A stretch of 37,065 nucleotides of DNA from Comamonadaceae bacterium. Lineage in GTDB: Bacteria > Pseudomonadota > Gammaproteobacteria > Burkholderiales > Burkholderiaceae_C. Location: contig CANFWI010000030.1 in assembly GCA_947450675.1 (NCBI GenBank), positions 1-37,065 on the forward strand. Direction: 5' to 3'. A program made the translations under genes and the position numbers. Under the pieces are notes generated by a model. The model ran no database searches. It was not told where the DNA came from and saw nothing but the letters and a program-made list of their open reading frames with translations. Below, one piece after another: positions 1 through 37,065 of this stretch (position 1 is the stretch's first letter; the number at the start of each line of letters is the position of its first letter).

Positions 1-285
1 CACGTACAGTTCTGCTTGCGCCACGTCTTTGATCGCCACAGGGGCGCCCAAAACCGGCTTATAAACCAACGCGATGCTTTCACCCGCGGCGGTCAGGCGT
101 TGCGCTTCAATCAGCTTTTGCAATCGCCGTTGCAGCGTCCGACGGTTGAGCTTGTCGCCTTGCCTGCGCGTCATCTCCGCCTCTACATCCGAAATGCGGA
201 TGCCATTCGGGTGAGCCGCAACTATGGATTCGATCAGTTGGAGTTCTTCGCTAGGTGTGGTGCGCGGCATCGGTTGGGCTTTCAT
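1..285 (-). CDS. Winged-helix N-terminal domain protein, possibly Fic family (3' end outside window)
   Basis: This is a 95-codon open frame that runs off the left edge, starting at a tentative ATG at 285. Its N-terminus (MKAQPMPRTTPSEELQLIE...) is followed by a helix-turn-helix-like stretch with the motif RRTLQRRLQKLIEAQRLT at roughly residues 47-64. The layout is a short wHTH that selects between half-sites, then a linker leading into an unseen C-terminal domain. In betaproteobacteria this type of N-terminus often precedes a Fic (AMP-transferase) domain. I infer that from resemblance alone, because the HPFxxGNGR catalytic motif would lie outside the window. It could equally be a plain wHTH regulator. 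No clear ribosome binding site precedes the ATG. The array of CGACA/TGTCG half-sites 33-100 bases upstream would suit autoregulation. Confidence 0.55.
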   Translation of the reverse strand, partial: MKAQPMPRTTPSEELQLIESIVAAHPNGIRISDVEAEMTRRQGDKLNRRTLQRRLQKLIEAQRLTAAGESIALVYKPVLGAPVAIKDVAQAELYV

Positions 286-317
286 GCATTGAGTCGCATG
301 CCCATGATGCCGAGGAG

Positions 318-385
318 CGACATAGAACGACATAGAACGACATGGCGCGACAAAATTCAACCCAATTGTGTCGCCCTATATGTCG
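318..385. promoter_or_regulatory. Phased CGACA/TGTCG half-site array
   Basis: CGACA occurs at 318, 328, 338 and 348, exactly 10 bases apart, so all four lie on nearly the same face of the helix. The inverted form TGTCG follows at 369 and 381. The array sits just upstream of the partial wHTH gene and beyond the end of the decayed sugar locus. It looks like a multi-site operator, possibly bound by the wHTH protein itself. This is inference; no promoter boxes were assigned. Confidence 0.45.
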
Positions 386-389
386 GCCG

Positions 390-797
390 TCAAGGAAATA
401 GTGTCACGCTAGGATGACCTACCCCCATCGCCCGACGCAACCCATCTTCCACAGACACGAGCGGCACCCAACCCAACAAACTGCGCGCCTTCGACATATC
501 AACCTGCAAATTACCGCACAAGCGCTGCACCGCATCACCCTTGCCCAGCAGCGTTGCCCCCGCCTGCAAAGCCCACACCGGCACCGGCAGCAGACGCGCA
601 GGGACCCCGGCTGCTAGCGCCATGCCGCGCACCAGCTCGGTGGTGGACAGGTCTTGCCCGTCACTCACCAAAAAAGTTTGGTTGGCCGCTTGGGGGTGGG
701 TGATGCAGGTGACGATGAAATCCACCAAGTTGTCCAGCGCCACCAAGCTGCGCTGGTTGTGCACCGCGCCCAGCGGCAAAGGCCAACGTAATGGCGT
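390..797 (-). pseudogene. C-terminal fragment of a WbpV/Gne-like NAD-dependent sugar epimerase
   Basis: The frame from about 797 down to 390 encodes the typical C-terminal half of a WbpV/UDP-GlcNAc-4-epimerase-like SDR. It contains PLPLGAVHNQRSLVALDN, then DFIVTCITHPQAANQTF, SDGQDLSTTELVRGM and a closing LLGWVPLVSVEDGLRRA. The Rossmann nucleotide-binding half and the YxxxK catalytic region are absent. The residues upstream in this frame do not resemble the family. The fragment is joined out of frame to the RmlD-like N-terminus, so no functional epimerase is expected. In intact Burkholderiales loci this gene usually sits near the end of the O-antigen cluster, which fits its position here. The alternative is an assembly join. 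Confidence 0.8.
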
Positions 798-1275
798 GCG
801 GGTAAACCACTTCTCCCAAATATTTGCTGCGCCCGTACAAGTCTTTTGCATCAGACATGTCAGCTTCGGTGTACATACCCTTAGCACCAGAAAATACACA
901 GTCAGTGCTCATGTGCACTAATCGGGCACCAGCAACACCGCATAGTCGAGCAAGCCGATGCGGCAGCAGGGAGTTGATGGGGATTGCAGCCAATGGATCA
1001 TCAGCCTCTGCAAGCTGCTTCACCAAACCAATGCAGTTGATCACGACAGCTGGTTGCACTTTAGAAAACAGATTAATCAAACTGTCGATGTGCTCGACAT
1101 CGACATCACAGATCAGGCGATCAGATAAATCTGCAGGCAGCAAGCGCAGCGCGCTCGTTGAGCGAGCCGATCCAACCACCTCAAAACCTGCACTTTGTGC
1201 AAACAAGCGCAGCACCGCATTGCCCAACATGCCGGTAGCACCCAGCACCAAAACTTTGATTTTTTTAGACGTCAT
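661..1275 (-). pseudogene. RmlD/WbjC-like sugar-nucleotide reductase, N-terminal part fused to foreign frame
   Basis: The ATG at 1275 overlaps the stop of the upstream glycosyltransferase fragment. The first ~163 residues are a normal RmlD/WbjC-type SDR: a GATGMLGNAV nucleotide-binding loop at residues 12-21, VINCIG, then MSTDCVFSG and YGRSKYLGE with the catalytic Tyr/Lys pair. Family members continue past YPHAITL with RTSIIGHE. Here, near base 787, the reading changes abruptly to a run that is simply the wrong frame of the WbpV-like gene (AFAAGRGAQPAQLGG...) and stops at 661. The substrate-binding half is missing, so activity is unlikely. Related enzymes act in UDP-L-FucNAc or dTDP-rhamnose synthesis. 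The exact substrate cannot be told. Confidence 0.78.
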
Positions 1276-2162
1276 GGGTTGTTGTTTTCATTGATTTCTT
1301 ATCTCCCGATTTTGGAGGCTTCTCACCATGCACTAAGTCAAAAAGAATTAGAGCCAGTCGAGTAGCTAGCAACTTTGGCTCAAAATTTTTCTCGTAAAAA
1401 GAAAGGCCTCGCCGCGACATTTGCTCCAGCTCTTCAGGGGGAGCATCACGCAAACGTATCACAGCATCAGCCAATGCCTTCGCATCTTCGGCAGGACAAG
1501 CTATGCCAGCACCGGCCGCTGTTACCACGCGTGCGCCTTCACCGTCCAAGGAAGCAATGATCGGCCTTCCCGCAGCCAGATAGGCCTGCACTTTGCTAGG
1601 CACCGTCTGGCTCATGATAGGGTCTCGCAGCAGACTGACCAAAACTGCCGAGGCCTGAGCCAGAATGCCGGGCATATCCGACGGTGGGAAGCGGCCAGGT
1701 AGCCTGACATTATTCAGGCCAAGTCGCCGTACCTCCTGCTGCAGCCATTCGCTGCGGCTACCGCTACCGACCAGCACAAACAGCACATCTCGATCGTCGT
1801 GCAGCAACAATGCGGCGGCAAGCACCGTGTCAAGCGCCTGCACGGTACCTAGGTTGCCTGCGAAGACAACATTGAAACCCGGCCCAAGTTGTAATGAGCA
1901 CGGCCGCTCCGTATCGGGCTTCGAAAATGCCAATTCGCCCGGATTCGGGTGGTAAACCACTGGTGTGTCGCCTGCCATTTGTACGACTGGCTCGACGAAG
2001 GCCTGCGACTGCACCAGCAACAAATCGTTCTTCCGGTAAATCCAACGCACGATCGCAGACACAGCGTCCAGGACTTTCTGGTTGCGAATGAAGCCTGTAG
2101 CACTTAGGCTCTCTGGCCATAGATCCTGCACCCAAGTGACCAACTTCGCGCCTTTGACCCAC

Positions 2163-2692
<530 letters not shown>

Positions 2693-3751
2693 TTATGGAT
2701 TGCCGCGCTGCGCTCGCAATGACGAATTTTGGAAATCTTGATAGGCGGTGGCTAGGCCTGCGTCGAGGCTCACTTGGGCTTGCCAGCCGAGTGCGTTCAG
2801 GCGACGGCTGTCCATCAGCTTGCGTGGGGAGCCGTCGGGTTTGCTGGTGTCGAAGTCAATGGTGCCTTGGTAGCCGACGGTCTTGCCGACTGCCAGTGCC
2901 AGCTCTTTGATGGTGATGTCTTCACCAAAGCCCACGTTAATGTGGCTTTGCATGGGCTGGGTGTGAGCGTCTAGCGTGGGCTTGGGCAGGTTCATGACGA
3001 ACACGCTGGCAGCGGCCATGTCGTCTACGTACAAAAACTCGCGCCGTGGTGTGCCACTGCCCCAGATGGTGACTGTTGGGGCGTTGGCCACTTTTGCTTC
3101 ATGGAAGCGGCGGATCAACGCCGGGATGACGTGGCTGTTTTCTGGGTGGTAGTTGTCGCCGGGGCCGTACAGGTTGGTGGGCATGACGCTGCGGTAGTCC
3201 ACGCCGTGGCTTTGGCCGTACTGGCGGTTGTAGCTTTCGCACAGCTTGATGCCCGCAATTTTGGCAATGGCGTAGGGCTCGTTGGTGGGCTCTAGCGGGC
3301 CGGTGAGCAGCGCCGACTCGGCCATGGGCTGCGAGGCGAGCTTGGGGTAAATGCAGCTGGAGCCGAGGAACAAGAGTTTTTGAACGCCGCACCTAAAAGC
3401 CGCGTCAATCACGTTGGCCTGCACCATCAGGTTTTGGTAGATGAACTCGGCCGGGTAGGTGTTGTTGGCGTGGATGCCACCGACTTTGGCGGCGGCCAGG
3501 TAGACCTGTGTGGGCTTTTCTGCGGCGAAGAAAGCTTGCACGGCGGCTTGGTTGGTGAGGTCTAGCTCGGCGTGGGTTCTTGTGACGAGCGTGAAAGCGG
3601 GCATGGATTGCCGCGCTTCGCTCGCAATGACGGCGGTATCGTCATTGCGAGGAGGTACGACGTGGCAATCCATCGACTGCAGCTGTCGAATGATGGCGCT
3701 GCCGACCATGCCTCGGTGGCCTGCGACGTAGATTTTGTTTTCTTGGCTCAT
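2693..3751 (-). CDS. fcl: GDP-L-fucose synthase with repeat-derived insertion and tail
   Basis: Fcl is an NADPH-dependent SDR that epimerises and reduces GDP-4-keto-6-deoxy-D-mannose to GDP-L-fucose in the cytoplasm. Visible motifs are the [10 protein letters not shown] nucleotide loop (residues 11-20), the [20 protein letters not shown] signature, GSSCIYPK, the catalytic [11 protein letters not shown]yr/Lys, NLYGPGDN and [15 protein letters not shown]. The protein is 352 residues, against roughly 310-325 usual. The excess is residues ~26-50, which read entirely from a REPIN-like repeat inserted in frame between the first helix and second strand, plus a repeat-derived C-terminal tail. The start ATG overlaps the FitB stop (ATGA). 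All catalytic motifs lie outside the insert, so activity may be kept, but the gmd partner is broken. Confidence 0.93.
2695..2724. repeat. REP-like element, single copy at the 3' end of fcl
   Basis: The element runs from ATGGATTGCC (2695-2704) to CAATGACG (2717-2724) and is an imperfect palindrome. It belongs to the same family as the pair inside fcl. It supplies the last codons of fcl ([10 protein letters not shown]) and the fcl stop codon. Confidence 0.75.
3603..3673. repeat. REPIN-like inverted pair inserted inside fcl
   Basis: Two REP-like units face each other. ATGGATTGCC (3603-3612) pairs with GGCAATCCAT (3664-3673), and the inner CAATGACG (3625-3632) pairs with CGTCATTG (3640-3647) across a 7-base spacer. 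The whole forms a long stem-loop. It is open in the fcl frame and encodes residues ~26-50 without a stop. Confidence 0.85.
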
Positions 3752-4182
3752 GGAATTATTGAATGCTCGCCCCAGGGATTGACCACGGGAACCGATAAAT
3801 CATCAAAATGCCGCACATTTCGCGTGGCCAGGGTGGCGCGTCGCGCCAAGGCGATGCCGGCAATAAACGTATCACGCATGTCCACGGGGCGGCCACGAGT
3901 TTTGCGATCTGCCGCCAACTCCGCGGCGTGCGCGGCGGCATGGGTGTCAAAAATTAGTACTCGGTTTTGCAAGTCGTCTTGCACCAATTCTTCGAAGCGT
4001 TGCTCCAACAAGTCTTTGCGCCTTCCTGCGGCCAGCAGGGCCAGTCCGTAGCGGGCTTCAAATACCGTGATGCTGCTCAGCCATATGGACTCAGCGGGCT
4101 GGTCGTCCAGCCAGGCCACCACCTGCGGGTCGGGCTGCTGCTGCATCAAGGCAGACAACACATTGGTGTCCAAGATGATCAT
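3748..4182 (-). CDS. fitB: PIN-domain endoribonuclease toxin, FitB/VapC type
   Basis: The product is 144 residues, the usual length for a VapC/FitB toxin. It opens with [11 protein letters not shown] (catalytic Asp5), carries Glu42 in [12 protein letters not shown] and [10 protein letters not shown] with the third acidic site, and later has [14 protein letters not shown] toxins cleave tRNA or rRNA when not held by their antitoxin. The ATG overlaps the antitoxin stop by 4 bases (ATGA), and its own stop overlaps the fcl ATG in the same way, so it is embedded in the sugar operon. The closing [10 protein letters not shown] matches FitB-like proteins. I am confident of the fold and pairing. Assignment to FitB rather than another VapC subgroup rests on the partner. 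Confidence 0.88.
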
Positions 4183-4427
4183 TCGCCCAGCGCCATGGGT
4201 TCAACGCCCTGACCACGCAACTCCGGCAAGGGCTCAAGCAGGCCTGAACCCGCAAAGCGCGCAGCGATGCGGGTGCCGAGCTTCGCACGCGCTTGAGCCG
4301 GTTCATTGACCGCCTGCCGCAGGATTTGGCGCACCTCTTCCTCCATGCTCCAACCATGCAGACTGGCGCGCGCTTTGAGACCATTCTTCACGCCATCATC
4401 AATATTGCGTACGATCATTTGTGCCAT
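4179..4427 (-). CDS. fitA: FitA-like ribbon-helix-helix/Arc-type antitoxin
   Basis: The protein is 82 residues from the ATG at 4427, chosen because MAQMIVRNIDDGVKNGLKAR is the standard FitA N-terminus. A frame-open ATG at 4451 would add eight unlikely residues and start inside the operator region. An RHH fold is expected over residues ~1-45, including GWSMEEEVRQIL. The C-terminal tail would wrap the PIN toxin. FitA proteins repress their own promoter as FitAB complexes. A perfect 18-bp palindrome lies 25-43 bases upstream of this start and is the obvious candidate operator. The gene follows manC by 39 bases. Confidence 0.87.
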   Translation of the reverse strand: MAQMIVRNIDDGVKNGLKARASLHGWSMEEEVRQILRQAVNEPAQARAKLGTRIAARFAGSGLLEPLPELRGQGVEPMALGE

Positions 4428-4452
4428 TGGAATTCCTTCAAATTGAGTCAAA

Positions 4453-4470
4453 ATGATATCGCGATATCAT
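4453..4470. promoter_or_regulatory. Perfect 18-bp palindrome, candidate FitAB operator
   Basis: ATGATATCGCGATATCAT is fully self-complementary. It covers the manC stop codon (4467-4469) and ends 25 bases before the fitA start. Neisserial FitAB also binds an inverted repeat at its own promoter, so autoregulation of an internal promoter within the sugar operon is the simplest reading. That role is inferred. Confidence 0.7.
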
Positions 4471-5891
4471 AAACTCTCACTTGCCGGTTTGGCACGCCCG
4501 TAGGTATCCTCAAAACGCACAATGTCGTCTTCACCCAAGTAGCTGCCTGACTGCACTTCGATCAGCTCCAGATCAGTCTTACCCGGGTTTTCAAGCCGGT
4601 GTTTAACGCCTAGCGGGATGTAGGTGCTCTGGTTTTCTGTCAGCAAGATTTCTTCTTCGCCTTTGGTGACCAAGGCTGTGCCTTTGACCACGATCCAGTG
4701 CTCAGCGCGGTGGTGATGCATTTGCAGGCTGAGCTTGGCGCCCGGGCGCACGGTGATGCGTTTGACTTGGTGCCGCTCGCCAACGTCCACACTGTCGTAA
4801 GCGCCCCAAGGTCTGGCGACTTTGCGGTGCTGGACTGACTGGGAAATGTTGTCTGCGTCCAACCGGGCCACCACTTGCTTGACCTGCTCCACGTGGCTGC
4901 TGGCCGCGACCAGCAAGGCGTCGGGGGTGTCGATGATCAGTAAATCTTGCGTGCCCAAGACCACCACTGGGCGGTGCGGCGCGTGCACAAAGGTGTTGTT
5001 GGCGTGTAGCGCAAAACCTTGGCCGTTTAGCCGATTCCCTTGGGCGTCGGCTGAGGTCAGGTCTGCCACGGCGTTCCAGCTGCCGACGTCACTCCAGGCG
5101 CTGGCAAAGGGGAGCACGGCCACATTGGCGTGGTGCTCCATGACGGCGTAGTCGATGCTTTCTGAGCGGCAGGCTTCAAACGCTTGCGGCTGCGGGCGCA
5201 CAAAGCTGCCGTCTTGGGTGGCTGACGCCATGGCCAGCTGGCAGGCTTGCAAGATGTCGGGCGCGTGCTGACCCAAAGCGCTGAGCAGAGTTTGAGCAGA
5301 ACACAAAAAGATGCCAGCGTTCCAGAGCGCGCTGCCAGATAGCAGCAAGGCCTCTGCCTTGTCTTGGGCTGGCTTTTCGGTGAAGCCTTCCACATTGAAT
5401 GCGCCGTCTGGCCGTTCGCCGCCTTGGCGGATGTAACCGTAAGCGGTGCTGGGGAAAGTCGGCGAGATGCCGAAGGTGACGATGGCGCCCTGCTCCGCTG
5501 CGGCAACGCCTTGTTTGACCACTTGGGCAAAGGCAGCGGCGTCAGGGATGTGGTGGTCCGATGGGCAAAACAGAAGCAGGTCTTCTGGTTTGGCAGCCAA
5601 GGCGGCGATGGCCATAGCGGCGGCGGTGTTGCGCGCCACAGGCTCTAGCAAGACCGTGCCCTGAACCTTTGACGCCTGCATGGCTTCGGCGACGAGAAAC
5701 CGGTGCTCGTCTGAGGCGACGCAGATGACGCTCTTGCTTAATAGTGAGACACGCTCCAGCGTGAGCTGCAGCAGGCTTTTGTTGCCGATGAGCGGCACAA
5801 ACTGCTTAGGAAAGCTCTTGCGGCTGAGCGGCCACAGGCGTGTGCCAGAGCCGCCGCAGAGGACGACGGGGGTGATTGTGGGGATATTCAT
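4467..5891 (-). CDS. manC: Mannose-1-phosphate guanylyltransferase / mannose-6-phosphate isomerase
   Basis: This is a 474-residue bifunctional ManC/AlgA-type enzyme of normal length, making GDP-mannose from mannose-1-phosphate and GTP. The N-terminal nucleotidyltransferase shows VVLCGGSGTRLWPLSRKSFP (residues 9-28) and the family FCPSDHHIPD motif. ENQSTYIPLGVKHRLENPG and VKRITVRPGAKLSLQMHHHR mark the C-terminal cupin with metal-binding His residues. The product feeds Gmd and Fcl for GDP-fucose, or mannose units directly. The ATG overlaps the stop of the MarR_EPS gene (ATGA), so the two are translationally coupled. The stop codon is inside the palindrome that precedes fitA. Confidence 0.96.
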   Translation of the reverse strand: MNIPTITPVVLCGGSGTRLWPLSRKSFPKQFVPLIGNKSLLQLTLERVSLLSKSVICVASDEHRFLVAEAMQASKVQGTVLLEPVARNTAAAMAIAALAAKPEDLLLFCPSDHHIPDAAAFAQVVKQGVAAAEQGAIVTFGISPTFPSTAYGYIRQGGERPDGAFNVEGFTEKPAQDKAEALLLSGSALWNAGIFLCSAQTLLSALGQHAPDILQACQLAMASATQDGSFVRPQPQAFEACRSESIDYAVMEHHANVAVLPFASAWSDVGSWNAVADLTSADAQGNRLNGQGFALHANNTFVHAPHRPVVVLGTQDLLIIDTPDALLVAASSHVEQVKQVVARLDADNISQSVQHRKVARPWGAYDSVDVGERHQVKRITVRPGAKLSLQMHHHRAEHWIVVKGTALVTKGEEEILLTENQSTYIPLGVKHRLENPGKTDLELIEVQSGSYLGEDDIVRFEDTYGRAKPASESL

Positions 5892-6253
5892 GTTTTGTCC
5901 GATCCGTCGCCGTCTGCTTTGTCGATATCAGACCTAAGCTTCGCTATCTCGGCTTTGAGCGCTTTGTACTCGTCCATCTTGCGCTTCAAGAAGGTGCTGG
6001 TCAGGGCTGCTTTTTCTGCGATGCCGATGGGCGTCAGCAGATAGGCGTAGCCGAGCTTGTTATTGCTCTTGCTGAAGTTATGCATCTTCACCCAGCCTTT
6101 GTCTTTGAGCGCGTTCAGGCAGTAGTTCAACCCGCCGAAGCTGATGCCAAGCGCCTTGGCCAGCTCGCGCTGGCTGAGGTCTGGGTTGTCTTGCAAGAGC
6201 CTCATCAACCGGAAGTTGGTGTCCTCTTGAAGTTTTGCCTGGCGGCTGGTCAT
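5888..6253 (-). CDS. EPS-associated MarR-family transcriptional regulator
   Basis: The product is 121 residues. A winged helix spans about residues 10-80 (NFRLMRLLQDNPDLSQRELA, then KALGISFGGLNYCLNALKDK as the recognition region, then the GYAYLLTPIGIAEKAALT wing). A charged coiled-coil tail follows (FLKRKMDEYKALKAEIAKLR). This matches the MarR_EPS family found almost exclusively next to EPS or O-antigen genes. Its target is unknown and is presumably a polysaccharide promoter. It is the first gene after the ops-bearing leader and shares a 4-base overlap with manC. The start ATG at 6253 is preceded by a weak purine-rich stretch. Confidence 0.88.
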   Translation of the reverse strand: MTSRQAKLQEDTNFRLMRLLQDNPDLSQRELAKALGISFGGLNYCLNALKDKGWVKMHNFSKSNNKLGYAYLLTPIGIAEKAALTSTFLKRKMDEYKALKAEIAKLRSDIDKADGDGSDKT

Positions 6254-6302
6254 TGACTCACGGTCCTACTCTTTTAAACTTACTCGTTAAAAACTAACAG
6301 GA

Positions 6303-6314
6303 TCGCTACCGCAG
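6303..6314 (-). promoter_or_regulatory. ops-like element (RfaH recruitment site)
   Basis: On the minus strand the leader reads CTGCGGTAGCGA. GCGGTAGCG (6312-6304) is identical to the core of the enterobacterial ops element GGCGGTAGCGTG, which pauses RNA polymerase and recruits RfaH. It lies 50-61 bases upstream of the MarR_EPS start, in the 178-base leader directly downstream of the RfaH homologue. A 9-base match could occur by chance somewhere in the window, but it is improbable in this particular leader. Confidence 0.65.
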
Positions 6315-6337
6315 TGCCGCGTTGTTAAAAACGGCAC
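6314..6337 (-). other. Leader stem-loop abutting the ops-like element
   Basis: GTGCCG (6314-6319) pairs with CGGCAC (6332-6337) across a 12-base loop. On the transcribed strand the hairpin immediately precedes the ops-like core. Two bases of the second arm touch it. It could stabilise the pause or act as an attenuator; there is no U-tract suited to a terminator directly after it. A second short palindrome (GATCGA/TCGATC, 6343-6356) lies just upstream. Confidence 0.5.
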
Positions 6338-6431
6338 GCCACGATCGAACTCGATCAAGTTTACTGCCTAAAAAAACCTAAAGTGGTAATTCCAGCCATA
6401 AGCAACAAATATATCAATTTGATTATTGCTT

Positions 6432-6932
6432 TTAAAGATTAATCTTGCTGAGGCTGGGCGGCTCAACCGACAGGCTGATTTTTTTGCTGAGGATGTCGAT
6501 CAGCACCATGACGCGGGCCTCGCCGTCGGGCATCTGGTAGACCGCCTCAAGGCCGGCGAAGGGCCCGTCGTTAATACGGACGACTTCGCCCGGCTCAAAG
6601 TGGCGGCGCCGAACGCTAGCGTCGCTGACCGAGAACCGAATGGTGTCCACCAACAGGTCCTCGACCTTGGCGGGGACTTGGCCGAAGCTGACCAGCCGGC
6701 TGACGCCGGTGGTCGAGCGGATCGGGTTCCAGCTCCGGCCTTCCTGGCTGGCGTCCAACCGGATGAAAAGGTAGCGTGGAAACAGCGGCTCCTGAACCAC
6801 CACGAGCAACTTGCGGCGGATTTTCTCGACGGAGATGAGTGGTAGAAAGCACTCGAAGCCCTGCCGCTCAAGGTTCTCAAGCGCGCTGCCTTCGTGGCGC
6901 GGTTTGCTGTAGACGAGGTACCAGTTGAGCAC
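6432..6932 (-). CDS. rfaH: RfaH-like transcription antiterminator (NusG paralogue)
   Basis: The product is 166 residues, a normal RfaH length. The NGN domain begins LNWYLVYSKPRHEGSALENL, with CFLPLISVEKI and FPRYLFIRLDASQE (the RNA-polymerase-contacting NGN fold). A C-terminal KOW-like part follows, with FEPGEVVRINDGPFAGLEAV. RfaH proteins join RNA polymerase at ops sites and carry it through long polysaccharide operons. The start is GTG at 6932, overlapping the rmlC stop by one base (TAGTG); no ATG alternative exists. Its place inside the operon, immediately before a leader with an ops-like site, suggests that the upstream half of the transcript licenses the downstream half. Confidence 0.92.
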   Translation of the reverse strand: MLNWYLVYSKPRHEGSALENLERQGFECFLPLISVEKIRRKLLVVVQEPLFPRYLFIRLDASQEGRSWNPIRSTTGVSRLVSFGQVPAKVEDLLVDTIRFSVSDASVRRRHFEPGEVVRINDGPFAGLEAVYQMPDGEARVMVLIDILSKKISLSVEPPSLSKINL

Positions 6933-7489
6933 TAGCGGCCTGTCGCACCGAAGCCTGTCGCGCTGAGCGGCTGGCCTGCCAGGTCCTTGGCTGAGAGCTT
7001 GGGCTGAAGGCCGTTGAGCGGCCAGTCAATGCCAATCGCCGGGTCGTCCCAAGCAATACAACGCTCAAACTCCGGCGCGTAGTAGTCGGTGGTTTTGTAC
7101 AAAAAGTCGGCGCTATCGCTCAACACCAAGAACCCGTGCGCCAGGCCGGGCGGCACCCAGAGTTGTTTGTGGTTGTCTTCGGTGAGCTCCACGCCGACCC
7201 AGCGTCCAAAGGCAGGAGAGTCTGGACGGATGTCGACGGCGACGTCAAACACCGCGCCGCGCACCACACGCACCAACTTGCCCTGCGGCTGTGTCGTCTG
7301 GTAGTGCATGCCGCGCAGCACGCCTTTGCCGCTACGGCTGTGGTTGTCTTGAACGAACAGGTGGTCGGTACCGGTGGCGTCGTTGAAGGCTTTTTGGTTG
7401 AAACTCTCAAAGAAAAAGCCACGTGCGTCGCCAAATACTTTAGGTTCGATGATCAGCACGCCGGGGATGGCAGTGGGGGTGGTTTTCAT
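6932..7489 (-). CDS. rmlC: dTDP-4-dehydrorhamnose 3,5-epimerase
   Basis: RmlC is a 185-residue cupin that epimerises C3 and C5 of dTDP-4-keto-6-deoxyglucose in dTDP-L-rhamnose synthesis. Visible family motifs are GVLIIEPKVFGDARGFFFES near the N-terminus, FVQDNHSRSGKGVLRGMHYQ (the catalytic His/active-site strand), GAVFDVAVDIR, WVPPGLAHGFLVL, and YYAPEFERCIAWDDPAIGI. The ATG overlaps the HEPN-protein stop (ATGA), and the stop overlaps the rfaH GTG. It is thus the last rhamnose gene in the operon. Confidence 0.96.
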   Translation of the reverse strand: MKTTPTAIPGVLIIEPKVFGDARGFFFESFNQKAFNDATGTDHLFVQDNHSRSGKGVLRGMHYQTTQPQGKLVRVVRGAVFDVAVDIRPDSPAFGRWVGVELTEDNHKQLWVPPGLAHGFLVLSDSADFLYKTTDYYAPEFERCIAWDDPAIGIDWPLNGLQPKLSAKDLAGQPLSATGFGATGR

Positions 7490-7941
7490 ACTGGATACCG
7501 GGCGATCATTTGTTCAGCGTAAGTGACGACCTTGGGTACAGCGGCTAACAAGGTTGGCGACATGGCTGCTACGGCGGCATAAATCTCTGGCATCTTTTCA
7601 CTTGCGTACTCGTGTGCGATTAAATTCCGCAACTCCCTGATCTTGATCAGGTCGGTAGCTTGGCCCCAGTCACGTTTTTCGGCGCGAAAGATACGGTCCA
7701 ATACTGTGCCAGCGCCGGTCAACTCGATCTCGTCAACGAGGCGAAATAGGCGCTGAACCAAAAGATCGGAGAGGCTTGCAAAACGACTGGTGAGTGATTG
7801 AAGTCGCTCCAGTTGTTCTGGAGACCATTTTTCTTGCCCCATGAGGTCGGCGCATCTCGTCATGGAGAACTGAAGGTGCGTGGCTGACAATTGCAAACCG
7901 GTCAACTCTTGCTTCAATAGTTCGATTTTTTCCCAGGTCAT
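7486..7941 (-). CDS. hepT: HEPN-domain toxin of an MNT-HEPN (MntA-HepT) pair
   Basis: The product is 151 residues and all-alpha in appearance. It has the RNase motif RX4HXY as RNLIAHEY near residues 117-124, in the context KIRELRNLIAHEYASEKMPE that is typical of HepT/DUF86 proteins. HepT toxins cleave RNA and are silenced when the cognate MNT enzyme adds AMP to the motif tyrosine. The ATG overlaps the MNT gene stop (ATGA), and its own stop overlaps the rmlC ATG (ATGA), so toxin output is coupled to a rhamnose gene. It differs in length and sequence from the second HEPN protein at 9127-9663, so a recent duplication is unlikely. Confidence 0.87.
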   Translation of the reverse strand: MTWEKIELLKQELTGLQLSATHLQFSMTRCADLMGQEKWSPEQLERLQSLTSRFASLSDLLVQRLFRLVDEIELTGAGTVLDRIFRAEKRDWGQATDLIKIRELRNLIAHEYASEKMPEIYAAVAAMSPTLLAAVPKVVTYAEQMIARYPV

Positions 7942-8219
7942 AACCGGACTCCTGCCTTGATGGCGATTCTGGCGAATGGCGGGCTGGCGTCTGGAAAGAC
8001 GGCAAGGTCAATCTTGCGTTCACCTAGTTGTTGATGCAGCTGCGCCAAGATGTCAAGCTTGGCCATGAGCTTAATTTTTTGTGACAGGACGAGTAGATCA
8101 ATGTCTCCGCCGCGGGCTGTATCGTCAACCCGGGAGCCAAAGAGATAGATTTCTGCTTGCGCATCGGCTTGGTGAATGACCGAAGTGATGGCTTCGCGCT
8201 CTTGGCTGGCTAAGCGCAT
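7938..8219 (-). CDS. mntA: Minimal nucleotidyltransferase antitoxin (MntA-like)
   Basis: The product is 93 residues from the ATG at 8219. The frame is open to a GTG at 8237 inside rmlA, but the ATG sits in the expected place four bases after the rmlA stop. The pol-beta nucleotidyltransferase motif is plain: YLFGSRVDDTARGGDIDLLV, i.e. Gly-Ser, nine residues, then Asp-x-Asp. A later IDLAVFPDA supplies the third acidic residue. Such proteins AMPylate and inactivate the HEPN partner encoded immediately downstream with a 4-base overlap. The pair lies between rmlA and rmlC. Confidence 0.88.
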   Translation of the reverse strand: MRLASQEREAITSVIHQADAQAEIYLFGSRVDDTARGGDIDLLVLSQKIKLMAKLDILAQLHQQLGERKIDLAVFPDASPPFARIAIKAGVRL

Positions 8220-8223
8220 ATTT

Positions 8224-9111
8224 TTACCCGCGACCACTTTCTTTCAGCAACCGCAGCATGTACTGCCCGTAGCCGTTTTTAGACAGCGGCTGGGCCAGCT
8301 TCTCGAATTGCTCAGCGGTGATGAAGCCGTTGCGCCAAGCGATTTCTTCGAGGCAGGCGATCTTCAGGCCTTGCCGGCGCTCCAGCGTGGCGATGAACTG
8401 ACCGGCGTCTAGCAGGCTGTCGTGCGTGCCGGTGTCTAGCCAGGCGTAGCCGCGCTGCATGATTTGCACATTGAGTTGATTCAGGTCTAGATATGCCTGG
8501 TTGACAGCGGTGATCTCCAGCTCACCGCGGGCGCTCGGCTTGACGGCCTTGGCGATGTCGACCACTTGGTTGTCGTAAAAATACAGACCGGTGACGGCGT
8601 AGTTGCTTTGCGGTTTGAGCGGCTTTTCTTCAATGCTGCTGGCTTGGCCTTGGGCGTTGAAGGCGACCACGCCATAGCGCTCGGGGTCTTGCACATGGTA
8701 GGCAAAGACGGTGGCGCCGGAGGTCTGTGCGTCAGCTCCGGTGAGCAGGGTCGTGAAGTCGTGGCCGTGAAAAATGTTGTCACCCAAGACCAGCGCGCTG
8801 GGGGAATCGCCCAGAAACTTCTCACCAATCAGGAAGGCTTGCGCTAAGCCGTCCGGGCTGGGCTGTACGGCGTATTGCAGGTTCATGCCCCACTGGCTGC
8901 CGTCGCCCAGCAGTTGCTCAAAACGCGGCGTGTCTTGCGGCGTGCTGATGATCAGCACGTCTTGAATTCCGCCCAGCATCAAGGTGCTGAGCGGGTAATA
9001 AATCATCGGCTTGTCGTAGACCGGCAGCAGCTGCTTGCTCATGGCCAGCGTGGCCGGGTGCAGCCGGCTGCCGGAGCCGCCTGCGAGGATGATGCCTTTG
9101 CGTTGGGTCAT
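8224..9111 (-). CDS. rmlA: Glucose-1-phosphate thymidylyltransferase
   Basis: RmlA is 295 residues, the standard length, and joins dTTP and glucose-1-phosphate to start dTDP-L-rhamnose synthesis. Motifs include [20 protein letters not shown] (residues 6-25), [52 protein letters not shown] and [16 protein letters not shown]. It is flanked on both sides by MNT-HEPN pairs: 15 bases after the end of the first and 4 bases before the start of the second. The common order rmlBDAC is therefore preserved but interrupted. Confidence 0.97.
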
Positions 9112-9126
9112 GTGTCTTTTTATATA

Positions 9127-9663
9127 TCAGGAGCGCGAAATAATGGCGCGAAATTCACTCGCAAAGTCGGCGCTTTGTGGTGTGACAGCGAGCTGTGATT
9201 CACAGTAAACAACAAAGCGACCGGCGGTTGTATTGAGACTGTTTTTCAAGTCATGGAGCGTATTGAAGTGCTCTGCCACGGCCCCGTAATCTACTTCATA
9301 GTCGTGGGCGGCAAGGTTGCGCGCCGTCCGAGCAATTTGCCAGTCATCTATGGACGCAATGACGCCGAATTTTTCAAAGATAGCGAGGACTTTGATGAAA
9401 CTGTCAGCCTGCTCCCCAGACAAGACCAAACTGTGGCGCATGGCTGCGCCCAAGGTGTCTTGCAATTTAGAAAACCGTTCGTTGACCGCTGCCAATGCCT
9501 CAAAAAGATCGGTATCTTTTTTCCGTTGCGTCAGCATCGGCCCGGTCAGCGGCCAATCAATACTGCCATCGGAGGCGTCCAAAAAAAAGACGCAACGCTG
9601 TATCGCCTCAAGCAGACCGGCAAGATACTGCCTTTGGGGCTCTAGCAAAGCTTTTGCGGTCAT
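9127..9663 (-). CDS. HEPN-domain protein of a second MNT-HEPN pair
   Basis: The product is 178 residues with the HEPN motif RNLAAHDY (R-x4-H-x-Y) around residues 114-121, in the stretch DWQIARTARNLAAHDYEVDY. The rest is helical with no other recognised motif. It is longer than the HepT at 7486-7941 and belongs to a different subgroup, with a substantial N-terminal extension. Its ATG overlaps the upstream MNT stop by 4 bases (ATGA), the canonical arrangement for these toxin-antitoxin or defence pairs. By family knowledge it is probably an RNase controlled by the MNT partner. Direct evidence is the motif and the pairing only. Confidence 0.82.
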   Translation of the reverse strand: MTAKALLEPQRQYLAGLLEAIQRCVFFLDASDGSIDWPLTGPMLTQRKKDTDLFEALAAVNERFSKLQDTLGAAMRHSLVLSGEQADSFIKVLAIFEKFGVIASIDDWQIARTARNLAAHDYEVDYGAVAEHFNTLHDLKNSLNTTAGRFVVYCESQLAVTPQSADFASEFRAIISRS

Positions 9664-9980
9664 GCAGCAGGTCTTTGGTGGTCGACCGCCACAAGGCGGA
9701 CAGCGCCGGCCATGGCAATCTGGGTGAACGGGCTTGCGGCTGCACCCTCCGTCAGAGCCAACACGTCAACCGGTCGATTCAGCTTGGCCTCAAGCGCGAT
9801 CTTGATACGGGCGCGCTGCAACAAGCTCACGGGCGGATTTGATTCGACCATCAGGTCAATATCGCCGCCACGGCGCGACTCGTCAAGCCGTGAGCCATAC
9901 AGCCACACGCCCGAATTGGCACCAGCCACGGCCTGCGTGATGTCGATGATGGTGCTGACTTGCTGCTGAGTTAGACGCAT
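9660..9980 (-). CDS. Minimal nucleotidyltransferase (MNT) of the second pair
   Basis: The product is 106 residues. The nucleotidyltransferase signature is VWLYGSRLDESRRGGDIDLM: Gly-Ser, nine residues, Asp-x-Asp. The third acidic residue follows in RPVDVLALTE. The ATG lies inside the 3' end of rmlD, giving a 10-base overlap, and the stop overlaps the HEPN start (ATGA). It is presumably the antitoxin or AMP-transferase for the downstream HEPN protein. The motif is very close to that of the other MNT here, but the remainder diverges. Confidence 0.86.
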   Translation of the reverse strand: MRLTQQQVSTIIDITQAVAGANSGVWLYGSRLDESRRGGDIDLMVESNPPVSLLQRARIKIALEAKLNRPVDVLALTEGAAASPFTQIAMAGAVRLVAVDHQRPAA

Positions 9981-10903
9981 TTAGGCTCCAGAATCTCGGC
10001 CAGCATACTGCCAACGCCTTGCTGCCAATCGGGCAAGCTGAGGCCGAACGCGGCTTGCAGCTTGTGGGTGTTGAGTCGGGAATTGTGCGGGCGCTGGGCG
10101 GCGGTGACAAAGGCGCTGGACGGCACCGGCGCGATCTCTTGCACCGCCCACGGCATGTCGGGCCGCAGCGCTTTGGCTTGACTGATGACGTGGCTGGCGT
10201 AAGCGTGCCAGTGGGTCTCGCCTGCGGCGACCAGGTGATAAATACCAGCGAGTGCATCTTGATTGGCGTTCAGCTTGTGTTTGCCCGTGACCTTTTGAAT
10301 CGCCACAGCGGTCACACTGGCAATCAACTCAGCACCTGTGGGCGCGCCCCATTGGTCGTTGATCACCGTCAGACGCTCACGTTCTTGGGCCAGCTTGAGC
10401 ATGGTCTTTGCGAAGTTGCTGCCGTGCGCGGCATACACCCAGCTGGTCCTGAAAATCAGATGGCGCGTGCAAGTAGCCTGCACACGCAGCTCGCCTTCAA
10501 GTTTGCTTTGGCCGTACACATTGAGCGGCGCGGTGGGGTCGGTTTCTTGCCACGGCTCAGTGCCGCTGCCGTTGAACACATAGTCGGTGCTGTAGTGGAT
10601 CAGCCAGGCGCCCAAGGCTTCGGCCTCGCGGGCCAGCACTTCAGGGGCGTGCGCATTGATGAGCCTAGCTTGCTCGGGCTCGCTCTCGGCTTTGTCGACC
10701 GCGGTGTACGCGGCGGCGTTGACGATGACGTCGGGGCGCAGTTGGCGGATCGTCGCGGCCAGGACTTCGGGTTGACCGAGGTCGCCACACAGACCGTCGC
10801 CGCCTCGATTTCGGTCCAGCGCCACCAGCTCGCCCAAAGGCGCCAGTGTGCGCTGCAGCGCTTGGCCAACCTGGCCGTTTTTGCCGAGGAGGAGGATCTT
10901 CAT
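9971..10903 (-). CDS. rmlD: dTDP-4-dehydrorhamnose reductase
   Basis: RmlD is 310 residues and reduces dTDP-4-keto-L-rhamnose with NAD(P)H, the last step to dTDP-L-rhamnose. It shows KILLLGKNGQVGQALQRTLA at the N-terminus (GxxGxxG loop), VIVNAAAYTAVDKAESEPEQ, STDYVFNGSG, the catalytic YGQSKLEGE, and FRTSWVYAAHGSNFAKTMLK. The start ATG overlaps the rmlB stop (ATGA). The 3' end overlaps the MNT gene by 10 bases, so no independent promoter for that gene fits in the gap. Confidence 0.96.
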   Translation of the reverse strand: MKILLLGKNGQVGQALQRTLAPLGELVALDRNRGGDGLCGDLGQPEVLAATIRQLRPDVIVNAAAYTAVDKAESEPEQARLINAHAPEVLAREAEALGAWLIHYSTDYVFNGSGTEPWQETDPTAPLNVYGQSKLEGELRVQATCTRHLIFRTSWVYAAHGSNFAKTMLKLAQERERLTVINDQWGAPTGAELIASVTAVAIQKVTGKHKLNANQDALAGIYHLVAAGETHWHAYASHVISQAKALRPDMPWAVQEIAPVPSSAFVTAAQRPHNSRLNTHKLQAAFGLSLPDWQQGVGSMLAEILEPKCV

Positions 10904-11973
10904 GCTTCAGCAGTCCCTGCGTACTGCGTTTGCACCCACTGCCGATAAGCGCCGCTTTGCACGTGGGCGACCCAGTCGGGGTTGTCTAGATACCAGGCGA
11001 TGGTTTTTTGGATGCCGGTCTCGAAGGTTTCTGCCGGCTTCCAGCCGAGTTCGCGCTGGAGCTTGCTGGCGTCTATGGCGTAGCGGCGGTCGTGGCCGGG
11101 ACGGTCTTTGACGTAGGTGATCTGTGTGCTGTAGCTTTGGCCGTCGGCCTTTGGGCGCATCGTATCCAACAGGCTGCAGACGGTGTTAACGATGTCGATG
11201 TTGGGTTTTTCGTTCCAGCCGCCGACGTTGTAGACCTCACCCAAGCGGCCGCGCGCCAGCACTTCACGGATGGCGCTGCAGTGGTCTTTGACGTACAGCC
11301 AGTCGCGCACCTGCATGCCGTCGCCGTACACCGGCAGCGCTTTGCCAGCCAGCGCGTTGACGATCATCAGCGGGATCAACTTTTCAGGGAAATGGTACGG
11401 CCCGTAATTGTTGGAGCAATTGGTGGTGAGCACCGGCAAGCCGTAGGTGTGGTGCCAAGAGCGCACCAAGTGGTCGCTGGCAGCCTTGCTGGCGCTGTAC
11501 GGGCTGTTGGGCTCGTAGCGGCGCTCTTCAGTGAAGGCCGGCTCGTCTTGGCCTAATGAGCCATACACCTCGTCAGTCGAGACATGCAAGAAGCGGAACG
11601 CGGCCTTGGCGTCTGCGGGCAACTCGCCCCAATAAGCCCGCACAGACTCCAGCAACCGGAAGGTGCCGACGATGTTGGTCTGGATAAAGTCTTCAGGTCC
11701 GTGGATGGAGCGGTCGACATGCGACTCGGCCGCAAAGTTGAGCACCGCGCGGGGCTGGTGCTGCGCCAACAAACTGGCGACCAAGGCACTGTCGGCAATG
11801 TCGCCCTGCACCAAGGTGTGGCGCGCGTCGCCGTGCAGGCTGACCAAGGTTTCCGGGTTGCCGGCGTAGGTCAGCTTGTCGAGGTTGATGATCGGCTCGT
11901 CCGACTGGGCCAGCCAGTCCAACACAAAGTTGCCGCCAATGAAGCCGGCACCGCCGGTGATGAGAATGGTCAC
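10900..11973 (-). CDS. rmlB: dTDP-glucose 4,6-dehydratase
   Basis: RmlB is a 357-residue NAD-dependent SDR that makes dTDP-4-keto-6-deoxyglucose. Motifs are ILITGGAGFIGGNFVLDWLA (Rossmann loop), LNFAAESHVDRSIHGPEDFI, HVSTDEVYGSL, the catalytic YSASKAASDHLVRSW, NCSNNYGPYHFPEKLIPLMI and RPGHDRRYAIDASKLQRELG. I chose the GTG at 11973 because it places the Rossmann strand directly at the N-terminus, as in relatives. A TTG at 12003 would add ten residues without family support and would start within a stem-loop. It lies 59 bases after the Wzz gene. Confidence 0.96.
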   Translation of the reverse strand: MTILITGGAGFIGGNFVLDWLAQSDEPIINLDKLTYAGNPETLVSLHGDARHTLVQGDIADSALVASLLAQHQPRAVLNFAAESHVDRSIHGPEDFIQTNIVGTFRLLESVRAYWGELPADAKAAFRFLHVSTDEVYGSLGQDEPAFTEERRYEPNSPYSASKAASDHLVRSWHHTYGLPVLTTNCSNNYGPYHFPEKLIPLMIVNALAGKALPVYGDGMQVRDWLYVKDHCSAIREVLARGRLGEVYNVGGWNEKPNIDIVNTVCSLLDTMRPKADGQSYSTQITYVKDRPGHDRRYAIDASKLQRELGWKPAETFETGIQKTIAWYLDNPDWVAHVQSGAYRQWVQTQYAGTAEA

Positions 11974-11984
11974 AGATTTAATCA

Positions 11985-12007
11985 ATAGTTGGCGATTGAC
12001 CAACTAT
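11985..12007. other. Stem-loop in the rmlB leader
   Basis: ATAGTTGG (11985-11992) pairs perfectly with CCAACTAT (12000-12007) across a 7-base loop. It lies in the short gap between the Wzz-like gene and the rmlB GTG, ending 12 bases before the start. There is no U-tract, so it is not a standard terminator. It could affect rmlB initiation or mRNA stability. Confidence 0.5.
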
Positions 12008-12032
12008 AAGGGAGCAGGCTCGCTCGCGAGTT

Positions 12033-12920
12033 TTAAACCGGTGTATTTGCTTTTGAATTAGTCCGAACAGACAGCGCTCGGCGAATCCGCGCCAGCTTGA
12101 CAGCGCTGGCCGGGTCGGTCTCAGCGCTGCGCAGGCCGTTGCGAACAAAAACCAACAGCAACAGAAAGAAGCCGGTGGCCAAGGTGGCGCCGACGGCGAT
12201 CATGCCTTTTTTCGGGCTGACGGCTTTTTCTGGCAGGGTCGGCGCTTGCACGAGCTGAGAGTCGGTGAGGCCTTCGAGCTGGGCTTGAATGACCAAGGCC
12301 TGAGACTGCGCCGCACTCACGGTGTTGAGCAGTTCGGTGTAACCCTTCACCAACTCAGCACCACTACCACCGGGCAACACCTGTCGACCATTGATACTTT
12401 CGAGAACGGGAAGCAAGATATCTCCCGCTCTAATGGCTTTTTCTTGGCGTATCTTGGTGTCTGCCAACTGGGCCTCCAGCCTCAACTTGCTTCCACCTGT
12501 AGGTCGGCTTTGCGCTTGGACTGCCGCAAGCAGCGCGGTTGCAGTGGCCTGCGCCTGCTGAGGCGTGGCTCCGGAAACAGTGATCGTCAACAATTTATCG
12601 GTGCGGCCTGACGCTGTCTTGACGCGTCCGAGCAGCGCTTTGCGTGCCTCTTCAACACTTTGGCCTTGCTCACGGCCGAGACTGGCGACGGCGGGGTCCA
12701 GCACGGCGGCCGTGGTGATCAGACTGGCCGTGGCGGGCTCAGCCTGCAAAATAGCCACGCTCTCAAATGTCTCAGGCCATGCAAAAGCAATCGCCAACGC
12801 CACCAATCCAACCGTCAACGGACCCAAAATGAGCAGCTTGGCGTTGTCGGCCAGTGTGGCCAACAAGTCAAGCAAACTGATCTCCGCGTCAGGGTGTGCT
12901 GGCTGCTGGATGCTTTCCAT
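12033..12920 (-). CDS. wzz: Wzz-like polysaccharide chain-length determinant
   Basis: The product is 295 residues with the polysaccharide co-polymerase layout. A cytoplasmic N-terminus with EISLLDLLATLADNAKLL precedes TM1 at about 29-48. A long periplasmic helical region follows, then the proline-rich APTLPEKAVSPKKGM just before TM2 at about 238-262, and a short basic cytoplasmic tail. Such proteins set the chain length of Wzy-polymerised O-antigen in the inner membrane. No tyrosine-kinase domain is present, which favours a Wzz/PCP1 role over a Wzc type. It is the first gene of the leftward operon, and an AT-rich 174-base region lies upstream. Confidence 0.85.
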   Translation of the reverse strand: MESIQQPAHPDAEISLLDLLATLADNAKLLILGPLTVGLVALAIAFAWPETFESVAILQAEPATASLITTAAVLDPAVASLGREQGQSVEEARKALLGRVKTASGRTDKLLTITVSGATPQQAQATATALLAAVQAQSRPTGGSKLRLEAQLADTKIRQEKAIRAGDILLPVLESINGRQVLPGGSGAELVKGYTELLNTVSAAQSQALVIQAQLEGLTDSQLVQAPTLPEKAVSPKKGMIAVGATLATGFFLLLLVFVRNGLRSAETDPASAVKLARIRRALSVRTNSKANTPV

Positions 12921-13001
12921 GGAGGCGCTTTCTAATATTCAGGGCCAAAAGAAACCCTTAGAGTTTTGACTAATGAAGTCATTTTAACTCTATTAATTTT
13001 A

Positions 13002-13030
13002 CGAATATTTTGAAAATACACCCACGTCAA
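13002..13030 (-). promoter_or_regulatory. Possible promoter of the sugar operon
   Basis: On the minus strand TTGACG (13030-13025) is followed after 17 bases by TATTCG (13007-13002), a fair -35 and a weak -10 in an unusually AT-rich stretch ahead of the Wzz gene. A small stem-loop (GAGTT...AACTC, 12961-12990) lies between it and the start codon. Other assignments in this AT-rich DNA are possible. Confidence 0.35.
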
Positions 13031-13094
13031 GCGAATCAATACGCCAAGGTGGATTGACGAATTAAGGCGAAACTTGCGAAGTATGAAAGCGCCC

Positions 13095-13454
13095 TCAGGC
13101 GATTTGGGCTTCGTTCAGGCACTTGCCCAGTTGCGCAAAGTACCGATTGGCGACAGGCGTGGGCATCACGTACTTGATACGGGTGTCGATCTCGTCGGAA
13201 ACCAGGACGATGACGCCTTTTTTGCGCAAGGACTTGAGCCGCCGATGGGCGGTGGTGGATGAGACGTCGTCGTAAATGGCCATGGCTTGCAACACCGTGA
13301 TTTTTTGCTCGACATGCCAGACGGTGGCAAAGAGATGCAGCAGACGCTCTTCAACAGGGTCGAGCTTGGGGAAATCTGGCAAAGTGTGAACAGCTTTTAC
13401 TAGATTTAAAAACCGAAGATAGGTCTGGGAGTGCTGGCTGGTCAATGAGGTCAT
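13095..13454 (-). CDS. Small winged-helix (MarR-like) transcriptional regulator
   Basis: The product is 119 residues. A helix-turn-helix is seen in KITVLQAMAIYDDVSSTTAH followed by RRLKSLRKKGVIVLVSDEID, the wing, at about residues 52-93. The C-terminus is TPVANRYFAQLGKCLNEAQI. It resembles small MarR-like regulators of Burkholderiales and has no ligand domain. It is divergent from the phasin gene and upstream of, and co-oriented with, the Wzz gene across 174 bases. It could control either side. No recognisable operator was assigned. Confidence 0.7.
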   Translation of the reverse strand: MTSLTSQHSQTYLRFLNLVKAVHTLPDFPKLDPVEERLLHLFATVWHVEQKITVLQAMAIYDDVSSTTAHRRLKSLRKKGVIVLVSDEIDTRIKYVMPTPVANRYFAQLGKCLNEAQIA

Positions 13455-13612
13455 CCGCAGATGATAGGCTTAAAGCTGCGACTTTCTGCCAGTAATAACA
13501 CCAATGGCAAGTAATTTTTCAGGGCTTTTTAGGATTCACTGTCTAAACAATGCGGGCTGAGCGCACTAGCATGGTGATTATTGATTGACGATTCATGCTT
13601 GGAGTTCGACCT

Positions 13613-14083
13613 GTGACCACTGAGAAACCAACCGCTTCCGGCCAAACGCCTAACCCCACCACCGGACTGGTTCAAGAGTCCGCGCAACAGATCTGGCTGG
13701 CCGGCTTAGGCGCTTTTGCCAAGGCACAAGAAGAAGGCAGCAAGGTTTTTCAGGGCTTGGTGAAGGAGGGCCTAGACCTGCAGCGCCAAACCAAGGCGGT
13801 CGCCGAAGAAAAACTGGCAGAGGCTGCCGATAAGCTGCGCAGCTTGGCTGAGGCTTCTAACCTGAGCGTATCGAGTCTGAGTGCCAAAGCAGCCCAGCCA
13901 TGGGACAAGCTGGAAACCATTTTTGAAGAACGCGTGAGCAAGGCGCTGAAACATTTAGGCGCGCCTTCTGCGCAGGATTTTGAAGCCCTGAAGTCCGAAC
14001 TGGCGGCGTTGAAAAAGAAAGTGGCGGCGCTGGAGGGGGGCGCCAAGGCAGTCAAGCCGGTCAAAAAAACACCCCCCATCTGA
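13613..14083 (+). CDS. Phasin / PHA granule-associated protein
   Basis: The product is 156 residues of the poly(hydroxyalkanoate) granule-associated family. It has an amphipathic N-terminal helix (QQIWLAGLGAFAKAQEEGSK, then VFQGLVKEGLDLQRQTK), a central Ala-rich helix, and a C-terminal coiled coil (EALKSELAALKKKVAALEGG) ending in a Lys/Pro tail like PhaF/PhaI-type proteins. Such proteins coat PHA granules and may bind DNA through the basic tail. I prefer the GTG at 13613, which has GGAG eight bases upstream, over the ATG at 13595, which has no Shine-Dalgarno sequence. Confidence 0.85.
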   Translation: MTTEKPTASGQTPNPTTGLVQESAQQIWLAGLGAFAKAQEEGSKVFQGLVKEGLDLQRQTKAVAEEKLAEAADKLRSLAEASNLSVSSLSAKAAQPWDKLETIFEERVSKALKHLGAPSAQDFEALKSELAALKKKVAALEGGAKAVKPVKKTPPI

Positions 14084-14165
14084 GCGCTACTGGCCTTCCC
14101 TACTTACCTACAACCGATGCCTGAGGTAGAGTGGCTCAAAATAAAAGAGTCAAAAAGGCAAACAG

Positions 14166-14882
14166 ATGGCGAAAAAAGCGCCGCGCCGCACTGCGGAGCG
14201 CATTCTGGAGGTAACGCTAGCGCTGTTCAATCGCTTTGGCGAACCCAATGTCTCAACCACGCTGATTTCGGCTGAACTCAGCATCAGTCCGGGCAATCTT
14301 TACTACCATTACCCAGCCAAAGACGAGCTGATCAATTCGCTGCTAGACCGCTACGAAACCGCCCTGAATGAGTTGTTGGGTGCCAGCGAAGGCGTGCGCG
14401 ATGTAGAGGACGCTTGGTTCTTCATGCACTCTTTGTTTGAGCTGATCTGGCAATACCGGTTTTTGTACCGCGATCTGAATGACTTGTTGAGTAAAAACCG
14501 CAAATTAGAGACGCATTTTCAGCGGGTGATCGACCATAAAACCCGCTCCGTCAAAGCCCTGCTGAACAGCTTAGTGCGCCACCGTGCCATGACCATGGAC
14601 GCGCGAGAGGTCGAACCAACCGCCACCAGCATGGTGGTGGTGCTGACCTACTGGCTGAGTTTTGAGTATGTGCGTGACCCGCGCCACGCGCTTGAACCCG
14701 AGCACGCGCAAACCGCCTTGTTGCGCGGTGCGCACCATGTGCTCAACCTGCTGATTCCTTACCTCGAGCCTGCCCAGCGGCTGCATCTGCAAGCCCTTGT
14801 GACGGCCTACACCAGCACTGCGCCAGCACCGATGGACGCTACACCGACAGGACTGAAAATACAATCATCGTCAGTGATATAA
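14166..14882 (+). CDS. TetR-family transcriptional regulator
   Basis: The product is 238 residues. The TetR_N domain runs from RRTAERILEVTLALFNRFGE through STTLISAELSISPGNLYYHY (recognition helix with the usual LYYHYPAKDELI) at residues 8-60. It is followed by a helical ligand/dimer domain with WQYRFLYRDLNDLLSKNR, typical of the betaproteobacterial group found near fatty-acid or PHA genes. It is co-oriented with the phasin upstream (82 bases) and the TPR-like gene downstream. The ligand is unknown. Confidence 0.88.
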   Translation: MAKKAPRRTAERILEVTLALFNRFGEPNVSTTLISAELSISPGNLYYHYPAKDELINSLLDRYETALNELLGASEGVRDVEDAWFFMHSLFELIWQYRFLYRDLNDLLSKNRKLETHFQRVIDHKTRSVKALLNSLVRHRAMTMDAREVEPTATSMVVVLTYWLSFEYVRDPRHALEPEHAQTALLRGAHHVLNLLIPYLEPAQRLHLQALVTAYTSTAPAPMDATPTGLKIQSSSVI

Positions 14883-14925
14883 AAATAATGAAAAGGGCAT
14901 CTAAACGCCCGCAGGAGACAAAACC

Positions 14926-15699
14926 ATGCTCACTTGGAGCCCCTTTATCAGCCCCGATGGGGTGCAGTTTGACGCCGCCAGCCTGCAAGCCCATTGGCCG
15001 CGGCTGCACCGCTGTGACGCAGAGCCGTTGCCGGCCGATGACGCGGTGCTGCAAGCTTGGGTTTTGTTTCACAACGGAGACTTTCAACAAGCCGCCGAGG
15101 CGGGCCTGAAGGCCGGCACTGACGGCGTGACCGTCGCCAACAAGGCCACCAGCGTGTACGCGCGCTTTTTAGAGAAGCGTGAAAAAACCAAACTCGATTT
15201 GTTTTTAGAAGTTGCCGCCAGGGCAGAGGCACAGCAAGCGCTGGTGCCCAGCAACCCGAATGCCTTTTTTTGGCAAGCCTACGCGCTGAGCCAATACAGC
15301 CAAGCCATCAGCGTGGCCAAAGGCATGGCGCAAGGTGTCGGCGATAAAGTCAAAGAGGCGTTGAACCGCACGATAGAACTCTGCCCCGCACACGCCGACG
15401 CGCACTTGGCGCTGGCGTCTTTTCACGCCGAGGTGATCGACAAAGTCGGCGCGCTGATTGCCAGCATGACCTACGGAGTGAAAAAAGAAACCGGCTTGGC
15501 GCTGTTCAAGCATGCGCTGCAACTCAACCCCGACTCACCGGTCAGCCTGATCGACTACGCCAACGGTTTGGTCATGCTCGAAGGCCAGAAGAAAAACAAA
15601 GAAGCCACCAAGCTTTACCAACAAGCCGTGGCCAGCCAACCCCAAGACGCGCTGGAACGGTTGGGTGTGGCGCTGGCGCGGATGGAGTTGCAGAACTGA
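14926..15699 (+). CDS. TPR-like helical repeat protein
   Basis: The product is 257 residues starting at the ATG at 14926, behind GGAGAC. Repeated helix pairs with A/G at TPR positions are visible: AWVLFHNGDFQQAAEAGLKA, AEAQQALVPSNPNAFFWQAY, ALNRTIELCPAHADAHLALA and ALFKHALQLNPDSPVSLIDY, then KEATKLYQQAVASQPQDALE. No signal peptide or catalytic motif is seen, so it is probably a cytoplasmic scaffold. It ends 19 bases before the convergent HAD gene. The specific role is unknown. Confidence 0.75.
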   Translation: MLTWSPFISPDGVQFDAASLQAHWPRLHRCDAEPLPADDAVLQAWVLFHNGDFQQAAEAGLKAGTDGVTVANKATSVYARFLEKREKTKLDLFLEVAARAEAQQALVPSNPNAFFWQAYALSQYSQAISVAKGMAQGVGDKVKEALNRTIELCPAHADAHLALASFHAEVIDKVGALIASMTYGVKKETGLALFKHALQLNPDSPVSLIDYANGLVMLEGQKKNKEATKLYQQAVASQPQDALERLGVALARMELQN

Positions 15700-15718
15700 A
15701 AGCCTAAAAGCGCGGCAA

Positions 15719-16417
15719 TCAATCTGCGAATGGTTTGCCTCGATACCAAGCCTTTTGCGCGAAGCGCAGCATGGGTTTGTCGCCCGCAGTGTCGCCGTAG
15801 GCGTAGAGTGTGAGGCTGGCCAATTCGGCTTGGTTGTAACGTTCTGCCAGCCAGGCTTGCAAACGAATGACTTTTTGTTGGCCGTGACAGTTGGGTGTTT
15901 TCATGCGGCCGGTGAGCTGCTCGGCAACTTGCAAGCCCTGCCCTGTGAGCTCAGGCTCTTTGCGTTCGACTTCCATCTGCGTGCAAATCAGGCCGTCGAA
16001 GCCCAAAATTTCTGCCGCCCGCACAAGGTAAATGTCGGGTGAAGCACTGACCATGACGCAGCGGTGCCCCGCCGCCCGGTGCCAGGCGAGTCGGGCCATC
16101 GTCGGGTCTTGCGCGCCCCTCATTTGCCCCGGCAATTGTTCACGGGCCCAGCGTTCGGCCCAGCGCTGCACTTCGGCCGTGGGCACGCCTTGCAACGCCG
16201 CCTTGAACAAACGCGCTTTGGCAATGTCGTTGCGCACCAGCCGCAGCGCATGGCCGACCAACCACGGACTGCTGCGCAGCAACGCCCACGCAAAACGCGG
16301 CCAACCCAGCGCACTGGCCAAAAAAGGCAGCAAAGTGTCGCCGTGGGTCAGGGTGCCGTCGAAGTCAAACGCCGCTACGCAAAGCCCAGGCGTGTCTGAT
16401 TTGTCTACCTCGGGCAT
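15719..16417 (-). CDS. HAD-IB family phosphatase
   Basis: The product is 232 residues from the ATG at 16417, which overlaps the glycosyltransferase 3' end by 13 bases. A TTG at 16432 is less likely. HAD motifs are VAAFDFDGTLTHGDTLLPFL (nucleophile DxD), CVMVSASPDIYLVRAAEILG (motif II Ser), and YAYGDTAGDKPMLRFAQKAW (motif IV). This is the SerB/PgpC-like IB subclass that dephosphorylates small molecules or lipid-linked phosphates. As the last gene of an operon with a UbiA-type phosphoribosyltransferase, it is a natural candidate for removing the 5-phosphate from polyprenyl-phosphoryl-phosphoribose. That is inference from context. Confidence 0.87.
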   Translation of the reverse strand: MPEVDKSDTPGLCVAAFDFDGTLTHGDTLLPFLASALGWPRFAWALLRSSPWLVGHALRLVRNDIAKARLFKAALQGVPTAEVQRWAERWAREQLPGQMRGAQDPTMARLAWHRAAGHRCVMVSASPDIYLVRAAEILGFDGLICTQMEVERKEPELTGQGLQVAEQLTGRMKTPNCHGQQKVIRLQAWLAERYNQAELASLTLYAYGDTAGDKPMLRFAQKAWYRGKPFAD

Positions 16418-17985
16418 CGCACCTGGCCGCAATAGCGCTCACAAAACGGGCAACCGGTCATCGGCAGCCATGTGGGGATGTTGTAGTAACGCTTGAAGAT
16501 AGTCCCCAGCACGCCGTCGCGGTAGGCCGGAAAGTTAAAGCCCTGCCCTTCGACCACATAAAACGTCACGCCGCTTTGCTCGATGGGACTCACATCGACC
16601 ACGTCGAAGTAAGGCCGGTAGTTGGCCAGGTCTGGCTGACCGCCGTGGATGATGCGGACGGTCTTGCCCTGGTACAGCGAGAAGTCGACCAGCATGTCGT
16701 CTTGTCGCGCATGAAAGCGGCCCGGGCCAAACACCGGCACGTAGCGGCGCAGCTCAAAACCATAGATCGAGGCCGGCGTGTAGGCGTCAGCCATGATCAC
16801 GACACCCGGCGCATCGACCTGCTTCAAGATCGCTTGCGCGTCAAAGCTGCGCACGATGCTGGGGTAGAGTGCCGTTTTTTTCCAATCGGCCGGCGAGCTC
16901 ATGCCGATGCCGGCCACCACCAGCACATGCAAGCCGGTGAAAAGCGCCAAACCAAGGGCGCAGGCTTTGAGACGTTCCGCCGGCAGGGCCAGCGCCAGCA
17001 GCGCAAAACCGAAGGGGTAAAACGACAACACCCAGTGCAGGCCGATGACTTTCTTGAATGACAGCAGCGCAAAAAAGGCCAGCGGCACCAGCACCAAACA
17101 GGCCAGCAGGCGGTGCTGCACGGCGGTGCTGCGCAGCGCTTGCCGGTGCTTCCAGCCGAGCCAAACCGCCGCCGGGCTGGCGAGGTACAGCATCATGCCG
17201 AGGTACATGAAGGGTTTGCGCAACTCAAAGTGGTCGTCTTCGTTGCGGTTGAAGAGGTTGAACATGATGTTCGGCCAGCCGTGGTCCATGTTCCAGGCGA
17301 TGTTGATGGCCGGGCCGGGCAAGGCGCACAGCACCAACAGCGCCAAGCCCTGCCAGCGCTCACGCCGCCAGAAGGCGAAGTAGACCAAATACGTCAAGCC
17401 GAGCACCACAGAAAAGTACTTGGACAAAAACGCACAACCCAGAAAAACACCCGACAGCGCGTAGAGGCCGCGCGTTGCAGCGTCCAGCCTTGGCCGCAGT
17501 TCGGCGCGCAACATGACGGCCACCGACAGCATCGACCAGAACATCAAAGGCGTGTCGGTGGTGATGAGCACGTTGAGCCAGTTGATGGGCGCCAGCCAAA
17601 AGAACAGCACGGCCCAGCCAGCGCGTTGCCCGGCCACCGGCTGCAGCGCCCAACCCAAAGCCGCGCCCAAAGCCAGCGGCAACAGCACCACCGGCAGGCG
17701 AATGGCCCAGAGCGAGTCACCGAACACACCGCGCATCAGGCCGATCAGCCAACCGACCATCGGCGGGTGGTCGTAATAGCCCCAGTCTTTGTAAACGCCC
17801 CACCAGTAGAAAAAAGCTTCATCCCCGGTAACGGGGAAAACGACTGCAATCCACAGCCGCAAGGCCAGCGAAGCCAGACCGACGGCGAGCAGCCAGCGCA
17901 TCAATCCACCTTGTAAGTCGCCCGGCAATGCTGGTTGGGCTGACAGTGAAAAACCGGACGGCGCGGCAGCAGGGGTGGAGTTCAT
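16405..17985 (-). CDS. GT39/PMT_2-type membrane glycosyltransferase
   Basis: The product is 526 residues with about ten or more membrane segments. The first periplasmic loop carries FPVTGDEAFFYWWGVYKDWG followed by YYDHPPMVGWLIGLMRGVFG, the PMT_2/ArnT-type signature with its catalytic acidic residues and DHPP motif. Such enzymes take a sugar from a polyprenyl-phosphate carrier on the periplasmic face and attach it to a protein, lipid A or glycan. The C-terminal domain ends in CPFCERYCGQVRCPR, an unusual Cys-rich tail. The gene follows the flippase-like gene by 9 bases and overlaps the phosphatase. The acceptor is unknown. Confidence 0.86.
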   Translation of the reverse strand: MNSTPAAAPSGFSLSAQPALPGDLQGGLMRWLLAVGLASLALRLWIAVVFPVTGDEAFFYWWGVYKDWGYYDHPPMVGWLIGLMRGVFGDSLWAIRLPVVLLPLALGAALGWALQPVAGQRAGWAVLFFWLAPINWLNVLITTDTPLMFWSMLSVAVMLRAELRPRLDAATRGLYALSGVFLGCAFLSKYFSVVLGLTYLVYFAFWRRERWQGLALLVLCALPGPAINIAWNMDHGWPNIMFNLFNRNEDDHFELRKPFMYLGMMLYLASPAAVWLGWKHRQALRSTAVQHRLLACLVLVPLAFFALLSFKKVIGLHWVLSFYPFGFALLALALPAERLKACALGLALFTGLHVLVVAGIGMSSPADWKKTALYPSIVRSFDAQAILKQVDAPGVVIMADAYTPASIYGFELRRYVPVFGPGRFHARQDDMLVDFSLYQGKTVRIIHGGQPDLANYRPYFDVVDVSPIEQSGVTFYVVEGQGFNFPAYRDGVLGTIFKRYYNIPTWLPMTGCPFCERYCGQVRCPR

Positions 17986-17994
17986 GAGGGGAAA

Positions 17995-19011
17995 TTAAAA
18001 GCGAATGTCTTTGCGAATGGCCACACTGTAAAGCAGAGCCATGAGGCCCAGCGACACGGCCAGCCAAAGCGTCAGCAAGCGCACCAGCACCGTCAGCGCG
18101 ACGGCTGTGCCGACGGCTGCACCCTGCCCAACCAACAGCGCCACCAACACGGCTTCTGTACCGCCCAGCCCGGCAGGCAAGGCCGACAGCGCGCCGCCGA
18201 CCATGGCCAGCGCATAAAAACCGGCGGCCAGCCATGCTGAAATATCCAAGCCGGCAGCCCGGCACAGCAGCGCCACCGCCACACCTTGTGCAGCCCAAGC
18301 CGCCAGTGTGAGCGCCAGCCAACGCCACGGCCGATGGGTCAAGCAATGCCAGGCCTCACGCAGCCACGATAGGCGTTCAGCCCAACGCGACTGACGAATG
18401 ATGCGGCGCAGCACACCCAAAACAGCCAGCCCGCCCAGCACGGCAAGCGTCAACAAACCCACACTCCAGCCCCAAAAGCCAAGACCCAAAGAGCTGAACC
18501 CCTGAGCGCTGTGCCACTCGAACCAAGCCAACCAGCCCAGCGCGGGCAAGGCCATGAGCAAGAGACACAGCAAATCGGCCAAGCGCTCAGCGCCAAAAAT
18601 CGCTAGACTTTGCGCCGTGCTGAGCGGCTGACGCACCAACCACAGGCCGCGCACGGCCTCGCCCACATTGCCGGGCGTGGGCGTGAGCGCGTAGCCGGCG
18701 ACATACAAACGCAAACCTTCAAGCACGCCGAGGGGGCGCTGGTAATGGGCCATCCAGCCGCGCCATCGCAAGCCGCGCAGCAGGTAGTTCAGCAGACACA
18801 GCGCGGCAGCCGCCAGCCCGGTGAGGGAAAACAAGCCTGTGAGCGCAACAGCAGGCGACGCCTCACCGAAAAAAGCCAGCGCTGCAGCGTAGGCCGTGGC
18901 CACCAGCCCCAACACCAGCAAGAGTTTTTTGATGGACAGGCGCGGTGCAGGCATTACAGGCATTGAAGGCGTTGTAGGCAGTTCTGGCGGTTCAACCCGC
19001 GATGGGCTCAC
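17995..19011 (-). CDS. Flippase-like / lysylphosphatidylglycerol-synthase-type membrane protein
   Basis: The product is about 338 residues from the GTG at 19011, which overlaps the UbiA stop as GTGA. An ATG at 18963 is the alternative (322 residues). It has about eight hydrophobic segments and the family motifs LLRGLRWRGWMAHYQRPLGV, YVAGYALTPTPGNVGEAVRG and ALSALPAGLGGTEAVLVALL. These mark the LPG_synthase_TM (flippase-like) family, here without a catalytic aminoacyl domain. Members are thought to move polyprenyl-linked or lipid substrates across the inner membrane. It sits between the presumed carrier-loading enzyme and the presumed transferase, in line with a translocation step. Confidence 0.82.
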   Translation of the reverse strand: MSPSRVEPPELPTTPSMPVMPAPRLSIKKLLLVLGLVATAYAAALAFFGEASPAVALTGLFSLTGLAAAALCLLNYLLRGLRWRGWMAHYQRPLGVLEGLRLYVAGYALTPTPGNVGEAVRGLWLVRQPLSTAQSLAIFGAERLADLLCLLLMALPALGWLAWFEWHSAQGFSSLGLGFWGWSVGLLTLAVLGGLAVLGVLRRIIRQSRWAERLSWLREAWHCLTHRPWRWLALTLAAWAAQGVAVALLCRAAGLDISAWLAAGFYALAMVGGALSALPAGLGGTEAVLVALLVGQGAAVGTAVALTVLVRLLTLWLAVSLGLMALLYSVAIRKDIRF

Positions 19012-19862
19012 CAGAGAAATCCAAAAAACACCAACAACCAACCCGCACCGGCAGCCACCGTCCACGGGTCGCGCATCAAATCACGCGCGACGTCTTCACC
19101 CTTGCCGCGGTGCACTTGGTAGGCGTAGCGCAACAAGCCGAAGATGACAAAGGGCACGGTGTAAATCAAACGCTCACCGTGCAGACCCTGCGCCTCCGGG
19201 CTGGTGGCAAACAAGCTGTAGGTGATGATGGTGGCGGTCATGGTCACAGACATGAAGCTGTCTAGCAGCGCCGGCGGGTAATCTGCCAACACAGACCGCT
19301 GGCTCGCCACGTCATGAAAGGTCTCGGCCTTGCGCTTGGAAAACCCCAAAAACAGCGCCACAAACAAGCCCGTGAGCAGCAACCAGCGCGACGGCGCAAT
19401 GCCCACCGCCAGCGTGCCGGCGAGCAGGCGGATCATGAAGCCCGAAGCGATGACGCCAACGTCCACCACGGGCACCCGTTTGAGCCGCAAGGAATAAGCC
19501 ACATTGAGACCGATGTAAAGGGCCAACAACGTCAATAAAACGGGGTTGTCGGCCGCCAGCCAAACGCCGGCTATCAGCAAGACCAGCCCCAACACGGCGG
19601 CTTGGGGCAGCGTCACCTGACCGCTGGCGAGTGGTCGAAAGCGTTTGGTCGGGTGTTCCGCATCGGCATGGCGGTCCAGCCAGTCATTGACGACATAGAC
19701 CATGCTGGAAATGCAGCAAAACGCCGCAAAGGCGAGCAACACGTGGTGGATGAGCGCAGGGTTGCGCCAGTTTTCACTGAACAGCAGGCCGGCAAAAACA
19801 AAAACGTTTTTGAGCCACTGGTGCGGGCGCATTAACTTGAGAAAGCCGGGCATGGGCAACAT
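19008..19862 (-). CDS. UbiA-family polyprenyl-phosphate phosphoribosyltransferase (DPPR synthase type)
   Basis: The protein is about 284 residues from MLPMPGFLKLMRPHQWLKNV. The frame is open further to a TTG at 19934, but that part derives from a repeat-like segment. The Mg-binding NDxxD motif is in SMVYVVNDWLDRHADAEHPT, followed by KRFRPLASG. YSLRLKRVPVVDVGVIASGF is the second motif region that separates DPPR synthases (Rv3806c-like) from ubiquinone UbiA. The reaction moves phosphoribose from PRPP to polyprenyl phosphate in the inner membrane. First gene of a four-gene operon. Confidence 0.88.
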   Translation of the reverse strand: MLPMPGFLKLMRPHQWLKNVFVFAGLLFSENWRNPALIHHVLLAFAAFCCISSMVYVVNDWLDRHADAEHPTKRFRPLASGQVTLPQAAVLGLVLLIAGVWLAADNPVLLTLLALYIGLNVAYSLRLKRVPVVDVGVIASGFMIRLLAGTLAVGIAPSRWLLLTGLFVALFLGFSKRKAETFHDVASQRSVLADYPPALLDSFMSVTMTATIITYSLFATSPEAQGLHGERLIYTVPFVIFGLLRYAYQVHRGKGEDVARDLMRDPWTVAAGAGWLLVFFGFLW

Positions 19863-19917
19863 AGATGAAAGGCGGTCAGATGGGATCCTGAAGAGCATAA
19901 CTGACGATCCAAGGCAG

Positions 19918-19972
19918 ACTGCGCTGCGCGCCAATCCATGACCCCTCCGTCATGGCGCTCGCAGCGACGGAA
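19918..19972. repeat. Degenerate REP-like segments upstream of the UbiA gene
   Basis: GCGCTGCGCGCCAATCCAT (19921-19939) and CCGTCATGGCGCTCGCAGCG resemble the two halves of the REP-like element inside and after fcl. They are in changed order and partly degenerate. Like the copy at 2695, the segment is followed by an AATTTTG run. The relationship is by eye only. Confidence 0.4.
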
Positions 19973-20046
19973 TTTTGAGCGTGCTGCTCAAGGTCTGCGC
20001 GCGGTATAAACCCAAAGTCAAACAACTCTCAAGCAAATACTTTTCT

Positions 20047-20439
20047 ATGATTCACCACCTCGACCACTTGGTGCTCACCACCAGCAACGAAGCCGCCTGC
20101 ATCGACTTTTACACGCGGGTACTGGGCATGACGCTGGAAAGCTTTGTCGGCGGGACGCCGCCCGTGACGCGCCAAGCCTTCAAGTTCGGGCAGCAAAAGA
20201 TCAACCTGCATGTCAAAGGCTCGGAGTTTGAGCCGAAGGCACACTTGCCAGTGCCGGGTGCGCTCGACTTGTGTTTTATTGCCAGTGTGCCGCTGCAACA
20301 GGTCATCGACAAACTACAACGTGACAACTGGCCGGTCATCGAAGGGCCGGTGCTGCGCACGGGTGCAACAGGCAGAATTCGCTCGGTGTACGTGCGTGAT
20401 CCAGACCTGAACTTGATCGAAATTTCTGAGCAGGTCTGA
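20047..20439 (+). CDS. VOC (glyoxalase/extradiol-dioxygenase fold) family protein
   Basis: The product is 130 residues from the ATG at 20047, chosen because MIHHLDHLVLTTSNEAACID is the normal VOC N-terminus. Upstream codons to 19975 have no family support. The beta-alpha-beta-beta-beta halves are visible with metal-ligand positions: His in LDHLVL, His in KINLHVKG, and Glu in DPDLNLIEISEQ. These small proteins are often annotated as glyoxalase or VOC family virulence proteins. The substrate cannot be predicted. It precedes the PHA-system gene by 57 bases on the same strand. Confidence 0.82.
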   Translation: MIHHLDHLVLTTSNEAACIDFYTRVLGMTLESFVGGTPPVTRQAFKFGQQKINLHVKGSEFEPKAHLPVPGALDLCFIASVPLQQVIDKLQRDNWPVIEGPVLRTGATGRIRSVYVRDPDLNLIEISEQV

Positions 20440-20496
20440 CAAAATAGCCAGTTGTCTGCACCGACAACCCGACACACTGAGCAACAGGAAAAATCA

Positions 20497-20826
20497 ATGG
20501 CCGATATTCACATTGAACGCGAGCACCGCATGGACTTCACCGACGCCCGCAAGACCGCCGCTCTGTGGGTGCAGCAGGCCGAAGAAAAGTTCGACATGCG
20601 CTGCACGTATGTGGATGGCTTGGAGAGCGACCAAGTCAGCTTCACGCGCTCTGGCGTCAGTGGCATGCTGACGGTCAGCCAAGATAAGTTTGCAATTGAT
20701 GCGCAGTTGGGCTTTTTGCTGGGCGCGTTCAAAGACCGCATTGAAAGCGAGATTCAGAAAAACCTCGACAAACTGCTGGCCCAACGGCCTGAGCCGGCAA
20801 ACTTAAGCAGCGGCGAAACGCTGTGA
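20497..20826 (+). CDS. Polyhydroxyalkanoic acid system family protein
   Basis: The product is 109 residues, starting at the ATG at 20497 behind [26 protein letters not shown] and the central [20 protein letters not shown] followed by [20 protein letters not shown] match the small PHA-system family (PHA_gran_rgn type), which is often linked to PHA metabolism in proteobacteria. The molecular function is not established. Its 3' end overlaps the convergent coaX by 24 bases. Confidence 0.8.
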
Positions 20827-21573
20827 AGCGATCTCCAACAAGCCGTCAAAAATAAGGCTGTCGACCAACTCAAAATGCCCGGTCATGCTGGGGGCCATTT
20901 TCCAGCCGGCGCCACCGGTCATCATGCAGACCGGCGCTTCGCCGCAATGGCGGGTCAGGTTGTCAACCATGCGCTGCACGGCACCGGCAATGGCGAAAGT
21001 GCCGCCGCTGGTGAGCGCGTCGCTGGTGTTAGTCGGGAAATCAATCACGTCGCCGGTCGGCACATGCAAGCCAGCCGTGCCAGACTCTAGCGCTCGCAAC
21101 ATGATGCCGTGGCCGGGCAAGATAATGCCGCCCAAAAAGTTGCCCTGACCGTCTAGGGCTTCGACCGTGACGGCAGTACCAACCATGACCACGACGCAAG
21201 GCTTTTGCTGACCGCGTGCCAGCAGGCGGTGGCGCGCACCGATCATGGCGACCCAGCGGTCAGTGCCTAGCCGGGTCGGGTGTTCATAACCGTTGCTGAC
21301 GCCGCACTCCTGCGCCGTTGAGACCACCCAGCGCGGCAGCGCATCCCAGTGTTCCATCTGCTCGACCACCCGGCCTTTGATGGCGTCCCCGGCCACGATG
21401 CAACCCAGAATGCAGTCAGGCGGCGGCAGGGTTTTGAACTCTTGTTCGGCGAGTTTGTCGATATTTTCCAAAAATACAGCGCCGTGCGCCAACAAACGAG
21501 CCCCCGTCACAGGGGCTTCGTAATAAGCCCATTTCAGGCGGGTGTTGCCTACGTCAAGCGCTAAAAAAGTCAT
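20803..21573 (-). CDS. coaX: Type III pantothenate kinase
   Basis: CoaX is 256 residues and phosphorylates pantothenate in the first step of coenzyme A synthesis. It has the phosphate loop [20 protein letters not shown], the pantothenate-binding [14 protein letters not shown] and the second phosphate region [13 protein letters not shown]. In many type III kinases that last motif reads Asp-x-Gly-Thr; here the first position is Met. I cannot tell whether this is normal for the betaproteobacterial clade. The ATG at 21573 is well placed before the first strand. It has no co-transcribed birA in view; a rhodanese gene lies 21 bases upstream on the same strand. Confidence 0.92.
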
Positions 21574-21594
21574 TGGGCTGGATTATGAACACTT

Positions 21595-22020
21595 TCACTT
21601 CTGCCGCCACGGCAAACCCCGTTGACGCCAACCGGCCAACAAACCGCGGTGGCCATCGGTGTTGGCGTCGCCCTCGAAGCCTTCCAGAATGTTGTAGGCC
21701 TCTAGCCCGAGTTCGGTCGCGCGCTTGGCGGCGGCGATGGAACGAACGCCACTGCGACACAGTAAGACGGCTTTTTGTCCCGTCGGCACGGCTGCTTGAA
21801 TAGCGTCGTCAAAACTCGGGTTCATGGCCATGCCTGGCCACTGCTTCCAGGCCAGCGGCACCGCGCCAGGCACATAACCGACCCACTCCCGCTCGGCATC
21901 GCTGCGCACATCCACCAAGACCGCTTCGCCGGATTGGACCCATTGCCAGGCGAGTTCGGGCGAGACGTCGCCAGCGTAACCAGCGGCCGAAATGGGAGAA
22001 GACGTGTTTTGAGAGTTCAT
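21595..22020 (-). CDS. Rhodanese-like sulfurtransferase
   Basis: The product is 141 residues from the ATG at 22020 (MNSQNTSSPISAAGYAGDVS). The frame extends to 22068, but that N-terminus is not family-like. A single rhodanese domain shows VLVDVRSDAEREWVGYVPGA and the active-site loop KAVLLCRSGVRSIAAAKRAT, with Cys as the persulfide-carrying residue. A Gly/Trp-rich end, GLLAGWRQRGLPWRQ, is common in betaproteobacterial members. Probably cytoplasmic, as no signal peptide is seen. It is upstream of coaX in the same direction. Confidence 0.88.
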   Translation of the reverse strand: MNSQNTSSPISAAGYAGDVSPELAWQWVQSGEAVLVDVRSDAEREWVGYVPGAVPLAWKQWPGMAMNPSFDDAIQAAVPTGQKAVLLCRSGVRSIAAAKRATELGLEAYNILEGFEGDANTDGHRGLLAGWRQRGLPWRQK

Positions 22021-22181
22021 GGCTGCGTATTTTGCCGAATTGAAGGGCACACAACAGTTTTGCGACAAATAAAGCTTATAGCGTCGGACTTATCGGTAAA
22101 AACCCTCTTTCTTATTAATTGATACGTAGCGAACATTCATTAGCAACTACCAAATAACTATTTTTAAACGGAGACAACTGA

Positions 22182-23306
22182 ATGACTGAACACAAAAGCC
22201 CTCGCCGCCGCGGCCTCCTCAAAGGTGCAGCCATCGCCGCCGGCGCAGGGGTTATGGCCGCACCCATGCTGGCCACCGCGCAAACCACCACCACGCTGCG
22301 CTTTCAAAGCACTTGGCCGGCCAAAGACATCTTTCACGAGTACGCCACCGACTTTGCCAAAAAAGTCAATGACATGGCCAGCGGCAAACTCAAAATTGAA
22401 GTGCTGCCTGCCGGTGCGGTGGTGCCGGCATTTCAGTTGCTTGACGCGGTCAGCAAAGGCACGCTGGACGGCGGCCATGGCGTGATCGCCTATTGGTATG
22501 GCAAGAACACAGCCTTGGCCCTGTGGGGTTCCGGTCCAGCCTACGGCATGGACGCCAACATGGTGCTGGCTTGGCACAACTACGGCGGCGGCAAGGCGCT
22601 GGTCGACGAGATCTACAAGAGCTTGAACCTCGACGTCACGTCTTACCTGTACGGCCCGATGCCTTCGCAGCCACTTGGCTGGTTCAAAAAACCAGTGGCA
22701 CGTGTCGAAGACATGAAAGGCCTGAAGTTCCGCACCGTCGGCTTGGCAGTCGACGTCTTCACAAAAATGGGCACGGCAGTGAACCCATTGCCGGGCGGCG
22801 AGATTGTTCCGGCACTCGACCGCGGTCTGCTTGACGCGGCAGAGTTCAACAACGCCACCAGCGACCGGATTCTGGGCTTCCCTGACGTCGCCAAAAACTG
22901 CATGTTGCAAAGCTTCCACCAAAGCAGCGAGCAGTTCGAAATTCTCTTCAACCGCAGCAAGCTGGCCTCATTGGCGCCCGAATTGAAATCCATCATTGAC
23001 TACGCGGTGCAAGCGGCCAGCGCAGACATGAGCTGGAAAGCCATCCAACGCAATTCCGAAGACTACATTGCGCTGAAAAAAGAAGGCATCAAATTCTACA
23101 AAACACCGGACTCGGTGTTGCGCGCGCAACTGGCAGCGTGGGACACCACGATTGCCGAAAAATCCAAAGAAAACCCGATGTTCAAGAAAGTTCTGGACTC
23201 GCAAAAAGCTTTTGCACAGCGTGCTGGCCAATGGCACAACGACTACACCGTCGACTTCAAAATGGCCTTCAACCACTACTTTGGCAAGAACGCTAAAAAA
23301 GCCTGA
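22182..23306 (+). CDS. dctP: TRAP transporter substrate-binding protein (DctP type)
   Basis: The product is 374 residues. A twin-arginine-type signal (SPRRRGLLKGAAIAAGAGVM) ends near residue 34 before TTTTLRFQSTWPAKDI. The DctP fold motifs include the ligand-binding Arg in MKGLKFRTVGLAVDVFTKMG and the GGEIVPALDRGLLDAAEFNN segment, typical of the subgroup once labelled mannitol/chloroaromatic transport. The ligand is probably an organic acid, not identifiable here. It is preceded by GGAGAC and followed by a strong terminator-like hairpin ahead of the membrane genes, which would raise binding protein over permease. Confidence 0.92.
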   Translation: MTEHKSPRRRGLLKGAAIAAGAGVMAAPMLATAQTTTTLRFQSTWPAKDIFHEYATDFAKKVNDMASGKLKIEVLPAGAVVPAFQLLDAVSKGTLDGGHGVIAYWYGKNTALALWGSGPAYGMDANMVLAWHNYGGGKALVDEIYKSLNLDVTSYLYGPMPSQPLGWFKKPVARVEDMKGLKFRTVGLAVDVFTKMGTAVNPLPGGEIVPALDRGLLDAAEFNNATSDRILGFPDVAKNCMLQSFHQSSEQFEILFNRSKLASLAPELKSIIDYAVQAASADMSWKAIQRNSEDYIALKKEGIKFYKTPDSVLRAQLAAWDTTIAEKSKENPMFKKVLDSQKAFAQRAGQWHNDYTVDFKMAFNHYFGKNAKKA

Positions 23307-23334
23307 GTGAATCATTGAACCCCAAGTGAACCCC

Positions 23335-23367
23335 AAGGGGGCACCCATCCGGTGCCCCCTTGCTTTT
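23335..23367 (+). terminator. Intrinsic terminator/attenuator between dctP and dctQ
   Basis: AAGGGGGCACC (23335-23345) pairs perfectly with GGTGCCCCCTT (23351-23361) across CATCC, followed by GCTTTTTTG. It lies within the operon, so partial read-through would set transporter stoichiometry. Confidence 0.85.
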
Positions 23368-23402
23368 TTGTCAGCCGATAGCGCGGTATGCCAGGAGCTT
23401 CT

Positions 23403-24023
23403 ATGCAATCTTTTTTACTGAGCGTGGACCGTTTTTCCACTTGGATTGGCAAGGCCTTTGCCTGGAGCGTTGTCGCGCTGACGCTGTTGATTGCATGGGA
23501 GGTTTTTTGCCGCTATGTGCTGAACCGCCCGCACGCTTGGGTACTTGACGCACAGATCATGTTGTACGGAACCCTCTTCATGACCGCAGGGGCTTACACC
23601 TTGAGCAAAAACGGCCACGTGCGGGGTGATGTGCTTTACGGCTTCTTGCAGCCGCGCACGCAAGCGGTGATTGACCTGACGCTGTACTTGGTATTTTTTC
23701 TACCCGGCGTGATTGCGCTGACGTGGGCCGGCTGGGTTTACTTCAATGAGTCACTGGCCATCAATGAGCAGACCTTTTCGGCCGATGCGCTACCGCTCTA
23801 CCCTTTTAAATTCATCATTCCGCTGGCTGGTGCCCTGCTGCTGCTGCAAGGTGTGGTTGAAATCATTCGCTGCATGTTGTGCCTGCAAACGGGCGCGTGG
23901 GCACTGCGCGACGGTGACGTGGAGGAAGTCGATGTTGAAAAACTCAAGGCCATGGTGCACGTGAAGGACGAAGACATGGCGGCACTCGAACGCGAACTCG
24001 AACTTCAGGGAGAGCGCAAATGA
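23403..24023 (+). CDS. dctQ: TRAP transporter small permease (DctQ type)
   Basis: The product is 206 residues from the ATG at 23403, which has CAGGAG ten bases upstream; the ATG at 23388 lies before that site. There are four membrane segments, with WEVFCRYVLNRPHAWVLDAQ after the first and YTLSKNGHVRGDVLYGFLQP, the DctQ signature. A charged C-terminal tail (VDVEKLKAMVHVKDEDMAAL) is longer than usual and cytoplasmic. The stop overlaps the dctM ATG (ATGA). Confidence 0.9.
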   Translation: MQSFLLSVDRFSTWIGKAFAWSVVALTLLIAWEVFCRYVLNRPHAWVLDAQIMLYGTLFMTAGAYTLSKNGHVRGDVLYGFLQPRTQAVIDLTLYLVFFLPGVIALTWAGWVYFNESLAINEQTFSADALPLYPFKFIIPLAGALLLLQGVVEIIRCMLCLQTGAWALRDGDVEEVDVEKLKAMVHVKDEDMAALERELELQGERK

Positions 24024-25921
24024 AGATCCGCAAAGAACTCTGGTTTGGCTTGGTCTTCATGTCGCTGGTGGTGGTCGGGGCCCTGTACATGCTGCTCAGT
24101 GTGGAAAAAATCACCAACGGCCACCTCGGCCTGTTGATGTTGTCGTTGGTGGTGACGGCCATCATGCTGGGCTTCCCGACCGCCTTCACGCTGATGGGCA
24201 TGGGCATGATTTTTTCGTGGATGGCCTACGACCAAAGCGTCATCAAAACACTGGATTTGATGGTTCAGTCAGCTTACAAGACCATGGCCAGCGATGTGCT
24301 CATCGCCATTCCCTTGTTTGTCTTCATGGGCTACTTGGTCGAGCGGGCCAACCTGATTGAAAAGCTGTTCAAAAGCTTGCATTTGGCGATGGCCAGGATT
24401 CCGGGCTCGCTGGCGGTTGCCACTTTGGTGACTTGCGCGATTTTTGCAACCGCCACCGGCATCGTCGGTGCCGTGGTCACCTTGATGGGCTTGCTGGCGC
24501 TGCCGGCCATGCTGCGCGCCGGTTACAGCGTGCCACTGGCTGCGGGCTCGATCACCGCCGGCGGTTGCTTGGGTATTTTGATTCCGCCCTCAGTGCTGTT
24601 GATTGTCTATGGCGCTACCGCCGGCGTCTCGGTGGTGCAGCTGTATGCGGGCGCTTTTTTCCCCGGCCTGATGCTGACCGGCATGTATATTTTGTACGTG
24701 GTGCTCATCGCCAAGCTCAAGCCGGCCTGGGCGCCACCGCTGTCGGCGGCAGACCGCATTGTTCCGCTGCCACTGCTGACGCAACAACTGACGACAGACA
24801 CGGCTAGCCACGCCTTGACACATCTGGTGGGCGCGCTCAAAGGCAAGCGCAATGCCGCAGTGCCTTTGAGTCACATCTTGCGACAGCTCGGCGTGGTGGT
24901 ATTGCCTGGCCTGATTTTCCTGATCATTGCCGTCAGCAGCTTTCGGGCCGTCACCACGGTGGACGCGATCCCCGTGTATGACATTCAACCGATAGGTTCG
25001 TCCAGTTATGAGTCGAGTACGGAAGAAGACAGCGGTCTACTAGAACCGCCCTCTTCTGGGCTGCAAGACCCGCCTGGCGCAGAACAGGCCATCCCGTCAC
25101 CGGTAGCCGCCAGTGTGGCCAGCCTAGAACCTGCCGCGCCAGCAGAGCCAGCGGCCGCCACTCAACGCGCCGCGCCGACTTGGTGGTGGGTCTGCTTTGC
25201 TATTTTGGGTGCGCTGGTCTCGCTTTTTTATCTGTTCTTGAGCTTTGCGCGGCTGGAGATCTTCAAGATGCTCTTGTCGTCGTTTTTCCCGCTGATGATC
25301 CTGATCATCTCAGTGCTGGGCTCGATCGTGATGGGGCTGGCGACGCCGACGGAAGCTGCCGCCATGGGCGCATTGGGCGGCTTCTTGCTGGCCGTGGCCT
25401 ACCGACGATTGACGATGCGGGTGTTGCAGGAAGCGGTATTTTTGACGGCCAAAACCTCGGCCATGGTGTGTTGGTTGTTCGTCGGGTCGGCGATTTTTTC
25501 AGCCGCGTTTGCGCTGCTCGGGGGGCAGAACTTAGTGGAAACATGGGTGCTGAGCATGGACCTGACCACGACCCAGTTTCTGATCATGAGCCAGGTGATT
25601 ATTTTCCTGCTGGGTTGGCCACTCGAATGGACTGAAATCATCGTGATTTTCATGCCCATCTTCATTCCGCTGCTGGACAATTTCGGGGTCGACCCCTTGT
25701 TCTTTGGCTTGCTGGTGGCGCTCAATTTGCAAACGGCCTTCTTGAGCCCGCCGGTGGCCATGGCCGCGTTCTACCTGAAAGGGGTGGCACCGAAGCACGT
25801 GACCTTGAACCAGATTTTTCTGGGCATGCTGCCGTTCATGGGCATCCAGGTGCTGGCCATCGTCATGCTGTACCAGTTTCCCGCCATCGGCATGTGGCTG
25901 CCAACCTTGCTTTACAAATAA
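24020..25921 (+). CDS. dctM: TRAP transporter large permease (DctM type) with long central insert
   Basis: The product is 633 residues, against about 425-450 in the standard family. The first half has [40 protein letters not shown] and [20 protein letters not shown], and the second half has [20 protein letters not shown] and [20 protein letters not shown]. Between them, residues ~235-415 carry extra hydrophobic segments and a low-complexity Ser/Glu/Pro/Ala stretch (~328-385). It transports the DctP ligand with Na+ or H+ symport. Similar long forms are known in this subgroup, but I cannot tell how common this linker is. Confidence 0.9.
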
Positions 25922-25949
25922 AGCGCGGCGACTGCTGCATTCTTTTTCA

Positions 25950-25972
25950 GGGGCGCGCCAGCGCCCCTTTTT
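25950..25972 (+). terminator. Intrinsic terminator after dctM
   Basis: GGGGCGC (25950-25956) pairs with GCGCCCC (25961-25967) across GCCA, followed by TTTTT. It closes the TRAP operon 29 bases after the stop and separates it from icmF. Confidence 0.88.
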
Positions 25973-26010
25973 CGTTTGGCGCTGGAAAGCCGCTAATATC
26001 GCGGTTGACG

Positions 26011-26026
26011 TTGACGTTAACGTCAA
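26011..26026. promoter_or_regulatory. Perfect 16-bp palindrome upstream of icmF
   Basis: TTGACGTTAACGTCAA is fully self-complementary. A further TTGACG directly precedes it (26005-26010), giving a second overlapping inverted pair (GGTTGACG/CGTCAACC, 26003-26028). It resembles palindromes bound by MerR-family LiuR-type regulators ahead of branched-chain amino-acid and acyl-CoA catabolic genes. The match is from memory. It ends 52 bases before the icmF start. Confidence 0.65.
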
Positions 26027-26078
26027 CCAAGCCACCCAAGAGCAGGCAGCCCATGATGACCTTCCCGGAGACAACGCG

Positions 26079-29000
26079 ATGACCGATCTTTACGCCGACT
26101 ACCAAGCCCTGGCCAGTTACCGCCCCACGCACAAGGTGCGCTTTGTCACGGCCGCGTCGCTGTTTGACGGGCATGACGCGGCCATCAACATCATGCGGCG
26201 CATCCTGCAAGGCATGGGCGCCGAGGTGATTCATCTGGGCCACAACCGCAGCGTCGACGAAGTCGTCACCGCGGCCCTGCAAGAGGACGCACAAGGCATC
26301 GCCATCAGCTCTTACCAAGGCGGCCATGTCGAGTACTTCAAGTACATGGTTGACTTGCTGAAAAGCCGGGGCGGCGAACATATTCAGGTTTTTGGCGGCG
26401 GTGGCGGTGTCATCGTACCGCCCGAAATCCGCGAGCTCCATGCCTATGGCGTGACGCATATTTTCAGCCCGGAAGACGGCCAAAGAATGGGCTTGGCCGG
26501 CATGATCGGCGAGATGGTCATGCGTTGCGACAAAGACCTGACCGGCTTTGCACCCAAAGATATGCAGGCCATTCAGGGCCACGGCGAAATGAACTGGCGC
26601 GCGCTGGCGCAACTCATCACCGCACTCGAAAACGACCAAGCCAATGCGAGTCTGGTCAGCACCATTCGCGAGCAAGCCAGCACCTGCCAAGTGCCCGTAC
26701 TGGGCATCACCGGCACGGGCGGCGCGGGCAAGTCGTCCCTCACCGACGAGTTGATCCGTCGTCTGCGGCTGGACCAAGGCGACAGCCTGCGCATCGCCGT
26801 CATCAGCATTGACCCGAGTCGGCGCAAAAGCGGCGGCGCGCTGCTGGGCGACCGGATTCGCATGAACGCCATCAGCCCGTGGAAAACAAATGCGCTGAGC
26901 CATGACGCTGACCAACGCGTCTTCATGCGCAGCTTGGCCACGCGTGATTTCGGCTCTGAAATCAGCAAGGCCTTGCCCGATGTGATTGCCGCGTGCAAGG
27001 TCGCCGGGTTTGACATCATCGTGGTCGAGACCTCGGGCATCGGCCAAGGTGACGCCGCCATCGTCCCACATGTGAACGTGCCGATGTACGTGATGACGCC
27101 AGAGTTTGGCGCGGCCAGCCAGTTAGAGAAAATCGACATGCTGGACTTTGCCGAGTTCATCGCCATCAACAAGTTTGACCGCAAGGGCTCGCTGGACGCG
27201 CTGCGCGATGTGGCCAAGCAAGTGCAGCGCAACAAAGAAGCCTGGACCACACCGACCGAGCAAATGCCGGTCTTTGGCACCATGGCCGCGCGCTTCAATG
27301 ACGACGGCGTGACGGCGCTGTACCAAGCCCTCAAACCGCGCTTGCAGTCGCTGGGTTTGACGTTGAAGGACGGGATTCTGCCCTCAGTGTCGGTACGCCA
27401 CAGCACCAACCAAACGCCGGTGGTGCCGGCGGCCCGCACCCGTTACTTGGCGGAAATCAGCGACACCGTGCGTGGCTACAAAAAACGCAGCTTGGCGCAG
27501 GCGCAACTGGCGCGTGAAGTGCAGCAACTCCAAGCCGCCGCCGCCATGCTCAAAATCGACAAGCCCGGCCGTGCGCCAGCCGCTGAAGCCGTGCTCGACT
27601 TGGCCGGTCACCGCAAAGCGCGCATGGACGCCGATGCGCGGCATTTGTTGGGCCAATGGCCGGACATGCAAGCCGCCTACGCCGGCGACGAGTACGTGGT
27701 GAAAATCCGCGACAAAGAAATCCGCACGGCGCTCACCACCCATACCTTGAGTGGCACAACCATCCGCAAAGTCGCGCTGCCCAAGTACCAAGACCACGGC
27801 GAAATTTTGAAGTGGCTGATGCTCGACAACGTGCCCGGCAGCTACCCCTACACCGCCGGCACCTTCGCCTTTAAACGCGAGGGCGAAGACCCGACCCGTA
27901 TGTTTGCCGGTGAAGGCGACGCGTTTCGCACCAACACCCGCTTCAAGCTGCTCAGCGAAGGCATGCCGGCCAAACGCCTGAGCACCGCTTTTGACTCGGT
28001 CACTCTCTACGGCAACGATCCCGATGTGCGGCCCGACATCTACGGCAAGGTCGGCAACTCGGGCGTCAGCATCGCCACGCTAGACGACATGAAAGTGCTC
28101 TACAGCGGCTTCGATTTGTGCAACCCCGCCACCAGCGTCAGCATGACCATCAACGGCCCGGCACCCAGCATTCTGGCGATGTTCATGAACACCGCCATCG
28201 ACCAGAACTTAGACAAATTCAAACTCGACAACGGCCGTGAGCCGACCGACACAGAGACCGCCAAAATCCGCGAATGGGTGCAAGAAAATGTGCGCGGCAC
28301 GGTACAAGCCGACATCTTGAAAGAAGACCAGGGGCAAAACACCTGCATCTTTTCAACTGAGTTTTCACTCAAGGTGATGGGCGACATCGCCGAGTACTTT
28401 GTGCACCACAAGGTCCGCAACTTCTACAGCGTGTCGATCAGCGGTTATCACATTGCGGAGGCCGGCGCCAACCCGATCAGCCAGCTGGCATTCACGCTCA
28501 GCAACGGCTTCACGTTTGTCGAAGCGTACTTGGCGCGCGGCATGCACATCGATGACTTTGCACCGAACCTGAGCTTCTTCTTCAGCAACGGCATGGACGC
28601 CGAATACACCGTGATGGGCCGCGTCGCGCGCCGCATTTGGGCGGTGGCCATGAAGGAAAAATACGGCGCCAATGAGCGCAGCCAAAAGCTCAAATACCAC
28701 ATTCAAACCAGTGGCCGCAGCCTGCACGCGCAAGAGATTCAGTTCAACGACATTCGCACCACGCTGCAAGCCCTGATCGCGATTTACGACAACTGCAACA
28801 GCCTGCACACCAACGCCTTTGACGAAGCCATCACCACGCCGACTGAAGAGTCGGTGCGCCGGGCGATGGCGATTCAGCTCATCATCAACCGCGAATGGGG
28901 CTTGGCCAAAAACGAGAACCCGTCGCAAGGCGCCTTCATCATTGAAGAGCTGACGGAGTTGCTGGAAGAAGCTGTGTTGCTGGAGTTTGAACGCATCGCC

Positions 29001-29393
29001 GAACGCGGCGGCGTGCTCGGCGCCATGGAAACTGGCTACCAGCGCGGCCGGATTCAGGACGAATCGATGCACTATGAAATGCTCAAACACACGGGCGAGC
29101 TACCGATCATCGGCGTCAACACCTTTCGTAATCCGCACGGTGACAAAGTGCAAGACACCTTAGAGCTGGCCCGCTCTACCGAGGCTGAAAAACAAAGTCA
29201 GTTGCAGCGCCTGCAAGAGTTTCACAGCCTGCACGCCGACGCAGCGCCCGCCATGCTGAAGCGCCTGCAGCAAGCGGTGATCGAAAACCTCAACGTGTTT
29301 GACGTGCTGATGGACGCGGTGCGCGTCTGCTCACTCGGACAGATCACCAACGCACTGTTCGAGGTCGGCGGGCAATACAGGCGCAATATGTGA
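26079..29393 (+). CDS. icmF: Fused isobutyryl-CoA mutase (IcmF)
   Basis: The product is 1104 residues, the expected size. An N-terminal adenosylcobalamin-binding domain ([20 protein letters not shown], with the His32 cobalt ligand) is followed by [17 protein letters not shown] MeaI-type G-protein chaperone has its P-loop at about residue 209 ([20 protein letters not shown]) and [20 protein letters not shown]. The C-terminal TIM-barrel mutase includes [20 protein letters not shown]. The enzyme interconverts isobutyryl-CoA and n-butyryl-CoA, or related acyl-CoAs such as pivalyl/isovaleryl. The exact substrate is not resolvable here. It is preceded by GGAGAC and a palindromic operator candidate. 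Single-gene unit with its own terminator. Confidence 0.95.
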
Positions 29394-29397
29394 TGGC

Positions 29398-29422
29398 AAA
29401 AAAAAATCGGCCCTGAGGCCGA
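29398..29422 (-). terminator. Intrinsic terminator for the small minus-strand gene
   Basis: On the minus strand TCGGCC (29422-29417) and GGCCGA (29412-29407) form a six-pair stem with a four-base loop, followed by nine U residues (29406-29398). It lies 20 bases after the stop of the 54-codon gene and directly against the icmF stop codon. Confidence 0.82.
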
Positions 29423-29429
29423 CTGAGTC

Positions 29430-29455
29430 AAAAAGGGGGAATTAACCGCCTTTTT
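29430..29455 (+). terminator. Intrinsic terminator for icmF
   Basis: AAAAAGGGGG (29430-29439) pairs, with one G-G mismatch, to CCGCCTTTTT (29446-29455) across AATTAA. It follows the icmF stop by 36 bases and overlaps the last codons of the opposite small gene, so transcription from both sides ends within 60 bases. Confidence 0.65.
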
Positions 29456-29606
29456 GTGGGCGCTTGCCCGGGTTCTTCTTGCTGCGAGTCCAAGAGCCGC
29501 GCTCCAGGCTGATCTTTTGGCCGTGACCAGCAGTGCGGGTCATGCCAGGTGCAAGAGTAGGTCTAGGTGCGCAACGGTCGGCTTCGACACGAATTTTTTT
29601 AGGCAT
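29442..29606 (-). CDS. Small basic protein of 54 residues, unknown function
   Basis: The ATG at 29606 opens a 54-codon frame: MPKKIRVEADRCAPRPTLAP, then GMTRTAGHGQKISLERGSWT, then RSKKNPGKRPQKGG and TAA. It is strongly basic, rich in Lys, Arg, Gly and Pro, with one Cys and one Trp, and probably little fixed structure. Support for a real gene is a purine-rich GGAG shortly upstream, codon use like the neighbours, and a strong terminator just after the stop. The composition suggests binding to RNA, DNA or the ribosome, but no family was recognised and no function is claimed. It is convergent with icmF and co-oriented with the DUF6352 gene upstream. Confidence 0.65.
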   Translation of the reverse strand: MPKKIRVEADRCAPRPTLAPGMTRTAGHGQKISLERGSWTRSKKNPGKRPQKGG

Positions 29607-29661
29607 GGAGGGCTCCGGTTAGAAATAGCTGAATGTCGGATTTTATGCCAAGGCGGACCAA

Positions 29662-30726
29662 CTACTGAAAAATGGGCGACAAAGGCAAATTCAACAACAA
29701 GTTTTGCGGCTTTAAGCGCAGCTCTCGGCTCTCGCTCATCATCAGACCCAGGTAGACCGGCTTGCCCGCCACATCGGCGCGCATCTCTTGCGGGTTGGCA
29801 AATTCCAGCTTGAACAAGCTGAGCAGGCGCTGCATGCGCTGGGCATCGACCGGCCGGTCTTCGTACAAATCGTTGAGCAAGGCCGTGGCATGCACGTCCA
29901 GTCCGAGGTGCCAGCGCCAAGCGTCGTCGTCAATTTTTTGCAAGGGTTTGATGCGAACCGCGACACCCAAAAAGTGCAACACCCACTTTTCAAGCACCCG
30001 AGCCAAGGCCGTCAGGCCCGAGCGGGCGCGCGTCATGGTCAGCACCAAGCCGTGGCTGAGGTCGTTGTTGACCTCGTGCGTCAAGTCGAGCAAGAAGTTG
30101 TAGCGCTCACCGGCACGCCAGTAATCTGCGGCGTTGTCATCAGCCAGCACCTTGATGTGCACGTCGCGCATGGGCGCTTTGGCCTCGGCCAGCAAGCGGC
30201 CTATATCGCCCAGGCCGCCGGTCTCCTTGAGCATGTCCAAGACGCCCAGATCGCCGGCGAGGATCTGTCCTTCTTCGACCGTGATGCGCTGCGGACGAAA
30301 CAGCATTTCGGCGGCGCGCACTTCGTAGGCGTCGCTGGCCTCGTCCAGCACATTGCGCACGATGGCTTGCGCCAGCAAGTCTAAAAAGAGCGGCGGCACA
30401 CCCATCACACCGCGTCTGAACAGGCCCAGATAACAAGCTTCCAGTGTGCCGGCAGCCAGCAACTCGTCCCGAAAATTCACAAAAAAGGTGTAGCTTTCAC
30501 GGGCGTCGGGGTCTTTGATCGCCGCCAGTTCGACCAAACCAACAGCCTGGCTCGGTTCGGCCTGCAAAGCCGCGTGCAGCTTGCATTCATTGGGGCAGGA
30601 TTCCGGCACCAGCGCCAGTTCGGGTCGCGCCAAGAAAAGACGCAGGTAGTCATCAGTCGGCACCAGCCAACCCCGCGCGTTGCGCTGGAGTTGTCCGAAT
30701 CCGCTGGAAGGCCAAAAATTTTGCAT
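29662..30726 (-). CDS. DUF6352 family protein
   Basis: The product is 354 residues from the ATG at 30726. MQNFWPSSGFGQLQRNARGW is the family's N-terminus; the frame upstream to 30780 is not. Further conserved stretches are LRLFLARPELALVPESCPNE, FRPQRITVEEGQILAGDLGV and ERYNFLLDLTHEVNNDLSHG. It is soluble in appearance, with no signal peptide or membrane segment. The family is widespread in Burkholderiales and its function is unknown. It is divergent from livG across 186 bases, with the small basic gene downstream. Confidence 0.8.
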   Translation of the reverse strand: MQNFWPSSGFGQLQRNARGWLVPTDDYLRLFLARPELALVPESCPNECKLHAALQAEPSQAVGLVELAAIKDPDARESYTFFVNFRDELLAAGTLEACYLGLFRRGVMGVPPLFLDLLAQAIVRNVLDEASDAYEVRAAEMLFRPQRITVEEGQILAGDLGVLDMLKETGGLGDIGRLLAEAKAPMRDVHIKVLADDNAADYWRAGERYNFLLDLTHEVNNDLSHGLVLTMTRARSGLTALARVLEKWVLHFLGVAVRIKPLQKIDDDAWRWHLGLDVHATALLNDLYEDRPVDAQRMQRLLSLFKLEFANPQEMRADVAGKPVYLGLMMSESRELRLKPQNLLLNLPLSPIFQ

Positions 30727-30912
30727 GGGCGTGATGGTCGCACAAAGCCAAAGACGTCCGGAAGTGCTGTGCATCCACAACTATTTGCGCTGCACAAGTA
30801 GAAACACCTAAAGTTTCGTTCGCTCGCCATGCGTAGACTCACTGAGCAAACTTGAAATCGTTTAAGTGCGTTGAATTCAACCCATTCAACACCCACCCCT
30901 CCGGAGAAGCAT

Positions 30913-31686
30913 GTGTCGGCCGAGTTCATCCTAGAAACCCAAGGACTGACCAAAGAATTCAAAGGATTCGTGGCGGTCAACCAGGTCGACCTGAAGGTTC
31001 AGCGCGGCCATATTCACGCATTGATCGGCCCGAATGGCGCTGGTAAAACCACCTTTTTCAACCTGCTCACCAAGTTTTTGACGCCTTCCCGCGGCCGCAT
31101 TGTTTACAACGGCGTCGACATCACGTCTGAAAAGCCGGCGCAAACGGCCAGGCGCGGCATCGTCCGCTCGTTCCAAATCTCGGCGGTGTTCCCGCACATG
31201 ACGGTGCTTGAGAATGTGCGAGCGGCACTGCAACGCAATCTTGGGACTTCGTTTCATTTTTGGAAGCCGGAGAGTTCGCTGTTTCAACTGCATGCGCGCG
31301 CTGAGGAGCTGCTGGCCGAGGTCGACTTGCAAGACTTTGCCGATGAACTCACCGTCAACCTGCCCTACGGCCGCAAACGCGCGCTAGAGTTGGCGACCAC
31401 GCTGGCACTGGAGCCCGACCTGATGCTGCTCGACGAGCCGACCCAAGGCATGGGCCACGAAGACGTGGACCGGGTCACACAGCTGATCAAAAAAGTATCG
31501 GACGGTCGCACCATCTTGATGGTTGAACACAATATGAACGTGGTGTCGTCGATTGCCGACCGCATCACGGTGTTGCAGCGCGGCGCCATCATTGCCGACG
31601 GGCCTTACGCCGAGGTCTCGCAAAACCCCTTGGTGATTGAAGCCTACATGGGCACCGCCGACACCGCCTTGGCGGGGGCTCATTGA
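30913..31686 (+). CDS. livG: Branched-chain amino-acid-type ABC transporter ATPase LivG
   Basis: The product is 257 residues from the GTG at 30913, which has CCGGAG nine bases upstream. A TTG at 30871 is open but unsupported. Walker A is intact in ALIGPNGAGKTTFFNLLTKF, Walker B is LMLLDEPTQGMG, and the H-loop His is present in ILMVEHNMNV. The ABC signature is diverged: LPYGRKRALELATTL in place of LSGGQ. Together with LivF, LivH, LivM and LivK it forms an importer of branched-chain amino acids, amides, urea or similar ligands. The stop overlaps the livF ATG by one base (TGATG). Confidence 0.94.
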   Translation: MSAEFILETQGLTKEFKGFVAVNQVDLKVQRGHIHALIGPNGAGKTTFFNLLTKFLTPSRGRIVYNGVDITSEKPAQTARRGIVRSFQISAVFPHMTVLENVRAALQRNLGTSFHFWKPESSLFQLHARAEELLAEVDLQDFADELTVNLPYGRKRALELATTLALEPDLMLLDEPTQGMGHEDVDRVTQLIKKVSDGRTILMVEHNMNVVSSIADRITVLQRGAIIADGPYAEVSQNPLVIEAYMGTADTALAGAH

Positions 31687-32390
31687 TGGCCAAAGAACTG
31701 CTGCGAATTGAAGACCTGCACGCTTGGTATGGCGAGTCGCACATCCTGCATGGCGTGAACCTGACGGTGAACGAGGGTGAGGTGGTGACCTTGCTGGGCC
31801 GCAACGGCGCCGGACGCACCACCACGCTGCGCGCGATTGTTGGCATGACGGGCGCACGCAAGGGCGCGGTCAAAATCAATGGTCAAGACGTGCTGAAGCT
31901 GGCACCGCACAAAGTGGCTCGGCTCGGTGTCGGTTATTGCCCCGAAGAGCGCGGCATCTTCGCCAGCCTGACGGCGGAAGAAAACCTGCTGCTGCCGCCG
32001 GTCATTGCGCCGGGCGGCATGAGCTTGGACGAGATTTACACGATGTTCCCGAACCTGCAAGAACGTGCGTCCAGCCCGGGCACACGGCTGTCCGGCGGTG
32101 AGCAGCAAATGCTGGCGGTCGCACGGATTTTGCGCACTGGCGCACGCTTGTTGTTGCTCGACGAAATCTCCGAAGGCTTGGCCCCGGTGATTGTGCAAAA
32201 ACTCGCCGAGATGATTCTGACGCTCAAAGCCAAGGGCTACACCATCGTGTTGGTGGAGCAAAACTTTCGCTTTGCCGCCCCGCTGGCCGACCGCTTTTAC
32301 GTCATGGAGCACGGCACCATCGTCAAACAGTTCGCCCAATCAGAGCTGAAAGAAAACATGGGCATGCTGCAGGAATATTTAGGGGTCTGA
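31686..32390 (+). CDS. livF: Branched-chain amino-acid-type ABC transporter ATPase LivF with Arg in Walker A
   Basis: The product is 234 residues. The P-loop reads LLGRNGAGRTTTLRAIVG: the Walker A lysine is Arg44, codon CGC at 31815-31817. The signature is canonical (TRLSGGEQQMLAVARI), Walker B is LLLLDEISEG, and the H-loop position is Gln (VLVEQNF), as usual for LivF. CGC differs from both lysine codons at all three positions, so a single base error cannot explain it. It pairs with LivG. One of the two composite ATP sites would therefore be degenerate on both faces. Confidence 0.94.
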   Translation: MAKELLRIEDLHAWYGESHILHGVNLTVNEGEVVTLLGRNGAGRTTTLRAIVGMTGARKGAVKINGQDVLKLAPHKVARLGVGYCPEERGIFASLTAEENLLLPPVIAPGGMSLDEIYTMFPNLQERASSPGTRLSGGEQQMLAVARILRTGARLLLLDEISEGLAPVIVQKLAEMILTLKAKGYTIVLVEQNFRFAAPLADRFYVMEHGTIVKQFAQSELKENMGMLQEYLGV

Positions 32391-32443
32391 CCCCATTTAA
32401 ATTTTTTATCGTTATTTATTCACTTTCATCATCAGGAGACACC

Positions 32444-33637
32444 ATGAAAATCAAAACTCTCGTCGCCGCTTTGGCTATTGGCTTTGCTGGCTTGGCTGGC
32501 GCACAAAACACCGGTCCCGTGAAGCTCGGTTTCATCACCGACATGTCCAGCCTGTACGCTGACATTGACGGCCCGGCCGGTGCTGAAATGGTTCGCTGGG
32601 CGGCGCAGGACTTTGGCGGCAAGGTGTTGAACCGCCCGATCGAAGTGCTGGTGGCTGACCACCAAAACAAAGCCGACGTGGCCAGCTCCAAAGCGCGTGA
32701 ATGGATCGACAAAGATGGTCTGTCGATGTTGATCGGCGGCACCAGCTCCGGCACGGCGATTGCCATGTCCAAAGTCACCACAGAAAAGAAACGCCCTTTC
32801 ATCGCCATCGGCGCCGGCTCGGCCCGCCTGACGAATGAAGACTGCAGCCCGTACTCGATTCACTACGCCTATGACACCGTGGCGCTGGCCAAGGTCGCCG
32901 GCAATGCACTGGTCAAGGCCGGCAATAAAAACTGGTTTTTCCTGACCGCCGACTACGCCTTTGGCTACTCTCTGGAAGGCGATGCCACAGCCGTGGTCAA
33001 AGCCAACGGCGGCACGGTGGTCGGTTCGGTTCGGCATCCCCTGAACGCGTCCGACTTCTCGTCGTTCTTGTTGCAGGCGCAGTCTTCCAAAGCACAGATT
33101 TTGGCCTTGGCCAACGCCGGCGGCGACTTCACCAACGCCATGAAAGCAGCCAAAGAATTCGGCATCACCAAAACCATGAAGGTCGCCGGTCTGCTGGTCT
33201 TCATCAACGACGTGCACAGCTTGGGCTTGGCTAACACCGAAGGCCTGCAACTGGCCGACAGCTGGTATTGGAACCAAGACGATGCCTCACGCAAGTTTGC
33301 CCAGCGCTTTTTTGCCAAGTACAAACGCATGCCGTCGAGCCTGCACGCAGCTGACTACTCTGCCGCTTCCAACTACCTGAAAGCCGTTCAAACAGCCGGC
33401 ACCACAGACGCCGACAAAGTCATGGCCACGCTCAAAAGCATGCAGTTCAACGACTTCTACACCAAAGGCAAAATCCGCGCCGACGGTCGCATGATCCACG
33501 ACATGTACCTGTTCCAAGTCAAGAGCCAGAAAGAGTCGACCACGCCTTGGGACTACTACAAGACCATCGCCAAAGTGCCTGGCGAGCAAGCCTTCACCAC
33601 GGTGGCTGAGTCGAAGTGCTCGCTGCTGAAGAAATAA
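32444..33637 (+). CDS. livK: ABC transporter periplasmic substrate-binding protein (LivK type)
   Basis: The product is 397 residues. A Sec signal peptide (MKIKTLVAALAIGFAGLAGA) is cleaved near residue 20. The Peripla_BP_6 fold shows VKLGFITDMSSLYADIDGPA, IGGTSSGTAIAMSKVTTEKK and FFLTADYAFGYSLEGDATAV. It is preceded by CAGGAGAC. A short AT-rich gap of 53 bases separates it from livF, so it may have extra promoter input. The ligand is not identifiable; this subgroup often binds amides or aromatic acids instead of leucine. Confidence 0.92.
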   Translation: MKIKTLVAALAIGFAGLAGAQNTGPVKLGFITDMSSLYADIDGPAGAEMVRWAAQDFGGKVLNRPIEVLVADHQNKADVASSKAREWIDKDGLSMLIGGTSSGTAIAMSKVTTEKKRPFIAIGAGSARLTNEDCSPYSIHYAYDTVALAKVAGNALVKAGNKNWFFLTADYAFGYSLEGDATAVVKANGGTVVGSVRHPLNASDFSSFLLQAQSSKAQILALANAGGDFTNAMKAAKEFGITKTMKVAGLLVFINDVHSLGLANTEGLQLADSWYWNQDDASRKFAQRFFAKYKRMPSSLHAADYSAASNYLKAVQTAGTTDADKVMATLKSMQFNDFYTKGKIRADGRMIHDMYLFQVKSQKESTTPWDYYKTIAKVPGEQAFTTVAESKCSLLKK

Positions 33638-33652
33638 GCCGCCAGCGAATTC

Positions 33653-34537
33653 ATGGACATTTTTGGCATCCCCCATCAGGCGTTCCTGGGCCAGCTGTTG
33701 CTGGGCCTGGTGAACGGCGCTTTTTACGCGATGCTCAGCTTGGGCTTGGCAGTGATCTTTGGACTGCTGGGCATCGTCAATTTTGCGCACGGTGCGCTGT
33801 ACATGCTGGGGGCTTTTGCCGCTTGGATTTTGTTCGACCAGTTCGGGCTGAACTACTGGTACGCGCTGGTCTTGGCGCCCCTGATTGTCGGTGCAGCGGG
33901 TGTGGTGATTGAGCGGCTTTTTCTGAAGCATCTCTACAAGCTCGACCCGCTCTACGGCTTGCTGCTGACCTTCGGCTTGGCGCTGATTCTCGAAGGCGTT
34001 TTCCGTGAGTTGTATGGCGTGTCGGGTCAAAACTACAGCGTGCCAGAGCAACTTTCCGGCGCCACCAACCTGGGCTTCATGGTGCTGCCGAATTACCGCG
34101 CTTGGGTGGTAATGGTGTCGCTGGTGGTCTGCCTGGGCACTTGGTATTTGATTGAACGCACGCGACTGGGCGCCTACTTGCGCGCTGGCACTGAAAACGC
34201 GCCACTGGTGCAAACCTTTGGCGTCAACGTGCCGATGATGGTGATGCTGACCTACGGCGCTGGCGCCGGTCTGGCCGGGCTGGCCGGCGTGTTGGCCGCA
34301 CCCATCATTCAGGTCAGTCCGCTGATGGGTTCCAACCTCATCATCGTGGTCTTTGCGGTGGTGGTGATCGGCGGCATGGGCTCGATTTTGGGCTCGGTGC
34401 TGACCGGGCTTGGGCTGGGTTTGATCGAAGGCATGACCCGCGTCTTTTACCCTGAGGCCTCGAGCATTGTGGTCTTCGTCATCATGGTGTTGGTGCTGAT
34501 GGTGCGGCCATCCGGGCTGTTCGGAAAAGAGAATTGA
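33653..34537 (+). CDS. livH: ABC transporter permease LivH
   Basis: The product is 294 residues with about eight membrane segments. LGLAVIFGLLGIVNFAHGAL is the LivH N-terminal signature, and the cytoplasmic coupling region is RTRLGAYLRAGTENAPLVQT followed by FGVNVPMMVMLTYGAGAGLA. It forms the inner-membrane channel with LivM. The start is 15 bases after livK and the end overlaps livM by one base. Confidence 0.94.
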   Translation: MDIFGIPHQAFLGQLLLGLVNGAFYAMLSLGLAVIFGLLGIVNFAHGALYMLGAFAAWILFDQFGLNYWYALVLAPLIVGAAGVVIERLFLKHLYKLDPLYGLLLTFGLALILEGVFRELYGVSGQNYSVPEQLSGATNLGFMVLPNYRAWVVMVSLVVCLGTWYLIERTRLGAYLRAGTENAPLVQTFGVNVPMMVMLTYGAGAGLAGLAGVLAAPIIQVSPLMGSNLIIVVFAVVVIGGMGSILGSVLTGLGLGLIEGMTRVFYPEASSIVVFVIMVLVLMVRPSGLFGKEN

Positions 34538-35487
34538 TGATGCACACCAAAACCCTCACGCGCATCACTTACTTGGTGCTGCTGGCACTGCTGTTGCTGG
34601 CCCCCACACTGGGGCTGTACCCGGTGTTTGTGATGAAGCTGCTGTGCTTTGCCCTGTTTGCCTGCGCCTTTAATTTGCTGCTGGGTTTCACCGGTCTGCT
34701 GTCGTTTGGCCATGCGGCCTTTTTTGGCTCGGCCGCGTACGTCACCGGCTGGTTCGTCAAGTCGCAGGGCTGGACACCCGAAATGGCGATTTTGGCTGGC
34801 GCTGTGGCGGCCGGGCTGATCGGCCTGGTGGTTGGCTTGGTGGCGATTCGGCGTCAGGGCATTTACTTCGCCATGATCACGTTGGCGATTGCGCAGATGA
34901 TTTACTTCGTCTGCCTGCAAGCCTCTTTCACCGGCGGCGAAGACGGCTTGCAAGGCGTGCCACGCGGCAACTTGTTCGGGCTGATTTCACTGCAGTCAGA
35001 CACCACCCTGTACTACTTTGTCGCGGCTGTTTTTGTACTGTCATTTTTGGCCATTGGGCGGGTGGTGAACTCACCTTTTGGCCAAGTGCTGAAGATGATT
35101 CGCGAGAACGAGCCACGGGCTGTGTCGCTGGGCTATCAGGTGGACCGCTACAAGCTGCTGGCCTTTGTGTTGTCTGCAGCTCTGGCTGGTGTGGCCGGTT
35201 CGCTGAAAACCATCGTCATGGGCTTTGCCACGCTGACCGACGTGCATTGGTCCATGTCGGGCGAGGTGATTTTGATGACGCTGCTCGGCGGCGTCGGTAC
35301 CTTCTTTGGCCCGGTGTTTGGCTCGGGCATCGTGATTTCGCTGCAAAACCTGCTGGCTGACAAAGTCGGCTCCTGGGTCACCGTCATCATCGGCGTGATC
35401 TTTGTGCTGTGCGTGCTGACCTTTCGCAAGGGCGTGGTCGGCGAACTGCAAGCCTTCAGGGAACGGCGCCGCCGCGCTGCGCTTTAA
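34537..35487 (+). CDS. livM: ABC transporter permease LivM
   Basis: The product is 316 residues from the ATG at 34537, overlapping the livH TGA by one base. A second ATG follows immediately at 34540. Conserved LivM segments are CAFNLLLGFTGLLSFGHAAF, GIYFAMITLAIAQMIYFVCL and the coupling loop FGQVLKMIRENEPRAVSLGY. It ends in a basic tail (ERRRRAAL). Last gene of the transporter operon, 13 bases from the convergent SDR gene. No hairpin terminator fits in that gap. Confidence 0.94.
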   Translation: MMHTKTLTRITYLVLLALLLLAPTLGLYPVFVMKLLCFALFACAFNLLLGFTGLLSFGHAAFFGSAAYVTGWFVKSQGWTPEMAILAGAVAAGLIGLVVGLVAIRRQGIYFAMITLAIAQMIYFVCLQASFTGGEDGLQGVPRGNLFGLISLQSDTTLYYFVAAVFVLSFLAIGRVVNSPFGQVLKMIRENEPRAVSLGYQVDRYKLLAFVLSAALAGVAGSLKTIVMGFATLTDVHWSMSGEVILMTLLGGVGTFFGPVFGSGIVISLQNLLADKVGSWVTVIIGVIFVLCVLTFRKGVVGELQAFRERRRRAAL

Positions 35488-35500
35488 ATCGTCACGTCAG

Positions 35501-36217
35501 TCACCAAGGCAGTGTCTGCCCTTGGTAGTCGATCAATGCGCCGGTCTGTGCGGGTGTGAGGCCCGCCAGCACCGCTAGCAAGTCACTCGCCGCCTCGGCA
35601 GCGGGACGCACTTTGAGCCCGGTCTTGGCGAAAGGCTGCGACAAGCCCGTGTCCACCGTGCCCGGATGCAGCGCCACGCAAACAGCGTTTGAATTGCGCC
35701 GCGCCAGCTCAATCGACGCCGTCTTGACCAGCTGGTTCAGCGCCGCCTTGGAAGCGCGGTAACCGTACCAGCCGCCCAGCGCGTTGTCGCCGATGCTGCC
35801 GACCTTGGCCGACAAAAAGCCCGCCACGCAGCGCCCTTGCTTGGGCAGCAGCGGCAAAAAATACTTCATCACCAGCGCCGGGCCGATGGTGTTGATGCGA
35901 AACACATGGCTTAAATAGTCGGCATCTAGATGCGACCAACTGCGTTCCGGCTGGCCCTGCTCACCATGCAAAAACCCGCTGGCCACCACCAACAGGCGCA
36001 AGTCGGCTTGTTGTGCTGCGCATTGCTCGGCCACCCACTCAGCCGCCCTCTGCAGGCTGGCTTCGTCGGTGAAGTCGATAGCAGGTTGGGTGCCGCGGCC
36101 CAGAGCCAACACGTGATGCTCAGCGTCAGCCGACAGCCGCTGCACCAAGGCTGCGCCCAACCCGCCGCCAGCGCCAATCACCAAGGCCAGACTTTGGCGC
36201 GCGGATGTCTGTGTCAC
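35501..36217 (-). CDS. Short-chain dehydrogenase/reductase
   Basis: The product is 238 residues from the GTG at 36217, with AAGGTGA upstream. The N-terminal ALVIGAGGGLGAALVQRLSA is the cofactor loop. The catalytic region shows Ser in GFLSAKVGSIGDNALGGWYG and the YRASKAALNQL Tyr/Lys pair. VALHPGTVDTGLSQPF follows, a PGxVxT stretch common in C-factor/CsgA-like SDRs. The substrate is unknown. It is co-oriented with the downstream end of the helicase gene, 27 bases away. Confidence 0.88.
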   Translation of the reverse strand: MTQTSARQSLALVIGAGGGLGAALVQRLSADAEHHVLALGRGTQPAIDFTDEASLQRAAEWVAEQCAAQQADLRLLVVASGFLHGEQGQPERSWSHLDADYLSHVFRINTIGPALVMKYFLPLLPKQGRCVAGFLSAKVGSIGDNALGGWYGYRASKAALNQLVKTASIELARRNSNAVCVALHPGTVDTGLSQPFAKTGLKVRPAAEAASDLLAVLAGLTPAQTGALIDYQGQTLPW

Positions 36218-36244
36218 GTTGATCTCACCTTGGTGCCTCGCTGG

Positions 36245-37065
36245 TTAGGCGAGGGATTCGTCGTCGAGCAAGCGCACCCTGACGCTCTTGCCCTTGACCT
36301 TGCCCACCGTCAGTTTTTGCAGCGCTTCGTTGGCGATGTTGCGGTCTAGCGCGACATAGGTGGAGAACTCGTTGACATTGATCTTGCCGACCTGCTCACG
36401 CGTGAAACCAGCGTCGCCGGTGAGCGCGCCCAGCACGTCGCCCGCACGGATTTTTTCTTTGCGGCCACCGACAATTTGCAGCGTCACCATGGGCGGTACC
36501 AGCGGCTCCTTGCTGGCGGGCGTGAGTTCCTCCAGCTTGTGCCACTCAGACTCGGCCTTTTGCAGCTGCTCAATCTTGCCGACCGAACCCATCTCGTTCA
36601 TGCTGGCCAGGCTGATGGCCCAACCTTCTTCGTCGGCCCGGCCCGTGCGGCCGATGCGGTGAATATGCACTTCAGCGTCTGGCGTCACGTCGACGTTGAT
36701 GACCATCTCGAGCTGCGAAATATCCAGCCCGCGCGCGGCCACATCCGTCGCCACCAGCACCGAACAACTGCGGTTTGAAAACTGCACCAGCACTTGGTCG
36801 CGTTCACGCTGCTCCAGCTCGCCGTACAGCGCCAGCGCACTGAAACCCTGTACCTTCAAGACCTGCACCAACTCACGGCACTGCACCTTGGTGTTGCAAA
36901 AAGCCAGCGTGCTGGCCGGCCGGTAATGGTTGAGCACGGCAGACACCGCATGCAGTCGCTCGCTTTCACGCACCTGGTACCAACGCTGACGGATTTTGTT
37001 GCTGTCGTGCTGCGCCGCGACCGTGACGGTTTGCGGCTGCCGCATGAACTGCTGGCTGATCTTGG
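36245..37065 (-). CDS. dbpA: DbpA-type ATP-dependent RNA helicase (5' end outside window)
   Basis: About 273 codons of the C-terminal part run off the right edge. The second RecA domain of a DEAD-box helicase is complete: STLAFCNTKVQCRELV, ALALYGELEQRERDQVLVQF, VLVATDVAARGLDISQLEMV and IHRIGRTGRADEEGWAISLA (motifs IV-VI). A DbpA RNA-binding domain follows (KEKIRAGDVLGALTGDAGFT, then VGKINVNEFSTYVALDRNIA), ending RVRLLDDESLA. DbpA binds hairpin 92 of 23S rRNA and acts in 50S subunit assembly. The DEAD domain itself is not in view. Confidence 0.93.
   Translation of the reverse strand, partial: KISQQFMRQPQTVTVAAQHDSNKIRQRWYQVRESERLHAVSAVLNHYRPASTLAFCNTKVQCRELVQVLKVQGFSALALYGELEQRERDQVLVQFSNRSCSVLVATDVAARGLDISQLEMVINVDVTPDAEVHIHRIGRTGRADEEGWAISLASMNEMGSVGKIEQLQKAESEWHKLEELTPASKEPLVPPMVTLQIVGGRKEKIRAGDVLGALTGDAGFTREQVGKINVNEFSTYVALDRNIANEALQKLTVGKVKGKSVRVRLLDDESLA

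Follow-up and report, generated by a model that had tools for sequence, protein, structure and literature searches.

Three toxin–antitoxin-type gene pairs at stop/start junctions of the rml and manC–fcl genes in a Comamonadaceae bacterium

The window analysed here, the whole stretch of 37,065 nucleotides, carries on its minus strand the gene order rmlB, rmlD, MNT2, HEPN2, rmlA, MNT1, HEPN1, rmlC, rfaH, MarR_EPS, manC, FitA, FitB, fcl. The host genes, named after NCBIfam models, are rmlB (10900..12003; TIGR01181, 497.6 bits), rmlD (9971..10903; TIGR01214, 323.4 bits), rmlA (8224..9111; TIGR01207, 505.4 bits), rmlC (6932..7489; TIGR01221, 264.2 bits), the gene of an rfaH-type antiterminator (6432..6932; TIGR01955, 177.4 bits), that of a MarR family EPS-associated regulator (MarR_EPS, 5888..6253; TIGR04176, 154.6 bits) and manC (4467..5891; TIGR01479, 607.2 bits), all above the cut-offs, and fcl (2693..3751; NF047922, 507.9 bits, just over the cut-off of 500, and PF01370, 227.9 bits). 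Three toxin–antitoxin (TA)-type pairs are interspersed among them: MNT2–HEPN2 between rmlD and rmlA, MNT1–HEPN1 between rmlA and rmlC, and FitA–FitB between manC and fcl, the junctions ranging from −10 to +39 nt.

From rmlB onwards the distances are −4 nt (rmlB/rmlD), −10 nt (rmlD/MNT2, where the final codons of rmlD overlap the start of MNT2), −4 nt (MNT2/HEPN2), +15 nt (HEPN2/rmlA), +4 nt (rmlA/MNT1), −4 nt (MNT1/HEPN1), −4 nt (HEPN1/rmlC) and −1 nt (rmlC/rfaH). After a gap of +178 nt between rfaH and MarR_EPS they are −4 nt (MarR_EPS/manC), +15 nt from a TTG start or +39 nt from the likelier ATG start at 4427 (manC/FitA), −4 nt (FitA/FitB) and −4 nt (FitB/fcl). The stop codons of HEPN1 and FitB overlap the starts of rmlC and fcl, respectively, as ATGA. 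The gene order and these distances bear out the preliminary description, which had placed three such pairs on one strand among the rml and manC–fcl genes, with MNT1 4 nt behind rmlA, a 10-nt overlap of MNT2 with rmlD, and both ATGA overlaps. It had also spoken of one operon; given the 178 nt that separate rfaH from MarR_EPS, two transcription units are likelier than one. Promoter-like hexamers exceed those in shuffled sequences (9 versus a mean of 4.0), and the pairs may therefore have promoters of their own. An ops-like element had no exact match in the window, and one-mismatch matches numbered 5 versus 2.48 expected.

MNT2 (9660..9980, minus strand), a minimal nucleotidyltransferase and the predicted antitoxin of pair 2, exceeds the cut-offs of PF18765 (27.9 bits) and PF01909 (23.8 bits). 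MNT1 (7938..8219, minus strand), the predicted antitoxin of pair 1, likewise passes both, with 41.9 bits for PF18765, and shares 36% identity with MNT2 across 97 aligned columns. The motif read from the MNT2 sequence is GSX9DXD; a spacing of nine was found in 71 of 74 MNT1/MNT2-like reading frames scoring at least 60 bits, the other three having no motif. Neither MNT reaches the NCBIfam MntA model (43.1 and 27.4 bits, cut-off 60).

The partners HEPN1 (7486..7941) and HEPN2 (9127..9663), both on the minus strand, are the predicted RNase toxins of pairs 1 and 2. They have no match in Pfam, NCBIfam or PADLOC, so their naming rests on the predicted fold, the RX4HXY motif and the MNT partner. The earlier naming of two MNT–HEPN pairs thus stands by Pfam for the MNT members; for the HEPN members a family match is lacking, and the name comes from fold, motif and partner. 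The AlphaFold model of HEPN1 (pLDDT 83.5) was compared with the PDB by Foldseek, and ranks 1–7 were chains of the HEPN toxins 8xeh, 8yuf and 8xdj. For the HEPN2 model (pLDDT 92.2) rank 1 was 1wty (E 0.053) and ranks 2–8 were chains of 8yuf, 8xeh and 8xdj. These E-values are weak, 0.0075 at best for HEPN1 and 0.053–0.068 for HEPN2, and never fall below 0.001; lower in the ranking stand unrelated helical proteins. When solved structures were searched by sequence, the only match for HEPN1 was 1jog (E 0.41), and HEPN2 had no relevant one. The RX4HXY motif, which is that of the type VII HEPN toxin as given in PMC7641770, is kept in 120 of 120 HEPN1 and 119 of 120 HEPN2 homologs among those listed. 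A modelled HEPN fold with an MNT gene directly upstream would place both pairs in the HEPN–MNT superfamily.

The third pair consists of a FitA-like ribbon-helix-helix protein (4179..4427, minus strand; PF22513, 65.8 bits) and a FitB-like PIN-domain protein (3748..4182, minus strand; PF01850, 59.4 bits), both above cut-off, and is thus a FitAB pair as judged from sequence. The NCBIfam tRNA(fMet)-VapC models are not reached (55.2 versus 140 bits). FitB matched 480 plasmid records, every one below 60% identity. HEPN1 and HEPN2 had no match among 72,556 plasmid records, nor HEPN1 among 50,697 phage records, which is unusual for mobile addiction genes.

The preliminary description had asked whether the modules recur at the same boundaries in relatives, and they do. 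The family survey started from 79 one-per-genus genomes with rmlA and hisG among the matches listed; eight lying too near a contig start were dropped, and the first 60 of the remaining 71 were used, 59 of which had a countable boundary for each operon. The reference set of TA families was drawn from those present at the loci under survey, and other TA families may therefore be missed. TA genes or remnants occupy 13 of 229 counted rml boundaries (7/161 in the family, 6/68 in the same genus). A further same-genus locus, L246, whose contig ends before rmlC, comes on top of these. The counted boundaries showed no TA gene in 56 of the 60 rml loci from the family (59 countable) and in 21 of the 26 from the same genus (L246 among the 21), so TA pairs are the exception at rml. 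The same-genus boundaries measure 60 nt or less in 21 of 24 counted cases for rmlA/rmlC and 18 of 23 for rmlD/rmlA.

The filled boundaries are held by unrelated TA families. A FitA–FitB pair lies between rmlA and rmlC in L203 and in L252, whose FitB is 78% identical to the one described here; L202 has an MNT–HEPN pair plus FitA–FitB at this site, and one genome carries VapBC-type genes at three rml boundaries. The toxin (or MNT) member has Pfam support in L222, in L261 at both sites, in L301 at three sites and in L343. The calls in L240, with a sub-threshold PIN match (16 versus 23.6 bits), and in L302, with no Pfam match, rest on similarity; those in L226, L232 and L236 stand outside this Pfam scan, and the gap contents of L294, L330 and L331 were judged by visual inspection. 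In L308 a FitB relative lies upstream of rmlA, not between counted genes, and this locus is therefore outside the tally.

Empty and broken sites occur in the same genus. The rmlA/rmlC site is empty in L244, and the C-terminal tail of rmlA in the window is unlike the one there; the rmlD/rmlA site is empty in L246, against which rmlD was compared. L246 also has the rmlA/rmlC pair, MNT1–HEPN1, as fragments with two internal deletions followed by a different MNT, which shows that a pair can be lost. Another remnant is found in L236, and L226 has a VapB without a detected VapC. The empty sites, the broken copy and the unrelated families together support the earlier view of separate insertions of selfish-looking modules at gene boundaries.

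Chance clustering in one genome was considered as the whole story and rejected in view of this recurrence. In the 3.06-Mb genome, four MNT places and five FitB-like places were seen; the probability of three modules within 6.2 kb by chance is 0.001 with about nine modules per genome and 0.11 with 40. Since this figure assumes the module number, more weight falls on the recurrence in relatives. A general link between MNT genes and rml was also rejected. Among the matches listed there were 147 MNT places (the three of this genome excluded), and for 121 of these the genome also has a listed rmlA. Three of the 121 (G384, G447 and G395; about 0.3 expected) lie within 5 kb of rmlA, so most MNT genes among those listed are located away from it.

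The his operon was picked as a clean control for rml, and in 17 of 47 loci a VapBC family was found to separate hisD from hisC. It lies alone in a gap of 712–762 nt in six of the 17; the other 11 gaps span 1.7–3.5 kb and hold further reading frames, so these cases are not clean wedges. As VapBC is also found inside the his cluster, sugar metabolism is not the cause of the boundary habit. Counted by boundary, with hisD/hisC excluded after the data had been seen, rml is the richer (14/230 including L246 versus 0/200, p = 0.00015). Counted by locus, his is the richer (20/80 versus 10/86, p = 0.028), a his match counting anywhere in the fetched stretch and an rml match only at a boundary, L246 included.

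We consider it probable that each pair is a TA module that a biosynthetic operon has captured at one of its stop/start junctions, and the overall pattern is read as repeated capture and turnover of such modules at operon junctions. Turnover at rml is high. The filled sites would have arisen by insertion, instead of the empty ones by deletion, and the modules would be expressed together with the host operon. The HEPN and PIN proteins would act as RNases, MNT neutralising HEPN via AMP transfer and FitA binding FitB. The pairs may persist because uneven loss would be harmful and only near-exact deletions would keep the downstream gene expressed; addiction to the locus is possible.

It is unlikely that the pairs are neutral debris, insertions tolerated at boundaries whose proteins are inactive by now. 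The remnants in L236 and L246, the solitary VapB of L226 and the high pN/pS of MNT2 (0.60–0.68) would fit such decay, but the studied pairs are full length with RX4HXY or the PIN match kept. Moreover, the other five proteins give pN/pS of 0.16–0.42 against intact relatives (0.16–0.34 for MNT1, HEPN1, FitA and FitB, 0.38–0.42 for HEPN2), pS being near saturation in most comparisons. We find it quite improbable that the pairs are internal regulators whose RNases cleave the transcript of the operon they sit in and so tune sugar-nucleotide synthesis: tight overlaps on both sides of the pairs and the recurrence of one VapBC family at one his boundary speak for it, but most counted rml boundaries are empty and the filled ones are held by unrelated families, a pattern unlike that of a conserved regulator. 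Very improbable, finally, is the earlier reading that O-antigen supply is wired to abortive infection, the RNases being freed when phages attack the surface sugar or the making of it: in many relatives modules lie close to O-antigen or EPS genes, polysaccharide-reference matches, several of them weak, occurring in the fetched stretches of 14 of 28 loci other than that of the window and 22 of 64 HEPN1-family loci, and the MNTs have weak matches to candidate families, but the reading is left unsupported by the VapBC family between hisD and hisC, by the non-sugar dehydratase and CoA-ligase genes among the nearest neighbours of HEPN1-family pairs, by the lack of HEPN1 matches in the phage collection and by PADLOC, which gave for seven proteins only weak matches and no strong defence family (candidate families PDC-S09, MNT2 34.1 and MNT1 24 bits at best, and PDC-M05A, MNT1 20.5 bits; Csa3, MarR_EPS 19.1 bits).

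Capture and turnover of modules may have a broader, though doubtful, extension, in which operon boundaries in this bacterial family form a standing niche where unrelated TA kinds compete for the same junctions, travel with exchangeable surface-sugar loci and guard the locus by punishing allele-replacing recombinants. The functions of chromosomal TA systems are disputed, and the filled, empty and broken sites would allow asking directly whether such pairs protect a locus, regulate an operon or ride passively; the rml and his cases together are natural replicates.

TA pairs inside rml or his operons were not reported in the titles and abstract openings among the literature matches listed, a body in which subscription papers are mostly outside coverage. 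The MNT–HEPN pairs share with type VII HepT/MntA of Shewanella oneidensis the order of an MNT gene first and a HEPN gene second, the predicted HEPN fold and RX4HXY. HepT/MntA, however, has GSX10DXD, whereas the MNTs described here have GSX9DXD and stay below the NCBIfam MntA cut-off; neither HEPN1 nor HEPN2 matches a HepT model in Pfam, and the pairs are embedded in a biosynthetic operon. With FitAB/VapBC the third pair shares a FitA-like ribbon-helix-helix antitoxin followed by a PIN toxin, but it lies between manC and fcl and scores below the tRNA(fMet)-VapC models. A precedent for the setting, described in PMC2701414, comes from two strains of Thermus thermophilus, of which HB8 has an MNT–HEPN pair within its lysine operon and the other does not: there, too, a pair sits inside a biosynthetic operon in one strain and is missing from another, whereas the boundaries described here are shared by several TA families unrelated to one another, and remnants and replacement occur.

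On the minus strand of the window, the genes fall into two groups, rmlB-rmlD-MNT2-HEPN2-rmlA-MNT1-HEPN1-rmlC-rfaH and MarR_EPS-manC-FitA-FitB-fcl, within which the junctions range from -10 to +39 nt, and a 178-nt gap separates the rfaH group from the MarR_EPS group. The two pairs of a minimal nucleotidyltransferase (MNT, predicted antitoxin) with a HEPN protein (predicted RNase toxin) and the FitA-FitB pair are tightly embedded in this layout. The genome (97 contigs, 3.06 Mb) is matched by the PF01909 profile at four places, two being MNT1 and MNT2 and one lying in an 892-aa frame, and by PF18765 at two places beyond the window. The fcl frame carries a 17-base repeat twice (2708-2724 and 3616-3632, one copy with one mismatch), which arose in 0 of 100 shuffles. 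The gmd gene (2435-2674, minus strand) matches only positions 1-28 of PF16363 before unrelated sequence follows, and frames past it (2561-390) resemble, by eye, pieces of sugar enzymes and glycosyltransferases; the fragment and these pieces are either what is left of a locus in decay or the product of a join made in assembly.

Same-genus relatives provide empty and broken counterparts of these sites. In L244, a locus of genome G698, rmlA and rmlC overlap at ATGA without a pair in between, and in L246 (G694) rmlD adjoins rmlA and the MNT2-HEPN2 pair is absent. Compared with the empty sites, the window has differing last codons in rmlA and an ATGA overlap with rmlC that is made by HEPN1, while the MNT2 start is overlapped by the last codons of rmlD. 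Since 21 of the 24 counted same-genus rmlA/rmlC boundaries measure at most 60 nt, we infer that the filled junction is the newer state. L246 also holds MNT1-HEPN1 in fragments with two internal deletions, followed by a different MNT that passes its Pfam cut-off. The tight embedding, the empty sites, the decay, the further MNT that follows a broken pair, and the different kinds of module that share rml boundaries fit the proposal of the preliminary description that the modules are selfish; stabilisation of the sugar operon by them is possible. Its other proposal, O-antigen expression wired to an abortive-infection response, gains no support. Co-expression, toxicity, neutralisation, the direction of change, and any benefit are what we infer.

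The frequency of toxin-antitoxin (TA) genes at rml boundaries was counted in 60 family genomes, one per genus, chosen irrespective of TA content. They occur at 7 of 161 countable boundaries (11 exceeding 250 nt) in four genomes: at all three boundaries in L301, two in L261, and one each in L302 and L343. Among 26 same-genus rml loci, window excluded, TA genes or remnants were found at 6 of 68 countable boundaries in five loci: L222, L226 (VapB, no VapC detected), L232, L236 (fragments at two boundaries), and L240. L246, whose contig stops short of rmlC, adds a seventh boundary. A toxin or MNT member is backed by Pfam in L222, L261, L301, and L343; the calls in L240 (sub-threshold Pfam match) and L302 (unmatched) were made by similarity. 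Further inserts, a YhcG nuclease in L226 and a KilA-N protein in L232, are not TA pairs, nor are the long genes inserted, as judged by eye, in L255, L258, L312, and L339.

Searches steered to these TA families, from which no rates are derivable, revealed further cases. MNT-HEPN pairs lie at rmlA/rmlC (L205, L206), at rmlD/rmlA (L016, where rmlD consists of two weakly matched pieces), at gmd/fcl (L073, L091), at manC/gmd (L083), and with wza and wzc relatives on either side (L113). FitA-FitB occupies rmlA/rmlC in L203 and L252, and both types occur together there in L202. In L206, besides the MNT-HEPN pair at rmlA/rmlC, the stretch 5' of rmlB (3661-5289) contains a HEPN fragment and a VapB-like gene along with two PIN genes. 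In L014 (1091-4801) a Zeta-toxin-like gene, an MNT1-HEPN1-type pair, and a FitA-FitB pair, its FitA 87% identical to that of the window, lie close together.

The his cluster, used as a control, showed a partial parallel. One VapBC family lies at hisD/hisC in 17 of 47 countable loci of the 60 family genomes, and anywhere in the fetched his stretch in 18 of 60; within the genus it occupies 1 of 19 hisD/hisC boundaries and 2 of 20 loci. In six of the 17 cases the gap (712-762 nt) holds the pair alone; in the other 11 it spans 1.7-3.5 kb with further reading frames inside, and hisD and hisC may therefore belong to separate operons there. VapC was detected alone in L355, and the PIN member exceeded the Pfam cut-off in all three loci tested (L358, L284, L321); in L358 the VapB-like and PIN toxin genes of this family occupy 7613-8268. 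The other counted his boundaries (n=200) gave no match to the TA references, and one of them (L278) holds a YhcG nuclease. YhcG-type PDDEXK nuclease genes lie at hisG/hisD in L278 (4481-5551) and at rmlA/rmlC in L226 (5415-6461). The presence of TA genes in the his cluster therefore indicates that their location inside biosynthetic gene clusters is a general habit here. What remains is that his has one family at one boundary, whereas at least five kinds (MNT-HEPN, FitAB, and three VapBC sorts) share the rml boundaries, as far as the TA reference set reaches.

Around HEPN1-family loci of at least 150 bits, 59 of 81 nearest neighbours are on the same strand. Among 78 of them (three very long ones excluded), crude gene calling gave raw Pfam counts of 5 each for GDP_Man_Dehyd, Epimerase, and ABC_tran, 4 for Wzt_C, and 3 for Polysacc_synt_2, alongside the non-sugar ILVD_EDD (3) and ATP-grasp_5 (3). 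Of 399 family genomes drawn, four, the own one among them, have a HEPN1 match above 100 bits, and the five further members of the genus in that draw have none; G694, with its broken copy, lies outside it. Neither HEPN protein has a match among 72,556 plasmid records, nor HEPN1 among 50,697 phage records; FitB has relatives, below 60% identity, in 480 plasmid records.

MNT1, MNT2, FitA, and FitB pass their Pfam cut-offs, while HEPN1 and HEPN2 (25% identical over 126 columns) have no match in Pfam, NCBIfam, or PADLOC. Their families comprise 691 and 917 proteins, respectively, at E ≤ 0.001, and RX4HXY is conserved in 120/120 and 119/120 of the matches listed. AlphaFold models built from 30-row alignments (pLDDT 83.5 and 92.2) found nothing under E 0.001 in the PDB. 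For HEPN1, HEPN toxin chains take ranks 1-7, with E 0.0075 at best, and unrelated helical proteins follow at ranks 8 and 9; for HEPN2, the top match is 1wty (E 0.053), titled probable nucleotidyl transferase protein, with HEPN toxin chains at ranks 2-8. The MNT motif given in PMC7641770 for HepT/MntA is GSX10DXD, whereas 71 of 74 MNT ORFs here have GSX9DXD, one residue shorter. The MNT-HEPN pairs of the window are not filed as strict HepT/MntA members but probably function in the same way as HepT/MntA.
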